The position numbers were made by a program, and so were the translations under genes. The notes under the pieces were generated by a model. The model was not told where the DNA came from. It saw only the letters and a program-made list of their open reading frames with translations, and did no database searches. This document shows positions 1 through 64,000 of a stretch of 64,000 nt of DNA, piece by piece. This stretch comes from Natrinema sp. HArc-T2 (GTDB taxonomy: Archaea > Halobacteriota > Halobacteria > Halobacteriales > Natrialbaceae): positions 372,001 through 436,000 of the forward strand of contig NZ_JBGUAZ010000003.1 in the NCBI RefSeq assembly GCF_041821085.1. Direction: 5' to 3'. How positions within the stretch are numbered: the stretch's first letter is position 1; every line of letters starts with the position of its first letter.

Positions 1-877
1 ACGCGGCGTTCTCGCGGCGTGCGCGGTTGCATCTGGACAGTTGCTCGAGTTGGACGCGACCGATCGCCGCTGCGATACTGGTCATCCGGAAGTTGTGCCC
101 GAGGGCGACGTGGTCGTAGCCGCCGGTCCCGCTGACATCCCGACCGTGATTGACGAAGCTCGCTGCGCGGTCAGCGATGTCGTCCCGGTCGGTGACGACC
201 ATCCCGCCCTCGCCGGTGGTCATGTTCTTGGTCGGGTAAAACGAGAAACAGGCCGCATCACCGCAGGTGCCGACGCGGTCGCCGTCGACTTTGGCTCCGT
301 GGGCCTGGCAGGCGTCCTCGACGACGAACAAGTCGTGCTCGTCGGCGATCGCACACAGGGCGGGCATGTCGGCTGGCAGTCCGTAGAGGTGGACCGGCAA
401 GAGCCCGACGACGTCGTCCCGGTTTGCGAGAATTCGTCGGACGTCGGCGGGATCGAGCGTATACGTCTCGGGATCGATATCGGCGAAGACGGGCGTGCCG
501 CCGGCAAGTCGAATCGCGTTCGCGCTCGCGACGAACGAAAACGGCGACGTGATTACCGCTGCGCCGTCTTCGAGCCCGACCGCCTCGAGTGCGGCGTGTA
601 ACGCGGTCGTCCCGTTCGACGTCGCGACCGCCGCGTCGGTCCCACAGTAGGCCGCGAATTCCTCCTCGAAGGCTCTGACTTCCGGTCCGTCGGCGAGCCG
701 ACCGTCCTGGAGGACAGTCTCGACCCGCTGGATGGCCTCGTCGCTAAGCGTCGGGTCGGCGATCGGAACGGGCGTCGACGCCCGTCCAGTCTCACCGTCG
801 GCCGTCGGATCAGATTCAGGCCCGGTCCCGGCGTCGATGCTGGACTCGGCCTCGGGGTTCGTATCGGTGTCCGTCAT
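1..877 (-). CDS. DegT/DnrJ/EryC1/StrS sugar aminotransferase, truncated by window edge
   Basis: PLP-dependent aminotransferase of the nucleotide-sugar (DegT/DnrJ/EryC1/StrS) family, which puts an amino group on keto-sugars for glycans. Translated from ATG at 877, 292 codons are visible before the window ends, so the C-terminal quarter or so is missing. Recognisable stretches are the N-terminal PIADPTLSDEAI, the cofactor region TSNGTTALHAALEAVGL, the VVEDACQAHGA aspartate segment, and the aldimine lysine in SFYPTKNMTTGEGG at about residue 217. The first roughly 25 residues are a Thr/Asp/Glu-rich tail. It overlaps the upstream acyltransferase by 4 nt (ATGA), so the pair is probably co-translated for an N-acylated amino sugar of surface polysaccharide or N-glycan (inference). 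Confidence 0.88.
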   Translation of the reverse strand, partial: MTDTDTNPEAESSIDAGTGPESDPTADGETGRASTPVPIADPTLSDEAIQRVETVLQDGRLADGPEVRAFEEEFAAYCGTDAAVATSNGTTALHAALEAVGLEDGAAVITSPFSFVASANAIRLAGGTPVFADIDPETYTLDPADVRRILANRDDVVGLLPVHLYGLPADMPALCAIADEHDLFVVEDACQAHGAKVDGDRVGTCGDAACFSFYPTKNMTTGEGGMVVTDRDDIADRAASFVNHGRDVSGTGGYDHVALGHNFRMTSIAAAIGRVQLEQLSRCNRARRENAA

Positions 878-1464
878 GCGAGCTGATTTGCCCTATCGAG
901 CGGGTCCGGAAGTGGCTGGACGGTCGCCGGCGTGCCGACAGCTAACGTGTTAGCCGGGACGTCGTCGGTGACGACCGCGCCGGCGGCGACGAACGCGTTC
1001 TCGCCGATCGTCACACCCGGCAACAGCGTCGCGTTCGCACCGATCGACGCGCCGTCGGCGATCGTCGGGCCCTCGAGTCCGGCGTCGGTCCGGATCGGAT
1101 ACTCGTCGTTCGTCAACACGGCACCCGGGCCGACGAAGACGTTGTTGCCGATCGTCGTCTGCGTTGGGACGTAGACGTTCGTCTGCAGGCTGACGTGTGA
1201 GCCGATCTCGGTTTGGCCGTCGATAACCGTCTTGGTGCCGACGAGCACGTCGTCGCCGATCGTCGTCCCTTCGCGGACTAAGACGTCGTGTCCCGTCACG
1301 AACCCGTCGCCGATCGTCACGTCGCTGTAGACGATCGAACCGGCTCTGATCGTCGCACCGTCACCGATCCGAGCCGGCTCGTCGAACTCGCCGTAGCCGA
1401 CCGTCGCGTCGTCGTCGATCGTACACCCATCACCGGAGACGACATCTCGTACCGTCTCGCTCAT
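874..1464 (-). CDS. Left-handed beta-helix (hexapeptide repeat) acyltransferase
   Basis: 196-residue protein built almost entirely of hexapeptide repeats (for example IGDGAT-IRAGSI, IGDDVLVGTKTVI, IGENAFVAAGAVV), the left-handed parallel beta-helix fold of sugar N- and O-acyltransferases such as WbpD/WlbB. A longer reading frame extends upstream to 1773, but the ATG at 1464 is chosen because a strong Shine-Dalgarno sequence (GGAGGTG, complement of 1472-1478) sits 7 nt before it and homology begins only there. Its stop overlaps the start of the sugar aminotransferase, giving the usual aminotransferase/acyltransferase pair for making acylamino sugars. Acyl donor and sugar cannot be told from sequence alone. 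Confidence 0.85.
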   Translation of the reverse strand: MSETVRDVVSGDGCTIDDDATVGYGEFDEPARIGDGATIRAGSIVYSDVTIGDGFVTGHDVLVREGTTIGDDVLVGTKTVIDGQTEIGSHVSLQTNVYVPTQTTIGNNVFVGPGAVLTNDEYPIRTDAGLEGPTIADGASIGANATLLPGVTIGENAFVAAGAVVTDDVPANTLAVGTPATVQPLPDPLDRANQLA

Positions 1465-1471
1465 CGAATGC

Positions 1472-1478
1472 CACCTCC
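1472..1478 (-). promoter_or_regulatory. Shine-Dalgarno site of the acyltransferase
   Basis: Reads GGAGGTG on the minus strand, 7 nt before the ATG at 1464. A perfect anti-16S match is unusual next to the many leaderless starts in the window. It implies a leadered mRNA and decides the start of the acyltransferase. Confidence 0.7.
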
Positions 1479-1499
1479 AGTCCTGTCGTGGCTTCCCCA

Positions 1500-1519
1500 A
1501 CGGTCGCTCGAGCGACCGT
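1500..1519. repeat. 20-bp perfect palindrome upstream of the glycan genes
   Basis: Half-site ACGGTCGCTC followed directly by its exact complement, about 36 nt upstream of the acyltransferase ATG, so within the likely leader or promoter. It could be an operator or an RNA hairpin. The rest of the gap to 1933 shows nothing convincing; a long minus-strand frame across it (to 1773) has no recognisable protein. Confidence 0.4.
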
Positions 1520-1933
1520 GACGGATAATCGAGGGGGACGTTTGAGCCGCTCCGTGGCGTCGTGAGTGGTCGCGTATTCGTTGCATAGTCTAATCGATAC
1601 CCGCGTGGGTGATCGTGCAGACACAGCCGGTAACGAGGCTTTGTTATCCCCGGCTTGCGGGGGGTGTAGCCACGAACTACGGTATTATCGGAGTGGTTCC
1701 TCGCGCAAGCGGCGTGAGCAGGCCGCGTGCGGCCACGAACGAACGGATCGGTCCCGTTCCCAGCTAGAAACATTGGATTGAGCGTCTGTCACGGGCGCTA
1801 ACTGGTACAAATCCCTTTCGCGAGGGTAGTCGAGTGATAGTAAAGTGTCACAGTCTGGCACTCGGTGGTGTGAGGTATCCGAGTACATTCGTCCGCCGGA
1901 ATCGGTACCGGAGACGACGGGACGAGGGGAGCG

Positions 1934-2470
1934 ATGTCTGAGACCGAACTCACCCAGGCCAAACTGTTCGACGTCTTTAGCAACGCGCGGCGACGACGAA
2001 CAGTTCAGTTCCTCAAACGACAGGGCGGTTCCTGCGATCTCGCGCCGCTCGTCGAGCAGGTCGCTGCCTGGGAAAACGACACCGATCCCGACGACGTGAC
2101 CCGAACCCAGCGCCGGCGGGTCTACATCTCGCTGTACCAGACCCATCTGCCGATGCTCGAGGATCACGGTATCGTCGACTGGGATCCGGAGGGGCACGAG
2201 ATCGAGTTGCTCCCGAACGCGGAACGGTTCGAACCCTACCTCGATCGGCACCTCGAGAGCCAACACGCGTGGCACCGCTTCTATGCGGTCGCCACGGCTC
2301 TCGGCGTCGTCGCGTTCGGGCTCTCGTGGCTCGCGGTCGGGCCGTTGACGACGGGCCTCGCGCCGATCGTGGCGCTGGCACTCTGCATCGTCGTGTTCGC
2401 CCTCTCGGTGGCCCAGCACGTGTCACGTCGTCCCCTCGCCGAGCTTCCGCTTGGCCGTACGAGCCGGTAG
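1934..2470 (+). CDS. DUF7344-type winged-helix protein with two C-terminal membrane segments (copy 1)
   Basis: 178 residues. The N-terminal part (about 10-95) is the haloarchaeal winged-helix domain called DUF7344: LFDVFSNARRRRTVQFLK, an EQVAAWEN segment and VYISLYQTHLPMLEDHGIVDWD. Residues about 117-160 form two hydrophobic segments, so it is probably a membrane-tethered DNA-binding protein. It is one of three paralogues here (others at 5968-6471 and 16018-16623). Such proteins usually sit by surface or secreted-protein genes and are presumed regulators; no target is known. The start is the ATG at 1934, preceded by a purine-rich GAGGGGAG. Confidence 0.8.
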   Translation: MSETELTQAKLFDVFSNARRRRTVQFLKRQGGSCDLAPLVEQVAAWENDTDPDDVTRTQRRRVYISLYQTHLPMLEDHGIVDWDPEGHEIELLPNAERFEPYLDRHLESQHAWHRFYAVATALGVVAFGLSWLAVGPLTTGLAPIVALALCIVVFALSVAQHVSRRPLAELPLGRTSR

Positions 2471-2578
2471 CCCGTCTGAGATCGTAGCAAGACCTCGAGT
2501 GTCCGTCACTCGAGGCGCGAAATCGAACCTCCTCGCGGGCCTCGACTCGCGGAAAGTCCGCACTCAGCGCGGCGGATA

Positions 2579-3559
2579 TCACCCCTCGGTCACGTTCACC
2601 CAGAAGTGAGTTTCCTCTGCCGCGTTTTCGTTCGTCGGGGTGGCTGGCGGTTCGTCGTGATAGAGTAAGACACTGATCCGAACCGTTTCGCCGGCTCCTG
2701 CCGTCGGTGTCACCGATCGCTCGTTGCGTGCGGTCGCACCGTCCGCGACGGTCGTGTTGAACCGTTGTAACTCGGCTCGCTCGACGACGGCATCGTCCTC
2801 GAGGGTCTGTTCTTGGATGACAACCGTGTAGTCCTGCTGAGCTCGTTCGTGATTTTCGATCGCGACGGTCACGGGAATCGATGTCCCTGGCGCGACCTCG
2901 CTCGGGAATTCGCCGGCGACCAACTCGCCGTCTTCGGTTTCGCTATACAACGCGAGTTCCGTGTATCCACCCGCCGAGACGGGCAGCAACACCCCTATGA
3001 ACAGTGCGCTGACTGCCGCCCCGATCGCGATCACGAGGACGACTGACGACAACGTTACATTCGCACTGCGGAGTCGCCCGAGACTCCTGATCGGCGCGAC
3101 GGTAAAGCGCTCGGTGTCCGGGGTTCGAACCCGTCGCACGACGCCGAGTTGTGCAAACACGACCGTCACGAGTGCAAGCGCCGCGGTGATCGACGCTGCG
3201 GTCAACCCCCAGTCGGTGACCGGCAAGACGAGGACGATCACCGGCGCGATCGCAAGCGATAGGACGAAGGCCAGCCCCATGCGTTCGGTGACGTCGATTC
3301 CGCGGGGGCGGGCCTCCGCTGCCGTCGCCGCCGTTCTGTTCGCGCGTCGCTTGTCGGTCGGAAACAGTGTCGATACGAACGCATATCCCGGAAGAAACAG
3401 GACAAGCGGCACCATCGCAAACAAGCGGAGCTCGCTTTCGGTTCCGAATCGCGTCACCAGCAGATACGCGACGACCGCACCGACCGAGACGGCTGCGAGA
3501 TCGAATGGGTAGCGGCGAACGATTCCAAACCGCAGCCAGGTTCTCGCTCGATGACTCAT
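2579..3559 (-). CDS. DUF1616 multi-pass membrane protein
   Basis: 326 residues with the DUF1616 arrangement: four hydrophobic segments in the first 160 residues (including LFAMVPLVLFLPGYAFVSTLFP), a fifth at about 175-200, then an exported domain of about 120 residues with an Ig-like, CARDB-like look (VPVTVAIENHERAQQDYTVV and VTPTAGAGETVRISVLLY). DUF1616 proteins are common in archaeal surface-polysaccharide and secretion neighbourhoods, but their biochemical role is unknown. The neighbouring DUF7344 gene converges on it. Start ATG at 3559. Confidence 0.82.
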   Translation of the reverse strand: MSHRARTWLRFGIVRRYPFDLAAVSVGAVVAYLLVTRFGTESELRLFAMVPLVLFLPGYAFVSTLFPTDKRRANRTAATAAEARPRGIDVTERMGLAFVLSLAIAPVIVLVLPVTDWGLTAASITAALALVTVVFAQLGVVRRVRTPDTERFTVAPIRSLGRLRSANVTLSSVVLVIAIGAAVSALFIGVLLPVSAGGYTELALYSETEDGELVAGEFPSEVAPGTSIPVTVAIENHERAQQDYTVVIQEQTLEDDAVVERAELQRFNTTVADGATARNERSVTPTAGAGETVRISVLLYHDEPPATPTNENAAEETHFWVNVTEG

Positions 3560-3659
3560 CGACGGTTCACCGGCTGTCGCTGTTTGGCATCCGAGTTCGG
3601 TCCCTGTACGGAGAAGACGAGTGCCATACTCGTTGGAGGATGCAGTCTTCCGTGCTTTG

Positions 3660-3765
3660 TTATGACCGTGTTACCGACACGACCGGCTCGTACGGGCTGC
3701 TGTCACTGTGTCCCAGTAGGTCAGCCTGACGGGTCCGCGACCCGCAGACACCCACTGGCAAGCGT
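3660..3765. repeat. Possible degenerate copy of the dispersed palindromic repeat
   Basis: The 3560-3845 gap contains TACGGGCTGCTGTCA at 3691 and GGGTCCGCGACC at about 3731, which resemble the end and core of the repeat family seen at 45310, 46145 and 49682. It is much more diverged than those copies, so the assignment is tentative. Nothing else was seen in this gap. Confidence 0.3.
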
Positions 3766-3845
3766 CCCTCTCAGTGTGGTCAGTCGTCCCAACACTGTCG
3801 CTACCGCGTTACTCGCTCTCGGTATCGTCTTACCGAACGCCTGGT

Positions 3846-4121
3846 TTAGAAGTCGACGTACTGTTCCTCCCACTCCCGGCGAGCTTCGATCTGTTCTCGA
3901 CCGGCATCGGTGATCGCGTAGTAGTTCGTTCGTCTGTCGAGCTGTCCTTTCTCGACCAGCTCTTTATTGACGAGCGTATCGAGATTGGGGTACAACCGCC
4001 CGTGATTGATCTCCGAGCTGTAGTACGTCTCGACCTCGTCTTTGACGGTCTGTCCCGACGGACGGTCAGCCCCTGCGATCACGTACAGCAGGTCGCGCTG
4101 GAAGCCGGTCAGATCGTGCAT
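3846..4121 (-). CDS. PadR-family transcriptional regulator
   Basis: 91 residues, essentially one winged helix. DLTGFQRDLLYVIAG leads into the recognition region VETYYSSEINHGRLYPNLDTLVNKELVEKG, then the wing DRRTNYYAITDAGREQIEARREW. This is the typical PadR N-terminal domain as found in small haloarchaeal members, which bind operator DNA as dimers. No linked target gene is obvious; the next gene on the same strand, 230 bp upstream, is another winged-helix protein. Start ATG at 4121. Confidence 0.88.
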   Translation of the reverse strand: MHDLTGFQRDLLYVIAGADRPSGQTVKDEVETYYSSEINHGRLYPNLDTLVNKELVEKGQLDRRTNYYAITDAGREQIEARREWEEQYVDF

Positions 4122-4354
4122 TGCTCAATCACACTGACCGTTCCACTGAGTGGATATTTGTTATCCGTATCATACAGTGACCCTTCCGTCTGTTTACACT
4201 GTGTTACTCGAGCGTAACTGCGGTTTCTCGTGACAGTCACTCGATCGTCAGCGGGGCCGTTGTGACGGAGCTCGAGAGAGATATCGGCTAGGCAACGCTA
4301 CTGGAGAGGGCAGTGAACGAATAGCCATCACGTCGGTGATACGCTCGTCGGCTG

Positions 4355-4687
4355 TCAGCTGTCTCTCTCTGCCACCGCGACGTTGATGCCGTCCGCATCG
4401 ATTCGAACCTGAAGGACGTCGACGGTCGACTCGTAGGCAGTCGTATGCGAGCCGTCGTCTTCGAACCGCACGCATTCTTCGATGAGATCGCTCTCGAGGA
4501 GATTGTTGATCCGTCGGTACACCGTCGCCGACGAGCTCTCCGTTCGTTCGGTCAGTTCCTTTGCCGTCTTTGGCCCTTCGCTCGTTGCGATGAGGATCGT
4601 CCGGGCACAGTCGTCTCCGAGGACGTCGAGTTGGGCCGCTGGATCGGCGGTCGATTCCGATCGGGTGTTACTCGCTTGTGTTGACAT
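4355..4687 (-). CDS. Winged helix-turn-helix regulator (ArsR-like)
   Basis: 110 residues from ATG 4687. Residues about 22-75 form a winged helix: LDVLGDDCARTILIATSEGPKTAKEL, then SSATVYRRINNLLESDLIEECVRF. The C-terminal part is a short beta domain (YESTVDVLQVRIDADGINVAVAE), as in the haloarchaeal ArsR-like proteins that precede DUF7521 genes. A similar protein occurs at 33448-33795, there paired with a DUF7521 membrane protein; this copy has no such partner. The minus-strand frame extends to 4870, but similarity starts at the MSTQ methionine. Confidence 0.82.
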   Translation of the reverse strand: MSTQASNTRSESTADPAAQLDVLGDDCARTILIATSEGPKTAKELTERTESSSATVYRRINNLLESDLIEECVRFEDDGSHTTAYESTVDVLQVRIDADGINVAVAERDS

Positions 4688-5168
4688 TATTGTGATCACC
4701 CGTCTCCGTTTCAGACGGGGCGCGTCTGTTCGCTCTGCGAGAGGTGTCGATTCGAGAGGGCCGAGATACTGCCGACCGTCACCGGACGTGAGAGTCGCCG
4801 AGACCGTCCGGCGAACCCACCGTACGGACAGCCCACAGTATCGCTGGACCACCACTGCCGGGGATACCACGATTACATTCCGACACGAGAATCGGTAAGC
4901 GATAGTGGTATTTTATAACGATGTACCTTACAGACCGCCGCCACTTCGTTACACGACGTAAGATCGTATTTCGAGTCGGAAACTACAGCTTTCAACACCG
5001 TCCCCGCGTCGTCAACGAATGGTTTGATCACTGAATAGACGCCAATACGGCTGAATTCGGATTGAGGTCGAACGGCTGGTACTCGACGACAGTCAGGGTA
5101 CAACCCTGCTACTGGCCGATATCGGCCAGCAAGGGGTTGTTTCCAGGTTCCCGAAACCAACACCTTCC
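4688..5168. other. Intergenic region, no gene seen
   Basis: AT-rich patch TATTTTATAA near 4908-4918 could serve as a TATA element for a transcript on either strand. A minus-strand open frame covers 4873-5448 but has no family resemblance, is Cys/Arg-rich in the way of shadow frames, and overlaps the DUF7563 gene. I see no RNA gene here. Confidence 0.4.
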
Positions 5169-5339
5169 ATGAACAGTCAACGTCCTTTATTCGCGTTTGC
5201 TTCCCTCGATACGACGATGCCCGGACGGGTATTACGCTGGATGAACGGTCTCGTCGCTGGATCGGAGCTGAGCGTGACTGGTTCCGCTTGCGGCGAGACC
5301 ATCGATACCCGTCCGAGTACACACCCCCCAAACCCATGA
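5169..5339 (+). CDS. Possible small ORF translationally coupled to the zinc-finger gene
   Basis: A 56-codon frame from ATG 5169 (a second ATG lies at 5217) ends in TGA at 5337-5339, overlapping the ATG of the DUF7563 gene as ATGA. The product has no recognised family. The overlap is the only positive evidence, and it could be chance, so this is listed with low confidence. Confidence 0.2.
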   Translation: MNSQRPLFAFASLDTTMPGRVLRWMNGLVAGSELSVTGSACGETIDTRPSTHPPNP

Positions 5340-5527
5340 ACGCCAACCAACACGACTGGAAGCCTATGGAATCGTCGACAGCCGGCGCTCGATGCCGAAA
5401 CTGTGGGTCACACGTCACACAGCAGTTTGCTCGAGTCTTCGGTGACAACGGCGATATCGTCCATGGCTGCCCGTCCTGTACGACGTATCGGGAGATGCAA
5501 TCCGGCGGCCATCTCCCCAGGGAATAA
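5336..5527 (+). CDS. Small zinc-finger protein (DUF7563-like)
   Basis: 63 residues with two CxxC knuckles, CRNCGSHVTQQFARVFG and GCPSCTTYREM, the pattern of the tiny haloarchaeal DUF7563 proteins. The four cysteines should bind one Zn2+. Many haloarchaeal proteins of this size carry zinc knuckles and some influence growth or swarming, but a role for this one is unknown. The frame is open back to 5288; ATG 5336 is preferred because it removes an unconserved Pro-rich stretch. Confidence 0.7.
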   Translation: MNANQHDWKPMESSTAGARCRNCGSHVTQQFARVFGDNGDIVHGCPSCTTYREMQSGGHLPRE

Positions 5528-5712
5528 GTGCACGACCGTCCGCGTGTTTTCTATAGGAACAACTGAACTCGTTCACACACGGACCTACAGCAATCGTGCG
5601 AGCAGGTGCGCACTGATGGTCAGTGGCAACTGTAGCAGCCTTCGCTTCTCGAGCGTACCAACGCCCCGTTCTTCGAGCCCACATCTTCGATCAGTGATGG
5701 GCACGGCAGACT

Positions 5713-5793
5713 GAGACGGACGCCTGTCAGTGGATGTCTGCGGGGCCGCGACCGCCCTGAAGGTGATCGATATATCGGAATAACAGACCGTCT
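5713..5793. repeat. Dispersed palindromic intergenic repeat, copy 1
   Basis: About 80 bp starting GAGACGGACGCCTGTCAGT, with core CGGGGCCGCGACCGCCCTG at about 5740 and ending TAACAGACCGTCT. It aligns along its length with the copies at 40655, 45310, 46145 and 49682, with conserved ends and core and a diverged middle. It occupies the gap between the DUF7563 and DUF7344 genes; the remainder of the gap (5528-5712, 5794-5967) shows no gene. Confidence 0.65.
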
Positions 5794-5967
5794 AAGTGCC
5801 TGTCTGTACCGTCTTCCTACCACAGATCACATGGGTCTCGATCACGTGGGCTCCGTCAGCATCCACCGTAACCTGCAAAAGTTAAAGTTAGTGGTCAGTG
5901 AAGTGGGGATACATGGTCATTGGTGGTGGACGGTCCCTCGAGAACCCTCGCGTCTTCTCTCTCATCG

Positions 5968-6471
5968 ATGTCAGTTCAAACGAACAGAACTGAGCCGCTC
6001 GAGGAGAGTGAGGTCTTTCACATCCTCGGCAACGATAGGCGGCGGGCTATCGTCCAGTTGCTCGCAGCGGAGGGTGGGCAGATCGACGTCTCAGACGTCG
6101 CGACCGAGATCGCCGCGACCGAGTCGGATACCTCGTCCGTTCCGAACAACCTCTATAAGAGCGTCTACGTCTCTCTCCAACAGACACATCTCCCGCAACT
6201 CGAGGAAGACGCCGTGATCGAGTACGATTCCGACGCGAAGACGATTCGACCTGGCGACCACTTCGACGACGTTCTCCAGTACGTCGACGGCCACGCGGAC
6301 GACTCTTCCCGCGTCTTGCAGCTCCATCTCGGACTCAGTACCATTGGACTTGCGATCATCGCGCTGGCCGGTCTCGAGGCCCCTGTGTTCTCGAGTCTCG
6401 ATCCGGTGCTCTCGAGCGTCATGATGTTTCTCGCCGTTGCCGCAAGCAGCCTGTATCAACTGCTCGGGTAG
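5968..6471 (+). CDS. DUF7344-type winged-helix protein with two C-terminal membrane segments (copy 2)
   Basis: 167 residues from ATG 5968. Same layout as 1934-2470: winged helix EVFHILGNDRRRAIVQLLA, then SVYVSLQQTHLPQLEEDAVIEYD, and two hydrophobic segments at about 122-165 (LGLSTIGLAIIALAGLE and SSVMMFLAVAASSLYQLLG). It is probably a membrane-anchored transcription regulator. The insert IAATESDTSSVPNNLY replaces the AAWEN stretch of the other two copies, so the three are distinct paralogues rather than recent duplicates. The frame is open upstream to 5920, but those residues are not conserved. Confidence 0.8.
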   Translation: MSVQTNRTEPLEESEVFHILGNDRRRAIVQLLAAEGGQIDVSDVATEIAATESDTSSVPNNLYKSVYVSLQQTHLPQLEEDAVIEYDSDAKTIRPGDHFDDVLQYVDGHADDSSRVLQLHLGLSTIGLAIIALAGLEAPVFSSLDPVLSSVMMFLAVAASSLYQLLG

Positions 6472-6488
6472 ACGAGTCGGTGACCACT

Positions 6489-6565
6489 GAGACGGGCTCC
6501 TGTCCGTCGGTGTCGGCGGGTCCGTGTCCCGCTGTGCGGTCCCACCGGGAATCAGTCACCGCAGG
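6489..6565. repeat. Dispersed palindromic intergenic repeat, copy 2 (diverged)
   Basis: Begins GAGACGGGCTCCTGTCCGTC and has the core GGCGGGTCCGTGTCCCGC, matching the same positions of the other copies, but the right end is diverged. It lies between convergent genes (DUF7344 protein and the surface protein). Confidence 0.5.
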
Positions 6566-6691
6566 TTGGCTGACGGCTCGCTGGCTGCACGGCGGTCGAA
6601 GCCGACTGTCCAGTCCCCGCTCACGTCGACTGCGAGAAAAGACGCGTGTCCGGTAGTGCGGCAGAGTGGTGACGAACCGAACTGTAACCGA

Positions 6692-8488
6692 TTAGTCGGC
6701 CGTCATGTTGCTATCGGCTCCGTCATCGAAACCGTCGTCGGTTCCGTTGATGCCGATCTCGTCTTCGTCCGTCTCGTTTTCGTCGACGCCTTCTTCGACA
6801 CCAACACCGTCAGCTTCGGTCAACTCGATCGTCGCGACTTCGCCAGCTTCGTCACCCAGCACCATGTGGATGTACTCGCCAGGCTCGAGACCGGTCGTGT
6901 CGACCTCGAACTCGACGATTTCGCTGGCACCGCTCTCGAGAGTCACGTTCTGCTCGGCGACGAGGTCACCCTCGAGACGGAACTCGATCGTCTCAGTGCG
7001 TTCCGCATCGGTGGGGTTCGAGACGTTTGCCGTCACGGTGATGTTCTCACCGATCGTGGCGTTCTCTGGTGCCTCGAGATCACTGATGTTGAACGCGGTC
7101 GCCTCGAGACCGTCCTCGACTTCTACTTCGTCAGTGGCGTTCTCATCGGCGACTTGCTGTTGACCGGTGACGTTGTCGTCGCCGAGGTCGTCGTCAGCCG
7201 GTTCTTCCTCGGAGGCGTTGTCTTCGTCCTCCATCATGTCGTCTTCAGCGACTGGCGCTTCTTCGGAGGCGTTGTCTTCGTCCTCCATCATGTCGTCTTC
7301 AGCGACTGGCGCTTCTTCGGAGGCGTTGTCTTCGTCCTCCATCATGTCGTCTTCAGCGACTGGCGCTTCTTCGGAGGCGTTATCCTCCTCAGTGAGGTTG
7401 TCTTCATCGTCTTCCATCTCGTCTTCGACCGTCTCTTCGTCGGCTGGCGTCTCCTCAACAGTGACGTTGTCAGCTGAGACGTCGCCGTCAACGATGTTGT
7501 TTATCTGATCGATGATCCGATCAGTGTCAACATCTTCACCGACGACGGCCATGTATACGGTGATGTTCTCGAGGGTTACGTCCTCGATGGTGGGGTTCTC
7601 GACCGTGATGAAGATCGGCTGTCCCTCACCGTCGACCGGGGGTTCAGCCACCGGCATCTCGTCAGCTGGTTCCTCCTCGGAGACATTATCTTCAGCTTCG
7701 GAGACGTTGTCTTCGTCATCCATCGTCTCGTCTTCGGCGACTGGCTCTTCGTCGGAGACGTTGTCCTCCTCAGTGGGAGTGTCTTCCTCATCCATCATGT
7801 CGTCTTCGGCGGTCGGCTCTTCGTCGGAGACGTTGTCTTCCTCATCCATCGTCTCGTCTTCACCGACTTGCTCTTGGGTGACGGTATCCTCAGCTGCACC
7901 CTCGACGGTGACCACTGCCTCGTCGGTCACCGGTTCGCCGTCGGGCGTGAGGAATGGAACGTCTTCCTCACCCTCAGTTTCGACGAAGTCGTACGTCTCG
8001 TTCTGGTTCGTATCGCGATGCGGCATCGCGATCAGGGTCTCACTCTCCTCGAGCGGGTCGTCGAGCGTCACGGTGACGTTCTCGTGCGTGCCCGCTTCGA
8101 GGTACTCGGAGGTACCGATGACGCTGCCGATAGCGTCGCCAATGAGGAGGCTACTGTTGTGGATCGTCACGAACCCGGGGCTCGCCAGCGTGACGTTCTC
8201 GACGACGACCGTCTCGCCGTCGGTCGTCTGATTGTTGAACGTCACGTACGCGGGCTGTTGGGCGGACTCGTTGTCCGCGGCATCAGTTTCGTTGTCGGCG
8301 GCCGGTTCGACAGCTCCCGTCTCGTTCGTTGTTTCGTTTGCCGTTTCGTTTGCTGAGTCGTACCCGTCCGCGCCGGTGTCGCTGCTCTGAATGGCGTTGC
8401 CGCTCGTTGCGGCTGTCACCATCGCCCCGCTCGAGCAGACGAGCATCAGCGCAGTAAGTACGACGAGCACCTGATTGCGTGCGTTCAT
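6692..8488 (-). CDS. Secreted acidic surface protein with DUF7282 and CARDB-like domains
   Basis: 598 residues. An N-terminal signal peptide (NQVLVVLTALMLVCSSGAMVTA) leads to a Thr/Asn/Glu linker, a DUF7282 domain at about 75-200 (VTFNNQTTDGETVVVENVTL onward), a long Asp/Glu-rich repeat region, a second DUF7282-like stretch at about 293-350, more repeats, and a CARDB-like beta domain at about 455-545 (LEAPENATIGENITVTANVS). Many N-x-S/T sequons suggest N-glycosylation. No C-terminal PGF sorting motif or membrane anchor is visible, so it may be released or held by ionic contacts. Upstream minus-strand neighbour 8642-9142 encodes a membrane HTH protein that could regulate it (inference). Confidence 0.82.
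   Translation of the reverse strand: MNARNQVLVVLTALMLVCSSGAMVTAATSGNAIQSSDTGADGYDSANETANETTNETGAVEPAADNETDAADNESAQQPAYVTFNNQTTDGETVVVENVTLASPGFVTIHNSSLLIGDAIGSVIGTSEYLEAGTHENVTVTLDDPLEESETLIAMPHRDTNQNETYDFVETEGEEDVPFLTPDGEPVTDEAVVTVEGAAEDTVTQEQVGEDETMDEEDNVSDEEPTAEDDMMDEEDTPTEEDNVSDEEPVAEDETMDDEDNVSEAEDNVSEEEPADEMPVAEPPVDGEGQPIFITVENPTIEDVTLENITVYMAVVGEDVDTDRIIDQINNIVDGDVSADNVTVEETPADEETVEDEMEDDEDNLTEEDNASEEAPVAEDDMMEDEDNASEEAPVAEDDMMEDEDNASEEAPVAEDDMMEDEDNASEEEPADDDLGDDNVTGQQQVADENATDEVEVEDGLEATAFNISDLEAPENATIGENITVTANVSNPTDAERTETIEFRLEGDLVAEQNVTLESGASEIVEFEVDTTGLEPGEYIHMVLGDEAGEVATIELTEADGVGVEEGVDENETDEDEIGINGTDDGFDDGADSNMTAD
7211..7372 (-). repeat. 54-bp in-frame tandem repeat, three near-identical copies
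   Basis: Units begin at 7211, 7265 and 7319 (a partial fourth at 7373), period 54 bp. Each encodes an 18-residue acidic unit of the type EDEDNASEEAPVAEDDMM. Near-identity at DNA level points to recent expansion by slippage or unequal recombination. Related but diverged units occur at about 7680-7860. It lies in the spacer of the surface protein and is not a CRISPR. Confidence 0.9.
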
Positions 8489-8641
8489 GGTTGCCGTAAA
8501 GGCATCTTCCCCGTCGTTCGTACAGCGGATAAACCAGCAGAACCATTACGCTGAGAAATCGGATACTACGGCTCAGCGGGCGCGTACACAGTGGCAGCTT
8601 CGCTCACGGAAAACAACGATTGTTGATAGGAACGATCCCCG

Positions 8642-9142
8642 CTAGTCGTCGTAGGTCTGTTCGGACGATTTCGAGGCCGTCGGTTCGTGGCCCGGCAGAC
8701 AAACCAGATTTTCCCGCCCGAGACGCAGTTTCGTGACCTGATCGTCCTCCTCGAGGTCGGCGAGCAGTCGGCTGACCTTCGCTTTCGACCAGTCGACGGA
8801 GTCAACGATGTTCGACTGTTTCATCCGGCCGCCGTTTTGCTGGAGCAGTTGACACACACGCTCCTGGTCGGTCAGAAACTCCTCGTGGTCTGTCTCCGGA
8901 TCGGTTGTGAGCGAGGCTGCGTCCCCGTATCGGTTTCGTGCGACGAGTACCGCTCCGAGAAGCGCAAGCGCGAGCATGCCAACGAGCGCGGCGAGATGGG
9001 CACTGCCATCGAGTTGGAGCGGTCGGATCGACCACGATGCGAACCCTGCTCGAGAGCCCGTGCCCGCGACAGCGACGATCGCGTCGCTGGTCGACGGAAT
9101 GAACGCTGCGATGGACGCTCCAACCCAGTGATAGCTGCTCAT
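8642..9142 (-). CDS. Membrane-anchored winged-helix regulator
   Basis: 166 residues. The N-terminus has one exported stretch and a transmembrane segment at about 47-68 (HLAALVGMLALALLGAVLVARNRYG). The C-terminal domain at about 85-150 is a MarR-like winged helix: LTDQERVCQLLQQNGGRMKQSNIVDSVDWSKAKVSRLLADLEEDDQVTKLRLGRENLVCL. This is the common haloarchaeal membrane helix-turn-helix family, in which an outer sensor part is joined to a cytoplasmic DNA-binding part. It is upstream of and co-oriented with the surface protein gene, separated by about 150 bp. Confidence 0.8.
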   Translation of the reverse strand: MSSYHWVGASIAAFIPSTSDAIVAVAGTGSRAGFASWSIRPLQLDGSAHLAALVGMLALALLGAVLVARNRYGDAASLTTDPETDHEEFLTDQERVCQLLQQNGGRMKQSNIVDSVDWSKAKVSRLLADLEEDDQVTKLRLGRENLVCLPGHEPTASKSSEQTYDD

Positions 9143-9615
9143 GGCTGTGGGGAATCCGTAGTCGCCTCGTTCATGTCCTGTACGGTCGTGACCACTCTAC
9201 AAATCCTTTTTTATAGCACATATGCTGTTAGTATTCTATCTGTATCTCTTCCCGAACGTGAATTCCGCTCGACCAACCGATACCGAGATGCTGTTGTCGC
9301 TGGCCAGCCACTCCGACTGGGAAGCCGTCGACTCGGCCCGCAATCGTCCGGGCGAAACAGTCGCCAATCATGGGATAGACCGCCTTTGTTCAACGAACCG
9401 AATAAACTAGACCGGACGTTTGAGACGGTTAGTGCGGATTTGCCTCGGATTTCCGGAGTAAAGAACCGTTGGTGAGACTCTCTCCGAAGCAAACACGACG
9501 CGACGAGTCGCGCGTCTCGGTCGGTTCTGACTCCGTTCCTCATCGATTTCGTGTTCGACACACCGACGAGCGTCAACCGGCGGCGCACCGATCCTGTCGG
9601 ACCGAAGGACCGAAT
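9143..9615. other. Intergenic region, no gene recognised
   Basis: A TATA-like ATCCTTTTTTATAG at about 9204-9217 may be the promoter of the membrane regulator at 8642-9142, read leftward. A 125-codon minus-strand frame (9211-9588) resembles no protein family and is rejected. No repeat or RNA gene was recognised. Confidence 0.4.
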
Positions 9616-10599
9616 TCAGCTATACGACTCGCTTCCGCGGTGTTCGTTGGCTGGGCCGGCTTCCTCGTCGGTCAGTGCCGTCTCCTCACCGACCAGTGAC
9701 CGAATCCCCGACTCGAGGCCGACTCGGCTCTCGAAGCCGAGTTCGCGCGTCGCTTTCGACGTGTCCGCGCCGCTGTGTCTAATGTCGCCAGCGCGGGGTT
9801 CGCGGTGGACGATCGGCGACGACGATCCGATCGCGTCGCGGATCGTCTCGGCTACCCCCTCGATCGTCGTTCGCTGACCCGTACCGACGTTGTACGCTTC
9901 GCCGACCGCGTCGGTCGTCGCCGCCTGCAGGTTCGCTCGGACGACGTCGCTGACGTGAACGAAATCACGGCTCTGCTGGCCGTCTCCCTCGATCGTGATC
10001 GGCTCGTCAGCCCGCGCCTGCTCGAGAAACGTCGAGATGACGCCGCTGTAGGGCCCCTGCTGGCGCGGTCCGTACACGTTGAAATATCGCAACGCGACGG
10101 TCTCCAGTCCGTACAGCTCCTCGTAGAGGCGGGTGTACTGGTCGAGTGCGAGCTTCTGGACGCCGTAGGGCGAGGTCGGATCCGTGCGTGCCGTCTCCGA
10201 CACTGGGAGTTCGTCGGGGTGTCCGTAGACCGCCGCACTCGAGGCGACGACGACCCGGGCGTCCTCCTGACGGGCCTGCTCTAGGAGTAGCAGGCTCGCC
10301 TCGAGATTGGTTTGGTTGCTCCGTCGGGGCGCGTCGACGCTCTGGGAGACGCTGACGAGCGCGGCGTGATGGAAAATGATGTCGACGCCGCGGGCGGCCT
10401 CTTGGAGGGCGATCGGGTCGCGAACGTCGCCCTCGATCACCGTTACGTCCTCTGGGAGGTAGGCCCGATCACCGGTCGTGAAGGTGTCGAGGACCCGAAC
10501 CTCGTTGTGCGGGCACAGGGCGTCGACGAGGTGGCTGCCAATAAAGCCTGCACCGCCGGTCACGAGCACTGTTCGGTCGCGAATCGCTGGCGAGTCCAT
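9616..10599 (-). CDS. NAD-dependent nucleotide-sugar epimerase/dehydratase (GalE-like extended SDR)
   Basis: 327 residues. Rossmann motif GGAGFIGS at 15-22, Ser120/121, and the catalytic pair Tyr145 and Lys149 in SPYGVQKLALDQY define an extended short-chain dehydrogenase acting on nucleotide sugars. RYFNVYGPRQQGPYSGVISTF and the later DFVHVSDVVRAN are typical of UDP-glucose 4-epimerases of archaeal glycan clusters. Substrate (UDP-glucose, UDP-GlcNAc or another) cannot be fixed. The gene stands alone but lies in the surface-glycan region begun by the genes at 1-1464. Confidence 0.85.
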   Translation of the reverse strand: MDSPAIRDRTVLVTGGAGFIGSHLVDALCPHNEVRVLDTFTTGDRAYLPEDVTVIEGDVRDPIALQEAARGVDIIFHHAALVSVSQSVDAPRRSNQTNLEASLLLLEQARQEDARVVVASSAAVYGHPDELPVSETARTDPTSPYGVQKLALDQYTRLYEELYGLETVALRYFNVYGPRQQGPYSGVISTFLEQARADEPITIEGDGQQSRDFVHVSDVVRANLQAATTDAVGEAYNVGTGQRTTIEGVAETIRDAIGSSSPIVHREPRAGDIRHSGADTSKATRELGFESRVGLESGIRSLVGEETALTDEEAGPANEHRGSESYS

Positions 10600-10863
10600 C
10601 CCGCCTCGCTACCAGTACCTCGCTGTTTAGTATCCGACTCGTACCCCCTGTCTCTGCTGTCGGTCTCGCGCGGAAGGCACTGCCTACAGGGCCGTCTGTC
10701 GCCAGTGTACAACGACACCTGGCGACTCGAGCGGCCCCACGATTCGTGTTTGTTATTACATATGTTGTTACGCGTGCGAACGCGAACAACCCAAATAAAA
10801 CGAGCCGACGAACTGTGTCGCCCTCCGAGCCGTCCGATCCAGTAACGCGAGTCGTTTGGGGAA

Positions 10864-10870
10864 GCTATAT
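10864..10870 (+). promoter_or_regulatory. TATA element of the amidohydrolase gene
   Basis: GCTATAT centred about 30 nt before ATG 10897, the spacing of a leaderless or nearly leaderless haloarchaeal transcript. Confidence 0.5.
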
Positions 10871-10896
10871 GCGCGGCCCTCGGCAACTCCCGGGCA

Positions 10897-12267
10897 ATGA
10901 CCGTCGATCTCGTCGTGCGCAACTGTACCGTCGTGACACCCGCGGGACGGACACCCAACGCGGGCGTCGCAGTCGAGGACGGCACGATCGTCGCCGTTGG
11001 CCGCAGCGACCGGCTCCCCGACGCCGACCGCGTCGTCGACGCCGACGGGAACGTGCTGGTTCCCGGCATCGTCGATGGCCACATCCACAACCGCGAACCC
11101 GGCCTCGAGTACAAGGAAGACTGGGAATCCGCGACGCGAGCAGCCGCCGCCGGCGGTGTGACGACCGTCGTCGGCATGCCCAACACGGACCCCGTCATCG
11201 ACCGACCCGACCATCTCGAGTTCAAGTTCGAGCGCGGCGAGGCGTCGGCCCACGTCGACTTCCAGAGCTACGCGGTCGTCACTTCCGAAAACATAGATCA
11301 GATTCCGGCGATCGACGAGGCCGGCGCGCTCGGCTTCAAAATCTTCCTCGGCTCGACGGTCGGCGACGTGCCGCCGCCGAACGACGGCGAGATTCTCGAG
11401 GCGATGGAACGCATCGGCGAGACGGGCAAACGGCTGGGCTTCCACGAGGAAAACGGCGAGATCATCGACCACTACACCGAACGGTTCCAGGCCGAGGGCA
11501 GAAACGAGCCGATCGACCACTCTCACTCCCGGCCCGTGATCGCCGAACAGGAAGCGGTCGAGCGGATGCTCACCTTCGCCGAGGAAACGGACGCGAAGAT
11601 CCACATGTTCCACGTCTCCTCGGGCTCGGCGGCCGAAGCCGTTGCGCGCGGGAAAGCCCGCGGCGTCGATGTCACCGCCGAGACCTGCCCGCACTACCTC
11701 TGGTTCACCGAGGAGGTCATGCGCGAGAAGGGCAACGTCGCTCGCGTCCAGCCACCCATTCGGGACGCCGACGAGCAGGCCCGACTCTGGAACGCACTCG
11801 AGGACGGCGCGATCGACACCATCGCTACCGACCATGCACCCCACACGCCCGACGAAAAGAAAGTCGACGACCCCTTCGGCAACACCTGGGACGCGATTTC
11901 GGGCTTTGTCGGCCTCGAGACCGAGGTCCCCGCCATGCTTTCGTTCGTCGATCAGGGGCGGTTCACGCTCGAGGAGTGGGTCCACCACCACTCGACGCGC
12001 CCGGCGCGAGTCTGGGGTATGTACCCCCAGAAGGGGTCGCTGCAGGTCGGCACCGACGCCGACTTCACGATCGTCGACCCCGACGCTGAGTGGACGCTCG
12101 AGGATCGCGAAACCCTGCACTCGAAAAACTGCGTGACGCCGTTTGAGGGCGAGTCCTTCACCGGGAAGGCGGTCACGACGATCGTCCGCGGCGCGGTCGT
12201 CTACGAAGACGGCGACGTCGTCGGCGAGTCGGGGTATGGGACGCGTGTCGACGTCGATAACAGCTAG
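10897..12267 (+). CDS. Dihydroorotase/allantoinase-type cyclic amidohydrolase
   Basis: 456 residues of the amidohydrolase superfamily. Metal ligands: His62 and His64 in DGHIHNREPG, carboxylated Lys148 in LGFKIFLGS, His183 in GFHEENGEI, His239 in MFHVSSGSA, and Asp312 in ATDHAPH. All are intact, so it should be an active binuclear-zinc enzyme opening a cyclic amide. It would usually be annotated dihydroorotase (pyrimidine synthesis), and pyrD lies 5 kb away. However the ETCPHYLWF segment is closer to allantoinases and hydantoinases than to the TPHHL of classical PyrC, so the substrate is uncertain. Confidence 0.8.
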   Translation: MTVDLVVRNCTVVTPAGRTPNAGVAVEDGTIVAVGRSDRLPDADRVVDADGNVLVPGIVDGHIHNREPGLEYKEDWESATRAAAAGGVTTVVGMPNTDPVIDRPDHLEFKFERGEASAHVDFQSYAVVTSENIDQIPAIDEAGALGFKIFLGSTVGDVPPPNDGEILEAMERIGETGKRLGFHEENGEIIDHYTERFQAEGRNEPIDHSHSRPVIAEQEAVERMLTFAEETDAKIHMFHVSSGSAAEAVARGKARGVDVTAETCPHYLWFTEEVMREKGNVARVQPPIRDADEQARLWNALEDGAIDTIATDHAPHTPDEKKVDDPFGNTWDAISGFVGLETEVPAMLSFVDQGRFTLEEWVHHHSTRPARVWGMYPQKGSLQVGTDADFTIVDPDAEWTLEDRETLHSKNCVTPFEGESFTGKAVTTIVRGAVVYEDGDVVGESGYGTRVDVDNS

Positions 12268-12455
12268 CTACCGGCTCGCCCCGTCGTTTTAGCGGCTACT
12301 TTCGCTTACAGCCCAGTGTGAGCCAACTGCCTGCAGTCTGTTGTTTGTGGTGATTTCCGATCCGTTCAGCTCGATCGGCTGTTCTCTCGCGTGACAGTCA
12401 TCGCAACGTATCCGCTCGCTTCCGATTCGAAGGACTGTCCTAGTGACTGTCATGG

Positions 12456-12468
12456 CTGTGTATATATA
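12456..12468 (+). promoter_or_regulatory. Probable TATA element of the SipW-cognate protein gene
   Basis: GCTGTGTATATATACC is the strongest TATA-like stretch in the 12268-12562 gap. Initiation about 27 nt on would give a leader of about 70 nt before ATG 12563, so this gene may not be leaderless. The rest of the gap shows no gene. Confidence 0.45.
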
Positions 12469-12562
12469 CCTCCCATGGACGGGATGTAGCTACTACGTCC
12501 CAGATGGCACACGGCGGTTCGACTCCGTCGCTGGGGTTCCCCTGGATGGGGAAGAGAACACA

Positions 12563-13900
12563 ATGGCAGAAGATAATGATTCGATCTCGAGACGGAACGT
12601 ATTGGCAGGACTGGGCACGATCGGTGTCGGGGGCGCGCTCGCGGGAGCAGGCACGAGTGCGTTCTTCAGTGATAAAGCGAACCTCCCAGACAACCAGTTG
12701 ACTGCGGGGGAGCTCGCACTTGTCGTCGACTGGGAGGAATGGTACGACATGGGTGATGGATTCGAATTGATCGATGTTTTCCCAGACCCAATGGGTGAGG
12801 GTGAACAAAACTTCGATCCGATCAAAGGTGGTGTGTGTGGTGCTGTCGATGAGGCACCCCTTTCCTCGGATTGGCGAACTCTCAGAAATTACGGTGAGCA
12901 GGATTTTAGACGTCCAGACTCTCAAGATCCTGAACCACTCGTCTATCTTAACGACGTCAAGCCCGGCGACTGTTGGGAGACGACACTGAGTTACCACCTC
13001 TGTGACAACGATGGCTGGGTCTGGTTCCGGACCAAAAACCAACGGTACGAGGACGCTGATCGCGACAACAAACCCAGTGGACACCTCGCTGACTGGGCCT
13101 GGGCCCGTGTCTGGTACGATATGGCCGACGGGTCTTACGAGATCCCCACGTTTGATGAAGACGGCGAAATCGACGGCTATGAGCGAGTCGAGGCTAGCCC
13201 AGGAGACAACGAGTGGCTCGAGGGTGTCGAGCCACTCATCGCACAGGGGACGTTACGAGAGGTACTGAACGAACTTAACGAAGGAGTGTTACTCGATCCT
13301 GATCCGCTCATCACGCCTGTTGACAATAATGGGGGCTCCTCTGAGCAGTGTGTCCACATCGATGATCGACTCGATGAGCACCCGCAAGATGAACTCAGAG
13401 ATCATTTTGACAGTGGGGACCCACTCGTATTCGAAGACAGCAACGATAACAAAGTCAAACTCACGATAACGGGACTTCATTATCAGGACGGTCCTGATGC
13501 GCCTGACTCAGAAGTCGTCGGTTTTGACTGGGAGAGCGAGTCTGGAATCTGCCAAATCGACGTCAAGGGCGGTACGCCGACGAAATCCAATCCATATAGC
13601 TGTGCGTTCGAAGGGACCGCGTTCTCCGAGTTCGGTGCAGGGAGCGGGAGCAAGCGATATGGTATCAGTTGGATTGAGGTCAGTTACTGTCCTGACGTCG
13701 AAGAGGAGCCCACGGAACCCGAGTGTATCCCTGCTTCGACGACCCACTACATTGGATTCGAGTGGTGTCTTCCGGGTGTGCCCGGACAGAAAGCTATCAA
13801 CGAGATACAGGGAGACCGACTGTCGTTCGATCTGCAGTTCTACACTGAACAATGCCGCCATAACGACAATCCACCTATGGAGTGGCCCACAGAGCGGTGA
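12563..13900 (+). CDS. SipW-cognate (TasA-like) secreted protein
   Basis: 445 residues from ATG 12563 (the frame is open to 12443, but the SipW-type signal begins here). The N-terminus SRRNVLAGLGTIGVGGALAGAGTSAFFSD has the SipW substrate form: twin Arg, a glycine-rich hydrophobic core, and an [FY]FSD box after the cleavage site, followed by PDNQLTAGELAL, which matches the N-T-x-A-G-x-L start of mature TasA/CamelysinN-like chains. The mature part is acidic, has several Cys, and contains a Trp-rich segment (WAWARVWYDM). Such proteins form extracellular fibres in bacteria. The cognate signal peptidase is at 15347-16027. Function here is inferred; no enzyme motif is seen. Confidence 0.8.
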   Translation: MAEDNDSISRRNVLAGLGTIGVGGALAGAGTSAFFSDKANLPDNQLTAGELALVVDWEEWYDMGDGFELIDVFPDPMGEGEQNFDPIKGGVCGAVDEAPLSSDWRTLRNYGEQDFRRPDSQDPEPLVYLNDVKPGDCWETTLSYHLCDNDGWVWFRTKNQRYEDADRDNKPSGHLADWAWARVWYDMADGSYEIPTFDEDGEIDGYERVEASPGDNEWLEGVEPLIAQGTLREVLNELNEGVLLDPDPLITPVDNNGGSSEQCVHIDDRLDEHPQDELRDHFDSGDPLVFEDSNDNKVKLTITGLHYQDGPDAPDSEVVGFDWESESGICQIDVKGGTPTKSNPYSCAFEGTAFSEFGAGSGSKRYGISWIEVSYCPDVEEEPTEPECIPASTTHYIGFEWCLPGVPGQKAINEIQGDRLSFDLQFYTEQCRHNDNPPMEWPTER

Positions 13901-14124
13901 ACTACCCTGAGGTCAAGCTTGGAGCCACCCATAGATTTAACATGAACACTTCCTGCTGTCTACCGGTCTGACAACCCTGAACGGACGACGAGGAATGCAG
14001 CCGGCCCGTCTACGAGGCTCGGCACCACTCACCGCAACCGCAGCGCGGTGTTTCGAAAGGTGGCGCAGTTCTCTGGACGGACGCTTCTCATTAGGGTTGA
14101 GGTCAAGTCGTTCGAGAATGGAGA

Positions 14125-14146
14125 GATTCCCGTGATCACGGGAATC
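14125..14146. repeat. 22-bp perfect palindrome beside the IS remnant
   Basis: Half-site GATTCCCGTGA followed by its exact complement. It lies 90-100 bp before the recognisable transposase and 220 bp after the SipW-substrate gene, so it could be an old IS end or a transcription-terminating hairpin. The stretch 13901-14124 otherwise shows nothing. Confidence 0.45.
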
Positions 14147-14232
14147 CTCGGGTTTCCAAACAACTCGTTACTTCGATTAAACACGAGTATCCACTAGTTA
14201 GTGCTGAAACCGACGTTCCCCACTGAACGCTT

Positions 14233-14760
14233 CACCGGCGCGTTGAGCAGTTCGCTAGAACGCTCGACGCGCCAATCATCTCTCTTGTTGGCCCAGTCGA
14301 GGTTGATTGGTTTTACGTTTCTGCCGGGAAGAAAGGCCGCGAGCGCGACCAAGAGCCGCGCTCGCGTGGTATCTCGAAACGCGGACGAGGAACGTATGAC
14401 GAAGACAAGCCGCTAGTATTCACGCTCGTGGATCGCGGGAGCGATCAGCGATACGTCGCCCCGGCGAAATCCGCGACCGAATCGATTGTGCGACTCCCCT
14501 TGGTGAGTGTCGAGGAGGAGTCGCTAACCGTCTACACGGACGGATTTCGGGCCTATGTCCGATAGAAGACGATGAGAACTTCACCGGGAAGCAGTGATTC
14601 ACGGAGACGGTGAATACGGAGATGGTGATGCACACGTCAAACCTGCGAGAGCCGCGTCGCTGGCGCGCCGGTGGCTCTCGCCGCATCGAGGTGTCTCAAA
14701 GGACAGACTGACAATGTATCTCAGGCCGTTCCAACTCCGACGACAACCCCTTGGTAAACC
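14233..14760 (+). pseudogene. IS1595-family (ISH4-like) transposase remnant with frameshifts
   Basis: Read in frame from 14233: HRRVEQFARTLDAPIISL, then PVEVDWFYVSAGKKGRERDQ, the Gly/Arg-rich stretch, VFTLVDRGSDQRYVAPAK, and SLTVYTDGFRAY up to a stop at 14563. These are hallmarks of haloarchaeal IS1595/ISH4 transposases (DDE type). After two single-base losses near 14557 and 14584 the next frame gives AVIHGDGEYGDGDAHV and SPHRGVSKDRLTMYLRPFQLRRQ, the family C-terminus. The N-terminal zinc-binding half is missing and terminal repeats were not identified. It is inactive and sits inside the SipW module. Confidence 0.82.
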
Positions 14761-14867
14761 GAGTTGAGAACGCTCCAACAAATCATTCGAGCAGTTCTCT
14801 AATTCACCAACAGCGTGCTTCACAAGAGCGAAAACGAAAATCATTGCAGCTGTTCCTGCAGGACGAT

Positions 14868-15350
14868 TTAGCGCTCGTTATAATCCGAACTGTCCGCATT
14901 CCCGTTCTCGTCATTACCAATAACAGCTACCACCCCTTCAGCTTCTTTATCAGCAGCAGTGACGACGTATAGATGCTCGCCGGTACCGAGCTCGTCAGCA
15001 TCAACTGTGAATGTAACACTATCGGTTTCGCCACCTTCGAGTATCACCTCTTGATTCTCGGATTTGTTTTTGGTCTCGAACTCGACCATCACAGCCTCGG
15101 TATATCGATACTCGTTACTGAGCGTCGCTGTGATCTCGAGATTGTTGCTACTGTTTTCGGTCAGCTGGAGGTCACCTCCGTCGTCAACAGCGAGTTCTAT
15201 ACCCCAGTTGTCTGCCGCACCAAGATTATTGTCCTCGAGTGACTTCGCATCCGAGAACTGACTGCCGGTCGGCCCGATCGATGTCGCTCCGACAACCGTT
15301 CCGAAGAGGACGAGCGCAACGGTCAGTCGAACGGCGTGTGTTCGTATCAT
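14868..15350 (-). CDS. Small secreted protein with SipW-type signal, coupled to signal peptidase
   Basis: 160 residues. A hydrophobic signal (LTVALVLFGTVVGATSIG) is followed by GSQFSDAKSLEDNNLGAADNWGIEL, the same QFSD...N-x-L-x-A-x-x-W layout as the SipW-cognate protein at 12563. The mature part is a single predicted beta domain (TDSVTFTVDADELGTGEHLYVV) like those in archaeal surface proteins. Its ATG overlaps the stop of the signal peptidase gene by 4 nt (ATGA), so it is probably a dedicated substrate. Structural role (fibre or fibre anchor) is inferred. Confidence 0.75.
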   Translation of the reverse strand: MIRTHAVRLTVALVLFGTVVGATSIGPTGSQFSDAKSLEDNNLGAADNWGIELAVDDGGDLQLTENSSNNLEITATLSNEYRYTEAVMVEFETKNKSENQEVILEGGETDSVTFTVDADELGTGEHLYVVTAADKEAEGVVAVIGNDENGNADSSDYNER

Positions 15351-16027
15351 GTTCCACTCTCCGTGTCGCTGGTGTCATCATCGCCTGGTTCTTGATCTAT
15401 TTCTGACCCGGATTCTGCACCCTCTGTATTGTCGCCTTTGAGCACCTCCTTGTCGGCTGGCTCCAGTGCCGGTGGACCGTCAGCTGCCTCGAGCTCGGGC
15501 GGTTCGCCGTTTGTGAGGTAACCGAACTCCCGAAGTAACTGATAGCCACCTGAAACAACGAGTGCGAGTCCCGGTCCAATCACGAGGACGAAGAGGCCGA
15601 GGCTCGAGCGGGCGAACAAAAGCAAGTGGCCGAGATACGGGATATGCCAATGGAGCTCTCCCTGCGCGTACTCGGCCGGAACGAGTCCTTCGTCTGGGTT
15701 ATCATTGGCGTCACCCTTCGTCTTGAAGTACCGTTCGCCGTTTTCCTCGCGAACCTCGATGACGCGATGGGTGACGTAGCCTCGGTCGGTGTTGCTGTCC
15801 GCGTTGAAGGTGACGACATCACCGCTCCCGATCTCGTCGGGCGAGACGTCTTTCGTGACGACGACGTCGCCTGGTCCGATCGTCGGCTGCATACTCCCTG
15901 ACGTGACGATATAGGCGTCGTCGCCGCCGACGATCCCGGGGACGGTGACGACGGCGACGAGGACGAGCATCGCGAGAAGCAACATACCGCTAACGGTGTA
16001 GACGACCGATTTCGCGTTCAGTCCCAT
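15347..16027 (-). CDS. Signal peptidase I, ER/SipW type
   Basis: 226 residues. First transmembrane segment at about 9-33, catalytic Ser45 in TSGSMQPTI, general-base His87 in YVTHRVIEV (Ser/His dyad of the archaeal/eukaryotic/SipW class rather than Ser/Lys), and conserved Asp106 in KGDANDN. A second membrane segment at about 140-165 and an acidic tail follow. It cleaves signal peptides on the outer face of the membrane. It lies between a membrane HTH gene and a small SipW-like substrate gene, overlapping both, so it is probably a specialised peptidase rather than the general housekeeping one. Confidence 0.88.
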   Translation of the reverse strand: MGLNAKSVVYTVSGMLLLAMLVLVAVVTVPGIVGGDDAYIVTSGSMQPTIGPGDVVVTKDVSPDEIGSGDVVTFNADSNTDRGYVTHRVIEVREENGERYFKTKGDANDNPDEGLVPAEYAQGELHWHIPYLGHLLLFARSSLGLFVLVIGPGLALVVSGGYQLLREFGYLTNGEPPELEAADGPPALEPADKEVLKGDNTEGAESGSEIDQEPGDDDTSDTESGT

Positions 16028-16623
16028 TGGTCGTCACCTCGTTGTCTCGGTGGCGGACCGTCCGCTCCGAGCCGCATGCGATCATCGTAGCGGACGTGAA
16101 CCGTTGCAGACACGGTAAACAACGCGGTGATAAACCCTGCTCCGGCGAGTGGATCGATCGCTCCGAACGGAACGATGTTGGCCCACATACTGAACAGGAA
16201 TCCCGTACAGAGCACGCCGAGCCCGGCGTAGTACTTGCTCCACGGGATGTCGTCGTGTGGAACGACATCGAGGTACACCTCGAGCTCCGAGGCCGCATCG
16301 GTGAGTTCGACGATGCCGCGGTCGCTATCGAACCTGATGACGCCACCGTCGTCCAGTTTCGGCAGGTGTGCCTGTCGAAGCGCGGTATACACCCGCATTC
16401 GCTGGTCGCGCGTGACGGACGCAGTTGGAACACCGTTTTCCCAGGCGGCGACCTGCTCGACGAGGTCGCGGACCGCGACCGGCTGACTCGGTCGTTGTTT
16501 CAGATAGTGCATGACGTAGCGTCGGCGCGGGCAACTCAACAACTCGAACGCGACGTCCTGTGACAACTCGGAGGTGTGGCTGCTCGAGCGGGTGACTAGC
16601 CGCCGGAATGTTGTCGACGTCAT
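16018..16623 (-). CDS. DUF7344-type winged-helix protein (copy 3), first gene of SipW operon
   Basis: 201 residues. Winged helix LLSCPRRRYVMHYLKQRP, DLVEQVAAWEN (shared exactly in part with the protein at 1934) and VYTALRQAHLPKLDDGGVIRFD, then two hydrophobic segments at about 135-180. Its 3' end overlaps the signal peptidase start by 10 nt, so both are translated from one mRNA with the small secreted protein. It is the best candidate regulator of the module (inference). Confidence 0.82.
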   Translation of the reverse strand: MTSTTFRRLVTRSSSHTSELSQDVAFELLSCPRRRYVMHYLKQRPSQPVAVRDLVEQVAAWENGVPTASVTRDQRMRVYTALRQAHLPKLDDGGVIRFDSDRGIVELTDAASELEVYLDVVPHDDIPWSKYYAGLGVLCTGFLFSMWANIVPFGAIDPLAGAGFITALFTVSATVHVRYDDRMRLGADGPPPRQRGDDQWD

Positions 16624-16880
16624 CGGTTCCCAGCGCCGCCGAGGTCGCGTGCCTCGCCGAGATCCGGTGACAACAGGCCGTCCCCCCCGTGAATCGAGCC
16701 GATCGAGTTACCGTTCGTGATAGTCCCCATCGATCGGACAGTCCGCTCACGGTCGAATTGTTATTAGTTGAATAGAAGAGGGTAGTTCGCTGCTAGAGCC
16801 GAGCGGACTGCGGTAGTTCGCTACTAACACGGGACGGGGCGGGTGCGGGCCGATCCGGGCCCGAACTCGACTCGTCGTGA

Positions 16881-17954
16881 TCAGTTGGCGATATCGACGC
16901 CGACCGCTTGCTCGACCGACGAAAAGCCGTCACGCTCGAGCAACTCGACGAATCCCTGATTGATCTGCTTCGCCGTCGACGGCCCCTGGTAGACGAACCC
17001 AGTATAGAGCTGGACGAGCGAGGCACCAGCACGGATCTTCGCGTAGGCGCTGGCTGCCGAGTCGACGCCGCCGACGCCGATAATCGGCAGTTCTCCGTCG
17101 GTGTATTCTGCGATCGACCGGATCATGGCTGTCGAGCGACGTTCTAGCGGCTTCCCACTGAGGCCGCCCCACTCCTCTTGCGAGGGTGAGACCAGTCCGT
17201 CGCGACTCGTCGTGGTGTTCGTCGCGACGATGCCGTCGAGGCCGAACTCCTGGACGATGTCGACGAGGTCGAAGACGGAGTCCTCGGGGGAGTCCGGCCC
17301 GATCTTCACCAGTAGCGGGACGTCCGCGTCGTTTTCGGCCTCGAGCGTCTCGAAGATCGCTCGCAGATGCTCCGGCGAGCCCTCGTCGAACTCCTCTGGC
17401 GTGTTCGGACAGGAGACGTTGACGACGACGTAGTCGGCAAACGGCGAGAGTCGGTCGAAGACGCGCCGATAGTCTTCGATCGCCTCGCGTTCGCTCGAGG
17501 AGTTCATCTTGCCGACGTTGACACCCAGCGGGATGTCGGGGGTACCATCGGCTTCGAGCCGGGATTTGACCGCTTCCATTCCCTGCCCGTTGAAGCCCAT
17601 TCGATTGACCATCGCCTCGTCTTCGCGCAGCCGGAACAACCGGGGGCGGTCGTTCCCGTCCTGTGCGTACGGCGTGACGGTGCCGATCTCGACGAAGCCA
17701 AAGCCAAGCGCGGCGAGTGCGTGGGTCACTTCGGCGTTCTTGTCGAAGCCGGCGGCGATGCCGACCGGATTCGGGAACGTTGTATCGAACAGTTCGACCT
17801 CGAGGGCGGGATCCTCGTACTGATAGGCAGACGAGAGCGCCCGCTGTGTCGGCCAGGTCGATTGGGCTGCCCGGAGCGTCCGCTTGCCGAGTTCGTGGGC
17901 CGTCTCGGCCGGCAACTTGAACGCGAGGGGGCGAACCCGAGAGTACAGCGTCAT
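16881..17954 (-). CDS. pyrD: Dihydroorotate dehydrogenase, class 2 (quinone-dependent)
   Basis: 357 residues. It oxidises dihydroorotate to orotate with FMN, passing electrons to membrane quinone (step 4 of pyrimidine synthesis). Class 2 features: the N-terminal membrane-association helices MTLYSRVRPLAFKLPAETAHEL, AAGFDKNAEV, the FGFVEIGTVTPYAQDGN segment, RMGFNGQGMEA, and the catalytic-Ser region VVVNVSCPNTPEEFDEG. The FMN phosphate site is VGGVDSAASAYAKIRAGASLVQLYTGF. Start is ATG 17954, where class 2 N-termini begin; the frame extends 8 codons further. No operon partners. Confidence 0.93.
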   Translation of the reverse strand: MTLYSRVRPLAFKLPAETAHELGKRTLRAAQSTWPTQRALSSAYQYEDPALEVELFDTTFPNPVGIAAGFDKNAEVTHALAALGFGFVEIGTVTPYAQDGNDRPRLFRLREDEAMVNRMGFNGQGMEAVKSRLEADGTPDIPLGVNVGKMNSSSEREAIEDYRRVFDRLSPFADYVVVNVSCPNTPEEFDEGSPEHLRAIFETLEAENDADVPLLVKIGPDSPEDSVFDLVDIVQEFGLDGIVATNTTTSRDGLVSPSQEEWGGLSGKPLERRSTAMIRSIAEYTDGELPIIGVGGVDSAASAYAKIRAGASLVQLYTGFVYQGPSTAKQINQGFVELLERDGFSSVEQAVGVDIAN

Positions 17955-18164
17955 TGCCCCCACGTGAGGACGGCCCACACGTAAACGTCTCGAAGCACTC
18001 GAGGGGATCTCTCACGACGACCGACCGTGACCGCCCATCGATATTCGACAGACGATAGTAATATCCAAACTGAGGGAACAAATGTCTAGTTCTAGAATGA
18101 TAAAATAAACAAATATCCACAAAGTATTTGCCGAGCGACTTTCGAAATCCATTCGAAATCACGA

Positions 18165-18329
18165 ATGTCTTCCCTTGATGAACTGATCAGCGTCATCGGG
18201 ATCGGTCGCGGGCCGACCGAGCAACCGCCCATCCACTACGAGTGTCGTCGGTGTGGCAAGACGCTCTCGAAACGCGACACCGCCTGTCCGCTGTGTGGTT
18301 CGACGGATGTCGCCGAAATTCAACTGTAA
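18165..18329 (+). CDS. Small zinc-ribbon protein
   Basis: 54 residues from ATG 18165. After a 25-residue lead (SLDELISVIGIGRGPTEQ) come two CxxC knuckles, YECRRCGKTLSKRDTACPLCGS, ending ...VAEIQL. The CxxC-x14-CxxC spacing fits a rubredoxin-type zinc ribbon. Haloarchaea encode many of these one-domain proteins; no function can be assigned. The gap before it (17955-18164) is AT-rich, and two copies of ATTCGAAATC-like sequence at about 18140-18160 lie just ahead of the start. Confidence 0.7.
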   Translation: MSSLDELISVIGIGRGPTEQPPIHYECRRCGKTLSKRDTACPLCGSTDVAEIQL

Positions 18330-18371
18330 CCGGACTCCAGTTTCGACCGTCTCTTTCGTCTCTCGACCGTC

Positions 18372-18704
18372 TTAGCGCTCGTCGCGAATCCGTTCTGCAG
18401 CCGGTCCGAACGCTGACTCGAGCACCGCTGGCACGTCCGCCGGCTGGACGTCCGAGTACCAGACGTTGTGAGGCTGAATCGTAATCGCGGTCCCGTTTTC
18501 ACTACAGAGCCCGAGACACGAGGTCTCGGTGACCGATACCGCAGTCCAGAACGCGTCTCGTTCCCGCAGCCACGCTTTGACCGCCTCGAGAGTCGCGTCG
18601 GCCCCCGCCGCGCCACAACTCGCGTATTCGGCGTCGCGGTCAGTGGTACAGACGAACACGTGTGCGTCGAGACGATCGCGCTGGTGGGCTGTTTGCTCTT
18701 TCAT
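18372..18704 (-). CDS. Thioredoxin-like [2Fe-2S] ferredoxin-domain protein
   Basis: 110 residues from ATG 18704. HVFVCTTDRDAEYASCG and ETSCLGLCSENGTAITIQPHNVWY carry the four cysteines of the thioredoxin-like [2Fe-2S] family (Fd-like, as in NuoE and sirohydrochlorin-ferrochelatase-linked proteins). It is a probable small electron carrier; in haloarchaea such genes are often found near cobalamin or nitrate metabolism, but no such neighbour is here. The reading frame extends upstream to 18770 without conservation. Confidence 0.8.
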   Translation of the reverse strand: MKEQTAHQRDRLDAHVFVCTTDRDAEYASCGAAGADATLEAVKAWLRERDAFWTAVSVTETSCLGLCSENGTAITIQPHNVWYSDVQPADVPAVLESAFGPAAERIRDER

Positions 18705-19015
18705 GGGCTCGGTAGCAGATCGTTGCGGCGGTTGGTTGCCGACTCGACGCTGGCCTGCGCCTGCAACCACGTGAACCTTGGTCGTGACCGGGTTCGACCG
18801 CCATACAAACTAACCGTTCCTACTGAAAGTCTGGTTGTAAAACTGCCGATCTCTCACCGACGCCACCGGTGTCGCTCTTGTCGATTCTTTAACGAAGCCG
18901 CGACTGAAATGTCACGAATGTCCAGCGGAATCCGCGGGAACACGCGACTGCTGGCCGATAACGAAATCGTTTTCCCATGGCTACCGTTTGAATCGACTAA
19001 CAACGACAGTCATGA
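18705..19015. other. Intergenic region between divergent genes, no gene seen
   Basis: Contains promoters for the [2Fe-2S] protein (leftward) and Mrp operon (rightward). A small inverted repeat, CGACGCCACCGGTGTCG, lies at about 18858-18874. AT-rich TTCTTTAACG at about 18884 is a possible TATA element. No RNA gene was recognised. Confidence 0.4.
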
Positions 19016-20083
19016 ATGTCCACCGACGGTCACCAGGAGGGAGCCACCGTGGCGGTTGAGCGCCTGCTCGTCCCGCTGTCGGACACGGTGACCGTCCGGC
19101 AGACGGTCGGATACGCCGTCCAGTCCGGACTCGAGGTCGCCGATTCCCTCGAATGTCACCTCGTCGTCGCGATGCCGTACGACGCCGACGTCCCCGAGAG
19201 CGAACGCCAGCGAGAAGACGCCGAAGACTTGCTCTCGCGGGCCCAAAGCTGGGTCGAGGAAGACGCCGGCAACGCCGACGTGACGATCAAGACAGCGACG
19301 CTCGGCCTCGACGAGTACCTCTTCGGGCCACGGGACTACGCCCAGATCTTCGACGCCTACGCCGACGACCATGGGATCGACCGGGTCGTCATCGACCCGG
19401 AGTACCAACCCGGTGTTACCGCACAACTCCTCCAGCCACTCGAGCGCGAACTCGAGCGGGTTGGACTGGCCTACGACGAAGCACCGGTCGAGCGACCAGC
19501 TCGCCGCGGCCGACTCGTCGGCGGGACCGAGGATTTCGACCGTCTGTTCGCGACGTTCTGGATCTCGTATGGGTTCTATCTCGTGCTCGGCGATCCGACC
19601 TACTGGTTCGATCTCCTCACCGGTGCGGCGGTCGCCGGCATCGTCGCCGTCTCGCTCGCGCAGGTAACCTTTACTGTCCCGCTTGATCGCGTCCAGTCTC
19701 CGCTTCGCACCGTCCGCTTTGCCATCTACGTCCCGTACCTGCTCTGGGAGATCATCAAGGCCAACATCGCCGTCTCGGCGGTGATCCTCAGACCGTCGAT
19801 GCCGATCGAGCCCTCGCTGAGTCGCGTCAATTCACGCGTCCGGAGCGGACTGCCGCTGACCGCGCTGGCAAACAGCATCACGCTCACGCCGGGGACGCTG
19901 ACGGTCCGGGCGACCAACCAGGAGCTGCTCGTCCACTCGCTGATCGCCGACGCCCGTGAGGACCTGTTCGATGGCGGCTTAGAGCGCGGAATCCGCTTTG
20001 TCTTCTACGGTCGCGACGCCGCGGCGATCCCCTCGCCACGAGAACGCGACGACGCCGAGATCGTCGGGGGTGAGGAACTGTGA
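19016..20083 (+). CDS. mnhE: Mrp antiporter subunit E fused to an N-terminal UspA-like domain
   Basis: 355 residues. The C-terminal half (about 175-330) is the MrpE/MnhE/PhaE membrane subunit: FATFWISYGFYLVLGDPTYWFDLLTG, two membrane segments, and the family signature VPYLLWEIIKANIAVSAVILRP with SLTLTPGT-like TLTPGTLTVRA. The first roughly 155 residues are a soluble alpha/beta domain of universal-stress-protein form (VERLLVPLSDTVTVRQTVGYA), with no clear ATP-binding GxxGxxx motif. First gene of a nine-gene operon; bacterial MrpE lacks this extension. The soluble domain may sense or regulate (inference). Confidence 0.87.
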   Translation: MSTDGHQEGATVAVERLLVPLSDTVTVRQTVGYAVQSGLEVADSLECHLVVAMPYDADVPESERQREDAEDLLSRAQSWVEEDAGNADVTIKTATLGLDEYLFGPRDYAQIFDAYADDHGIDRVVIDPEYQPGVTAQLLQPLERELERVGLAYDEAPVERPARRGRLVGGTEDFDRLFATFWISYGFYLVLGDPTYWFDLLTGAAVAGIVAVSLAQVTFTVPLDRVQSPLRTVRFAIYVPYLLWEIIKANIAVSAVILRPSMPIEPSLSRVNSRVRSGLPLTALANSITLTPGTLTVRATNQELLVHSLIADAREDLFDGGLERGIRFVFYGRDAAAIPSPRERDDAEIVGGEEL

Positions 20084-20361
20084 TGCCGTGGTCGCTCGAG
20101 ACGGTGTTCCTCGGCGGTGCGACCGCGTTCGTCCTCCTCGCGATCGCGATGTTTTATCGCGCCGTCGCTGGCCCGACGACGCAGGACCGGCTGCTGGCGG
20201 TCAACGTCCTCGGGACGAACACGGTCGTCATCCTCGCCCTGCTGGCTGCGGGGCTCGATCAGGCGTGGTTTCTCGACGTGGCGCTGATCTACGCCCTGTT
20301 GAACTTCCTGATGTCGATCGCCATCTCGAAGTTCACCGTCGAACGGGGTGGTGTGCTGTGA
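20083..20361 (+). CDS. mnhF: Mrp-type monovalent cation/proton antiporter subunit F
   Basis: 92 residues with three membrane segments: FLGGATAFVLLAIAMFYRAVAGPTTQDRLLAVNVLGTN carries the family signature RxxxGPTxxDRxxxxN, then VVILALLAAGL and FLDVALIYALLNFLMSIAISKF. The MrpF subunit is a small membrane component needed for antiporter assembly. ATG 20083 shares one base with the stop of the E subunit (TGATG); a GTG at 20080 is an alternative start one codon earlier. Confidence 0.9.
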   Translation: MPWSLETVFLGGATAFVLLAIAMFYRAVAGPTTQDRLLAVNVLGTNTVVILALLAAGLDQAWFLDVALIYALLNFLMSIAISKFTVERGGVL

Positions 20362-20714
20362 TCGAGACGCTCCGGTTCTGGACGATCGTCGTCCTCCTCG
20401 GCCTCGGTGTGTTCTTTACGCTCGTCTCGACGGTCGGCGTGCTCCGCCTGCCGGACATCTACGCGCGAGCTCACACTGCCTCTCAGACGGACACGCTCGG
20501 CGCGGGCTTTGCGCTCGCTGCCGTCGCCGTCGCCTTCGGCTGGCAGCAGGCGGCGGTCTACACCGTCCTGTTGCTGTTTTTCGTGTTCATCACGAACCCC
20601 ACGGCGGCTCATGCGATCGCACGCTCTGCAGCCGAGACGGGTGTCGAGCCCATCCTCACGGAGGAACCCGACGACGCCGACACCGCTGTCGAAAGCGAGG
20701 GTGAGACGCAATGA
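20358..20714 (+). CDS. mnhG: Mrp-type monovalent cation/proton antiporter subunit G
   Basis: 118 residues starting at GTG 20358, which overlaps the stop of subunit F (GTGA). Three membrane segments carry the MrpG signature GVLRLPDIYARAHTASQTDTLG, followed by VYTVLLLFFVFITNPTAAHAIARSA, and an acidic cytoplasmic tail typical of halophiles. No ATG is available near this point, and the family N-terminus begins exactly here. Confidence 0.9.
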   Translation: MIETLRFWTIVVLLGLGVFFTLVSTVGVLRLPDIYARAHTASQTDTLGAGFALAAVAVAFGWQQAAVYTVLLLFFVFITNPTAAHAIARSAAETGVEPILTEEPDDADTAVESEGETQ

Positions 20715-21250
20715 GTGTCCTCGCGTACACGCTCGCGGTGTTTATCCTCTTGACGGCGGTCGCGACGGCGCTGTTCCGGGACGTGCTCTCCGTGATCATC
20801 GTCTTCGGAGCCTACAGTCTCGGCATGGCGATCCTCTATACGTTCCTGCTGGCACCCGACGTGGCGATGACCGAGGCTGCGATCGGTGCCGGCGTGACGA
20901 CGCTGCTGTTGTTACTGACGATCGCCCGGACGACACGACCCTCGACCGACAAGCTCCGCGAGCGGATTCACCTGCCGGCGGTCGCCGTCGTCGGCGCGCT
21001 CGTCCTCTTACTGTGTGTCGCCGTCGTGCCCGAGATGTACCCCGTCGGAATCACGGAGACGCCAGTCTGGTCGAATCCCGACGTGACCCAACACTACATC
21101 CAGGAGACGTACGCCCAAACGGGCGTCGAGAACGCTGTCACCTCCGTGCTCGCCGCTTACCGTGGGTTCGACACCTTCGGCGAGGCGGTCGTCGTCTTCG
21201 CCGCTGGCGTCTCGACGCTGCTCGTCTTGAAACGCGAGGTGTTTGCCTGA
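20711..21250 (+). CDS. DUF4040 subunit of the Mrp/Mbh-type antiporter (MbhD/E-like, MrpA C-terminal equivalent)
   Basis: 179 residues. The first 75 residues are the DUF4040 (MbhD) unit: AVATALFRDVLSVIIVFGAYSLGMAILYTFLLAPDVAMTEAAIGAGVTTLLLLLTIART, which in bacteria forms the C-terminal part of MrpA. The remaining 100 residues add an MbhE-like segment with two hydrophobic helices. No full-length MrpA is present, so this stands in for its C-terminus, while extra D-like subunits probably stand in for its N-terminus. ATG 20711 overlaps the stop of subunit G. Confidence 0.85.
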   Translation: MSVLAYTLAVFILLTAVATALFRDVLSVIIVFGAYSLGMAILYTFLLAPDVAMTEAAIGAGVTTLLLLLTIARTTRPSTDKLRERIHLPAVAVVGALVLLLCVAVVPEMYPVGITETPVWSNPDVTQHYIQETYAQTGVENAVTSVLAAYRGFDTFGEAVVVFAAGVSTLLVLKREVFA

Positions 21251-21760
21251 ATGTCCGATCCCTACGACGATACCTACACCGAGAGCCAGGTGATCATGAC
21301 CGCCGTGAAGATCATCGCACCGTTTACGCTCACATACGGGCTGTTCATGACCTTCCACGGGGGCGGTGCCCCCGGTGGCGGCTTCCAGGGTGGGACCATC
21401 GTCGGCGTTACGGTCCTCATGCTCGCCTTTGCCTTCGGCATCGAACCCACCCGCCAGTGGCTCCGCAACTCGTTTCTCGTCGGCCTCATCACCGGCGGCG
21501 TCGTCATCTTCGGCGCGATCGGTCTCGGGATGATCGCACTCGGCGGAAACTTCCTCGAGTTCTACCAGCTCAAAGAAGTCTTCCACATCAAACCCAAGTG
21601 GGGGCTCGAGGCAATCGAGATTGCCGGCATCTCGCTGATCGTTTCGGGTGTGATGATCTCCCTGTTTTTCTCGATGGCGGCCGGGTTCACACCCGAGCGC
21701 CCGAGTGGAACCGGTGGCCGCGAGGCGTCGACCGACCGGGAGGTGAGCGACGATGATTGA
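21251..21760 (+). CDS. mnhB: Mrp-type antiporter subunit B
   Basis: 169 residues, four membrane segments. Family signature YGLFMTFHGGGAPGGGFQGG at about 30-49, which is almost invariant in MnhB/MrpB, then GLITGGVVIFGAIGLGMIALGGNFLEF and an acidic tail. Directly follows the DUF4040 gene with no gap (stop at 21250, ATG at 21251) and overlaps subunit C by 8 nt. Confidence 0.92.
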   Translation: MSDPYDDTYTESQVIMTAVKIIAPFTLTYGLFMTFHGGGAPGGGFQGGTIVGVTVLMLAFAFGIEPTRQWLRNSFLVGLITGGVVIFGAIGLGMIALGGNFLEFYQLKEVFHIKPKWGLEAIEIAGISLIVSGVMISLFFSMAAGFTPERPSGTGGREASTDREVSDDD

Positions 21761-22124
21761 GTTCCTGACGAGCTACTACACGTACGTCTTGGTGTTCGTA
21801 TTGCTCGGGATCGGGATCTACATGACGATCGCCAGCGAAAACCTCGTGAAGAAACTGATCGGTGTGAGTCTCTTCCAGACGGCCATCTTCCTGTTTTTCA
21901 TCTCGATGGCCTACATCGAGGGCGGCTCGGCACCGATCGTCCCTCACGCGGCAAATCCCGGCGAACTTATGGTCGCGAGCCCGCTGCCACAGGTCATCGT
22001 GCTGACCGCCATCGTCGTCGGCATCGCGCTGACGGCGGTCGGACTGGCGTTGGTCATCCGCATCTACGCGGAGTACGGCACACTTCGCGAGGACACGCTT
22101 CGGGAGGTGCGTGCCGATGAGTAG
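21753..22124 (+). CDS. mnhC: Mrp-type antiporter subunit C (NuoK-like)
   Basis: 123 residues, three membrane segments, homologous to NuoK of complex I. YTYVLVFVLLGIGIYMTIASENLVKKLIGVSLFQTAIFLFFISMAYIEGG is diagnostic of MnhC, with ASPLPQVIVLTAIVVGIALTAVGLALVIRI after it. It overlaps subunit B by 8 nt and the following D subunit by 8 nt. Confidence 0.92.
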   Translation: MIEFLTSYYTYVLVFVLLGIGIYMTIASENLVKKLIGVSLFQTAIFLFFISMAYIEGGSAPIVPHAANPGELMVASPLPQVIVLTAIVVGIALTAVGLALVIRIYAEYGTLREDTLREVRADE

Positions 22125-23631
22125 CGTCGAGTTGATTCTGCCGCTGTTGATCGCCGTGCCGCTGCTCGCTGCGACGCTCCCGATCGCCCTCGGCCTGTGG
22201 TTCGACCGGACCGGGTGGTCGGTTGCCGCGATCACGACCACTGGCCTCTTCGGCGCTGCCGTCGCTCTCGCGAGCGCCGTTTACACCGGAACCGACGCTC
22301 CGGTCACTCACGAACTGGGCGGCTATCCGCGGACCTATGGGATCCAACTCGTCGCCGACCAGTTCTCGGTCCTGATCGCCCTGCTCGTGACGGCAGTCGC
22401 CACCGGCGTCCTCGTCTATACGCGCCAGGGCGGGCCGCGTGGAAACACGTTTTACACCGCCTACCTGCTGCTGACGGGTGGACTGCTCGGGATCACCCTG
22501 ACCGGCGACGTGTTCAACCTGTTCGTCTTCCTCGAGATCACGAGCATCGCGACCTACGCGCTGGTGGCAAGCGGCAACGGCCCCGAGTCGGCGGTCGCCG
22601 CCCTGAAGTACCTGATCTTGGGGACGATGGCTGCGTCGATGTACCTGATCGGCGTCGCCTTCCTGCTGATGGCGACAGGGACGCTCAACATGGTCGAACT
22701 CGCGACGGCGATTCCGGCGGCGGAACGGCCCACACTGATCCGGACCGGATTCGGGTTCATCGTCGTCGGCTTCGCCACCAAGGTCGCCCAGTGGCCGCTG
22801 CATACCTGGCAGCCAAGTGCCTATCAGCAGGCCCCCGACGGCGTGACGCCGCTGATCGCCGCGCTCGTCTCGACGGCCTCTGCCTACGCCTTCGGCCGGC
22901 TGATCGTGACCGTCTTCGGTGTCGACTACCTCACCGCGATGCCGAACGCGGCCGCGGTCGTCCTCACGATCGGCTGTGTGAGCGTCCTCGCTGGAACGGT
23001 GCTGGCCGTCATCCAGACCGAGGTCAAGCGAATGCTCGCGTACTCGTCGGTCTCGCAGTTCGGCCTCGTCATCGCGGCCTACGGCGTCGTCATCGCCGGC
23101 AACTCCGAGACGGCCTTTATCGGTGCCGCGATCCATCTCATCGGTCACGGGCTGTTGAAAGCTGGGCTCTTTCTGGGGGTCGCACTCGTCGCGCGGAGTT
23201 ACGGAGCCCGCACCGTCGACGAATACGCCGGCCTCGCCAAAGCACGGCCGGTCGTCGCCGGCGCGATTGCCGTTCTCTTGCTCTCGCTCGTCGGCGTCCC
23301 ACCGGGCGTCGGCTTCGTCGGCAAGTGGTATATTGCGCTGGGGGCCGTCCAGTCGCAGCTGTGGCCCGTCGCCGCCGTGATCTTCCTCAGTACCATGCTT
23401 ACCCTCGCCTACGCTGCTCGACTGCTCGAGAAGATGTACTTCACGCCACCGGCGGCACTCGACTGGCCCCGCACGACGGAGCCGGTCGCGACCGACGGCG
23501 GTGACACGGACGTCTCGGTCGGCATGGTCGCGGTCGTCGTCGTCGCCGCACTCGGTGCTGTCGCACTCGGCTTCGCCGGCGGAACGATCGCCGGGCTGCT
23601 CGAGCCGTTCCTCATGGAGGTGTTCAACTAA
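22117..23631 (+). CDS. mnhD: Mrp-type proton-conducting subunit D (first copy)
   Basis: 504 residues with about 14 membrane helices, of the NuoL/M/N-MrpA/D family. Conserved charged residues of the proton channel are visible: Glu in FNLFVFLEITSIATYALVA, Lys in AVAALKYLILGT, Lys in TKVAQWPLHTWQPSAYQQAPDGV, and Lys/His in IGHGLLKAGLFLGVALV. ATG 22117 is chosen over the GTG at 22111. Part of an operon with three consecutive D-like genes. Confidence 0.9.
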   Translation: MSSVELILPLLIAVPLLAATLPIALGLWFDRTGWSVAAITTTGLFGAAVALASAVYTGTDAPVTHELGGYPRTYGIQLVADQFSVLIALLVTAVATGVLVYTRQGGPRGNTFYTAYLLLTGGLLGITLTGDVFNLFVFLEITSIATYALVASGNGPESAVAALKYLILGTMAASMYLIGVAFLLMATGTLNMVELATAIPAAERPTLIRTGFGFIVVGFATKVAQWPLHTWQPSAYQQAPDGVTPLIAALVSTASAYAFGRLIVTVFGVDYLTAMPNAAAVVLTIGCVSVLAGTVLAVIQTEVKRMLAYSSVSQFGLVIAAYGVVIAGNSETAFIGAAIHLIGHGLLKAGLFLGVALVARSYGARTVDEYAGLAKARPVVAGAIAVLLLSLVGVPPGVGFVGKWYIALGAVQSQLWPVAAVIFLSTMLTLAYAARLLEKMYFTPPAALDWPRTTEPVATDGGDTDVSVGMVAVVVVAALGAVALGFAGGTIAGLLEPFLMEVFN

Positions 23632-25587
23632 ATGGTTGCAGACATCCGACCGCTCGCCGCTGTGCTCGTCTCGGCCGTCGCGATCGCCCTGATCGTTGCC
23701 TCGCATCGCCGCCCGAACCTTCGCGAGGGCTGGTCCGTGCTGGCTGCCCTGACGAAGTTCGGGCTCGTCGTCAGCATGCTCCCCGCGGTCATGGACGGCA
23801 CCGTCTTCCGGTGGAGTCTCAAAGAGTCGACGGGGATCCAGTTCCTCGAGGGCATCGACTTCGCCCTGCGTGCCGACCCGCTGGGGATCTTCTTTGCCCT
23901 GCTGGCGAGTTTCCTCTGGATCTTCACGTCGTTCTATGCCGCGGGCTACATGCGCGGGCTGTCCGAACACAGCCAGACCCGCTTTTTCGCCTCGTTCGCG
24001 GCCAGCCTCTCGGCTGCTGTCGGGATCGCCTTTGCGGCGAACCTCGTGACGATCTTCGTCTTCTACGAGTTGCTGTCGCTTGTCACCTATCCGCTGGTCG
24101 CCCACAACGAGGACGCCGAGGCCCGCATCGCCGGTCGGAAGTACCTCACTTACACGTTCTTCGGCGGCGGGGTGTTCCTGCTCGCCGGGACGGTCATGAT
24201 CTACTGGCTAACGAGCCTGGTCGGCGGGCCGACGCTCGCCTTCGAGGCAGGTGGCATGGACGCACTCGCCGCCGCCGCGCAGGCCGAGCCGGTCTACGCA
24301 CAGGCCGCGTTCTTCCTGCTGATCGCCGGCTTCGGCGTCAAGGCCGCGCTGATGCCGCTGCACTCCTGGCTCGCCGACGCGATGGTCGCGCCGACGCCCG
24401 TTTCCGGGCTGCTCCACGCGGTCGCGGTCGTCAAGTCCGGTGCGTTCGGCGTTGCTCGCGTGATCCTCGAGGTCTACGGTCCCGGCCTAATCTACGACCT
24501 CCCACTTGACGTGCCTGGCATCGGCGAAGTCGGGCTGAACATCCCCGTGGCCATCGTCGCCGCGTTCACGCTGACCGCGGCGAGTATCATCGCGATGCGC
24601 AAAGACCACCTCAAGCGTCGGCTGGCCTACTCGACGACGGCACAGCTCTCTTACATCGTACTCGGACTCTCGATGCTCCACCCCTACGCCATGGTCGGGG
24701 CGCTGTTTCACATCCCCGCACACGCGTTCGCGAAACTCACCCTGTTCTTCTGTGCCGGCGCGATCCACGTCGAGACCCACACCGATTACATCAGCGAGAT
24801 GGCCGGCATCGGCAAGCGGATGCCGCTGACGATGACCGCCTTCACGGTCGGCGCGGCTGGGATGGCCGGCCTACCGCCGATCGCCGGCTTCATCAGCAAG
24901 TTCTACATGCTGATCGGGGCCGGTGCCATGGGCGATGAGTACTGGCTGTTCGCCGGTGCACTCCTGCTCTCGGCCGTACTCAACATCGCGTACTTCTGGC
25001 CGGTCGTCTACACCGCCTTCTTCGAAAGCGAAGACCGCCACGATGCCAAACCGCTGCTCGAGTTCCCGGCGGGCGGTCTCATCGAGTCGTACGCTGCCAC
25101 GTCGGACGACGAGAACGTCGCCGCTGATGGCGGCGAACCCGCTGACACGTCCGGCATCGAGAACGAACCACACACGGACGACACGGATGACTACGACTAC
25201 GCTGTCGACAAATACCCGAGCGATCATACGACCGCCGACGGCACGGACACACCGAACCAATCCACCGACGCCAGCACCCGCGATGACCACGACGATCACG
25301 ACGAAGCCGTCGCTGCCGTCGATCACCATGGCGACCACGATGACCACCTCACTGGCGGCCCACCGGTCGGCGGCTGGCCCCGTCGCTCGCCGTGGACAGA
25401 GAGCACGTGGCTCATGCTCGCACCGATCGCCGTCATCGCCACGGGCGCGGTCGTCCTCGGAGTCGGCCCCGATTATGCGGTCTTCCTCGAGTTGGCGATA
25501 CGGATCGTCGAAGGCGTCTTCGAGACGCCCTTCGAACAACTGGGGACCGTGCCGTTCGACGCGCTCATGACGGAGGTGACTAACTGA
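23632..25587 (+). CDS. Mrp-type proton-conducting subunit D (second copy) with His/Asp-rich insert
   Basis: 651 residues. Membrane core with the family residues: Glu in LVTIFVFYELLSLVTYPLV, Lys in ARIAGRKYLTYTFFGGG, KAALMPLHSWLADAMVAPTPVSGLLHAVAVVKSG, and HAFAKLTLFFCAGAIH. Between the last two membrane helices (about residues 480-590) is a hydrophilic insert of roughly 100 residues rich in Asp, Thr and His, with DDHDDHDEAV and DHHGDHDDH. It may sit in the cytoplasm or cell exterior and bind divalent metal (inference). Abuts the preceding stop; the next gene overlaps by one base (TGATG). Confidence 0.9.
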   Translation: MVADIRPLAAVLVSAVAIALIVASHRRPNLREGWSVLAALTKFGLVVSMLPAVMDGTVFRWSLKESTGIQFLEGIDFALRADPLGIFFALLASFLWIFTSFYAAGYMRGLSEHSQTRFFASFAASLSAAVGIAFAANLVTIFVFYELLSLVTYPLVAHNEDAEARIAGRKYLTYTFFGGGVFLLAGTVMIYWLTSLVGGPTLAFEAGGMDALAAAAQAEPVYAQAAFFLLIAGFGVKAALMPLHSWLADAMVAPTPVSGLLHAVAVVKSGAFGVARVILEVYGPGLIYDLPLDVPGIGEVGLNIPVAIVAAFTLTAASIIAMRKDHLKRRLAYSTTAQLSYIVLGLSMLHPYAMVGALFHIPAHAFAKLTLFFCAGAIHVETHTDYISEMAGIGKRMPLTMTAFTVGAAGMAGLPPIAGFISKFYMLIGAGAMGDEYWLFAGALLLSAVLNIAYFWPVVYTAFFESEDRHDAKPLLEFPAGGLIESYAATSDDENVAADGGEPADTSGIENEPHTDDTDDYDYAVDKYPSDHTTADGTDTPNQSTDASTRDDHDDHDEAVAAVDHHGDHDDHLTGGPPVGGWPRRSPWTESTWLMLAPIAVIATGAVVLGVGPDYAVFLELAIRIVEGVFETPFEQLGTVPFDALMTEVTN

Positions 25588-27440
25588 TGGCATTCGACAT
25601 CCTGTCGCTCGCGTATCCGCCACTGTTGGTGTTTGCAGCGGCGCTGCTCGTGCTCGTCCTGCCCCGACTTGCCGGCTTCACCGTCGGTGCACTGAGTCTC
25701 GCTGCCGTGCTGGCGATCTCGCTGGTCGCACCCGAAGGCCAGCACTTAGCTGGTACCTTCCTCGGCTTCGAGGTTGTTCCTTACTACGTCGACGACTTCT
25801 CCCGGATGGTCGGGCTCGGACTCGGCTTTCTGGGGATCTGTAGCGTCATTTACGCGTACTCGAGTGAGGCCAGCGAGACGCTCGTCGCGTTGGCGCTCGT
25901 CTATGTCTCCTCGTCGATCGGGGCAGCCTTCGCCGGCGACTGGCTCGTGCTCCTGTTCATGTGGGAACTGATGGCCGTCACCAGCACGCTCGTGGTCTGG
26001 CACTACGGCGGCGAGGCGGTTCGGGCTGGCTTCCGGTATGCCCTGTTCCACGGTACCGGCGGCGTGCTCGTGATGCTGGCGATCGCCGCTCACTACGTCC
26101 AGACCGGGACGTTCATTTATACTGAAACAGGGATCGCAACCGGCATTCCGGCGCTGCTGGCAGTGCTCGGGATGGGCGTCAACGTCGCTTTCATCGGGGT
26201 CCACACGTGGCTGCCGGACACCTATCCGCGACCGCACTTCGCGGCCTCGGTGTTCCTCTCGGTGTATACGACCAAGACGAGCGCGTTCATCCTCTATCGA
26301 GCGTTCCCGATCGGCAGCGAGAGCGATCTGGCGATCTACGTCGCGTACATGGGCGGGCTGATGGCCGTCTACGGCGCGACCTTCGCCCTGCTCCAACACG
26401 ACATGCGCGCGCTGCTGTCCTACCACATTCAGGCCCAACTTGGCTACATCGTGGCCGGGATCGGTATGGGTGCGGCGATGTCCTCCGAGATCGCCGTCGC
26501 TGGCGCGCTATCGCACCTGTTCAACAACATCCTGTTCAAGAGCCTGCTGTTCATGGCCGTCGGCGTCGTCATCTACCGCACCAGCGAGGAGGACCTCTAC
26601 AAGCTCGGCGGGCTCTGGCGCGAAATGCCGCTGACTGCGATCGGCTTCGGGCTCGGCGCGCTCTCGATCACCGCGATTCCGGGCTTCAACGGCTACGTGA
26701 GCAAGGGGATGCTCTTCGACGCGGCGAACCCTGACCCCCACTACTACGGCGAACCGGAGTTCCAGGCGCTGTACTGGCTGCTCTGGCTCGGCGCGATCGG
26801 GACCCTGCTGTCCTTTATCAAGCTCGGCTACTACGTCTTCTTCCACGGCGAGAGCGACTACGAGGTCGCCGACGCCAAGCCCGGCCAGACCGTCGCGATG
26901 CTTGGACTGGGCGGTGCCTGTCTCCTCTTCGGCGTCTGGTGGGAGGGACTGGCCGATCTCGCGCCGACACTGCACGCCCACGGCGGCCACTTCACGTTCG
27001 CATACCCCGGTGGCGAGGGGACACTTCATCCCTACAGTCCGAGTCACCTGCAAACCACCGGCATCCTGACCGGCGTCGCGGCCGTCACCTTCGTCCTCGT
27101 CCGGAAGCCGCTCTCGAAACTCGACCTCGGTGATCCGGCGATGATCGTCTATCCCGCGACCTACCACGTCAGCCGGTGGACGATGCTCGCGGTGACGGAG
27201 ACGTACGCCGCCGTCGACGCCGCCGTCGTCGGCGCGGTCAAACGCTGCTACTGGGCCGGGAATAACCCCGTCCTCGCCGCCGATGCGGCCGCGCGCCGAC
27301 TCCCGCTGGTCGACGTCGACGACCGCCAGCCGACCGACGGTGGTCGCCCGTCGACGATCCACCTCCGGGCAAGCATCGGCACTACCGTTCTCCTGTTGAC
27401 GCTCGTCCTGACGATCATCCTGTGGCTGCTCGTGGTCTGA
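25587..27440 (+). CDS. Mrp-type proton-conducting subunit D (third copy)
   Basis: 617 residues, last gene of the operon. Membrane core with LLFMWELMAVTSTLVVWH, GFRYALFHGTGGVLVM, GVHTWLPDTYPRPHFAASVFLSVYTTKTSAFILYR, LSHLFNNILFKSLLFMA, and later FNGYVSKGMLFD. This variant with HTWLPDTYP is close to the NuoL/M-like proteins of archaeal Mrp/Mbh clusters. An amphipathic soluble stretch precedes the last helix (TTVLLLTLVLTIILWLLVV). With the other two D-like proteins it would give three proton or sodium channels. Confidence 0.9.
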   Translation: MAFDILSLAYPPLLVFAAALLVLVLPRLAGFTVGALSLAAVLAISLVAPEGQHLAGTFLGFEVVPYYVDDFSRMVGLGLGFLGICSVIYAYSSEASETLVALALVYVSSSIGAAFAGDWLVLLFMWELMAVTSTLVVWHYGGEAVRAGFRYALFHGTGGVLVMLAIAAHYVQTGTFIYTETGIATGIPALLAVLGMGVNVAFIGVHTWLPDTYPRPHFAASVFLSVYTTKTSAFILYRAFPIGSESDLAIYVAYMGGLMAVYGATFALLQHDMRALLSYHIQAQLGYIVAGIGMGAAMSSEIAVAGALSHLFNNILFKSLLFMAVGVVIYRTSEEDLYKLGGLWREMPLTAIGFGLGALSITAIPGFNGYVSKGMLFDAANPDPHYYGEPEFQALYWLLWLGAIGTLLSFIKLGYYVFFHGESDYEVADAKPGQTVAMLGLGGACLLFGVWWEGLADLAPTLHAHGGHFTFAYPGGEGTLHPYSPSHLQTTGILTGVAAVTFVLVRKPLSKLDLGDPAMIVYPATYHVSRWTMLAVTETYAAVDAAVVGAVKRCYWAGNNPVLAADAAARRLPLVDVDDRQPTDGGRPSTIHLRASIGTTVLLLTLVLTIILWLLVV

Positions 27441-27473
27441 CTGGCTCGAAGCGAACCGAGAATAGAACGAGAA

Positions 27474-28583
27474 TCAGTCGTTTTCTGTCGACTCCTCACG
27501 CTCTCGAGCAACGGGAGGGCTCTCGTCGGAGACGACGATCGACTGCTCGAGCACCGACGCCCGCAGCGTCGGCTTCGAACTCGTCGCCTCTCGTCTGTAG
27601 GACTCCGCCGATCGATCCCGGCGGACGCCACGTGGCGTCAGATAATTGCCGTCGACGTCGATACCGGCCTCCTCACAGAGCCGCCGCAGCACCGACCGCG
27701 CCCCCTCGGTCGTGATCGCTGGCGGCGCGATCGCCCGCTCGCGGGCGAGTTCCGCCGCCGTCGCCTCCTCGAGCAGCGACTCGATCGTTTCGTCGTCGAA
27801 GCCGCGGTCGCGCAGCACTGATCGCACCCGCCGGGCGATCGACGGCGCGTGGCCCGTCGGGAACAGCGGCCAGTCGGTCGACGGCGGATCGAGCACGACC
27901 CGGTAGCGCCGCAGCGGCGTTCGGGCGCGTGCAGGCACGGGCACGTCCTCGAGTCGCTGGGATTTCCCGAGGACGCGGATCGTCCCCGTATAGAAGTCCA
28001 CGTCGTCCCAGGTCGCGCCCGTCCGCCGGTCGTCGTCGGGAACGCTGAACAGTTCGGCACCGCGGATCGTCGAGTGTGCGAGGACGGCGACCATCGCGTA
28101 CTCGCGCAGTCGGCTTCGTCGCTCGCGCGTCGACTGGGCGGTTTCGAGCGCCTGCTCGCGGACGTAGCGCTCGAGTTCGCGACGCTGTGTGGCTGTCCAA
28201 CTATCGCTCGTCGGTCGCGTCTCGGCGCTTGGGAGCGCGCTCTCGGCGCGGTCGGTCGCCGCCGGGTTCGTCTCGCAGATCCCGCCACGGACACACCACG
28301 AGAGAAACGCGCGCACGACCGCATAGTAGGTACCCGCAGACGACGCGGTGTACTCTCCCTGCTCGGTTCGGCGGCGGAGTTCGGAAGCGTAGGCGCGCAT
28401 GTGCTCGACCTCGAGCGTGGCGATCAACGTGATGTCGTGTTCGTCCTCGAGCCACTCGGCCCAGCGCCGGAGGATCGACTCGGCGTTGGATGCGTAGGTG
28501 CCCGCACCCGAACTGTCGGGGTCACCAACGGCTTTTCGGTGGAGATAGGCATCGATTGCGTCCGTGATCGCGACAGCGGTCAC
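27474..28583 (-). CDS. Tyrosine-recombinase-like protein lacking key catalytic residues
   Basis: 369 residues, GTG start at 28583 (frame open to 28850, but conservation starts at VTAVAITDAIDAYLHRK). An N-terminal SAM-like core-binding domain (about 1-110; YASNAESILRRWAEWLEDEH) precedes a catalytic domain with the first Arg in AHSTIRGAELFSVP. The HxxR box is degraded to TPRGVRR, and no tyrosine occurs after the AESYRREATS segment where the nucleophile should lie near the end. It is probably unable to cleave DNA, so either decayed or repurposed. It converges on the Mrp operon, 33 bp from its stop. No attachment site was recognised. Confidence 0.72.
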   Translation of the reverse strand: MTAVAITDAIDAYLHRKAVGDPDSSGAGTYASNAESILRRWAEWLEDEHDITLIATLEVEHMRAYASELRRRTEQGEYTASSAGTYYAVVRAFLSWCVRGGICETNPAATDRAESALPSAETRPTSDSWTATQRRELERYVREQALETAQSTRERRSRLREYAMVAVLAHSTIRGAELFSVPDDDRRTGATWDDVDFYTGTIRVLGKSQRLEDVPVPARARTPLRRYRVVLDPPSTDWPLFPTGHAPSIARRVRSVLRDRGFDDETIESLLEEATAAELARERAIAPPAITTEGARSVLRRLCEEAGIDVDGNYLTPRGVRRDRSAESYRREATSSKPTLRASVLEQSIVVSDESPPVAREREESTEND

Positions 28584-28877
28584 TGGTCGGTCACCTCCGT
28601 GAGTCCGTCCGACGCGAGTCCCGCGATCGCCGCCGACACCACGGTTCGGGCGTCTCTCGATAGTCTGTGCCTGTTGGTGGCGTGGCGATCGCAGACAGCG
28701 GGATCGACACGACGGAGCATCTGTGCGAACGATACTGAGCCGGGACCGTAAATCTGTGTTTCGATATACGCAACTTGAAATAAATCGGGAAACGTGCCAT
28801 CTACGCGATCGGATCCTCCTCGAGAGCCACTGTGTGTTCGGTTCGATCACACGGTGGCTGTGATGAGTCCTCTGACA

Positions 28878-29048
28878 CTATTGTCCGGGTGGATGCTGAT
28901 GACTAATCTTTTCGGCCGTGAGTCCCGGAACCGGCGTTCCACAGGCTTTACACTTCCAGTTTCGCGTCGTCGTCCCGGACTCTTTCTCGAGGTCCTGTTT
29001 GAACTCGATGTGTGCGCCACACGGACACTGGTATGTCGCGCGGGTCAT
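28878..29048 (-). CDS. Small zinc-ribbon protein
   Basis: 56 residues from ATG 29048. Two knuckles, YQCPCGAHIEFKQD and NWKCKACGTPVPG, with the first being CxC and the second CxxC; the ligand set is Cys4. A similar single-domain family is common in haloarchaea. The frame is open upstream to 29219, but that part has no similarity to anything. Function unknown. Confidence 0.65.
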   Translation of the reverse strand: MTRATYQCPCGAHIEFKQDLEKESGTTTRNWKCKACGTPVPGLTAEKISHQHPPGQ

Positions 29049-29206
29049 GCCCGATCCAACTCCGCGGGACGCGATAAACGGTTCGCCGGCACGAGACCAA
29101 TGGTGATGTACACTTACCTCGTGGCGATGTCGACCGACTTCTCGAGGCCTCGGTGGCCGCGGGAACGTCGATATCAAGGTCTCGGCGACCGTCGACACCT
29201 GACGGG

Positions 29207-29944
29207 ATGACCACGACACATCGCGTTCCGATCACCGACGCGGGAACGGACACGGGAGTGCCGACAGTCGCTGCGGTCCACCACGAAGCTGACTCTGACG
29301 ACTGGATCGTCTTCTGTCACGGCCTCCGGAGCGACAAATCGGGCAGCTACGAGCAGCGGTGTCGACGAGCCGTCGAGGCAGGCTACAACGCAGTCCGTTT
29401 TGACTGCCGCGGCTGTGGCGAATCCGACGGTGCGTTCGTCGAGTCGACACTCGAGACGCGACTCACCGATCTCCGCCACGTCGTCGACTCCTTCGATCCC
29501 GACTCGTACGCCCTGTTCGGCTCGAGTTTCGGCGGCAAAGTCGCCTTCCACGCTGCTGCCGCCGACGACCGGGTTACCGCGGTCGCGACGCGTGCGCCTG
29601 TGACGACCGTCGGAACGTTCGACGAGTATCGCGCGACCGTCGATCGCGAGGGCGAGTGGACGTTCGATACTGGCGAACGGATCGACCGTCGATTCTTCGA
29701 CGCCCTCGATCGGTATCCGTTCGATGACGTCGTCTCGACTCTGTCGATCCCGGTTGCGATCTTTCACGGTGGCGACGACGCGGTCGTCGATCCTGCGGAC
29801 AGTTTCGATGCGGCGAAGCAACTCGAGACTGACGTCTGTCTCGAGCGATTCGCGGAAGAGGGCCATCGGTTCTCGCGGGCCGGCGAGCGGCGATTGCGCG
29901 ACCGACTGTTCGGCTGGCTCGAGTGGGTAGAGCGTCGCTCCTGA
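29207..29944 (+). CDS. Alpha/beta hydrolase
   Basis: 245 residues from ATG 29207. Oxyanion region IVFCHGLRSDKSGSY, nucleophile Ser107 in GSSFGG, acid Asp in FHGGDDAVVDP, and His in FAEEGHRFS make a complete triad. DCRGCGESDGAF is typical of this branch of serine esterases and aminopeptidase-like hydrolases. The frame extends to 29153, without similarity. Substrate unknown; no linked pathway. Confidence 0.85.
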   Translation: MTTTHRVPITDAGTDTGVPTVAAVHHEADSDDWIVFCHGLRSDKSGSYEQRCRRAVEAGYNAVRFDCRGCGESDGAFVESTLETRLTDLRHVVDSFDPDSYALFGSSFGGKVAFHAAAADDRVTAVATRAPVTTVGTFDEYRATVDREGEWTFDTGERIDRRFFDALDRYPFDDVVSTLSIPVAIFHGGDDAVVDPADSFDAAKQLETDVCLERFAEEGHRFSRAGERRLRDRLFGWLEWVERRS

Positions 29945-29985
29945 AGCTGCTCAGGAGTGGATTCGAGACGCGACTGGCGACACAC

Positions 29986-30186
29986 TCACGCACCCATTCC
30001 GTCGGTAGCCGTCCGGTGTCCCTCGATCGGCGTCATCGTGACGTAGAGCGCCGCGGAGATCAGAACGACGTTCACCGTCGCGATGAGCCCACCCAGTCCG
30101 GATCGAGTGAGACCGAAGATGACGGTTGGAACGAGAGCGAGCAGTCCGACTGCGACTGCGCCTCTCGGTGACAGTGATTCGAGCAT
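29986..30186 (-). CDS. Small two-helix membrane protein near the oxidase operon
   Basis: 66 residues with two hydrophobic segments (GAVAVGLLALVPTVIFGLTRSGLGGLIATVNVVLISAALYVTMT), the last with an acidic/polar tail. It follows cbaC on the same strand by 102 bp. In Natronomonas pharaonis an extra small gene follows the cbaDBAC genes, so an oxidase-accessory role is possible but not shown. Confidence 0.6.
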   Translation of the reverse strand: MLESLSPRGAVAVGLLALVPTVIFGLTRSGLGGLIATVNVVLISAALYVTMTPIEGHRTATDGMGA

Positions 30187-30288
30187 CGTCTGGGCTGTCC
30201 AGCGAGAGGGCCTTTAACCTATCACACTGTTTCGTTCATCGTACGTGGGTGATGCGCCACTCGAGAGTGACACCGTGACTGTGATTCG

Positions 30289-30486
30289 TCACTCCATCTT
30301 CGAGGAACCACTGCGGATCGGCCGGAACGCCCAGACGAGAAGGGTTCCGATGATGACGACCCCAATCAGTGCCGTCTCGAGCGGCGGGATCTCGATTCCG
30401 AAAAACGCGAGGACCGTGCGCCCTTCGACGAGGATCACGAGGCTCAGTGCGATGAGGATCAGTAATTTAGCGGGGGACGTGTGCAT
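30289..30486 (-). CDS. cbaC: ba3-type oxidase small membrane subunit CbaC
   Basis: 65 residues, two membrane segments (LLILIALSLVILVEGRTVLAFFGIEI and ALIGVVIIGTLLVWAFRPIR). It starts within the stop of cbaA (TGATG), and its position as the last gene of D-B-A-C matches the published gene order of the haloarchaeal cytochrome ba3 oxidase. It is named by position and size. Confidence 0.7.
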   Translation of the reverse strand: MHTSPAKLLILIALSLVILVEGRTVLAFFGIEIPPLETALIGVVIIGTLLVWAFRPIRSGSSKME

Positions 30487-32243
30487 CAGGTGACTAACGC
30501 TCCAACGTAGTCTAGTCCGAACTGGAGATACATGACGGCTTCGCTGGAGACCGGAAGCGCCCTGATCCCCTCTCCAAAGAGTCCGCCGTCTCTCGCGACG
30601 CTGACCAGTGGGAGGGCGTAGGCGAGGACGACGAGGACGAACGCGATCCCGAACCACAGCGCCAGATTGTCGAGAACGGTCGGCGAGTCATCCGGCCCGG
30701 ATAGCGCCGGTGGAATCGTCCCATCGACGACCGGCTCGCTGTCGGTGTTGAACACCGTCAGGAGCATGACCACGAGAAAGAGCATCGCGGAGATAAACAG
30801 CAACGTGCCACCGAGTGCGAGCTGGGCGTTGAGTTCGCCCATCGAACCGACAGGGACGTTGTAGTCGAAGCCCTGGTACTGCGGCTCCGCCGTCCGCCGT
30901 GGGACGCCGACGAGTCCGGCTCGGAACATCGAGTTGGTCATGAACACGATTCCGACGAACCAGAGCACGACCTGAACGAGGGCGACCTGCCGGCCGACGA
31001 GCCGGTTTCCGGTTAGCTGTGGAACGAGCCAGTACGATCCGGCCATAAGCGTCAGTGCGGTCGCAGTTCCCACCTGTGCGTGGATATGCCCGGGTATCCA
31101 CAGTGCGTTGTGAACGAGGTAATTGATGTTCATCCCCGCGTTGACGATGCCGGTGAAGCCGCCGAATGCGAAGACCACCCCGGCCAGCGCCATGCCGGTA
31201 AACGCGGGATCGCGCCACGGGAGCGCCCGGAGCCAGCCGAACGTCCCTTCACCGCCGCGCTGGCGAGCCCCATGTTCCATACTGGCAACGACGGTAAACG
31301 CCGTCAGGAAGCTTGGCAATAGCAGGAACATCGTGTTGGTCATCGCGATGAACTTGAACCCCTCCGCGATGCCAGGGTCCATGTACTGGTGGTGAATGCC
31401 GACCGGTGTCGAGAGCAGGACGAACAGGATGAACACGACCCGTGCGAGCGGATCGCTGAATAGCCGCCCGCCCGACAGCTTCGGCAACACGTTGTACCAC
31501 AGCAGGTACGCTGGCAGCAGCCAGAAGTAGACGACCATGTGGCCGAAGAACCAGAACAGTGTCCTGGTCAGCAGGGGATTAATGCTGTCGATAATCTCGA
31601 GCGACCACGGCAAGAGAAACACCAGAATGGAGGTCGCGATGCCGACCGTGCCGAGATACCACATAATCATCGTGGTCAACACCATGAACGTCGGGAGTGG
31701 GATCCGCTCGTCGGGGTGGTTGCCTTTCCAGGCCCACCATGTGCGGAACCAGTCGAACCCGGCGAGCCACGTCCCGATGACGAACACAACCAGTCCCGCA
31801 TAGAAGAGCGGATGTGCCTGCAGCGGCGCGTAGAACGTAAAGAGCGAGTCCGCTGTCAGCGGCCTGCCGAGCACCACCGGTGGTTCATTGAGGAAGCCGG
31901 CAAGGATCGAGATTCCCGCGAGGAGTGAGCCGATCGACATCAGGCCGTACCAGAGCCAGGTAAAGCGGATGTCGGCAGGGCTCCGCCCAAGACTGCTCGT
32001 TATCGCCCACTGATATAGCCCGACGAGGAAGAAGATCGTGAACGCGATGACGAGGAAGACGCCGTGGCCGGTCAGGACAGTGTAGTACTTCGGTGATTCG
32101 AGGAATCGAAAGATGTCCGTCCGATGAAATGCCTGAATGAGCCCGAAGAGCGCGCCGATCCCGAACGCGATAAACGAGTTCAGGAAGGCGGCTCGAACGA
32201 GTCGTGCCTCTGCGGGATAGTCGTCGACGAACAGGGCCGTCAC
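30486..32243 (-). CDS. cbaA: ba3-type cytochrome c oxidase subunit I
   Basis: 585 residues, about 13 membrane helices. Heme-copper oxidase of B type: low-spin heme His in YYTVLTGHGVFL, CuB His in FWFFGHMVVYFWLLPAYL (with the linked Tyr), the two CuB histidines in STPVGIHHQYMDPG, and heme a3 and b ligands in WIPGHIHAQVGTATALTLMAG. It reduces O2 to water while pumping protons. ATGA overlaps join it to cbaB upstream and a TGATG to cbaC downstream. Confidence 0.93.
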   Translation of the reverse strand: MTALFVDDYPAEARLVRAAFLNSFIAFGIGALFGLIQAFHRTDIFRFLESPKYYTVLTGHGVFLVIAFTIFFLVGLYQWAITSSLGRSPADIRFTWLWYGLMSIGSLLAGISILAGFLNEPPVVLGRPLTADSLFTFYAPLQAHPLFYAGLVVFVIGTWLAGFDWFRTWWAWKGNHPDERIPLPTFMVLTTMIMWYLGTVGIATSILVFLLPWSLEIIDSINPLLTRTLFWFFGHMVVYFWLLPAYLLWYNVLPKLSGGRLFSDPLARVVFILFVLLSTPVGIHHQYMDPGIAEGFKFIAMTNTMFLLLPSFLTAFTVVASMEHGARQRGGEGTFGWLRALPWRDPAFTGMALAGVVFAFGGFTGIVNAGMNINYLVHNALWIPGHIHAQVGTATALTLMAGSYWLVPQLTGNRLVGRQVALVQVVLWFVGIVFMTNSMFRAGLVGVPRRTAEPQYQGFDYNVPVGSMGELNAQLALGGTLLFISAMLFLVVMLLTVFNTDSEPVVDGTIPPALSGPDDSPTVLDNLALWFGIAFVLVVLAYALPLVSVARDGGLFGEGIRALPVSSEAVMYLQFGLDYVGALVT

Positions 32244-33040
32244 GACTCCTCACCCCCCTCGGTCTCAGCCGTCTCGTTGCTTACCACTTCCACCGACCCG
32301 GTTTCTTCGTAGTCGTCGACGGAGACGGACCAGTCGTGCTCGCCCTCGCCGAGTTGATCGCTCTCGACGGTAAACGTCATGTTCTCGGAACTCTCGCCGT
32401 CGACGGTTACGTCGCGCTGGAACGTCTGCCCCCCGATTTCGGCATTGACGGTGGTCTCGAGCGGTTCGAGTTGCCCGTTTTCGACCGTCGCGTTGACCGT
32501 GACCGTCTCGCCTGGCGCGACGGTGTCCGGTGCTTCGACGGACAGTTCGGTCAGGTCGAACTCCTCCTCGGGCTGGACGATAATCAGCCCTTCCATAGTG
32601 TGATGGAAAGAGCCACAGTATTCATGACAGATGAGGCCGTATTCGCCGGGTTCGTCGAATTCGACGGTCATCTCTGCGACCTGTCCCGGGATGGCCATCG
32701 CGTTGAGGTTCGTTCCGGGGACGTAGAAACCGTGGATGACGTCCCGGCTCGTCACGTGGAACGTAATATCGTTGTTCGCCGGAATTTCGATCGGATCGGG
32801 CTGAAAGCTGAACGTCTGGGCGACGACGTAGGCTGCATACTCGTTTTCACCGACTTGCTCGACTCGCGGTTCGCCGAACCGTTCGTCGTCGTTGAGTTCG
32901 TCCGGTGGGACTGTTCCCCCTTCGTCGTCGATCATCGAGATTCCGAGCCCGACTGAACCGAACGTGATCGTCACGATGAAGCCGACGATCAGCACCATCG
33001 CTCCTACGATCCAGAGTTTCTCGTACGTATGGATCCTCAT
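32240..33040 (-). CDS. cbaB: ba3-type cytochrome c oxidase subunit II with added C-terminal beta domain
   Basis: 266 residues from ATG 33040 (frame open to 33169). One N-terminal membrane anchor (LWIVGAMVLIVGFIVTITFG), then the CuA cupredoxin domain: His in TSRDVIHGFYVPGTNL and the CuA loop ICHEYCGSFHHTM with both Cys, His and Met. After about residue 175 comes an extra Ig-fold-like domain of about 75 residues (LSVEAPDTVAPGETVTVNATVE), a CARDB-like addition not present in typical subunit II. It accepts electrons from halocyanin or cytochrome c and passes them to subunit I. Confidence 0.92.
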   Translation of the reverse strand: MRIHTYEKLWIVGAMVLIVGFIVTITFGSVGLGISMIDDEGGTVPPDELNDDERFGEPRVEQVGENEYAAYVVAQTFSFQPDPIEIPANNDITFHVTSRDVIHGFYVPGTNLNAMAIPGQVAEMTVEFDEPGEYGLICHEYCGSFHHTMEGLIIVQPEEEFDLTELSVEAPDTVAPGETVTVNATVENGQLEPLETTVNAEIGGQTFQRDVTVDGESSENMTFTVESDQLGEGEHDWSVSVDDYEETGSVEVVSNETAETEGGEES

Positions 33041-33216
33041 AGGAGGACCACTGACACGCCCGTGCCAAACACAGTCAAGTCGTTGCCGACGAACTCGACG
33101 AAGTACGTGAACAGCCACATGAGCGTGAGGGCCACGAAATACAACGCGATGAGCGCGAGCGTGCCCCAAGGGTCATACTCGTCGTGACCGATCTCTCGCG
33201 AGACACGAGAATCCAT
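33037..33216 (-). CDS. cbaD: ba3-type oxidase small membrane subunit CbaD
   Basis: 59 residues from ATG 33216. A polar N-terminus (SREIGHDEYDPWGTLALIALYFVALTLMWLFTYFVEF) and a single strongly hydrophobic helix correspond to the small CbaD/subunit IIa. The stop overlaps the cbaB start (ATGA), so the operon order is D-B-A-C. It is divergent from the regulator at 33448. Confidence 0.72.
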   Translation of the reverse strand: MDSRVSREIGHDEYDPWGTLALIALYFVALTLMWLFTYFVEFVGNDLTVFGTGVSVVLL

Positions 33217-33447
33217 ATCGAAGGTGCCCCACGGTCGCCAAAATAACCCCTGTGGAGCGTTCGCACGCGAAATTCCGACTTGGACGGCGAAAGCATCGAT
33301 TACTGGTACTGTCGTGGGCCGAGTCAGCTGCCGAAAGCGGCGCTGACGCTGTCGATGACGTACGCCGTGGCGGCCGACGACAGCGTTTTCTCGTTCAGAG
33401 AAATCGGACTGCTTTTCATAGGGATCCCGAAACGAACTGCTATACCA

Positions 33448-33795
33448 GTGAGTGAGGACACCGATCTGTCGACACTGCTCGCAGTCCTCGACGATGAGTA
33501 CGCACGGGATATCCTCACCCACACGAGCGTCGAACCCATGTCTGCCAGTACCCTGAGCGAACGCTGTGACGCTTCTCTCCCGACGATCTATCGGCGACTC
33601 GACCGACTCGAGGAGTGTCACCTCGTCACCGAAGAGACGGAACTCGCCCAAGACGGCAACCACTACAGCGTCTACCGTGCGAACTTGGATCGGCTGGAAC
33701 TCTCGCTGGACGAGGGCTCGTTTTCACTCGAGCTAACGTATCGTGAGGAAGACGTCGCCGACAAGTTCACCCGAATGTGGGAGGGGATGCGATGA
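33448..33795 (+). CDS. ArsR-like winged-helix regulator of the DUF7521 pair
   Basis: 115 residues from GTG 33448. Winged helix at about 5-75: LSTLLAVLDDEYARDILTHTSVEPMSASTLSERCDASLPTIYRRLDRLEECHLVTEE, followed by a beta hairpin region and a short C-terminal helix. The frame is open to 33280 without similarity. It is coupled by ATGA to the DUF7521 gene and points away from the oxidase operon, whose divergent promoter it could control (inference). Confidence 0.8.
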   Translation: MSEDTDLSTLLAVLDDEYARDILTHTSVEPMSASTLSERCDASLPTIYRRLDRLEECHLVTEETELAQDGNHYSVYRANLDRLELSLDEGSFSLELTYREEDVADKFTRMWEGMR

Positions 33796-34103
33796 CGCGA
33801 TCAGTCGTACGCCTCGATGGAGCGACGCTGTTCGAGCTGTTGACCGTCGCGAGTCTCTTTCTCGTTGCACTCTTTGGCACGCTCATCGCCTATCAGGCCT
33901 ACCGGGGCTACCGCCGGAACGACGCCCGATCGATGCTGTATCTCGCCGTCGGATTACTGTTGCTGACGCTGTGTCCGTTCGTGCTCAACGTCGCGGTGAC
34001 GACGCTGATCGCCCCGGAACAGATCGTGATCGCGCTACTCGAGAACGTGAGTCGGCTGTTCGGACTGGTCGCGATCACGTACTCGTTGTACGGCCATCAC
34101 TAA
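33792..34103 (+). CDS. DUF7521 three-helix membrane protein
   Basis: 103 residues from ATG 33792, three hydrophobic segments: LFELLTVASLFLVALFGTLIAYQAYRGYRRNDARSMLYLAVGLLLLTLCPFVLN and VIALLENVSRLFGLVAITYSLY. The ATGA overlap with the winged-helix gene is the usual arrangement of this haloarchaeal pair, probably a membrane sensor or anti-factor for the regulator. No biochemical role is known. Confidence 0.8.
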   Translation: MTRSVVRLDGATLFELLTVASLFLVALFGTLIAYQAYRGYRRNDARSMLYLAVGLLLLTLCPFVLNVAVTTLIAPEQIVIALLENVSRLFGLVAITYSLYGHH

Positions 34104-34467
34104 CGGGACGTCCGGGCGAGTCGAAAACGATCTATCCGACGCTGGGATGTGTGGCGGGCCGAAGCAACTGGCGGCTATCGACTCCCGCTGGCACATCGAG
34201 GGCCGATCGACGCGACACGACCCCGCGTGAGGGGGGACGCGGGACCGTGTGGGCAGGCGTCGCGGCCCTGGGATGATCGGGATGCGGGGAGACTGGGGGA
34301 CCATCAAGCCGTTCGGTGACTGGGTTTCTCCTCCCCACTCGTTCCATCCGGTGCGATCGTATTAGTGACACGAGTGTGTTTTCAGGGTCGGAAAACGCGG
34401 TGTCGCCGTTGTATGTTCTGTGATCGCGTACCACAGGGTTCTTCGAGATCGCCACGTGAGAGGCAGT
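34104..34467. other. Intergenic region, no gene recognised
   Basis: A minus-strand frame (34132-34755) overlaps the UspA gene antisense and has no family resemblance. No repeat or RNA gene was identified. CGTATTAGTG at about 34358 is a weak TATA-like element. Confidence 0.35.
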
Positions 34468-34857
34468 ATGCACTATCTCGTGGGCACTGACTCCGTCCAC
34501 ACGACGGCGGCGATCTGTGACTATCTCGACGACCGCGCGACAGGTGACGATACCGTGACCGTGATTTCGGTTGCGCCAGCGGACGATCCGACGGCACGCC
34601 GCGATGCTGACGAGGCGCTGAACGTCGCCACCGTTCGACTCGCTGCCGTCGGCGATGTCGAGATCGACCGGCGGTCGGGATCGGGAACGCCCGCCGACGT
34701 GCTCTGTGAGGCTGCGACAGACTGTGACGCCGACGAGATCGTCATCGGGACACACAGTGGCGACCCCGATGCGACGCCCGAGGTTGGCTCGAGCACCCGT
34801 CGGCTCCTCGCGGTCGCGGATCGACCGGTCGTCGTCGTGCCGATCCCCGAACTCTAA
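34468..34857 (+). CDS. Universal-stress (UspA)-family protein
   Basis: 129 residues from ATG 34468. Rossmann-like alpha/beta: MHYLVGTDSVHTTAAICDYL at the start, a long helix with ADEALNVATVRLAAVGDVEI, GTPADVLCEAATDCDADEIVIGTHSG, and the closing GSSTRRLLAVADRPVVVVP. The typical ATP-binding GxxGxxxxxxxxxG motif is only partly kept (GTHSGDPDATPEVGSSTRR), so ATP binding is doubtful. Single gene. Confidence 0.82.
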   Translation: MHYLVGTDSVHTTAAICDYLDDRATGDDTVTVISVAPADDPTARRDADEALNVATVRLAAVGDVEIDRRSGSGTPADVLCEAATDCDADEIVIGTHSGDPDATPEVGSSTRRLLAVADRPVVVVPIPEL

Positions 34858-34869
34858 CGCACGAGCGGG

Positions 34870-35664
34870 TTAGAAGGGGAACAGCGAATCGGCTGCGAGA
34901 TCGCGCTCGATGAGTTCGATCTCGTGGCCGTCCGGGTCTTTCGTGAAGGCATACATGTTGTCGTTGCTCTCGGGGTCGCGGTAGTCGGGTGCCTCGCGTG
35001 TCATGAGCTGGTTCCAGTCGTCCTCGAGGTCGTCGACGCGGACACAGAGGTGGCCCCAGGCGTCACCCTGCTCGTAGCTGCGACCGTCGTAGTTGTAGGT
35101 GAGTTCGACGGACATCGCCTCGGGGGCAGCGTCAGTGGGCTCGACGAAGTAGTTCGCGAAGGTGTCGGCTTCCCAGCGACCGACCTCGTCGTAGCCGAAC
35201 TTGCGGGTCCAGAAGCCGAGCGCCTCGTCGGCGTCTTCGACGCGGATCATGGTGTGATCGAGCGACCAGAGCGCTCCCTCGTCGGGGTCGCGCTGGACGA
35301 GTTCGATCTCGTGGCCGTCGGGGTCCTTGACGAACGCGTAGCGACCACCACAGGATTCGGGGTCGCGGTAGTCGTCGACGCCTTCGTCCATGAGCTGCTG
35401 GTAGTAGTCCTCGAGTTCGCCCTCGGGAACGCGGACCGCAACGTGCCCCCAGGCGTCGCCCACGTCGGGCTGCTCGCCTTCGTTGTGAGTGAGCTCGAGC
35501 ATCGCGCCGTCCTCGTGCATGTCCTCGGGCCCGAGATAGACGATGGTGAAGCCGTCGCCCTCGTAGCGGTCTTTCTCCTCGTACTCGAGGTGGGTCTGAT
35601 ACCAGTCGAGCGATTCCTCGAGGTCGGCGACGCGGATCATCGTGTGGTCGAGCGTTCCGTCCAT
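34870..35664 (-). CDS. Tandem VOC (glyoxalase/dioxygenase-fold) protein
   Basis: 264 residues from ATG 35664, two homologous vicinal-oxygen-chelate domains of about 125 residues each. Each begins DHTMIRV and ends with a HEIEL segment (first LDHTMIRVADLEESLDWYQTHLEY with HEIELVQRD, second LDHTMIRVEDADEALGFWTRKFGY with HEIELIERD). His and Glu ligands of both metal sites are present. Domains A and B arose by duplication. It is usually annotated lactoylglutathione lyase or VOC-family protein; the substrate is unknown. The frame is open upstream to 35691. Confidence 0.85.
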   Translation of the reverse strand: MDGTLDHTMIRVADLEESLDWYQTHLEYEEKDRYEGDGFTIVYLGPEDMHEDGAMLELTHNEGEQPDVGDAWGHVAVRVPEGELEDYYQQLMDEGVDDYRDPESCGGRYAFVKDPDGHEIELVQRDPDEGALWSLDHTMIRVEDADEALGFWTRKFGYDEVGRWEADTFANYFVEPTDAAPEAMSVELTYNYDGRSYEQGDAWGHLCVRVDDLEDDWNQLMTREAPDYRDPESNDNMYAFTKDPDGHEIELIERDLAADSLFPF

Positions 35665-35712
35665 ACCCCAGTAGAAGCCTGCGCGCTCCAAAAAATTGGC
35701 GGCTGCGGTTGT

Positions 35713-37410
35713 CTACTCGGCCCCGTCGGGCGACTCCGCGGTCGTCTCAGGTCCGCGGTGGTCGATGTCTGCCGTCGTCTGCGTGGCAACTGGCTCGAGG
35801 TCCTTTCGGTCGGCGTCGAATCTCGAGAGGCCAACGACGAGGCCGACGAGGGCGACGACGCCCAGCGGCAGGAAGACGACCGCGGGCACGCCCAGATAAC
35901 CGTTGAGCAGGTAACAGCCCACGACGACGACGAAGACGGTCGCGGCGTAGGGCAGTTGCGTCCGCACGTGGTCGATCAGGTCGGCTCCGCTGAACGTCGC
36001 CGAGAGCACCGTCGTATCGGAGATGGGTGAGGCGTGATCGCCGAAGATCGCACCGGAGAAGACGGCACCGACGGCGACCGGGACGAGCTCGAATCCCGTT
36101 CCGAACTCGTAGGCGACCTGCACGGCGATGGGCGTGACCAGCCCCATCGTCGCCCACGACGACCCCATCGTGAACGCGACGAAGGCGGCGACGAACAGGA
36201 TGAGCACGGGAAGCAGTTCCGCCGACAGGTAGCCCTGCGCGAGCCCGGCGACGTAGTCGCCCGTGCCGAGCGTGTCCGCGACGCTGCTGATCGTCCAGGC
36301 GAGGACGAGGATCGTCACCGCCGTCAGCATGATGCCGAAGCCGTCGAGAACGGTGTCGACGGCCTCTCCGATGTCGAACAGCCCGTAGGCGAGCCCGAGG
36401 AGGATCGCCGAGACGACCATGGCGAACGATCCCCAGGTCAGCGCCGTCGCGAAGTCGCCCGCGCCGACGATATCGATCAACACCTGCGTGAGCCCCGTCT
36501 CGTTCGCAGCCGCGCCGATCGCCGTCGGCGCTCCCGCTTCGGCCTGGCTCGAGATCCACGACTGGTAGCCCGTCCAGAACGCACTCGCGAGCGTCACCGC
36601 GATCAGGACGACGACGGGCGCGAAGAAGATCCGAAGCATCGGCCGCTGATCGATCGGCGCGCCCAGTTCCTCCTCGACCTTCTGCAGGGGCTGTGCGTCC
36701 TCACGGTTGACATTGCCGGTCGTCCACGACCGGTGTTCGGCGTCGAGCATCTCGCCGTAGTCCCGACCGGTGAAGACGATGATCCCGACCATGACGATCG
36801 CTAACAGCGCGTACGTGTTGTAGGGGATCGACCGGACGAACGTCGCGAACGCGGTCGGCGCTTCCTCCGCGACGCCCATGCTCTCGTAGGCGTCGCTGAT
36901 CAGCGAGAGCTGGAACGCGACCCAACTCGAGATACCGAGCGTCGCAACGGGGGCGGCCGTCGAGTCGACGATGTAGGCGAGTTTCTCGCGGGAGATCCGC
37001 AACTCGTCGGAGATCTCGCGCATCGTGCTCCCGACGATCGCCGTGTTGGCGTAGTCGTCGAAGAACATGGCAATCCCCAAAATCCATGTGGTCATCCCGA
37101 CGGTCCGCTGGCTCTCTAAGTGATCCGTCGCCCACTCGCGGACGGCGAGCGCGCCGCCGAGCCGCCAGATGAGTGCAACGCCCGATCCTAACAGAAGCGT
37201 GAAGACGAGGATCTGGACGTGAAACCCATCGTCGACGATGATCGCGGCGACGATCCAGTCGAAGGTCTGTCCGATGCCGAGGCTCTCGGTGTAGATGACC
37301 GCCCCCGACCAGATGCCAAGAAACAGCGACAGCATCGGCCGGCGAGTCACGATCGCGAGACCGATCGCGAGCAGCGGGGGAACGAGCGAGAGCGCGCCGA
37401 ACTCTGCCAT
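35713..37410 (-). CDS. NhaC-family sodium/proton antiporter
   Basis: 565 residues with about 12-13 membrane helices. The NhaC family is recognised by FFDDYANTAIVGSTMREISDELRISREKLAYIVDSTAAPVATLGISSWVAFQL and TMGSSWATMGLVTPIAVQVAYEF, and FGDHASPISDTTVLSATFSGADLIDHVRTQLPYA. It exchanges Na+ for H+ (or another amine or carboxylate substrate in some members) across the cytoplasmic membrane. The tail is acidic and Thr/Asp rich. It converges on the VOC gene. Confidence 0.9.
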   Translation of the reverse strand: MAEFGALSLVPPLLAIGLAIVTRRPMLSLFLGIWSGAVIYTESLGIGQTFDWIVAAIIVDDGFHVQILVFTLLLGSGVALIWRLGGALAVREWATDHLESQRTVGMTTWILGIAMFFDDYANTAIVGSTMREISDELRISREKLAYIVDSTAAPVATLGISSWVAFQLSLISDAYESMGVAEEAPTAFATFVRSIPYNTYALLAIVMVGIIVFTGRDYGEMLDAEHRSWTTGNVNREDAQPLQKVEEELGAPIDQRPMLRIFFAPVVVLIAVTLASAFWTGYQSWISSQAEAGAPTAIGAAANETGLTQVLIDIVGAGDFATALTWGSFAMVVSAILLGLAYGLFDIGEAVDTVLDGFGIMLTAVTILVLAWTISSVADTLGTGDYVAGLAQGYLSAELLPVLILFVAAFVAFTMGSSWATMGLVTPIAVQVAYEFGTGFELVPVAVGAVFSGAIFGDHASPISDTTVLSATFSGADLIDHVRTQLPYAATVFVVVVGCYLLNGYLGVPAVVFLPLGVVALVGLVVGLSRFDADRKDLEPVATQTTADIDHRGPETTAESPDGAE

Positions 37411-37634
37411 AACTACCTAGTCGTCGGGTCGCCGGATATGCTTCACCGTTCCGATCCAACTCCTGTCTCATCAATAATCACGCACGATAGCATCCGTGAT
37501 GATCGTGCTGGTCTGCCCCGAGACAACCCGTCTCGAAAATAAGGATTATACTATTGTCACAATGGGCGTCTTAATTCGACTCGAGGCATCGAACACGAAT
37601 CAGTGCCGGCGCTCCGACGACGGGCCGACCGCGA

Positions 37635-38747
37635 CTATCGTCGCAGAATCAGCTTCAGCACGTCTTCGTCCTCGAGGACGTGGTCCATCCCGACCTGCTG
37701 TTCGTCGTGGGTCGCGCTGGGGCCGCTGACGCGGGCAAAGCGGAAGCGTTCTTCCATCTCGCCGCCGAGTTTCTCGATCGCTTCGCCGACGGTGGCACCT
37801 TCCTCGATTACGAGTGGTTCCTCCCAGTCGACGCCACGACCGGGTTTGTCCATGTACACTCTGATGAGACCGAGGTTCTCCCAGATGCGGTCTTTGAGTG
37901 CCTCGAGCCCCTTCTCCTTCTCGGCGCTGATGAAGGTGACTTCCTCGGGGTCGAGGTCGCGCTCGCGCAACTGCTCGTCGACGGTCTCTTTGTAGTCCGG
38001 CTGGATCAGGTCGACCTTGTTGACGCAGGTGATCGAGGGGATGTACTCGCGGTTGTCCATCAGGCCGTCGACCAGCCGGTCGATGGTGACGTTTTCCTGC
38101 AGGTTGAGGTCGGCGTTGACGTAGCCCTGATCACGGAGCACGTCCTGAATCGTCTTCTCGTCTAGGTCCTGGTCGGTGCTCGAGGTGATCTTGATCCCGT
38201 CTTTGATCTTCGGGCGGACGGTGACCCGTGGCGGCTCCTGGTCGACGCGAATGTTGATGTCGTACAGTTCCTTCTGCAGGCGGTCGTACTGCTCGATCTC
38301 GAACACCGAGAGGACGTAGATGATCAGGTCGGCGTTGCGGACGACCGCCAGCACCTGCTGCCCGTCGCCTTTCCCTGTCGCCGCGCCCTCGATCAGCCCC
38401 GGCACGTCGAGCAACTGGATGTTCGCGCCGCGGTGGTTGAGCATCCCTGGATTGACGTCCAGCGTCGTGAACTCGTAGGAGCCGGTCTCGCTCTCGGCGT
38501 TGGTCAGCGAGTTCAACATCGACGATTTGCCGACGCTCGGAAAGCCAACCAGCGCGACGGTCGCATCGCCGTGTTTCTCGACGGAGTAGCCACCACCGCC
38601 GCCAGAGCCCGACTGCTGTTTCTCGAGTTTCTCCTTTTTCTCCGCGAGCTTGGACTTCAGCCGGCCGATGTGGGCCTCCGTCGACTTGTTGTAGGGCGTG
38701 TTGGCGATTTCTTCCTCGATTGCCTCGATTTCATCCTCGAGCCCCAT
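37635..38747 (-). CDS. DRG-family GTPase (OBG-HflX superfamily, with TGS domain)
   Basis: 370 residues from ATG 38747. Coiled-coil start (EDEIEAIEEEIANTPYNKSTEAHIGRLKSKLAEKKEKLEKQ), G1 at GFPSVGKSS, G3 at LLDVPGLIEGAATGKGDG, G4 at CVNKVDLIQ, G5 at FISAEKEKG, with the S5D2L insert, then a C-terminal TGS domain (IRVYMDKPGRGVDWEEPLVIEEGATVGEAIEKL). DRG proteins are translation-associated GTPases found in all archaea and eukaryotes. The frame is open to 38927 but the family N-terminus begins at MGLEDEI. Confidence 0.94.
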   Translation of the reverse strand: MGLEDEIEAIEEEIANTPYNKSTEAHIGRLKSKLAEKKEKLEKQQSGSGGGGGYSVEKHGDATVALVGFPSVGKSSMLNSLTNAESETGSYEFTTLDVNPGMLNHRGANIQLLDVPGLIEGAATGKGDGQQVLAVVRNADLIIYVLSVFEIEQYDRLQKELYDINIRVDQEPPRVTVRPKIKDGIKITSSTDQDLDEKTIQDVLRDQGYVNADLNLQENVTIDRLVDGLMDNREYIPSITCVNKVDLIQPDYKETVDEQLRERDLDPEEVTFISAEKEKGLEALKDRIWENLGLIRVYMDKPGRGVDWEEPLVIEEGATVGEAIEKLGGEMEERFRFARVSGPSATHDEQQVGMDHVLEDEDVLKLILRR

Positions 38748-38895
38748 TTGTCCGTACACAACCGGTCGGGCCGAAAAACCCTTTCGAGACCCGCACGCCG
38801 TGGCGGATCGATGGACTCGATTGGACACGTCGCCTGAATTACCAATGCTAACGGGTTTCGACACACATAAGCGACGGGCAAGCAACTGAGCAACT

Positions 38896-39099
38896 ATGCC
38901 AGACGCATCGCAGCTGCGCGACAGCACCCAGATCGTCCTCCCACGGGAGGCCCTCGATGGGCTCGAGGCGCAGCTCGATGACGTGTGTACGGTCTCCGTC
39001 TTCGCCGAGGGCGACGACTACTGCCGAATCATCGGGAGCCCGGTCGAGATCAAACGGGCCAGTGAGTTCCTGGCTCGACACGGAGTCAACGTGCGCTGA
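38896..39099 (+). CDS. Small conserved haloarchaeal protein (VNG_1110C-like)
   Basis: 67 residues: STQIVLPREALDGLEAQLDDVCTVSVFAEGDDYCRIIGSPVEIKRASEFLARHGVNV. A compact alpha/beta fold is likely. I recall it as the family named after VNG_1110C; function unknown. A possible TATA element (CACATAA, 38864-38870) sits 28 nt before ATG 38896, so the gene is probably leaderless. It is divergent from the DRG gene. Confidence 0.7.
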   Translation: MPDASQLRDSTQIVLPREALDGLEAQLDDVCTVSVFAEGDDYCRIIGSPVEIKRASEFLARHGVNVR

Positions 39100-39283
39100 G
39101 TGCTGGAAAGTGCCAGCACTACGACACACCAATCACGACACCGCATCCGTCTTCTGTGGGTGGTCATCGAATTTCGAACCGCCGACAGTCCTGTCAGAAG
39201 CGAGGTGCAGACGACGAGCGCCACGAGCGTCTCGAGTGTGAAATGCCGCTGTGATCGGTCGCGACCGGTCGAAACCAGAATGC

Positions 39284-39290
39284 CTATATT
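39284..39290 (+). promoter_or_regulatory. TATA element of the metal-regulated small operon
   Basis: CTATATT centred 25 nt before ATG 39312; the operator-like palindrome sits between them, over the expected transcription start. Confidence 0.5.
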
Positions 39291-39292
39291 GA

Positions 39293-39308
39293 TTTAGGCC
39301 TGCCTAAA
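39293..39308. promoter_or_regulatory. DtxR/Idr-type metal-regulator operator
   Basis: TTTAGG-CCTG-CCTAAA: perfect 6-bp inverted repeat with 4-bp spacer. TTAGG...CCTAA half-sites are typical of the DtxR/MntR/IdeR family, and archaeal Idr/SirR proteins are known to bind such sites. It lies just after a TATA element and just before ATG 39312, so a bound repressor would block initiation. Confidence 0.65.
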
Positions 39309-39311
39309 ACC

Positions 39312-39434
39312 ATGGCCGAGAAGCCGACCGGGAAGACAGAATCGGGGTGTCGGAACCAGTCCGGGGGCAACAGTAGACTCATCGCGAGACCGATCCAAGT
39401 TGACTGTTCGAACGACAAGGTGTGTCGCCCGTGA
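39312..39434 (+). CDS. Small Cys-rich protein coupled to the next gene
   Basis: 40-residue frame from ATG 39312: starts MAEKPTGKTESGCRNQSGGN and contains three Cys (GCRNQ, VDCSNDKVC). Its TGA (39432-39434) overlaps GTG 39431 of the next gene as GTGA. Together with the operator and TATA element immediately upstream, this argues for a real gene, although I recognise no family and codon statistics over 40 codons mean little. Confidence 0.5.
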   Translation: MAEKPTGKTESGCRNQSGGNSRLIARPIQVDCSNDKVCRP

Positions 39435-39934
39435 CCCGCGAGACGACGTCCGAAACGCCCGAGTACACGACGCCGGTCGAGACGATCAGGGCGGCGCGCG
39501 ACACCGTCTCTTCCGTACGAAGCGCCGACGGTGGCTTCGTCGTCTCCTGTCGCGAGTCGGGGATTCGACCCGCACCGGTCACGGACGCACGATTCGACAC
39601 CCACGCCGATGCCCAGCGAGCCTGTGACGCTGCTCGCCGCTACCGTGATGCGATGCGGACGCTGGACCCGTCGCTGTCGCGGTACGACCTCGTCGTCTCG
39701 CCGATCGACGAAACCGCACTCGAGGTCGCGAGCGTTCGCGAACAGACTGACCGGCGACGTGCGAACGGACTCCCCGCGTCGCAACGGACCGTGACGCTCG
39801 CCGGAACCGGCAGTGACGAGTGGCTCCGCGTCGAGAACGGCCCGGTCGTTCACTTCACCGGCCCCGATTCGCTGCTCGACGACGAAGTCATCGCACGGCA
39901 ACTACGATCGAAACTTGACGAGAAACGCGGCTGA
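39431..39934 (+). CDS. Conserved haloarchaeal protein (DUF7552-like), second gene of metal-regulated operon
   Basis: 167 residues from GTG 39431 (GTG 39422 is an alternative, and no ATG is near). The N-terminal half, TPVETIRAARDTVSSVRSADGGFVVSCRESGIRPAPVTDARFDTHADAQRACDAARRYRDAMR, is followed by DLVVSPIDETALEVASVREQT and a C-terminal VTLAGTGSDEWLRVENGPVVHF domain. It resembles a haloarchaea-specific family (DUF7552, from memory). No catalytic motif is clear. Co-transcription with the Cys-rich ORF under the upstream metal operator suggests a metal-linked job. Confidence 0.68.
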   Translation: MTRETTSETPEYTTPVETIRAARDTVSSVRSADGGFVVSCRESGIRPAPVTDARFDTHADAQRACDAARRYRDAMRTLDPSLSRYDLVVSPIDETALEVASVREQTDRRRANGLPASQRTVTLAGTGSDEWLRVENGPVVHFTGPDSLLDDEVIARQLRSKLDEKRG

Positions 39935-40024
39935 TCCTCGCCCGTCTCTCCATCGGCGGGACAGGTCAGCGCGGAGCCGAAAACGCGCTCGCGGTGGCGC
40001 TCAGACAGCCGTGCCGCGTTATCA

Positions 40025-40085
40025 CTCCGGATGTGTCGGCGCGTCGAACCTACCCCGGACGAGCGGCTTCGCGACGTGGCGACGG
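40025..40085 (-). pseudogene. Displaced copy of the tiaS 3' end
   Basis: 61 bp matching 40771-40831, the coding sequence of the TiaS C-terminus, at about 85% identity in the same orientation. Read on the minus strand it still encodes a fragment like the last 20 residues of TiaS. It is not connected to any start codon or long frame. The UspA gene and a dispersed repeat lie between this copy and the true tiaS end. Confidence 0.7.
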
Positions 40086-40203
40086 AGCATACATCGGTAT
40101 ATGGGGTCGCTCGGCTACCACTACCCCGCTACGGTCGATACTGAGCTATCACGTCTGCTTACAGTCACGGCAGACCCTTGCCTGCCCGGCGTCTACGTGG
40201 ACT

Positions 40204-40608
40204 ATGACTCGCGTCTTGGTTCCGATCGACGGCTCCTCGAAATCTACCGACGCACTCGAGGAAGCGTTCGACCTGTTTCCCGACGCCGAGATTCACGTCT
40301 TGCACGTCATTCAGGTCACACGGGTCCCGTCGGACCCGGAGACGACGCCCTACGAATACGCCAAAGAAAACGGGCAAGCGTTTCTCGAGGACGCGGCGAC
40401 GACCGCCGATACACACGGTCGAGAGATCAAAACGGCGCTCATCGAGGGCCATTCCGCCCGAACGATCCACCGGTATATCGACGAGCACGACATCGATCAC
40501 GTCGTGATGGGCAGTACCGGTCGGTCCGGGATGTCGAGAGTCCTGCTCGGCAGCGTCGCGGAGGCGGTCACCCGTCGCTCTCCCGTTTCGGTCACGATCG
40601 TTCGGTGA
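40204..40608 (+). CDS. Universal-stress (UspA)-family protein with intact ATP motif
   Basis: 134 residues from ATG 40204. TRVLVPIDGSSKSTDALEEAFDLF, HVLHVIQ, then a helix with FLEDAATTADTHGREIKTALIEG, IDEHDIDHVVMGSTGRSGMSRVLLGSVAEAVTRRSPVSVTIV. The last part contains the G-x2-G-x9-G-[ST] ATP-binding motif in full, unlike the UspA protein at 34468. A single gene, lying between the two copies of the tiaS 3' end. Confidence 0.9.
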   Translation: MTRVLVPIDGSSKSTDALEEAFDLFPDAEIHVLHVIQVTRVPSDPETTPYEYAKENGQAFLEDAATTADTHGREIKTALIEGHSARTIHRYIDEHDIDHVVMGSTGRSGMSRVLLGSVAEAVTRRSPVSVTIVR

Positions 40609-40654
40609 TGGGCTCGTATCGACGTTGCAAGCCACGTCATACGAACCACTGCAA

Positions 40655-40733
40655 TACGCCTCCTGTCAGCTGGTGCCGGTGGGCCCGCGACCTCTCCTGC
40701 AGGTCTCCGGTCACTCGATGCAGGGGACCGTAT
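40655..40733. repeat. Dispersed palindromic intergenic repeat, copy 3
   Basis: Aligns end to end with the reverse complement of copy 5 (46145-46228): CTGTCAGCTGGTGCCGGTGG at 40663, core GGGCCCGCGACC, then CCGGTCACTCG, ending GGACCGTAT. It lies between the UspA gene and tiaS. Confidence 0.7.
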
Positions 40734-40765
40734 CACCAGTTCTCCTTCGAACGACGACCCGTCGT

Positions 40766-42073
40766 CTACCGCTCCGGATGCGTCGGCGCGTCGAATCCGC
40801 CCCGGACGAGCGGCTTCGCAATATGCCGACGCGCACACGGCGGCACCTCGTACCAGCCGATCTCGAGGTCGCGCTCGAGGTCCCGCGTCGTTTTCTCTGC
40901 CCGCTCCGTTTTACACGCTCGGCAGCGATAGCCCTGATTCCGACCGGCGCTTTTCATCGTCCGACCGCAGTCGGGACAGGTCGGCGTGACCCGTTCGGTT
41001 CGCACGAGGTCGCGGACGGCGAACTTCTCGAGTTTGAGCGTGCCGTCGGAAACCTCGCCACAGGCCGTGAGCCGGTCGCCGACACGCAGCGCTCGTACGC
41101 GATCTCGGAAGCGTTTGGTCGGTTCGAATGCGGCACACGTGAGCCGGTCGCTCGAGTCGTCATCTGCGGGGTCGTCGGCTGCCGGCGAGACGAGATCGAC
41201 GAAGACGTGGCCGCCGCGTCGCGTGTCGGGGTCGCTGGCGACCTGTCCTTCGAGGCAGTAGGCACGACCGTCGTCGACCGTCGAGATCGCCCCCTTTTGC
41301 AGGTGGACATCGGTGCCCTGATTAGTCACGAACAGCTGGCTCGCGGCGACAGGCTCGCTCTCGATCCGGTCGGCGACCGCGCGCACTGCGTCCGGGTCGT
41401 CGCCGCGGATGCCATGCAAGATCGGGCCAGGCGTGTGAGGGACACAGACGGTCTCGTCTTCGCCGCGGTCGACCGTATCCCACACGTCGGGATACCCCCA
41501 GTCGGCGGCAGCGAAGACACTCTCGTGGTCCACTTCGCGGGGCGTCCCCCAGCGGTCGGGTTCGCGGTAGGAGATGTACTCGTAGGTCCACTCCGCGAGC
41601 GCGTCCCAGGCCCCGATCGCAGCCAGCGCACCGATCCGGCCACGACCGTCGCCCGCGTGCCACGACCGATAGCCGTGGCGGTCGATCAGCGTTTCGGCGT
41701 CGGCGATCTCGAGGTGGTCGCGGATCGCCCCGTGCGCGAACCGTGTGACATCGTCGGGTGCTCTGTCGTCGTCGGGATCGTGTGCCGCCACGACCAACCC
41801 GGGATTCGTCCGCTCGTCCGTGGTTTCGGCCAGCGACTCGAGGCGCTCTCGCGCGAGCGCGTACGCGAGATCGGGTTCGAAATCCGTGTGAATCGCCAGC
41901 GCGGCGTTGCCCCGTGTCTTGTACTCGACGGCGGGGTTGAGCCGGACGAGCAGGAGCCGCGAGACTGTCTCTGCGCCATCCTGACGGAGCCGGTCGGCGA
42001 TCTCTGCGGCGACATACGTCGTACACATCCCCAACTTGCGCGAGTCTGTATCGTCGATCCCGACAACGGTCAT
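40766..42073 (-). CDS. tiaS: tRNA(Ile2) 2-agmatinylcytidine synthetase TiaS
   Basis: 435 residues from ATG 42073. TiaS attaches agmatine to C34 of archaeal tRNA-Ile2 so that it reads AUA. It begins with the ATP-grasp-like MTVVGIDDTDSRKLGMCTTYVA motif, then VEYKTRGNAALAIH, the HAGDGRGRIGALAAIGAW segment, PHTPGPILHGIRGDDP, and a C-terminal zinc ribbon (TCPDCGRTMKSAGRNQGYRCRACK). All domain landmarks are present, so it should be functional. The last 20 residues have a displaced copy at 40025-40085. Confidence 0.93.
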   Translation of the reverse strand: MTVVGIDDTDSRKLGMCTTYVAAEIADRLRQDGAETVSRLLLVRLNPAVEYKTRGNAALAIHTDFEPDLAYALARERLESLAETTDERTNPGLVVAAHDPDDDRAPDDVTRFAHGAIRDHLEIADAETLIDRHGYRSWHAGDGRGRIGALAAIGAWDALAEWTYEYISYREPDRWGTPREVDHESVFAAADWGYPDVWDTVDRGEDETVCVPHTPGPILHGIRGDDPDAVRAVADRIESEPVAASQLFVTNQGTDVHLQKGAISTVDDGRAYCLEGQVASDPDTRRGGHVFVDLVSPAADDPADDDSSDRLTCAAFEPTKRFRDRVRALRVGDRLTACGEVSDGTLKLEKFAVRDLVRTERVTPTCPDCGRTMKSAGRNQGYRCRACKTERAEKTTRDLERDLEIGWYEVPPCARRHIAKPLVRGGFDAPTHPER

Positions 42074-42210
42074 CGCCACTGTTTGCACGCCGGCTGAGTA
42101 ACGCCTTTCGGGACCGCCTCGTCACCGGGGACGGTGAAACCGCTATATAAGTATACTCCTGATACAGGCTCGAATCGCGACACGGCACGCAGGCACTACG
42201 GGGAAAACGT

Positions 42211-42217
42211 CTTATAG
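42211..42217 (+). promoter_or_regulatory. TATA element of the conserved HTH gene
   Basis: CTTATAG centred 26 nt before ATG 42240, consistent with a leaderless transcript. A GGAGGAA follows at 42217-42223 but is too far (17 nt) from the ATG to be a useful Shine-Dalgarno. Confidence 0.5.
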
Positions 42218-42239
42218 GAGGAATCGCTTACAACCCCGT

Positions 42240-43205
42240 ATGTCCCGCTCCGCACTGGTCGGCAACGTGACCGCGATGTTAGAGGACGCGGGATTCGCGG
42301 TGAGCGATCGGTGTGCAATTCGACCGAAGAGTTTCGACATTGCCGCGCGACGTGGTGACGATCTGATCCTCGTCAAGATCCTCGCGAACATCGACGCGTT
42401 CAACGAGGCGACCGGCCACGAGATGCGTCGGCTTGGAACCTACCTCGAGGCAACGCCGCTGGTCATCGGACTCCGAAGCCGTGACGAGGACCTGAAACCG
42501 GACGTCGTCTATTTCCGACACGGCGTCCCTGTGTTCAGTCCCGATACGGCGTACAATCTGTTCATCGAAAACGTGCCGCCACTGATCTACGCTGCGCCCG
42601 GTGGCCTCTACGTCAACATCGACGGCGATCTGCTAGCCGACGAACGCCAGGGCAAAGACTGGAGTCTCGGCCAACTGGCCAGCGAACTTGGCGTCTCACG
42701 CCGGACTGTCTCGAAGTACGAAGACGGCATGAACGCCTCCGTCGAGGTCGCGATGGCGCTCGAGGAACTGTTCGAGGCGCCGCTGACGAGCCCGGTCGAT
42801 GTCCTCGAGGGCGCCGACGAGGTCCACGAAAGCGACGCGACGCCGGACGATCCGGAGGCGGACCCGGACGACGAACCGGTCGTCGCCGTCTTCACGCGGG
42901 CCGGCTACAGCGTCCACCCGACGGTTCGCTCGCCGTTTACGGCAGTCAGCGAGGACGAAGCCGACAGCGACATCGTCCTGACGGGCCACTCGAAGTTCAC
43001 GAAAGCCGCGGAAAAACGCGCCCGGATCATGAGTTCGATCGGGGCAGTCACCCGCACGCGATCGGTCTACGTCGTCGACCGCGCAAAGCAGGACTCCGTC
43101 GACGGCACGGCGCTGGTCGAACGCGAGGAGCTCACGAACCTCCGGAACGCCGACGAACTTCGAGACGTCATCCGGGAACGCTCGGAGTACGAAGAAGCGG
43201 TTTAA
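42240..43205 (+). CDS. Conserved archaeal HTH-type transcriptional regulator (UPF/MF_00584 family)
   Basis: 321 residues. The N-terminal domain (about 1-130) has a nuclease-like alpha/beta fold with [36 protein letters not shown]; a canonical HTH follows at about 141-162 ([22 protein letters not shown]); the C-terminal domain (about 210-320) is alpha/beta with [27 protein letters not shown]. This family is universal in euryarchaea and often annotated as a putative transcriptional regulator; its targets are unknown. Confidence 0.88.
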
Positions 43206-43394
43206 TCTGTCTCGTTGAACCGACGTGCCGGAGTTCTCCGGACTTCTGGCAGTCAGTTCCATGTAACCTCGACCGTCCCACGGTCGGGCCAGTCACTCGA
43301 GATACGATAGTAGCCACTGAACGTCACTGCACCCGATCGCACGACTGCTATGCGATCGGTGTGTGAATCGTTTCAGTTGTTACTATAGACCGTA

Positions 43395-43652
43395 TTAGGC
43401 AGCGTCGTCGCCGTAGGTCTCCTCGAGATACTCGATAATGTCACTACTTTCTGGCATTCCTTCGACGCCGGTCGTCTCGTCGGTGATAACTGGCACGCCG
43501 GTCTGGCCGCTGACTTCCTGAACTTCGGTTCGGTTCCGATGCGAGCGGGGGACTTCGATCGTATCGTAGTCGAGGCCGAGATCGTCGAGTTTCGTGCGAA
43601 CCATCGCACAGAACGGACAGCCAGGAAGATCGTACAGCGTGATATCTGCCAT
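43395..43652 (-). CDS. Glutaredoxin-like protein
   Basis: 85 residues from ATG 43652. ITLYDLPGCPFCAMVRTKLDDLGL carries the redox motif Cys12-Pro-Phe-Cys15, and TGVPVITDETTG supplies the cis-proline, then SSDIIEYLEETYG. It is a single thioredoxin-fold unit, like the N-terminal domain of glutathione S-transferases. Haloarchaea use gamma-glutamylcysteine in place of glutathione, so that is the likely thiol partner (family knowledge). Confidence 0.87.
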   Translation of the reverse strand: MADITLYDLPGCPFCAMVRTKLDDLGLDYDTIEVPRSHRNRTEVQEVSGQTGVPVITDETTGVEGMPESSDIIEYLEETYGDDAA

Positions 43653-43747
43653 CGTGGGCGAGAATAGGGGCCTCGAGCCGTAAGAACACAGTGGTTGCGG
43701 CGGGCTTCGATCGATAGCGTACGGGATCGAGCGCGAGTGGGGACGGT

Positions 43748-45211
43748 CTAGCCGAGCATGCCGCTCGTAGCGACGTAGAAGTAGCCGATCAGTGCGACGG
43801 CGATCGCCCACTGTCCGAGCCGGACGTCGCTGCGTTCACCCATCGCCGTTTTGATCAGGGGATACGCGATGATCCCGGCGGCCAGTCCGGTCGCAATCGA
43901 GTAGGTCAGCGGCATGATCGTGATCGTGAGCCCGGCAGAGACCGACCACGCGGGGTCTTCCCAGTCGATGTCGAGGACGCCCTGGAGCATGATGACTCCG
44001 ACGGCGACGAGCGCGATGAACGACGCGTAGGCGGGAATCGCGGCGATGATCGGCACTGCGATCAGCGATAGCGCGAACAGAACCCCAACCACGAGGGCGG
44101 TGAACCCGGTGCGGCCACCCTCCTCGACGCCGGTCGAGGACTCGACGAAGGTCGTCACCGTCGAGGTACCGACCATCGCCCCGACGGTCGTCCCGACAGC
44201 GTCGGCCATCAGTGGCTTCTCGATTTCGGGGAGCTCGCCGTCTTCGTCTAAGAACTCACCGAACTGGGCGACGCCGATGAGCGTCCCGGCGGTGTCGAAG
44301 AAGTCGACGAAGAAGAACGTGAACACGACGAGGACGAACGTCAGCGGGTCGACGTCGCGCAGTCCCTCGACGAAGGCACCGGCAAGCGGCGTGATGTCGT
44401 AGTGTGGGGATGTCACCGCTTCGAAGGTGACTTCGCCGGTTCTCTCGTCGAGCAACGTCTCGGGTGCGAGTGCCGACGCACTCGCAACGCCAGTGAGTAA
44501 CAGTCCCCAGCCGGCAACGGCTGTCGTGACGATGCCAGCGATGATCGCGCCCTTCATCCCGCGTGCCCACAGGATAAACGTCAAGAAGAGGCCGGCGAGC
44601 CCGAGGATCGCGGCTGGATTCTGTGCGACGTTACCGAGCGTGACCAGCGTCGCTGGATCGCCCGTCACGACCTGCATCTCTTGAAGCCCGATAAACAGCA
44701 GGAACACACCGATCCCCGCACCGACCGAGAATTTGACTGGTTCAGGGAAGAGGTTGATGACGTATTTGCGGGCCCCAACGGCCGTGATAGCGATGAAAAT
44801 GATTCCTTCGACGAAAACCGCAGCGAGGGCCGTCTGCCACGGAATCCCCATCCCGATAACGACGGTAAACGTAAAGAAGGCGTTGAGCCCCATCCCGGGA
44901 GCCAGTCCGAAGGGTCGATTGGCGTACAGCGCCATCACCAGCACCGCGACGACCGAGGCGATGATCGTCGCGATCGCCAGCATCTGGAACACCTCGTTCG
45001 AGTCGTAGACGGCCCCGTCGATGGTCGTCTGCTGGTTGATGTCGCCCTGTTCGTTGAAGCCCATGATCGCCGGCAGCAACACCGTCGGGTTCACCACGAT
45101 GATATACGACATCGCCAAGAACGTCGTAATCCCCGCGATCAGTTCGGTCGTGAAATCGGTATTATGTTCGTCAAATTCGAAATATGACGACAGTAACTCG
45201 ATAGCCCCCAT
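43748..45211 (-). CDS. NCS2-family purine/uracil permease (AzgA-like)
   Basis: 487 residues, about 13 membrane helices. TDFTTELIAGITTFLAMSYIIVVNPTVL, GLAPGMGLNAFFTFTVVIGMGIPWQTALAAVFVEGIIF, and VGTTVGAMVGTSTVTTFVESSTGVEEGGRTGFTALVVG are the AzgA/adenine-guanine-hypoxanthine permease signatures. It is a proton- or sodium-coupled nucleobase importer. No linked purine genes. Confidence 0.9.
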   Translation of the reverse strand: MGAIELLSSYFEFDEHNTDFTTELIAGITTFLAMSYIIVVNPTVLLPAIMGFNEQGDINQQTTIDGAVYDSNEVFQMLAIATIIASVVAVLVMALYANRPFGLAPGMGLNAFFTFTVVIGMGIPWQTALAAVFVEGIIFIAITAVGARKYVINLFPEPVKFSVGAGIGVFLLFIGLQEMQVVTGDPATLVTLGNVAQNPAAILGLAGLFLTFILWARGMKGAIIAGIVTTAVAGWGLLLTGVASASALAPETLLDERTGEVTFEAVTSPHYDITPLAGAFVEGLRDVDPLTFVLVVFTFFFVDFFDTAGTLIGVAQFGEFLDEDGELPEIEKPLMADAVGTTVGAMVGTSTVTTFVESSTGVEEGGRTGFTALVVGVLFALSLIAVPIIAAIPAYASFIALVAVGVIMLQGVLDIDWEDPAWSVSAGLTITIMPLTYSIATGLAAGIIAYPLIKTAMGERSDVRLGQWAIAVALIGYFYVATSGMLG

Positions 45212-45309
45212 TTTGGATGCTCGAGCGTAGCAACACCGGTTAGTTAAGCGTTTTTGTCCAGCCTGCTATATCATGAAAGAACATTCATGCATATTGGTTG
45301 ATATGGGTC

Positions 45310-45384
45310 CCGGTCAGTGGGTTCCGGCGGGGCCGCGACTGTCCTGTGGGCTTACCACGACTGCCGGACAGCAGACCGTCTGAC
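45310..45384. repeat. Dispersed palindromic intergenic repeat, copy 4
   Basis: Starts CGGTCAGTGGGTTCCGGCGG, with core GGGGCCGCGACTGTCCTGTG, and ends GGACAGCAGACCGTCTGAC, identical over its end to copy 5. The rest of the 45212-45482 gap has another weak half-copy (GGCTGTCAGTCTGGCTGGTC at about 45407) and GTATTTC at 45451 as the probable TATA element of the TrkA gene. Confidence 0.7.
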
Positions 45385-45482
45385 GAGGTAACAAGCTGTT
45401 ACCCGGGCTGTCAGTCTGGCTGGTCAGTTGCTGTCGACCGGTGGACGAACGTATTTCACCCCCGAGCGCGTACTGTGGTACC

Positions 45483-46145
45483 ATGAGGTTTGTCATCGTT
45501 GGGTACGGTCGAGTCGGCTCACGGACGGCAACGATCCTCGCCGAGGAGGGCCACGATGTCGTCGTCGTCGACACCGACATCGACCGGCTCGAGCGTGTCT
45601 CCGACGACGAAATCGAGACGGTACACGGCGATGGGTCCGACGAGGATGTCCTCGCACAGGCGGGCATCGAGATGGCCGAGGCGATCGGGGCCTTTACGCC
45701 CGATCTCAACGTCAACTTCGCGGCCTGTATGGTCGGCACCCACCACGGCTGTCGAACCGTCTTGCGGATCGACGCCGATTACCGCGAGGACATCTACGAG
45801 AAGTACGCTGCAGAGGTCGACGAGATCATCTACCCCGAACGACTCGGCGCTGCAGGTGCGAAAACCGCCCTGCTTGGTGGAGACTTCAACGTCGTCACCG
45901 ACCTCGCCGCAAACCTTCAGTTGACCGTCCTTGAGATCACGGAGGAGTCGCCGGCGGTCGGCAAGCGGATGAGCGAACTCGAGTTGCCCGAATCCGCACG
46001 GATCTACGCCCATGGCCGCGCACACGAGCCGCTGACGATTCCGCTCCCGGGAACGGAACTCGCGGTCGGCGACGAGGTCGCGGTCATCACCGAGACCGAC
46101 CGCGCTGATGCGGTTCGGTCCGCCCTGTTACCCGCCAGTGCCTGA
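45483..46145 (+). CDS. TrkA-family potassium channel/transporter regulatory protein
   Basis: 220 residues from ATG 45483. N-terminal NAD(H)-binding Rossmann domain with FVIVGYGRVGSRTATILAEEGHDVVVVDTD (glycines 7-13, acidic end of beta-2) and a DIETVHGDGSDEDVL-like loop, then a C-terminal TrkA-C (RCK) domain from about residue 140 (VLEITEESPAVGKRMSEL and LAVGDEVAVITETD). It gates or regulates K+ transporters in response to nucleotides. No transporter gene is adjacent. Confidence 0.88.
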   Translation: MRFVIVGYGRVGSRTATILAEEGHDVVVVDTDIDRLERVSDDEIETVHGDGSDEDVLAQAGIEMAEAIGAFTPDLNVNFAACMVGTHHGCRTVLRIDADYREDIYEKYAAEVDEIIYPERLGAAGAKTALLGGDFNVVTDLAANLQLTVLEITEESPAVGKRMSELELPESARIYAHGRAHEPLTIPLPGTELAVGDEVAVITETDRADAVRSALLPASA

Positions 46146-46228
46146 TACGGTTTGCTGTAACGAGTGACCGGCCCGACCGCAGGACGGTCGCGGCCCCACC
46201 GGCACTGACTGACAGCAGACCGTCTGAT
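46145..46228. repeat. Dispersed palindromic intergenic repeat, copy 5 (best preserved)
   Basis: ATACGGTTTGCTGTAACGAG at the left and GACAGCAGACCGTCTGAT at the right form an imperfect terminal inverted repeat of about 12 bp; core ACGGTCGCGGCCCCACCGGCA. The whole element can fold. It starts immediately at the TrkA stop codon region, so it may act as the 3' end of that mRNA. Confidence 0.75.
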
Positions 46229-46239
46229 ACGAGGGATAT

Positions 46240-46261
46240 CACCGCGGCTCGAGCCGCGGTG
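46240..46261. repeat. 22-bp perfect GC-rich palindrome
   Basis: Half-site CACCGCGGCTC followed by its exact complement, 11 bp past the repeat copy. It could be a hairpin at the 3' end of the TrkA transcript. No U-run follows, so a terminator is not firmly supported. Confidence 0.45.
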
Positions 46262-46421
46262 TCCCAGACGTGCCTCTGACACTTGTCCCGAATGGTTATG
46301 GGGGAAGAGAAACGGGAGCAGGCGCGCAGGCGAGTGGATGGGGGGAGTGTGGTGGGGAGGCCGCCAGCGCGCCTATTCGTTTCGTTACGGTGTGGGATAA
46401 TAAAACCGCGTCAGACGGGGG

Positions 46422-47486
46422 TCAGACGGACGACGAAGCATCGTTTTCGGGACGGAAGACGAGCACGTTCTGGTGGACCATCGAGGGGACAAAGGAGAAC
46501 GGATAGCCGTAGACGTGAAGGTCTTTCGTCGGGTCGTACCAGATCAGATTCGCTGCCAGCGACAGCGGCGCGGTCGACTCGATCGCCTGTGCGAGCTCCG
46601 CCGAGAGGAACTCGTAAGACTGCTCGCGATACATGTCGCCGATGAAGACGACGACGTGACCGTTCGAGGTGACGGCGTCGGAAAAGCGGTCAAACTTCTC
46701 GGCCATGTCCGCGAGCCAGTCGGCTTTCGTTTCCCAGGTTCCGCCTCCATCGGCGGGCATATCGCCGTCCTCGTCGCCCTCGGCTGTCCCGTCGAACGAC
46801 CCCAGCTTGCTCTCACGAGTCCGGTTTTCGTTGCGTGTCTGCTCGAGTTCGTCCATGTGCCAGTAGGGCACGTCGGTCAACAGGAGGTCGACCGAGCCGT
46901 CGTCGACGTCGGCGATCAGGTCGGCGCAGTCGCCGTGGCGCATGTCCTGTGTGGCGAGCGGCGGTTCCCCGCAGGCACGCCGCTCGTCGTTTTCGCGCTC
47001 GAGGACCTCGTGATAGATCTCGACCCAGCGGTCGGTGCGCTCGAACCCGATCGCCTCCCGGCGACCGGTGCCCTCGTGTTCACAGAGGCTCGCACCCAGC
47101 AAGGTGCCGCCGACGCCGGCGAAGGGGTCGAGGACGGTGTCGCCGGCCTTGCTGAACCGACCGATCAGCTCCGCACAGAGCCGCGGGGGTTTCTGCCCGC
47201 CGTGTTCGCTGCGCAGCTCGTGCTGGAGGTCGGGCGGGTAGCCCTCCGCGATGACGGATTTCGTGGCGTACTTCCACTCCTTGCCCGTGAGGTCGTTGAC
47301 CCGATTGCGCTCGTCGTAGATCCCCCGCCCCTCGACGTAGCGCTGGTGATCGGCCAACTCGTCGGTGTCGACCACCTCCCCGTCCTCGACCGGCAGGGAT
47401 TCCTCGCGTGCGCGGTCGGCGTCGAACTCGCCGTTCTCGTCCGTGAACAGCCGACTCTGGCGGTGTCGTTCCCCATCGTCTGCCAT
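46422..47486 (-). CDS. Orphan DNA methyltransferase (N4/N6 type)
   Basis: 354 residues. SAM-binding motif I at about 116-130 (DTVLDPFAGVGGTLLGASL) and motif IV at about 204-210 (LLTDVPYWHM). Motif I precedes motif IV, and motif IV reads DVPYW instead of the standard DPPY or SPPY, but the aromatic is kept. An N-terminal acidic segment, YATKSVIAEGYPPDLQHELRSEHGGQKPP and the C-terminal VHQNVLVFRP fit the haloarchaeal orphan methylases. No endonuclease gene is adjacent. It may be the conserved CTAG N4-cytosine methylase known as Zim, but I cannot verify this. Confidence 0.8.
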   Translation of the reverse strand: MADDGERHRQSRLFTDENGEFDADRAREESLPVEDGEVVDTDELADHQRYVEGRGIYDERNRVNDLTGKEWKYATKSVIAEGYPPDLQHELRSEHGGQKPPRLCAELIGRFSKAGDTVLDPFAGVGGTLLGASLCEHEGTGRREAIGFERTDRWVEIYHEVLERENDERRACGEPPLATQDMRHGDCADLIADVDDGSVDLLLTDVPYWHMDELEQTRNENRTRESKLGSFDGTAEGDEDGDMPADGGGTWETKADWLADMAEKFDRFSDAVTSNGHVVVFIGDMYREQSYEFLSAELAQAIESTAPLSLAANLIWYDPTKDLHVYGYPFSFVPSMVHQNVLVFRPENDASSSV

Positions 47487-47589
47487 ACCCTCGAGTGCTC
47501 ACGGGGACCGTTTAAACGCTTGTGCCTCGCGTCGACCGTCCTGCGTGCCCGACGTTTTTCACAACGTCCGTCGAAGAGCGCCGGTACCG

Positions 47590-48579
47590 ATGGTTCTCGT
47601 CGTCGACGCCGTCCTGCTCGCAGTGGGCGTCCTTGCTCTGTGGATCGGCGCACGCCTCCTCGTGACCGGCGCCTCGCGGCTCGCCGGTGCAGCCGGTGTC
47701 TCCGCGCTCGTCGTCGGCCTCACTGTCGTCGCCTTCGGCACCTCCGCGCCGGAGTTCGCCGTCTCGCTCGAGGCGGCGTTTGCGGGACAGGGCGACGTCT
47801 CGATCGGCAACGTCGTCGGTTCGAACCTGTTTAACCTCGGCGTAATCCTCGGTCTTGTCGGCATCCTTTCGCCGTTTCGGGTCACGGAAACGCTGGTCCG
47901 CCGAGACGCGCTCGCGATGGCAACTGCGACGGCAGTCGCCGCCCTCGTCCTCCTGAACGGGGCCGTCTCGCGACTCGAGGGTGCGATCCTGCTCGCGCTG
48001 CTGGGCGGCTACCTCGGCGCACTCGGCATCGCGATTCGGACGGCGAGCCGAGCGGACGGTGGCCGACTCGACGCAGCCGGCGACGGGGTGACGGTCCCGC
48101 CGCTCGCCCCTGACGAAGGAGTTCCACGCGAAATTCAGCCGACGCTCGAGGGTGGTCGCGTCCTCGTGGGCCTGCTGTTGGTGATCGGAGGCGGGCGCGT
48201 GCTGATTGACTCGGCGGTCGGACTGGCCTTGGCTGTGGGCATCTCCGAGTGGGCGGTGGGCGCAACGATCGTCGCAACCGGCACCTCGTTGCCGGAACTC
48301 GTCACCTCCGTCGTCGCCGTTCGCCGCGGCGACGTTGGCATCGCGGCGGGCAACGTCGTCGGCTCGAACGTCTTCAACGCCCTCGGCGTTCTGGGGCTCG
48401 TCGCCGTCGTCCAGCCGACGGCGGTCGACCCCGCCGTCTTCCTCGGCATCGCGTGGCTCTGTGTGCTGACCGCGTTCGCGACGGTCGTGCTCGCGACCGG
48501 CCGGCGGTTGACCCGTCTCGAGGGCCTTGGCCTCGTCGCACTCGGAGCGGGGTACTGGGTCGTGAGCGTCGCACTCTGA
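47590..48579 (+). CDS. Sodium/calcium exchanger, CaCA family (YrbG-like)
   Basis: 329 residues, about 10 membrane helices arranged as two inverted halves. The alpha repeats are VVAFGTSAPEFAVSLEAAFAGQGDVSIGNVVGSNLFNLGVILG and IVATGTSLPELVTSVVAVRRGDVGIAAGNVVGSNVFNALGVLG, each with the ion-binding Glu. It probably exports Ca2+ for Na+. The 85-residue cytoplasmic loop between halves is short compared with eukaryotic NCX. Confidence 0.92.
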   Translation: MVLVVDAVLLAVGVLALWIGARLLVTGASRLAGAAGVSALVVGLTVVAFGTSAPEFAVSLEAAFAGQGDVSIGNVVGSNLFNLGVILGLVGILSPFRVTETLVRRDALAMATATAVAALVLLNGAVSRLEGAILLALLGGYLGALGIAIRTASRADGGRLDAAGDGVTVPPLAPDEGVPREIQPTLEGGRVLVGLLLVIGGGRVLIDSAVGLALAVGISEWAVGATIVATGTSLPELVTSVVAVRRGDVGIAAGNVVGSNVFNALGVLGLVAVVQPTAVDPAVFLGIAWLCVLTAFATVVLATGRRLTRLEGLGLVALGAGYWVVSVAL

Positions 48580-48671
48580 GATCTCGACCGCTGAGCGACC
48601 GTGACAAGCGTCGAACCCGGTGACACGGGTGTTAGCGAGCATACTTGCCGCTCGCGCCCCGAAACGATCAT

Positions 48672-49682
48672 ATGAACATGCTCGTTGACGGCCAGTGGCG
48701 CACCGACGCCTTCGAGGTCACCACCGAGGACGGTTCGTTCGAGCGCCAGGAGACGCCGTTTCGCGACGAAATCCGTGATGATCCCGACGCTCGCTTTCAA
48801 CCCGAGGCAGGCCGCTATCACCTCTACGTCTCGTATGCTTGTCCATGGGCTCATCGGACGCTTTTGATGCGGTCGATTCTGGGACTCGAGGACGCGATTT
48901 CGGTGTCGGTCGTCGACCCGTATCGCGACGAGGACGGCTGGCAGTTCACGCCCGAGAAGGAGGGGTGTACCCGCGATCACGTCCACGACGCGGACTTCCT
49001 CCGAGAACTCTACGTCCGTGCGGACCCGGACGCGACCTGCCGCGTGACGGTACCGGTGCTGTGGGACACCGAGGAGGATACTATCGTCAACAACGAGTCC
49101 GAAGAGATCATGCGGATGTTCGACACTGAGTTCGGTGAGTACGCAAAACGAGATGTCGACCTGTATCCCGAGGGCTATCAAGACGAGGTCGACCGGATCA
49201 TCGATGCGATCTACGAGCCGATCAACAACGGCGTCTATCGGGCCGGTTTCGCCACGAAGCAGGGACCTTACGATGACGCGATAGACGACCTCTTTGCGGC
49301 GCTCGATCACTGGGACGAGGTGCTTGCAGACCAGCGCTATCTCGCGGGTGATCGGCTGACTGAGGCGGACATTGCGATGTTCACTACCCTCGTCCGGTTC
49401 GACAACGTGTATCACACGCACTTCATGTGTAACGTCCAGTCTATTCGGGAGTACGACAACCTCTGGCCATATCTGCGCGACCTGTACCAGACACCCGGCG
49501 TCGCTGGGACGGTGAACATGGACCACATCAAAGAACACTACTACACGACCCACCCCGACGTGAATCCCCACCGGATCGTCGCCCGCGGACCTGACCTCGA
49601 GTTCGGAGCCTCGCACGACCGTAACGCGCTTCCCGGTGGGCCGCCGTCGGACCTCCGCGCGGCGGCCAGTGCGGACGACTAA
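48672..49682 (+). CDS. Glutathionyl-hydroquinone-reductase-like glutathione S-transferase (ECM4/YqjG family)
   Basis: 336 residues from ATG 48672. SYACPWAHRTLLMRSILGLE holds the catalytic Cys57, then VSVVDPYRDEDGWQF and VPVLWDTEEDTIVNNESEEIMRMFDTEF form the thioredoxin-like N-domain; the helical C-domain includes YLAGDRLTEADIAMFTTLVRFDNVYHTHFMCN. In bacteria and fungi the enzyme reduces glutathionyl-hydroquinones. Haloarchaea lack glutathione, so a gamma-glutamylcysteine version is presumed. Confidence 0.9.
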   Translation: MNMLVDGQWRTDAFEVTTEDGSFERQETPFRDEIRDDPDARFQPEAGRYHLYVSYACPWAHRTLLMRSILGLEDAISVSVVDPYRDEDGWQFTPEKEGCTRDHVHDADFLRELYVRADPDATCRVTVPVLWDTEEDTIVNNESEEIMRMFDTEFGEYAKRDVDLYPEGYQDEVDRIIDAIYEPINNGVYRAGFATKQGPYDDAIDDLFAALDHWDEVLADQRYLAGDRLTEADIAMFTTLVRFDNVYHTHFMCNVQSIREYDNLWPYLRDLYQTPGVAGTVNMDHIKEHYYTTHPDVNPHRIVARGPDLEFGASHDRNALPGGPPSDLRAAASADD

Positions 49683-49763
49683 TACGGTCTGCTGTAACGA
49701 TGTACCGGTGTAACCGCAGTGCGGGTCGCGGCTGCACCGGAACTGGCTGACAGTAGTCCGTAT
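49682..49763. repeat. Dispersed palindromic intergenic repeat, copy 6
   Basis: ATACGGTCTGCTGTAACGA at the left and GACAGTAGTCCGTAT at the right form an inverted repeat (12 of 14 matching); core GGGTCGCGGCTGCACCGGAAC. It begins at the GST stop codon, as copy 5 does at the TrkA stop. Confidence 0.72.
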
Positions 49764-49832
49764 AACAGCAGTGGATGCGAAGCGAAAACGATGTGACGGC
49801 GCTGTTACGCTCCGCCGTTTAGTGGACTCGGT

Positions 49833-50117
49833 CTAGGCGTCGACTGCGTCCTCGTCGGTTTCGGCGTCTTCGGCCTCGGCATCGTCGTCGGCCTCGAGCC
49901 GATCGGTGCCGGAACGGTCGGCTTCACGACGCCAGGTTTCGAAACTGTGCTCGATCTCCTCGTCCGAGACGAATACCTTCCAGAGAACCCACACGACGGC
50001 TATCACGGGGAGAAGCGGAAAAAGAACGATAACGAGTACTGCGGCCATGATATAGCCGAACAGGGACATCGGTCTGTTCGGCCCGTAGCCCGTCGACTCG
50101 GACACCTTGACTGACAT
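49833..50117 (-). CDS. DUF7535-like small membrane protein
   Basis: 94 residues: a polar start (STGYGPNRPMSLFGYIMAAVLVIVLFPLLPVIAVVWVLWKVF) with two hydrophobic segments in a hairpin, then an acidic tail (about 60-94). The GPN and MS...YIM pattern is that of the haloarchaeal DUF7535 family; function unknown. Confidence 0.78.
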   Translation of the reverse strand: MSVKVSESTGYGPNRPMSLFGYIMAAVLVIVLFPLLPVIAVVWVLWKVFVSDEEIEHSFETWRREADRSGTDRLEADDDAEAEDAETDEDAVDA

Positions 50118-50334
50118 GTGTGCGTCTACGAACGTGTCGGTATTCGGTGTTACGATTCGACGAGTCCAAACCGAAACGAACGCTCGCCGTCTCGACCATC
50201 GAAAATCAGGCGATTCGACCGGGCACAGACTATTGGACAGCAGTCAATACGAAGCCGGTCGCATGTATACGACCGTCACCCGTGGGGACGGCCGCGAATT
50301 CACGACCAGCTTCACGCCGTTCTGTCCGGCAGTA

Positions 50335-51141
50335 TCAGGGTGACTCGAGCCCGTCTCGCTCGTCCGACTCGTCGCTGAGAACCGCTTCGGCGTCGTCCTG
50401 TGGGTGGTACTCGAGTGCGTGCATAGTCTCTGCCAGCGACAGGAATCGCTTGGAGTTGTTGGAGATGCCATGAGCGACCAGCGGCGACTCCTCGAGCGTC
50501 GCTGTCGCGGCTGCAGTGAGCAACCGTCGGCAGTCGCCAGGGCTGAGCCACATCGCGCGAGCATAGCGCTCGCCGGCCTCGTCCCGGTCCCGACACTCCT
50601 CGCGGAGTTCCTCGCGGGTGAGCAGCCAGCCGATCCGGAGATTGACGACCTCGAGTCCGTGGCGGTTCGCGTAGTACGACCCCATCGCCTCGCCGAAGAC
50701 CTTCGTGACGCCGTAGTAGGTGTCTGGGTCTCCCGGCTCGTCCGGGCGGACGATAGTGGGGCTGTCGATCGTCGACTCCGGTCGGGTCGCCGTGGCGGTG
50801 TTTCCCATGTTCACCGCGTGATTCGAACTCGCGAAGACGACCCGTTCGAGGTCGTTTTCGATCGCGGCCTCGAAGGCGTTGGAAAGCCCGTCGACGTTCG
50901 GGCCGCGAAGCTCGTCCCACGCCGCCCACGGCGATGGGTTGGCCGCGAGATGGATCAGTACGTCTTGTCCCTCGAGTGCGTCGACGAACTGCTCGCGGTC
51001 GGTGATCTCGAGGATCGTCGTCTCGAGGTCGTCGGTTTCGTGGTGGGAAAACAGCGTCAACTCGTGGTCGTCGGTCGGGAAGGCGTCGATGATCACCCGA
51101 CCGACGTTCCCCGCCGCACCGGTAATAGCGATGTCGGTCAT
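50335..51141 (-). CDS. NAD-dependent uronate-dehydrogenase-like/sugar dehydrogenase (extended SDR)
   Basis: 268 residues. Rossmann motif GAAGNVGRV at 8-16, catalytic Tyr and Lys in DTYYGVTKVFGE, Ser in VFASSNHAVNM. HLAANPSPWAAWDELRGPNVDGLSNAFEAA is diagnostic of the branch with bacterial uronate dehydrogenase and the haloarchaeal azf glucose-6-phosphate dehydrogenase. The substrate is therefore an aldose or uronate (phosphate) oxidised at C1; which one is not decided by sequence. Confidence 0.82.
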   Translation of the reverse strand: MTDIAITGAAGNVGRVIIDAFPTDDHELTLFSHHETDDLETTILEITDREQFVDALEGQDVLIHLAANPSPWAAWDELRGPNVDGLSNAFEAAIENDLERVVFASSNHAVNMGNTATATRPESTIDSPTIVRPDEPGDPDTYYGVTKVFGEAMGSYYANRHGLEVVNLRIGWLLTREELREECRDRDEAGERYARAMWLSPGDCRRLLTAAATATLEESPLVAHGISNNSKRFLSLAETMHALEYHPQDDAEAVLSDESDERDGLESP

Positions 51142-51205
51142 ATGGGTTCGACAGCAAACTGGCAGAAATAGATTGGCCTAGCACGTTCCAGAGGGGCGTC
51201 ACTCG

Positions 51206-52483
51206 CTACGTTGAAGTCGGCACAGGCAAGGACCGACGCTCTCGCGGCGGCACGAGGTAGTTTGCCCGACTCTGAACAGTCAGATACTGGAGAATACCGT
51301 TGTTCGTTCGTGTGCCGACCGAGCTGCTCTTGGCGAGGTCGGTCCCGGTCATCGCCTCGCGAGTCTTGACGAAGTCGTCGATCGAGCGCTGCAGCGAGAG
51401 AAAGTGGGTGGTCGCCCAATCGCCGTCGGTCGAGTCGAAATCCCGACGCAGGATGATCGGTTCGCCGTCTTCGCGGGCTCGAGCGGCCTTTTGCGCGTGG
51501 CCGACTGTGCCTTTCCGGGCGACCTCGGCTGCGTCCTCGCTGACTTCGGTCACGCGACTCGAGTCACCGAGGTTATGCCCGGCCCCTTCGACGAGATCGT
51601 CGGCGTTGTGGGCTGGTGAGAACATCTTGGCGACGCGTTGGCCGCGGCTGTCGTCGCCGTACCATTGGCTGAGGGTCAACTTGAGCTTCGAGAGATGAAG
51701 CGTCGTGCCGCCGGCGAACGGGCCGTCTTGAATCGTCACGCGGTCTTCGCTCGCCTGCGTCTTCTTGAACCCCGATTTGAATCCCATGAACATCGGCGCG
51801 TCCTCCGGAACGGGATCGCCGTCGGGAATGCCGGCGACGCTGGACTGGTTGTCCGCCGGCAGCCCGCGCCCGATGAATCCCGACCGGCGGTCGGCCACCT
51901 CGAAGACGCCGTCGAAGGTTTCCTCGACGTCGATCCCGTTGAGTTGCTCGAGGTTGCCTTTCATGGCCTCTTCGACGCTTAAGGTGACCTTGCCGTAGTC
52001 GCTGGCCAGATGGAGCAACGCGTCGTACTCGTCGAGTGTGGGTTCTTCGAACGGTGTCAGCGCTGTCGGCGCTGGAAGCTCGACACCCGTGGGGGCTGCG
52101 TCGAATCGGTCGAAGTACGCCGGACTGTAGGCTATCGTAAATGCCAGTCCATCGTTGCCACGTTTGTACGCCTTCTCGAGCGTTCGGAACGCGGCCTCGA
52201 GTTGCTCGCGCTCGTCGGTGGCGTCGGCGGGGCCGTCGCCGACGTACTCGAGACCGAGCAGGAGGTGGTGTTCGGGTGGCAGTACGTTGCCGGCATCGTC
52301 GGTTGCGAGAAACTCGTTCCAGGCGTGCTGGCGATCGGGGAGTTCTGCAGGGGAGAGCGTCGCCTGTGGCACGTCTTCGGTCGCTTCGCGCTCGAGGCAG
52401 GCAGAGAGTGCGCTCGCACCGCCGATGGCGACGGCGCTGCGGACGAACGCGCGACGCGAGATCCCACGGTCCGATCGGTCCAT
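51206..52483 (-). CDS. Tat-exported lipoprotein, DUF7405/Dyp-peroxidase-like
   Basis: 425 residues from ATG 52483 (frame open to 52657). RGISRRAFVRSAVAIGGASALSAC has the twin Arg and a lipobox ending at Cys, so it is exported folded and lipid-anchored. The body has alpha/beta ferredoxin-like halves: HAWNEFLATDDAGNVLPPEHHLLLGLEYVG, LAFTIAYSPAYFDRF, and C-terminal DWATTHFLSLQRSIDDFVKTREAMTG, resembling the Dyp-type heme peroxidase layout. A heme-binding His is not certain (candidates in FSPAHNADD and VEGAGHNLGD). Function unproven. Confidence 0.72.
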   Translation of the reverse strand: MDRSDRGISRRAFVRSAVAIGGASALSACLEREATEDVPQATLSPAELPDRQHAWNEFLATDDAGNVLPPEHHLLLGLEYVGDGPADATDEREQLEAAFRTLEKAYKRGNDGLAFTIAYSPAYFDRFDAAPTGVELPAPTALTPFEEPTLDEYDALLHLASDYGKVTLSVEEAMKGNLEQLNGIDVEETFDGVFEVADRRSGFIGRGLPADNQSSVAGIPDGDPVPEDAPMFMGFKSGFKKTQASEDRVTIQDGPFAGGTTLHLSKLKLTLSQWYGDDSRGQRVAKMFSPAHNADDLVEGAGHNLGDSSRVTEVSEDAAEVARKGTVGHAQKAARAREDGEPIILRRDFDSTDGDWATTHFLSLQRSIDDFVKTREAMTGTDLAKSSSVGTRTNNGILQYLTVQSRANYLVPPRERRSLPVPTST

Positions 52484-52749
52484 AGACGACTCTGTGTGCC
52501 CGTCAGGCAAGGGGATTACGGTCCTCCCGACGACGCTGGTGTTGCTTCTGCTGGTGGTGATAGGACGGGACGAGTTCGAGGTGAACCCAGCGACGCGCCG
52601 TTCTCGACGATCCGGCTGCTCAACGATCGCGCGTCGGTGTCGAACCGCGTACTGCATAGCCTGCTGGGACGACCAGCGGTCAGAAATCTTACGAGTCCCG
52701 AGACCTGGATGACCGGTACAGCCATGGATGTCTGCGTCGTACGATAGCT

Positions 52750-53196
52750 ATGAACGTGGTCGAAGTGTTCGTCGAGGTCGACGCGCCACCCGAAATCGTC
52801 TGGGAGGTGCTGCTCTCGTTCGACCGCTATCCAGAGTGGAACCCGCTCAGTCGGCGGGTCGAGGGGATAGAAGTTGCGGGGACGGAACAACAGAACGGGG
52901 ACGACCCCGCTGACGCTCGTCGGTTTCTCGAGAGCCCGATGATCGTCACCGTCGAGCCGTATCGACGGCTTGCCTGGCTCGATCGGTTCGTCCTCCCGTT
53001 CGCACTCGATCGCTACCACGAGTTTCACCTCCAGCCCATCGACGACGGCAGCCGCACACAGTTGCTCCAGCGCGAGACGGTCCGTGGCGCACTCACCTCG
53101 CTGGTCTTCGACGAGACGAAAGTCGAACGAGCGTTTATTTCGATGAACAAAGCGATTGCTGCCCGCGCTGAGCAACAGGCAAGCGCGACGGTGTAA
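52750..53196 (+). CDS. SRPBCC-family ligand-binding protein
   Basis: 148 residues. EVFVEVDAPPEIVWEVLLSFDRYPEWNPLSRRVEGIEV is the START/Bet v1-like N-terminus (polyketide-cyclase/dehydrase family), followed by VTVEPYRRLAWLDRFVLPFALDRYHEFHLQPIDDGSRTQLLQRETVRG. It is likely to bind a hydrophobic ligand. A 33-residue insertion in the loop after EVAGTEQQ is acidic. Upstream gap 52484-52749 shows no gene. Confidence 0.83.
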   Translation: MNVVEVFVEVDAPPEIVWEVLLSFDRYPEWNPLSRRVEGIEVAGTEQQNGDDPADARRFLESPMIVTVEPYRRLAWLDRFVLPFALDRYHEFHLQPIDDGSRTQLLQRETVRGALTSLVFDETKVERAFISMNKAIAARAEQQASATV

Positions 53197-53331
53197 GCGG
53201 CTGTCGGCTGAGATCGCTGTCCGTCCGAAGGTTCAAGTACGGACGGGCGGCCAGAGTCGTCGTGATCTCTCAGACAGCACGTGGCTCACCGCTCGAGCAG
53301 GCCGACAGACTGCCGTCAGACACGGTGAACG

Positions 53332-53871
53332 ATGGGACATAGGGCGCTGGTCGCCTACCGACGGCCGGATCACCGATACGACGTGCGATACAGTCACTGG
53401 GGTGGCGAGGGGCTGTCGCTGGCCGACGAGATCAGTGCCGTAACTCCGCTGGCAAACGGTGCAGTCGAGACATCGCTGGTCGCGGAGTCAGTCACGTGCG
53501 ATCGACTCCTGACAGACCAACTCGATCCGTGCGTCTACGAGGCGCTGTATCTCGTCGATCCAGCAGCAGACTACGCAGTCGACACGTACCGCGTCTGCTG
53601 GCTCGAGTGGGGGAACGACCGCGACAGAGGCCGCGGCGCGATCGTCGCGGTCGATCCTGCTGACGATCGACCGCTCAGGAACTGGTTTCGCGCGATCAAA
53701 ACCGCACTCGCCGACATCATCGAAATGGGCGGCCTCTCGCGGCGAGCCGCACAGGCCTATCTCGAGGCTCGCGTCTGCGAGGAGTACGAGGGCACGGTTT
53801 ACACGTACGGCGAATCGGTTGGTGACGGACACGATGGCGGGTACATGCCGCCGCCCGATCGGTACCCATAG
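53332..53871 (+). CDS. DUF6735-like conserved haloarchaeal protein
   Basis: 179 residues: MGHRALVAYRRPDHRYDVRYSHWGGEGLSLADEISAVTPLANGAVETSLVAE is the start of the DUF6735 family. The C-terminal third has FRAIKTALADIIEMGGLSRRAAQAYLEARVCEE. Function unknown. In related genomes it occurs near housekeeping genes; here it converges on the MutS-like gene. Confidence 0.72.
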   Translation: MGHRALVAYRRPDHRYDVRYSHWGGEGLSLADEISAVTPLANGAVETSLVAESVTCDRLLTDQLDPCVYEALYLVDPAADYAVDTYRVCWLEWGNDRDRGRGAIVAVDPADDRPLRNWFRAIKTALADIIEMGGLSRRAAQAYLEARVCEEYEGTVYTYGESVGDGHDGGYMPPPDRYP

Positions 53872-53933
53872 CCGACTGCCGCCTCGCGGATCGACGGACC
53901 CGGCTTACGGAGACCGGAACGCCTCGTCCCGAG

Positions 53934-55709
53934 TTACTCGTCGGCGCTCCAGTGGGCGTCCGCGAGCGTCCGCTGGACGACCTCGTCGCCGACGGCTGCC
54001 GCCAGCGTCTCGAAGCCGGCCCGTTCGCGTCGGTCGCCCGCGTTGGCGACCAGCCGCGAGACGATGAACTCCGGCGTCGACCGACCCACTGTATCGAAAC
54101 GCGGCTGGTAGTCGACGAGTAACTCGAGGTCGGCGTTCAGTCCCTCCGCGAAAATGCCGTCGACCCGTGCGTCGGCGGGCAGCGGCTCTAAGTCGTCCGC
54201 GAGGTGGGTGACGAACACACCAAGCGCTTCGCGGTCGACGGTCAGCGTCACCAGCCCGTGTAACAGGTCTGCCGCACTGCCCGGTTCCGTGATCGCTTCG
54301 AACTCGTCGACCAGCATCAGCGTCCGACCGCCAGCGGACAGCGGCGGGACGATCGAGCGCAACGTGGACTCGAGGACGCCGGCGTTGAAACTCGCGTGGC
54401 GACGGTGAAAGACCAGCGAGTCGACCGGTGTCACCTCCGCGCGGTCTGCGGGCACCGGCAACCCCATCGTCGCCAGCAAGACGACCTGACAGAGCGTCTC
54501 GAGTAGTGTCGTTTTCCCGCCGCTGTTGGCTCCGGTCAGGACGGCGACCCGTTCTTCGCCGGGAATCGCATTGATGTCGTCCGGAACCTTCGTGACGCCG
54601 TGTTCGCCGAGCCCGTAGGTAACTGGCTGGACCGAGTCGCCGTCACGCGCCGCGAGCGTCAGGTTGCGTGCGTTGACGACCGAGACGGCTGCCTGTGCTT
54701 CTTCGACGAACGTTGGCCGGGTACAGTCGTACGCGAGCGCAAAGCGGGCCAGCGAGAGCTGTAAGGCGATGTCGTCGATTGCTTTGACGGCCCGATCGAC
54801 GGCTTCGCGAGCGTCCGCGAGCGTTTCCTGGAGCTCACTGGCGACGGTCGTTTCGCGTTCGTCGACCGCTGCGGTGAGATCGCTCCGGAGGGTGCGCAAC
54901 GTCCCACCGACGAAATCGGTCGCGTCCGTCGCGTCTGTCGGCATCGCGTCTCGAACCTGATCGATCGTCACGTCGGCCTCGCTCAGCAGATGATCCTCGA
55001 AGGACTGGCGAAAGCCCTCGACATCGCGGACACCGTCCGAACGCAGGTCTTCGATTAGCGAGAGGGCGTCGGCGTCCAAATCCTCGACAGTTCCCAGCGC
55101 GTCCCGAAGCCGGTCGAGTTCCTCGTCTGCACCCGCGCGAACGTGGCTCCCGTCCAATGCTGTTAGGGCTTCAGCGGCCTCCGCCAGTCTCGCGCGCTCG
55201 AGGTCGGCAATCGCGGCGAACGGTCCGGAATCGACGCCAGCCTCGAGCAACGCGAGCGCGGCCTCGACGGCGGCGCGTTCGCTGCCCTCGCGGTCGTCGT
55301 AGCGCTCGTAGGCATCGAGCACCGCCTCGCGATCAGCCTCGGCGAGGTCGGCCCAGGCGTCTCTGGCCGCGAGGACATCGTCGAGGCGCTCCTCCATCGC
55401 TGCCCGACTCTCGAGTGGCGTCAGCACCCGAATGCGATCTGCCGCGCGCTGCGTGACGGCGTGGTCGACCGCCAGATCGAGCAGTTCCTTGTAGGCCGAG
55501 CGTGCGTCACTGGTCGCTAACACGTCCATGCCGGCACTGTCGGTTGCCCGCCGGAGAATTCGCGTCGCCCGCCCGCGGGCTAACCCGGCGTCGGCAAGCG
55601 CCCGGACGTCCCCACTCTCGATCGCCTGAACCGCCCGCTCGCGGCCCAGCGTGTCGACCAGCGTCTCCCGTGTCTTTGGACCAACTCCCCAGTACTCCTC
55701 GAGTCGCAT
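53934..55709 (-). CDS. MutS-family ATPase with N-terminal helix-hairpin-helix (MutS2/MutS5-like)
   Basis: 591 residues. Two N-terminal HhH-like motifs (YWGVGPKTRETLVDTLGRERAVQAIE and ALADAGLARGRATRILRRA), a long coiled-coil core region (about 60-350), and a C-terminal ABC-type ATPase with Walker A (LTGANSGGKTTLLETLCQ), signature (VLESTLRSIVPPLSAGG), and Walker B (LMLVDEFEAITE). No mismatch-recognition N-domain and no Smr nuclease domain are present. Haloarchaea carry several such MutS-like proteins; action on branched or recombining DNA is suggested for the family. Confidence 0.84.
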   Translation of the reverse strand: MRLEEYWGVGPKTRETLVDTLGRERAVQAIESGDVRALADAGLARGRATRILRRATDSAGMDVLATSDARSAYKELLDLAVDHAVTQRAADRIRVLTPLESRAAMEERLDDVLAARDAWADLAEADREAVLDAYERYDDREGSERAAVEAALALLEAGVDSGPFAAIADLERARLAEAAEALTALDGSHVRAGADEELDRLRDALGTVEDLDADALSLIEDLRSDGVRDVEGFRQSFEDHLLSEADVTIDQVRDAMPTDATDATDFVGGTLRTLRSDLTAAVDERETTVASELQETLADAREAVDRAVKAIDDIALQLSLARFALAYDCTRPTFVEEAQAAVSVVNARNLTLAARDGDSVQPVTYGLGEHGVTKVPDDINAIPGEERVAVLTGANSGGKTTLLETLCQVVLLATMGLPVPADRAEVTPVDSLVFHRRHASFNAGVLESTLRSIVPPLSAGGRTLMLVDEFEAITEPGSAADLLHGLVTLTVDREALGVFVTHLADDLEPLPADARVDGIFAEGLNADLELLVDYQPRFDTVGRSTPEFIVSRLVANAGDRRERAGFETLAAAVGDEVVQRTLADAHWSADE

Positions 55710-55909
55710 ACACGTTGACTCGAGGGAACGCTCTTGATACTGCCGGACACAGATTCATCCCCACACAATCGGCTTCGCGATTCGTAATCGCTCGTTGGAG
55801 CGAGAGCAGGCCGTGGTGAGGCTTCGTCATCGTCTGATTATCGGACAGTATCCACGTTTGTGCATATAATTCGATTCTAGGACTGCCTATAGAAGCACAA
55901 ACACGGGGG

Positions 55910-55916
55910 TTTTTAT
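55910..55916 (+). promoter_or_regulatory. TATA element of purF
   Basis: TTTTTAT centred 28 nt before ATG 55941. Position implies a leaderless mRNA starting at or next to this ATG and supports the longer PurF form with a cleavable leader. Confidence 0.55.
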
Positions 55917-55940
55917 CGGCTCGATGCCCTACTGACTCCC

Positions 55941-57452
55941 ATGACTGATGGGCGGGGCGAGACTCCCCGGCGAACAGGAATGACCGAAAAGTGCGGCGTC
56001 GTCGGCGTCTCACTCGACGGTCGGGACGCGGCACGACCGTTGTACTACGCACTCTATGCGCTCCAGCACCGGGGCCAGGAGTCCGCAGGAATCGTCACAC
56101 ACGACGGCTTCCAGCAGCACAGCCACGTCGAAATGGGCCTCGTCGGTGACGCCTTCGGCGAGGATGATCTCGAGACGCTCAACGGGGCGGCCGGGATCGG
56201 CCACGTCCGGTATCCGACGGCGGGCTCGGTCGATTCCTCCTGTGCACAGCCGTTCTCCGTCTCGTTCAAGAGCGGGTCGCTTGGTCTCTCGCACAACGGC
56301 AACCTCGTCAACGCCGACGAGATCCGCGAGGAACTCGCGGCCGCGGGACATGCCTTTACGAGTGACGGCGACACCGAAGTCATCGCCCACGACCTCGCGC
56401 GCAACCTCTTGGAGGAGGATCTTGTTCGGGCCGTCAAGCGCACGATGGGACGCATCCACGGCTCGTACTCGCTGACGATCAGCCACGACGACACGGTACT
56501 GGGCGTGCGCGACCCACAGGGGAACCGACCGCTGTGTATCGGCAAACTCGAGGACGGCTACATTCTCGCGTCCGAATCGGCAGCGATCGACACGCTCGAT
56601 GGTGAACTCGTCCGTGACGTGCGGCCAGGTGAACTGGTCGTCCTGCAGGACGACGGCCAAGGCTTCGATACCTACCAGCTCGTCGAACAGGAACACACCG
56701 CCCACTGTTTCTTCGAACACGTCTACTTCGCGCGCCCGGACAGCGTCATCGACGACACCCTCGTCTACGAGGCCCGGCGCGAACTCGGGCGCAAGCTCTG
56801 GGAGGAAAGCGGCGTCGAGACCGACGTCGTGATGCCAGTGCCCGACTCCGGGCGCGCGTTCGCCTCAGGCTATGCCGACGCTGCAAGCGAGACGACTGCC
56901 GACGGCGAGCCGCGAGCCGAGAACGACGACGGCGTCGAGTTCGCCGAGGGGCTGATGAAAAACCGCTACGTCGGCCGCACCTTCATCATGCCGACCCAGG
57001 ACGAGCGCGAACGCGCGGTACGGCTGAAACTCAACCCGATCAAGTCCACGATTGAGGGGAAGACGGTCACCGTCATCGACGACTCGATCGTTCGCGGGAC
57101 GACCTCGACCCAACTCGTCCAACTGCTCAAGGACTGCGGGGCCGAAGAGGTCCACGTCCGTATCGGCGCACCGGCGATCGTTGCCCCCTGTTACATGGGC
57201 ATCGACATGGCCACCCGCGAGGAACTGATCGCCTCGGACAAGTCGACCGCCGACATCCGCGACGAAATCCGCGCCGACAGCCTCGCGTACCTCTCGACCG
57301 ACGCCGTCGCCGAGGTGCTCGAGAAAGACCGCATCGACCTCTGTCTGGGCTGTGTCACGGGCGAGTATCCCTACGACATCGAGGGCGAGGAAACCGACCG
57401 CGACGTGAGTCGGCCCGATATTAGCGGGCCGGAGCTCCCTGCGGACGACTAG
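55941..57452 (+). CDS. purF: Amidophosphoribosyltransferase (glutamine PRPP amidotransferase)
   Basis: 503 residues. First step of purine synthesis, transferring ammonia from Gln to PRPP. N-terminal class II glutamine amidotransferase with Cys18 as nucleophile after a 17-residue propeptide (CGVVGVSLDG), YALQHRGQESAGI, then the phosphoribosyltransferase domain with VTVIDDSIVRGTTSTQ. Four cysteines in HCFFEHVYFARPDS, VAPCYMGID and CLGC match the [4Fe-4S] ligands of the B. subtilis enzyme. A second ATG at 55980 would remove most of the propeptide; the TATA position favours 55941. Confidence 0.94.
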   Translation: MTDGRGETPRRTGMTEKCGVVGVSLDGRDAARPLYYALYALQHRGQESAGIVTHDGFQQHSHVEMGLVGDAFGEDDLETLNGAAGIGHVRYPTAGSVDSSCAQPFSVSFKSGSLGLSHNGNLVNADEIREELAAAGHAFTSDGDTEVIAHDLARNLLEEDLVRAVKRTMGRIHGSYSLTISHDDTVLGVRDPQGNRPLCIGKLEDGYILASESAAIDTLDGELVRDVRPGELVVLQDDGQGFDTYQLVEQEHTAHCFFEHVYFARPDSVIDDTLVYEARRELGRKLWEESGVETDVVMPVPDSGRAFASGYADAASETTADGEPRAENDDGVEFAEGLMKNRYVGRTFIMPTQDERERAVRLKLNPIKSTIEGKTVTVIDDSIVRGTTSTQLVQLLKDCGAEEVHVRIGAPAIVAPCYMGIDMATREELIASDKSTADIRDEIRADSLAYLSTDAVAEVLEKDRIDLCLGCVTGEYPYDIEGEETDRDVSRPDISGPELPADD

Positions 57453-57486
57453 AACCACGAAATTTTACCGAGGGCCATCGCGCTGT

Positions 57487-57578
57487 GCGGCGAAGCCGCC
57501 AGCACGATAGACCGCAGCGTAAAATCTTCAAAAGAGCGTGAAGCGCTCTTTTGGATTTCGCGGGATCTTTGATCCCGC
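57487..57578. terminator. Three consecutive hairpins downstream of purF
   Basis: Small GCGGC-GAA-GCCGC hairpin at 57487-57499, a 10-bp perfect stem CAAAAGAGCG / CGCTCTTTTG with a 5-nt loop at 57529-57553, and GCGGGATC-TTT-GATCCCGC at 57560-57578. The second stem ends in a TTTTG run. The purF mRNA 3' end and the tautomerase leader lie here; the hairpins may serve as terminator or processing site. Confidence 0.45.
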
Positions 57579-57707
57579 TCAGTTTCGATCAAAATCACTT
57601 CTCTTTCCCGTTGGGTCAGTCGTCGTCCCGCTCGCTCGCTTTGCTTGCTCGCGGCTGGAATAGACGGGCCGCGGAACGCACAAGACGCTGACCGGCCAAC
57701 TCGAGGT

Positions 57708-58097
57708 ATGCCACTCTTGCAGTTCGAGACGACGCTGTCGCTGTCGGACGCAGAGAAAACCGCCTTCGCCGAGCGGGTGACAGATCTCTATACGACCGAG
57801 ATGGCGACGACCGCGGGACACGTCGCCGTGACGATCCGCGAGCGCAATGGGGCCGACCTCCATCTCGGACGCGCCGTCGAGGGACCGTTGCTCTTTCTCG
57901 ACGCGGAGATCCGACAGGGCCGAACGTTCGACCGAAAGCGGGCATTCGCCCTCAAAACGATGGCATACGTCGGTGAAACGTTCGATGTCCCCGACGAAAA
58001 TCAGAAGGTCGTCTTCACCGAGCATCCCGGCGAGGCGATGATGGGCGTCGACCGAGTCGGCGGTGAGTGGTCCGGAGACGACACCGAGTCCGAATAG
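57708..58097 (+). CDS. Tautomerase-superfamily protein
   Basis: 129 residues from ATG 57708; removal of Met would expose Pro1 (MPLLQFETTLSLSDAEKTAFAERVTDLY), the general base of 4-oxalocrotonate tautomerases. TAGHVAVTIRERNGADLHLGRA is the second beta-alpha-beta half. It is larger than the 62-residue 4-OT and closer to the MIF or cis-CaaD-type two-unit chains. Substrate unknown. Confidence 0.75.
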   Translation: MPLLQFETTLSLSDAEKTAFAERVTDLYTTEMATTAGHVAVTIRERNGADLHLGRAVEGPLLFLDAEIRQGRTFDRKRAFALKTMAYVGETFDVPDENQKVVFTEHPGEAMMGVDRVGGEWSGDDTESE

Positions 58098-58120
58098 AGC
58101 TCGAGCCCCAGTTGTGGCGG

Positions 58121-59356
58121 CTATCGAAGACAGGCAGCGACGACCGCGAGCATCTCCTCGCCCCGGACTTCGTCGGCGAACAGCGGCACGCGCCGGACGT
58201 CGGTCCCGCGGAAGAGGTCCTGTGCCTCGGCTAAAGCGGATTGCTGGACATCCCAGCGTCGTTGACAGAACTCACAGTCATCGAGGTTCGGCTGGAGGAA
58301 CTCGCCCTCGACGTCGTCGGTGACGTTCGACAGCGGCTCCATCACCCGGTTGACGACGACGGTGCCGACGGGAATCTCGAACTCCTGGAGTTGCTGGCGC
58401 AGTCGCTTCGATTCGAAGACGCTCATCTCCTCGGGGATCATGACGATCCGGAAGTCCGTCCGTGCGGGATCTTGCAGGGCGGCCCGCAGCCGCTCGATGC
58501 GCTCGCGAAGGACTTCCAAGTCCTCGAGCTCGTTTTCGTTTTCCGGCGCCTCCTGACCGCCGAACATTCCTTTGACGCCCTCTAACATGCCGCCGATGCG
58601 CTGGCGGAACTTCATCAGCCGGCCCATCATCGTGTCCATGATCTCGGGCAACTGCAGCAGGCGGAGGGTGTGGCCGGTCGGGGCCGTGTCGACGACGACG
58701 CGCTCGAAGCGCTCGTCGTCCATGTACTCGAGTAAGAGTTGCATCGCGGCGGCCTCGTCAGCGCCGGGCATCGCGCCGCCGAAGAGGGCGTCCATCGGTG
58801 ATTCGCCGCCGAGCATGTCGCCGAGACCCCCGAGTGGGCCGCCCTCGGCTCCTTCACCACCGGGGAAGGGGGAGGCACCGCCCGCGCCCGCTCCGCCGGC
58901 GAATGGATCGTCGTCCGCTTCCGTTCCGGCACCTGCACCCGCACCGCCGAAGGGAGTCTCGCCGCGTTCCATCGCAGCCTCGGGATCGATCTCGGCTGCA
59001 TAGAGCGGGATGTCGTCCCGGATGCGACCAGGTTCGGCTGGAATGTCGGTATCGAAGGTGTCGGAAAGCGAGTGTGCGGGGTCGGTCGAAACCACCAGCG
59101 TCGGCGTCCCGGCGCGGGCGCTGTCGAGGGCAGTCGCAGCCGCCATCGTCGTCTTCCCGACGCCGCCTTTCCCACCGTAGAGGACGTAGTCGGGGCCGTC
59201 GATCGGCTCGTCGGACGGCTCGACGTCGATGGTGTCGCGCTCCTCATCGGCGTCGACGGAGTCCGTCGGCGTAACCTCGATGGTGTTTCCACCTTCGTCG
59301 CTGTCCATCGTCGATTCGTCGTCCTCCTCGACCGGTTCGACGTCGATGCCGCTCAT
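58121..59356 (-). CDS. Get3/ArsA-family ATPase with acidic N-terminal extension
   Basis: 411 residues. Deviant Walker A GGKGGVGKTT at 61-70, switch I in VVSTDPAHSLSDTFDTD, DTAPTGHTLRLLQLPE switch II, and a Zn-type CxxC (DDCEFCQRRW). The helical client-groove subdomain has MDTMMGRLMKFRQRIGGMLEGVKGMFGG. The first 55 residues are strongly acidic, and residues about 138-180 are a Gly/Ala-rich insert (GGAGAGAGTEADDDPFAGG). Get3 delivers tail-anchored membrane proteins in eukaryotes; archaeal members are presumed similar. Confidence 0.88.
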   Translation of the reverse strand: MSGIDVEPVEEDDESTMDSDEGGNTIEVTPTDSVDADEERDTIDVEPSDEPIDGPDYVLYGGKGGVGKTTMAAATALDSARAGTPTLVVSTDPAHSLSDTFDTDIPAEPGRIRDDIPLYAAEIDPEAAMERGETPFGGAGAGAGTEADDDPFAGGAGAGGASPFPGGEGAEGGPLGGLGDMLGGESPMDALFGGAMPGADEAAAMQLLLEYMDDERFERVVVDTAPTGHTLRLLQLPEIMDTMMGRLMKFRQRIGGMLEGVKGMFGGQEAPENENELEDLEVLRERIERLRAALQDPARTDFRIVMIPEEMSVFESKRLRQQLQEFEIPVGTVVVNRVMEPLSNVTDDVEGEFLQPNLDDCEFCQRRWDVQQSALAEAQDLFRGTDVRRVPLFADEVRGEEMLAVVAACLR

Positions 59357-59419
59357 ACCCCGGGGTTTCCTGCCCCGACACGAGTATTCGTCGGTCTCGA
59401 GCGCCCACCGCTGTCGCCA

Positions 59420-60520
59420 TCAGTCGAAATACGCTGCCAGTCGCTCAGCCGCTTCCTCGACGCGTGGTGTCACGAGCGCGAACCGCAGCCACTCGCTGCG
59501 CGCGTCGCCGAAGGCCTCGCCGGGCATCCCGGCCACGCCGGCCTCGTCGATTAATCGCTCGACGTTTGCAAGCGTGCCCGGATACCCCTCGAAGCGTGCC
59601 ATCACGTAGAACGAGCCACTCGGCGTGGTGTACTCTGCGCCTGCCGCCTCGAGTGCGTCGGTAAACGTCTCGACTCGCTCGCGGAGCCGCTGGCGGTTTC
59701 GCTCGTAGTACTCGGGCCCTGTCTCGCGAAGCGCCTGCAGGACCGCGTACTGAGCCGGGCGAGTCGTCGCGACGTTGACCAGCATGTGACGACTCTTGGC
59801 GTCCGCGACGAGTTCTGGCGGGAAGATCGCGTAGCCCACCCGGAACCCGGTGATCGCCATCGACTTCGAGAACGCGTTGGTGACGATCCGGTTGCCCGAG
59901 TCGGTCTCGAGTGCGCTCGCGAACGCCCCCGAAAGGTCGTAGTGGTCGTACACCTCGTCGCTGATCAGGATCGCGTCGTACTCCTCGGCGATGGCGACGA
60001 GTTCGCGCATCGTTTCGGCGGGATAGACCGCGCCCGTCGGGTTGTTCGGCGTGTTCACGACGATCGCGGCCGTCTCGTCGCTTGCAGCCGTCCGGACGGC
60101 GGCGGGGTCCAGGTACCCCTCGTCGTCGGTCGCGACGAACCGCTGTGTCCCACCGAGCATCGTCGTCTTCCCCGGATAGTAGGGATAGACCGGGTCAGTC
60201 AGCAGTATCTCGCTTCCGCACTCGCGCTCGAGGGCTCGCGCCATCGCGAGGTAGTTCGCCTCGCCCGCACCGTTCGTGACGACGACCTGCTCGGCGTCGA
60301 CGCCGCGGCGGGCGGCAATCTCCGCGCGCAACTCGCGCAGTCCCTCGCTGGGTGCGTACTGGAACCGGTCTGGCTCGAGGTCGGCGTACTCGCACAGCCC
60401 CTCCCGGAGCGCCTCGGGGGGTTCCCAGTCGGGGTTCCCGCTGACCATATCGATGACGTCGCGGTCCGCCGCGTCCGCATACTCCATCACGTGGAAGAAC
60501 AGCGGCGTCTCGTAGTCCAT
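59420..60520 (-). CDS. Class I/II pyridoxal-phosphate aminotransferase
   Basis: 366 residues. VSGNPDWEPPEALREGL, GAGEANYLAMARALER, VNTPNNPTGAVYPAETM (Asn for PLP), SDEVYDHYD, and the aldimine Lys in VTNAFSKSMAITGFRVGYAI. The C-terminus ends RFALVTPRVEEAAERLAAYF. It is an aspartate/aromatic-type aminotransferase of the fold-type I family; amino acid specificity is open. No linked biosynthetic gene. Confidence 0.88.
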   Translation of the reverse strand: MDYETPLFFHVMEYADAADRDVIDMVSGNPDWEPPEALREGLCEYADLEPDRFQYAPSEGLRELRAEIAARRGVDAEQVVVTNGAGEANYLAMARALERECGSEILLTDPVYPYYPGKTTMLGGTQRFVATDDEGYLDPAAVRTAASDETAAIVVNTPNNPTGAVYPAETMRELVAIAEEYDAILISDEVYDHYDLSGAFASALETDSGNRIVTNAFSKSMAITGFRVGYAIFPPELVADAKSRHMLVNVATTRPAQYAVLQALRETGPEYYERNRQRLRERVETFTDALEAAGAEYTTPSGSFYVMARFEGYPGTLANVERLIDEAGVAGMPGEAFGDARSEWLRFALVTPRVEEAAERLAAYFD

Positions 60521-60636
60521 ACCGGATACTCGGGAGCCACGCCCCGTGTTCTTTCCGTTTTCAGGTTACACAGTGTGCCGTCGATATCGCGATCGCCACC
60601 CTCGCTTTCACAACGGTGTCGCTCGTCGACTCGAGC

Positions 60637-61149
60637 ATGAACGACGACATCGACCGCGAGTTGCCGATGGCAGTCGGCGATGCGCTTCGCGACCGTGACG
60701 AGACGCTTGCCGTCGCCGAGTCCTGTACCGGCGGGCTGATCGGTGCCGCAATCACCGCCGTCCCGGGTGCCAGCGACTACTTCGACGCCGGATTAGCGAC
60801 CTACGCCTACGACGCCAAGCGCCGCCACCTCGGCGTGAGCCGCGAGTCACTGGACGAACACGGTGCCGTCTCCGAACCAGTCGCCCGCGAGATGGCACGG
60901 GGGGTCCGCGACGTTACGGACGTCACGTGGGGGGTCGCGACGACCGGGATCGCCGGTCCGACTGGCGGGACCGACGACAATCCGGTCGGGACTGTCTATA
61001 TTGGCATCTCCTATGCGGGCCCGTGGGGCAGCGAGGAATCGTATGCGACCATCTCCCGGTACGTCTTCGACGGCGACCGAGCCACCGTTCGCGCGAAGAC
61101 CGTCGACCAGGCGCTTGAGGATCTGCTCGCCGAACTCGAGGCCCAGTAA
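60637..61149 (+). CDS. CinA-family amidohydrolase (NMN deamidase-like)
   Basis: 170 residues from ATG 60637. LAVAESCTGGLIGAAITAVPGASDYFDAGLATYAYDAKRRHLGV is the CinA C-terminal domain with the SCTGG nucleophile region, and ATTGIAGPTGGTDDNPVGTVYIGISY the second motif. It removes the amide from nicotinamide mononucleotide in pyridine-nucleotide salvage. This is a stand-alone version without the MoaB-like N-domain, as in most archaea. Confidence 0.9.
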   Translation: MNDDIDRELPMAVGDALRDRDETLAVAESCTGGLIGAAITAVPGASDYFDAGLATYAYDAKRRHLGVSRESLDEHGAVSEPVAREMARGVRDVTDVTWGVATTGIAGPTGGTDDNPVGTVYIGISYAGPWGSEESYATISRYVFDGDRATVRAKTVDQALEDLLAELEAQ

Positions 61150-61224
61150 CGCCCGAGACCCGTCGGCGTCGGCGACTCTCTCGAGAGAAAACTATTCCCC
61201 ACAGGCATCCCCAGATGCGGGTAG

Positions 61225-61710
61225 ATGAACAAGAAGGGTCACGTGCTAAACGCCGTGTTGTTGAGCATCGGGCTGGGGTATCTGCTCGTGCCGGTGGGGG
61301 ATCTGGAGACGTTCAAGACGATCCTAATGATCGGCGTGCCGGTCACGCTGGGAGCGCTCTTTCCGGACGTCGACACTGCCTTCGGTAAGCACCGAAAAAC
61401 GTTGCACAATCTGCCAATCTTACTCGGCTTCGTCGCCTTTCCGTACGTCTTCGGCAATCTCGAGTACGTCTGGATCGGCGTGTTGACACACTACGTGCTC
61501 GACGTGGCGGGGAGCAAGCGCGGAATCGCGCTGTTCTATCCGATCTCGAAACAAGAATATGGACTCCCGACAGGAGTTACAGTCAGCAGCAAGCGCGCTG
61601 ATTTCGTGACCGCGGTCGTCACCGTTGGCGAACTAGCACTGGCCGCCGTGGTCGTGTTTGAACTCCCCCAGTTTGCATTTGAACTGGGACGACAGCTCGT
61701 CGGCCTGTAA
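61225..61710 (+). CDS. Membrane-bound metal-dependent hydrolase (YdjM/LexA-regulated family)
   Basis: 161 residues, four membrane segments. Metal-binding clues: MNKKGHVLNAVLLSIGLGYLLVP with an N-terminal GH, GALFPDVDTAFGKHRKTLHNLPILLGF (DxD and HRxxxH) and VLTHYVLDVAGSKRG. It belongs to the YdjM family of inner-membrane metallohydrolases. Substrate unknown. Confidence 0.85.
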   Translation: MNKKGHVLNAVLLSIGLGYLLVPVGDLETFKTILMIGVPVTLGALFPDVDTAFGKHRKTLHNLPILLGFVAFPYVFGNLEYVWIGVLTHYVLDVAGSKRGIALFYPISKQEYGLPTGVTVSSKRADFVTAVVTVGELALAAVVVFELPQFAFELGRQLVGL

Positions 61711-61839
61711 CGCTCTTGCAGTTCCGAGTTCGTCTACAGCAGGGTTCGTGACTCGAGGGTGCGGTGCCTTCGATCGGGTGGCCAACTCGAGTAAGATACC
61801 TGAGATGACCCTCGGTTCTAAAACGCGTCCAGGAGGCGA

Positions 61840-62814
61840 CTACCGCCGGTTCGGCGTCCACTCGTCGCAGGCGTCCATGTCGTCCATCGCCGTCTCGTGG
61901 CGGGCACAGTAGGGAACCATCCCGTCCGAGGACCGGACGTATTCGAACTGTGCGCAGTTCCCACAGTAGCGGTCCGTCGGTTCGGCTTGCTGGTCGGTCG
62001 TCGACTCGACGATTTCGGCGTCACGACCGTCGCCGACGTCGAGCGGTGAGGAAATATCCGAGGCCGCGGAGCCGCCGTCGCTGGTGGCTGCACCGACGTG
62101 TCGGCCACGTTGTGAACTGCGACTGCGAGTCGGTGGTGACTCCTGTGACGTACTCATACTCGAGCGCTCGTCGTACGAGAGCGCCGCTCCGGACGTGTCA
62201 TCCACGTTGGTCTGTGTCTCGACGTCTCCGTCGGGCGTCCCGCCGAGGAATCCGATCCCGCCAAGGCCCTCCGAGACCTCCTCGTCGTCCGACTCGATAA
62301 CCGTCTTGTTGTGTCGGGTGACGTTCATCTGGAGGGACCCGCCAGGGTCGTTGCGCCGCTTGAACGTCGCGATGGCGCTGAACAGACTCCACACGGACGT
62401 CAGAAGCCCGAGCAGGTAGACGACCGACACCTCGAGCGTGAGCTGCTGGCCGTAGCCACGCCAGTGTGTGGGGTAGGCGTGCCAGAAGAGTGCGACGCCG
62501 AGCAGACAGAGACTGCCACTAATCACGGCGGCGGCCTGGATGCGACGGCTGGCCGGTAAGACGACGAAGACGCCGACGAGCGCAGTCGGGACACTCAACC
62601 CGGCGAGGACGCCCCCGACACGGACGGTCGCGAACTGGGGGGCGATGTCTCCGGAAAGAGCGACCACATACCCGCCGAAGAGGTCGGTCGTTGCCACGAG
62701 TACGGCTACGACGGCCAGGACCGCACCGAGAAGCACGAGCGCCGTTCCCGCATACAGCCGGCGGCTCGTCACCCCCGGTCCGGTCCCGTCGTAAACCTCC
62801 GTCAGGCTTGTCAT
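61840..62814 (-). CDS. DUF7139-like membrane protein with C-terminal zinc-knuckle
   Basis: 324 residues from ATG 62814. Four membrane helices in the first 150 residues (including YAGTALVLLGAVLAVVAVLVATTDLFGGY and VVYLLGLLTSVWSLFSAIATF), a Ser/Asp-rich disordered linker (about 165-280), and a C-terminal Cys-rich end CGNCAQFEYVRSSDGMVPYCARHETAMDDMDACDEW. The four Cys/His ligands look like a zinc site. Known from haloarchaea; role unknown. Close on one side is the YdjM-type gene (convergent). Confidence 0.76.
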   Translation of the reverse strand: MTSLTEVYDGTGPGVTSRRLYAGTALVLLGAVLAVVAVLVATTDLFGGYVVALSGDIAPQFATVRVGGVLAGLSVPTALVGVFVVLPASRRIQAAAVISGSLCLLGVALFWHAYPTHWRGYGQQLTLEVSVVYLLGLLTSVWSLFSAIATFKRRNDPGGSLQMNVTRHNKTVIESDDEEVSEGLGGIGFLGGTPDGDVETQTNVDDTSGAALSYDERSSMSTSQESPPTRSRSSQRGRHVGAATSDGGSAASDISSPLDVGDGRDAEIVESTTDQQAEPTDRYCGNCAQFEYVRSSDGMVPYCARHETAMDDMDACDEWTPNRR

Positions 62815-62951
62815 ACGCAGCCGTTCGGTGCCCCGCCACAAAACGATACGTCAGACACATCTCGATTGCCGGAGAGGTTCCGATGGTCGCGGGGCTCCGA
62901 ACGGTCTGTGGAAGCGAAAGTTTGAATCGCTGGGCTCGCAAACGGTCGCGC

Positions 62952-63239
62952 ATGAGTGACGAGGACGAGGACGCGGAGCCGACTGTCTCACTCGGGACAC
63001 ACACGCCCGTCGAGGGCGCGCCACTCGCCCGCGTAAGTTCGCGGCTGACCTGGCCGAAAGAGAAAAGCGAAATCGACCGCCTCGAGGGCGAGACTGTACT
63101 CCGGACCCCTGACGGCCCCCGTGAGCTGTCCGACGTGCTCGACGCTATCGATGAGACGTACTTCCAGCGCCACCAGGAGTTCGAGACCCACGTCCGTGAC
63201 GTGATCGGGACTGGCCCGATTCCGACTGCTGACGAGTAA
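62952..63239 (+). CDS. DUF5789-like small acidic protein
   Basis: 95 residues from ATG 62952. SSRLTWPKEKSEIDRLEGETVLRTPDGPRELSDVLDAIDETYFQRHQEFETHVRDVIG is the DUF5789 core, usually a single alpha/beta unit. Function unknown. It is directly followed, 4 bp later, by the CPBP-like gene, so the two are probably one operon. Confidence 0.78.
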   Translation: MSDEDEDAEPTVSLGTHTPVEGAPLARVSSRLTWPKEKSEIDRLEGETVLRTPDGPRELSDVLDAIDETYFQRHQEFETHVRDVIGTGPIPTADE

Positions 63240-63243
63240 CACA

Positions 63244-63939
63244 GTGTCGTCCGAGCCGGACCAACACGGCGCTGGCTGGCTTCGGGACCGGCTGCGGCTA
63301 TCCTGGGTCCAGAAAACGCTGCTCCTTGGTGCCGTGCTCTCGCTGTTGTGGATGCAGCTGGTCCCCGGCGAGTTAGATCGCCGAATCGTCGTCGACGGGG
63401 TGCTTCTGATCGGTGGGCCGCTCGCGCTCGGCCTCTCACACGGGAACCGCATCGGGTGGCACGTCGATCGCGTCGCGATTCGAAATACCGTCCTGCTCGC
63501 GCTGTTCGTCCTCCCCTTCTATGTCGTCGGCTCGACGCTGCCGACGATCCGTGCATACTATCCGATCTGGACGACGTCCGCCGCACCCGCGGCGTTTCTC
63601 CCACACGCGATGAAGCTCATGGTACTCGCACTCGCCGCCGAGACCTACTATCGTGGGCTGCTCTGTGTCGGCGTCAAGGAAATCGGCATCGTTGCGGTGT
63701 TTATCAGCCCCGTCGTCTACATGCTCCATCACACCTCGAAGCCGCCGATCGAGTTCGTCCTGTCGGGCCCGACGGACGTCCTCTTCGGTGCCGTCGACTA
63801 CGCGTCCGACTCCATTCTCCCGTCAGTAGTCGCCCACGGCGGCGGCCTCGTCTTGCTCGACTGGCTCGTCATACACGAACCAGTGTTCGATCCCCTCCCC
63901 GTGATCCGCTTTCTCGAGTGGGTGCCGATCCCGCTGTAA
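63244..63939 (+). CDS. CPBP-like intramembrane protease family protein
   Basis: 231 residues from GTG 63244, 4 bp after the DUF5789 stop. About six membrane helices. AAETYYRGLLCVGVKEIG lies where CPBP/Rce1 proteases have EExxxR, but the first Glu is replaced (AET not EEx) so the diad is reduced. VVYMLHHTSKPP carries the next His position and VVAHGGGLVLLDW the third. It may be a catalytically weak or substrate-binding member; archaeal roles are unknown. Confidence 0.7.
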   Translation: MSSEPDQHGAGWLRDRLRLSWVQKTLLLGAVLSLLWMQLVPGELDRRIVVDGVLLIGGPLALGLSHGNRIGWHVDRVAIRNTVLLALFVLPFYVVGSTLPTIRAYYPIWTTSAAPAAFLPHAMKLMVLALAAETYYRGLLCVGVKEIGIVAVFISPVVYMLHHTSKPPIEFVLSGPTDVLFGAVDYASDSILPSVVAHGGGLVLLDWLVIHEPVFDPLPVIRFLEWVPIPL

Positions 63940-64000
63940 TCAGCAGTGACCCGGTCCCCGTCTTTCACCCGGTCTCTCTGGTGACAGGCGATCGATCGAT

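Follow-up and report, generated by a model that had tools for sequence, protein, structure and literature searches.

The analyzed DNA, a 64,000-nucleotide stretch of the Natrinema sp. HArc-T2 genome (hereafter the window), contains four genes that we confirmed as open frames at the positions claimed in a preliminary description. Three of them overlap on the minus strand (14868-16623) and encode P0004 (201 aa; 16018..16623), a winged-helix protein of the DUF7344 family whose C-terminal part holds membrane segments; P0003 (226 aa; 15347..16027), an archaeal signal peptidase resembling SipW; and P0002 (160 aa; 14868..15350), which is small and exported. The overlaps measure 4 bases between P0002 and P0003 (15347-15350) and 10 bases between P0003 and P0004 (16018-16027), which bears out the operon of a membrane HTH, a signal peptidase, and a small secreted protein in that description. 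The fourth gene, encoding the large SipW-type substrate P0001 (445 aa; 12563..13900, plus strand), is convergent with this operon. The spacer holds a degenerate IS1595-type element (matched DNA 14163..14830, plus strand), whose transposase, compared with an intact 294-aa relative, lacks the first 86 residues and is frameshifted at about 14556-14579; its segments are 72-75% identical to that relative, and its DDE_Tnp_IS1595 domain scored 25.1 bits (cut-off 27). The module had been described as interrupted by this dead element. The element is indeed dead, but it sits between the convergent stop codons and breaks no gene, and inactivation of the module was rejected because all four frames are open.

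Signal peptidases of the Ser/His type (Ser-His-Asp) are normal for archaea. Thus, the Ser/His character of P0003 (Ser45, His87, and Asp106), noted in the preliminary description, is uninformative here, but the peptidase does appear dedicated because of the location of its gene and the 97 bits that it scored with the SipW model of Bacillus (NF046067). As this score lies below the model cut-off of 190 and P0003 matched sigpep_I_arch (TIGR02228) at 108 bits (cut-off 51.9), P0003 is, by its family scores, an archaeal signal peptidase I that is SipW-like, not a Bacillus SipW equivalog. The Sec11b-like housekeeping peptidases of the genome (a pair, L002, beside an orc/cdc6-like gene, and L003) are likewise Ser/His enzymes of the Peptidase S26 family; unlike P0003, they reached just 0-36 bits with that SipW model. 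In a comparison of 125 genomes, the peptidase was found only where SipW-type substrates occur (39/39 vs. 3/86 genomes; Fisher p 3e-29), and all 50 of its copies lay within 5.2 kb of a substrate; these results support its dedication to SipW-type substrates. P0004 matched DUF7344 at 105 bits (cut-off 27.8) and is a putative operon regulator; its close orthologs (E<=1e-74) were present in exactly the 12 genomes with a close P0003 (E<=1e-45), and the module as a whole is kept in 12 Natrialbaceae genomes. The search for the gene set across Halobacteria, as the preliminary description had suggested, revealed both conservation and co-occurrence. Its view of the system as little described needs correction: the system is widespread among Halobacteria and not rare, with SipW-type substrates present in 167 of 391 genomes, and TasA-like pili had already been described in an archaeon, Pyrobaculum (cited in PMC9674648 and PMC10151520). 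A literature search for SipW or camelysin in haloarchaea found no relevant paper.

The two exported proteins were compared at their N-termini. P0001 scored 24.8 bits on TIGR04088 (cognate_SipW; cut-off 19), confirming the SipW-type signal region attributed to it, and the [FQ]FSD box reported for both proteins was recovered in P0001 (FFSDKANLPDNQLTAGEL) and P0002 (QFSDAKSLEDNNLGAADNW). P0002 gave no match to TIGR04088, and the box that it shares with P0001 was recognized by eye; the resemblance is not due to chance because the box recurs, with some variation, in P0002 of 12 orthologous loci, whereas the rest of the protein does not. The signals themselves differ, that of P0002 being without twin arginine and that of P0001 carrying the motif (SISRRNVLAGLG, with SRRNVL before the h-region), which had been overlooked. 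Twin arginines were found in 193 of 195 haloarchaeal large substrates with a recognized box, the two exceptions being N-masked or truncated sequences, but in none of 10 bacterial relatives. Judged by this motif, the haloarchaeal large substrates look Tat-exported; for P0001, the TAT models fell just below their cut-offs (TIGR01409, 16.2 bits; cut-off 16.7).

Structure prediction had been proposed as a search for a TasA/camelysin jelly-roll in both proteins, and the predictions pointed to one for P0001 but not for P0002. The AlphaFold model of P0001 (pLDDT 75.5, pTM 0.70) suggests a TasA-like beta-sandwich with an inserted beta-domain at about residues 245-385. TasA entries ranked first to third among its structural matches (5of2, Z 7.9; the 8aur fibre, Z 7.5; 5of1, Z 7.4). 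None of these scores reaches the caution level of Z 8, and the fold ranked behind them, GH31 (Z 6.8), is unrelated. The TasA superpositions aligned 143-159 of 191-233 residues at an rmsd of 3.2-4.0, and Foldseek against 8aur gave E 0.026 and prob 0.75. Pfam Peptidase_M73/camelysin matched P0001 at 24.7 bits (cut-off 22.5) over only 48 of 196 profile positions, at the N-terminus; the same profile matched nearly full-length in small subunits of relatives (L084, 61.8 bits; L085, 52.3 bits). For P0002, no family model matched above cut-off, and its predicted structure is an Ig/CARDB-like domain preceded by a low-confidence or disordered N-terminus (residues 1-48). Ig/CARDB folds at Z 11-12 fill its list of structural matches, and a TasA fold for P0002 was rejected, TasA being absent among the 50 matches listed. 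The N-terminal box is kept in the P0002 orthologs, of which those of L069 and L070 are without the Ig domain.

Bacillus SipW processes TasA and TapA into matrix fibres, and the module described here probably exports and trims surface-fibre proteins that resemble the TasA fibres. P0001 might instead act by itself, as an adhesin or lattice protein that is exported by Tat, has a non-polymerizing TasA-related domain, and is processed by the peptidase only for display. In relatives, the variable insert can hold a von Willebrand A domain (PF00092, 77 bits, L081:6600-8378), the A2 profile matches such chains, and the window holds a single substrate gene and no separate gene for a small major fibre subunit. 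However, multi-substrate clusters do have such a gene, relatives carry tandem arrays in which small TasA-like proteins adjoin large ones, and in L084 and L085 the small Peptidase_M73 subunits lie beside the same kind of DUF7344-peptidase pair; we thus consider the adhesin reading unlikely. We rather favor the view that the locus represents the SipW/TasA surface-matrix system in a haloarchaeal form, which we hold to be likely, if well short of certain.

A tRNA-like leader of the t-element type (12497..12537, plus strand), also overlooked in the preliminary description, precedes the P0001 gene. Its predicted fold has a T-arm and an acceptor-like stem but no anticodon arm: stem P1 pairs 12497-12503 with 12531-12537, and the T-stem (12512-12517 with 12525-12530) encloses the T-loop TTCGACT (12518-12524). 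A second predicted hairpin (UUCCCC-UGGAU-GGGGAA; 12537..12553, plus strand) follows just upstream of the start codon, and a similar CCCC..GGGG stretch occurs in most homologous leaders. A TATA-like box (GTATATATAC; 12460..12469, plus strand) is the putative promoter; an identical box precedes the element in ortholog L069, and similar boxes lie upstream in L066, L068, L070, L072, and L076. The covariance model R1, built from 30 rows of which the window leader is itself one, matched 12497-12559 at 63.9 bits (E 1.8e-12), the next match in the window reaching 15.6 bits. Under a strict test, the element was present in about 113 of 211 homologous leaders; it is degenerate in the close orthologs L066, L068, L074, and L076, and the window leader, folded as a single sequence, had a weak z-score (-0.85). 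Rfam reported no family over threshold for the window leader and three loci, the sole hit being a weak one to tRNA-Sec at one element (26.3 bits, against a gathering score of 47). ARAGORN called no tRNA genes, either across the window or at the elements submitted to it, apart from genuine ones close to the weak matches in L188 and L189.

Comparison of the leaders argued for a conserved RNA structure. The T-stem was fully paired in 93 of 97 leaders, P1 strands other than GTGGG had a matching complement in 12 of 25 cases (2.8 expected), and double changes occurred at 8 of 13 pairs, a result obtained in none of 500 shuffles and confirmed with leaders selected blind to pairing. If the repeat were instead a DNA feature that the genes have in common, such as an operator or a recombination site, its high similarity between paralogs of one array, which gene conversion could cause, would be accommodated. 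Nevertheless, both stems show compensatory changes as well as G-U pairs, the T-loop is invariant, and the placement upstream of genes is strand-specific, all of which makes this highly improbable. The structure could also be regulatory, an aptamer or protein-binding tRNA mimic gating translation and not a processing site, as the constant spacing between T-loop and ATG (38-46 nt), the hairpin near the start codon, and the window gene's own promoter would allow; with such a promoter, punctuation would be unneeded there. Against this, R1 also found the element directly upstream of 16/16 5S rRNA genes, where, in Haloferax, it is a known tRNase Z substrate (PMC4326828), and in substrate arrays it fills intergenic gaps of 12-66 nt that lack TATA boxes; regulation is thus a plausible but rather doubtful account. 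We tentatively proposed, with confidence a little short of even, that t-elements serve haloarchaea as processing tags, placed in leaders and between genes, on the mRNAs of TasA-like surface proteins that are exported by Tat and trimmed in the SipW manner, and thus tRNase Z (with RNase P) would define mRNA ends throughout a surface-matrix regulon. No prior report of a tRNA-like element tied to SipW-type substrate genes was found.

In the proposed mechanism, P0001 would be transcribed from its own promoter and its leader probably cut by tRNase Z and/or RNase P, so that the mRNA would begin about 25 nt upstream of the start codon. P0001 would exit via the Tat route, and P0003 would remove its signal at the FFSD box. 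The processed TasA-like beta-sandwich subunits, with the inserted domain exposed for adhesion, would then join into surface fibres or a matrix. P0002 (Sec-type), co-translated with the peptidase, would probably act like TapA, its processed N-terminus priming or anchoring fibre assembly, and the DUF7344 protein would probably sense the envelope state and regulate the operon. Such a system would connect the surface matrix of archaea with the biofilm system of Bacillus. The two would differ in export (Tat rather than Sec), in the membrane HTH regulator, and in the tRNA-like tag that the archaeal messages bear, and these differences are clear and testable in tractable haloarchaea. If true, the tag would stand among the rare examples, in free-living prokaryotes, of protein-coding mRNAs that are shaped as a defined set by the enzymes of tRNA processing; its sequence also offers a handle for finding more regulon members.

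Compared with tapA-sipW-tasA of Bacillus subtilis and sipW-calY of B. cereus, the locus likewise places a dedicated ER/archaeal-type signal peptidase beside SipW-type substrates, one of which (P0001) has a TasA/camelysin-like predicted fold. In Bacillus, the gene for TapA, an Ig-fold protein that donates its N-terminus, overlaps sipW (PMC10151520); the P0002 gene similarly overlaps the peptidase gene by the 4 bases, and its product has a predicted Ig-like fold and a free N-terminus. P0002 is thus a possible TapA analogue, likened by layout and predicted fold and not by sequence. Unlike in Bacillus, the haloarchaeal substrates bear twin-arginine signals, a putative DUF7344 regulator stands in place of SinR, and the locus has a convergent layout, a large inserted domain in P0001, and the tRNA-like leader. 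The bundling pili of Pyrobaculum calidifontis (AbpA; Wang et al. 2022, as cited in PMC9674648 and PMC10151520) provide another archaeal TasA-related fibre protein, although from another phylum. The leader resembles the 5S rRNA t-element of Haloferax volcanii (Hoelzle et al. 2008, 2012, as cited in PMC4326828) in its arms and in being found by the same covariance model. However, t-elements were known so far before 5S rRNA, whereas this one lies upstream of protein-coding genes, some 25 nt ahead of the start codon, and is followed by a hairpin.

The four genes of the module lie where the preliminary description placed them, and all four reading frames are open. The large substrate P0001 (12563-13900, plus strand) passes the cut-offs of both TIGR04088 and Peptidase_M73. 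On the minus strand, three genes follow one another with overlaps of 4 and 10 bases: the small exported protein P0002 (14868-15350), an open frame with no family above cut-off among the profile models; P0003 (15347-16027), an archaeal signal peptidase I whose score against the Bacillus SipW model is 97 bits; and P0004 (16018-16623), which matches DUF7344. The IS1595 element said to interrupt the module is indeed dead, its transposase lacking residues 1-86 and being frameshifted near 14556-14579; however, the matched DNA (14163-14830) lies in the spacer (13901-14867) and breaks no gene. The module is flanked by dihydroorotase-like and dihydroorotate-dehydrogenase-like genes (10897-12267 and 16881-17978), and these flanks are often kept, in several genomes that carry close relatives of both P0003 and P0004.

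The peptidase P0003 can be aligned with human SEC11C and SEC11A, and its Ser45, His87, and Asp106 are invariant in an alignment of 16 relatives. The Ser/His state is the ordinary archaeal one and thus provides no evidence for SipW. The other signal peptidases of the same genome, a tandem pair adjoining an orc/cdc6-like gene (L002; G000:C2:428599-431853) and L003, reached 0-36 bits on the SipW model. The tandem pair is probably the housekeeping Sec11 pair.

Of 125 genomes in the family, 47 have P0001 homologs, 42 have TIGR04088 matches, and 39 have P0003 at E<=1e-20. All 39 of the latter fall within the 42 with a TIGR04088 substrate (Fisher p 3e-29), where the peptidase threshold was similarity to P0003 and the substrates were found by a separate, independent model; the three genomes with substrate but without peptidase are 53-77% complete. 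Each of the 50 peptidase copies lies within 5.2 kb of a substrate. Close relatives of P0003 and P0004 occur together in 12 genomes, nearly all with the DUF7344-peptidase-small protein operon facing the large substrate, and in other genomes two to five substrates form an array with a longer peptidase (L077-L083), as also at many Halorubrum, Halobellus, and Haloarchaeobius loci. Class-wide, 167/391 genomes in 55/86 genera exceed the TIGR04088 cut-off. The module is real and conserved; its function is what we infer. Relatives of the large substrate in Patescibacteria (L143, L146-L151) share its FFSD box but carry signals of the Sec type, and some adjoin a SipW-like peptidase.

The predicted structure of P0001 (48-row alignment) had a pLDDT of 75.5 and a pTM of 0.70. 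A Foldseek search returned no hit below E 0.001 (8aur at E 0.026, prob 0.75); a second aligner ranked TasA first to third (Z 7.9, 7.5, and 7.4), with alignments spanning the whole TasA domain, and placed an unrelated fold next at Z 6.8. Together, the predicted fold and the sequence models make the proposed TasA-type core likely but not proven in P0001, and P0002 was instead predicted to be Ig/CARDB-like. A variable insert breaks the P0001 core at about residues 245-385; L081:6600-8378 has a von Willebrand A domain there (77 bits), and a MIDAS-type motif lies within the inserts of L078:5897-7630 and L081:6600-8378, which suggests that the adhesion domains are exchangeable. R10 and R11 are invariant in alignments of 21 and 48 proteins, and RR occurs in 193/195 haloarchaeal substrates with a recognised box; because RR is nearly universal there, these substrates look Tat-exported, judging from sequence. 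The fuller motif [ST]RRxxL was present in 0/10 bacterial relatives.

Upstream of substrate starts lies a conserved leader element, GACCCAC-nnGG-(8 to over 100 nt)-CGGCGG-TTCGA[CT]T-CCGCCG-GTGGGTC, then CCCC..GGGG, then ATG. Its T-arm-like hairpin, counted when at least 4 of its 5 pairs could form, was found in 113/211 leaders versus 0.8% of shuffled leaders, and RNAalifold, unprompted, returned the same 13 pairs. In alignment A7, whose rows were preselected for pairing, 96.9% of cells were paired, with double changes at 8/13 pairs (0/500 shuffles). When leaders were picked by loop and position alone, the T-stem was fully paired in 93/97; rarer T-stems were paired in 37/41, against 21 expected (maximum 27), and P1 (acceptor-like stem) strands other than GTGGG had the exact complement followed by GG in 12/25, against 2.8 expected and a maximum of 8 in 1000 permutations. 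In the window element, CCCAG pairs with CTGGG, a compensated variant.

The covariance model R1, built from leaders of substrate genes, gave a single window match of 63.9 bits, the window being one of its 30 rows, and the next reached 15.6 bits. Over 72 loci (1.26 Mb), 110 of 127 matches lay immediately 5' of a same-strand twin-arginine ORF, and high matches across the family coincided with substrate genes or with genes for other exported proteins, CARDB/DUF1102 proteins among them. The element also precedes Sec-type exported CARDB proteins of ~500 aa (L179:1591-3099, which carries DUF1102 as well; L181:2669-4195; L185; L187), so the genes it marks extend beyond SipW substrates. At L182:3306-3995, L183, and L190:2867-3556 it is followed by further exported proteins of twin-arginine or TasA-like type, those at L182 and L190 having no family match. 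Weak matches (24-34 bits) at ten loci (L191-L200) were directly 5' of 16/16 haloarchaeal 5S rRNA genes, tandem ones included, the core lying 2-4 nt from the gene. A tRNA-like t-element is known at this position in Haloferax volcanii, where tRNase Z cuts it (PMC4326828), and both RNase P and tRNase Z act on t-elements generally (PMC4326828, PMC4946936). In substrate arrays, the element occupies 12-66 nt intergenic gaps without TATA boxes; at the window gene, a TATA box lies about 28-37 nt 5' of it. The main rival reading gives the element a purely regulatory role; we infer that the substrate leaders are t-elements and that their processing determines where the mRNA begins at its 5' end. The tie of t-elements to these genes and the Tat-type signals are the strongest new points, although part of the t-element finding may already be known from 2012 work on H. 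volcanii tRNA-like elements.

P0002 lacks RR, and across 12 loci only its N-terminal box is conserved, the Ig domain being absent at two; the N-terminus was predicted to be disordered. In Bacillus, the TapA gene overlaps sipW, and TapA has an Ig fold and donates an N-terminal strand to TasA (PMC10151520). By analogy, without a claim of homology, P0002 may be compared to TapA, sharing the same logic of gene overlap, Ig fold, and N-terminus.
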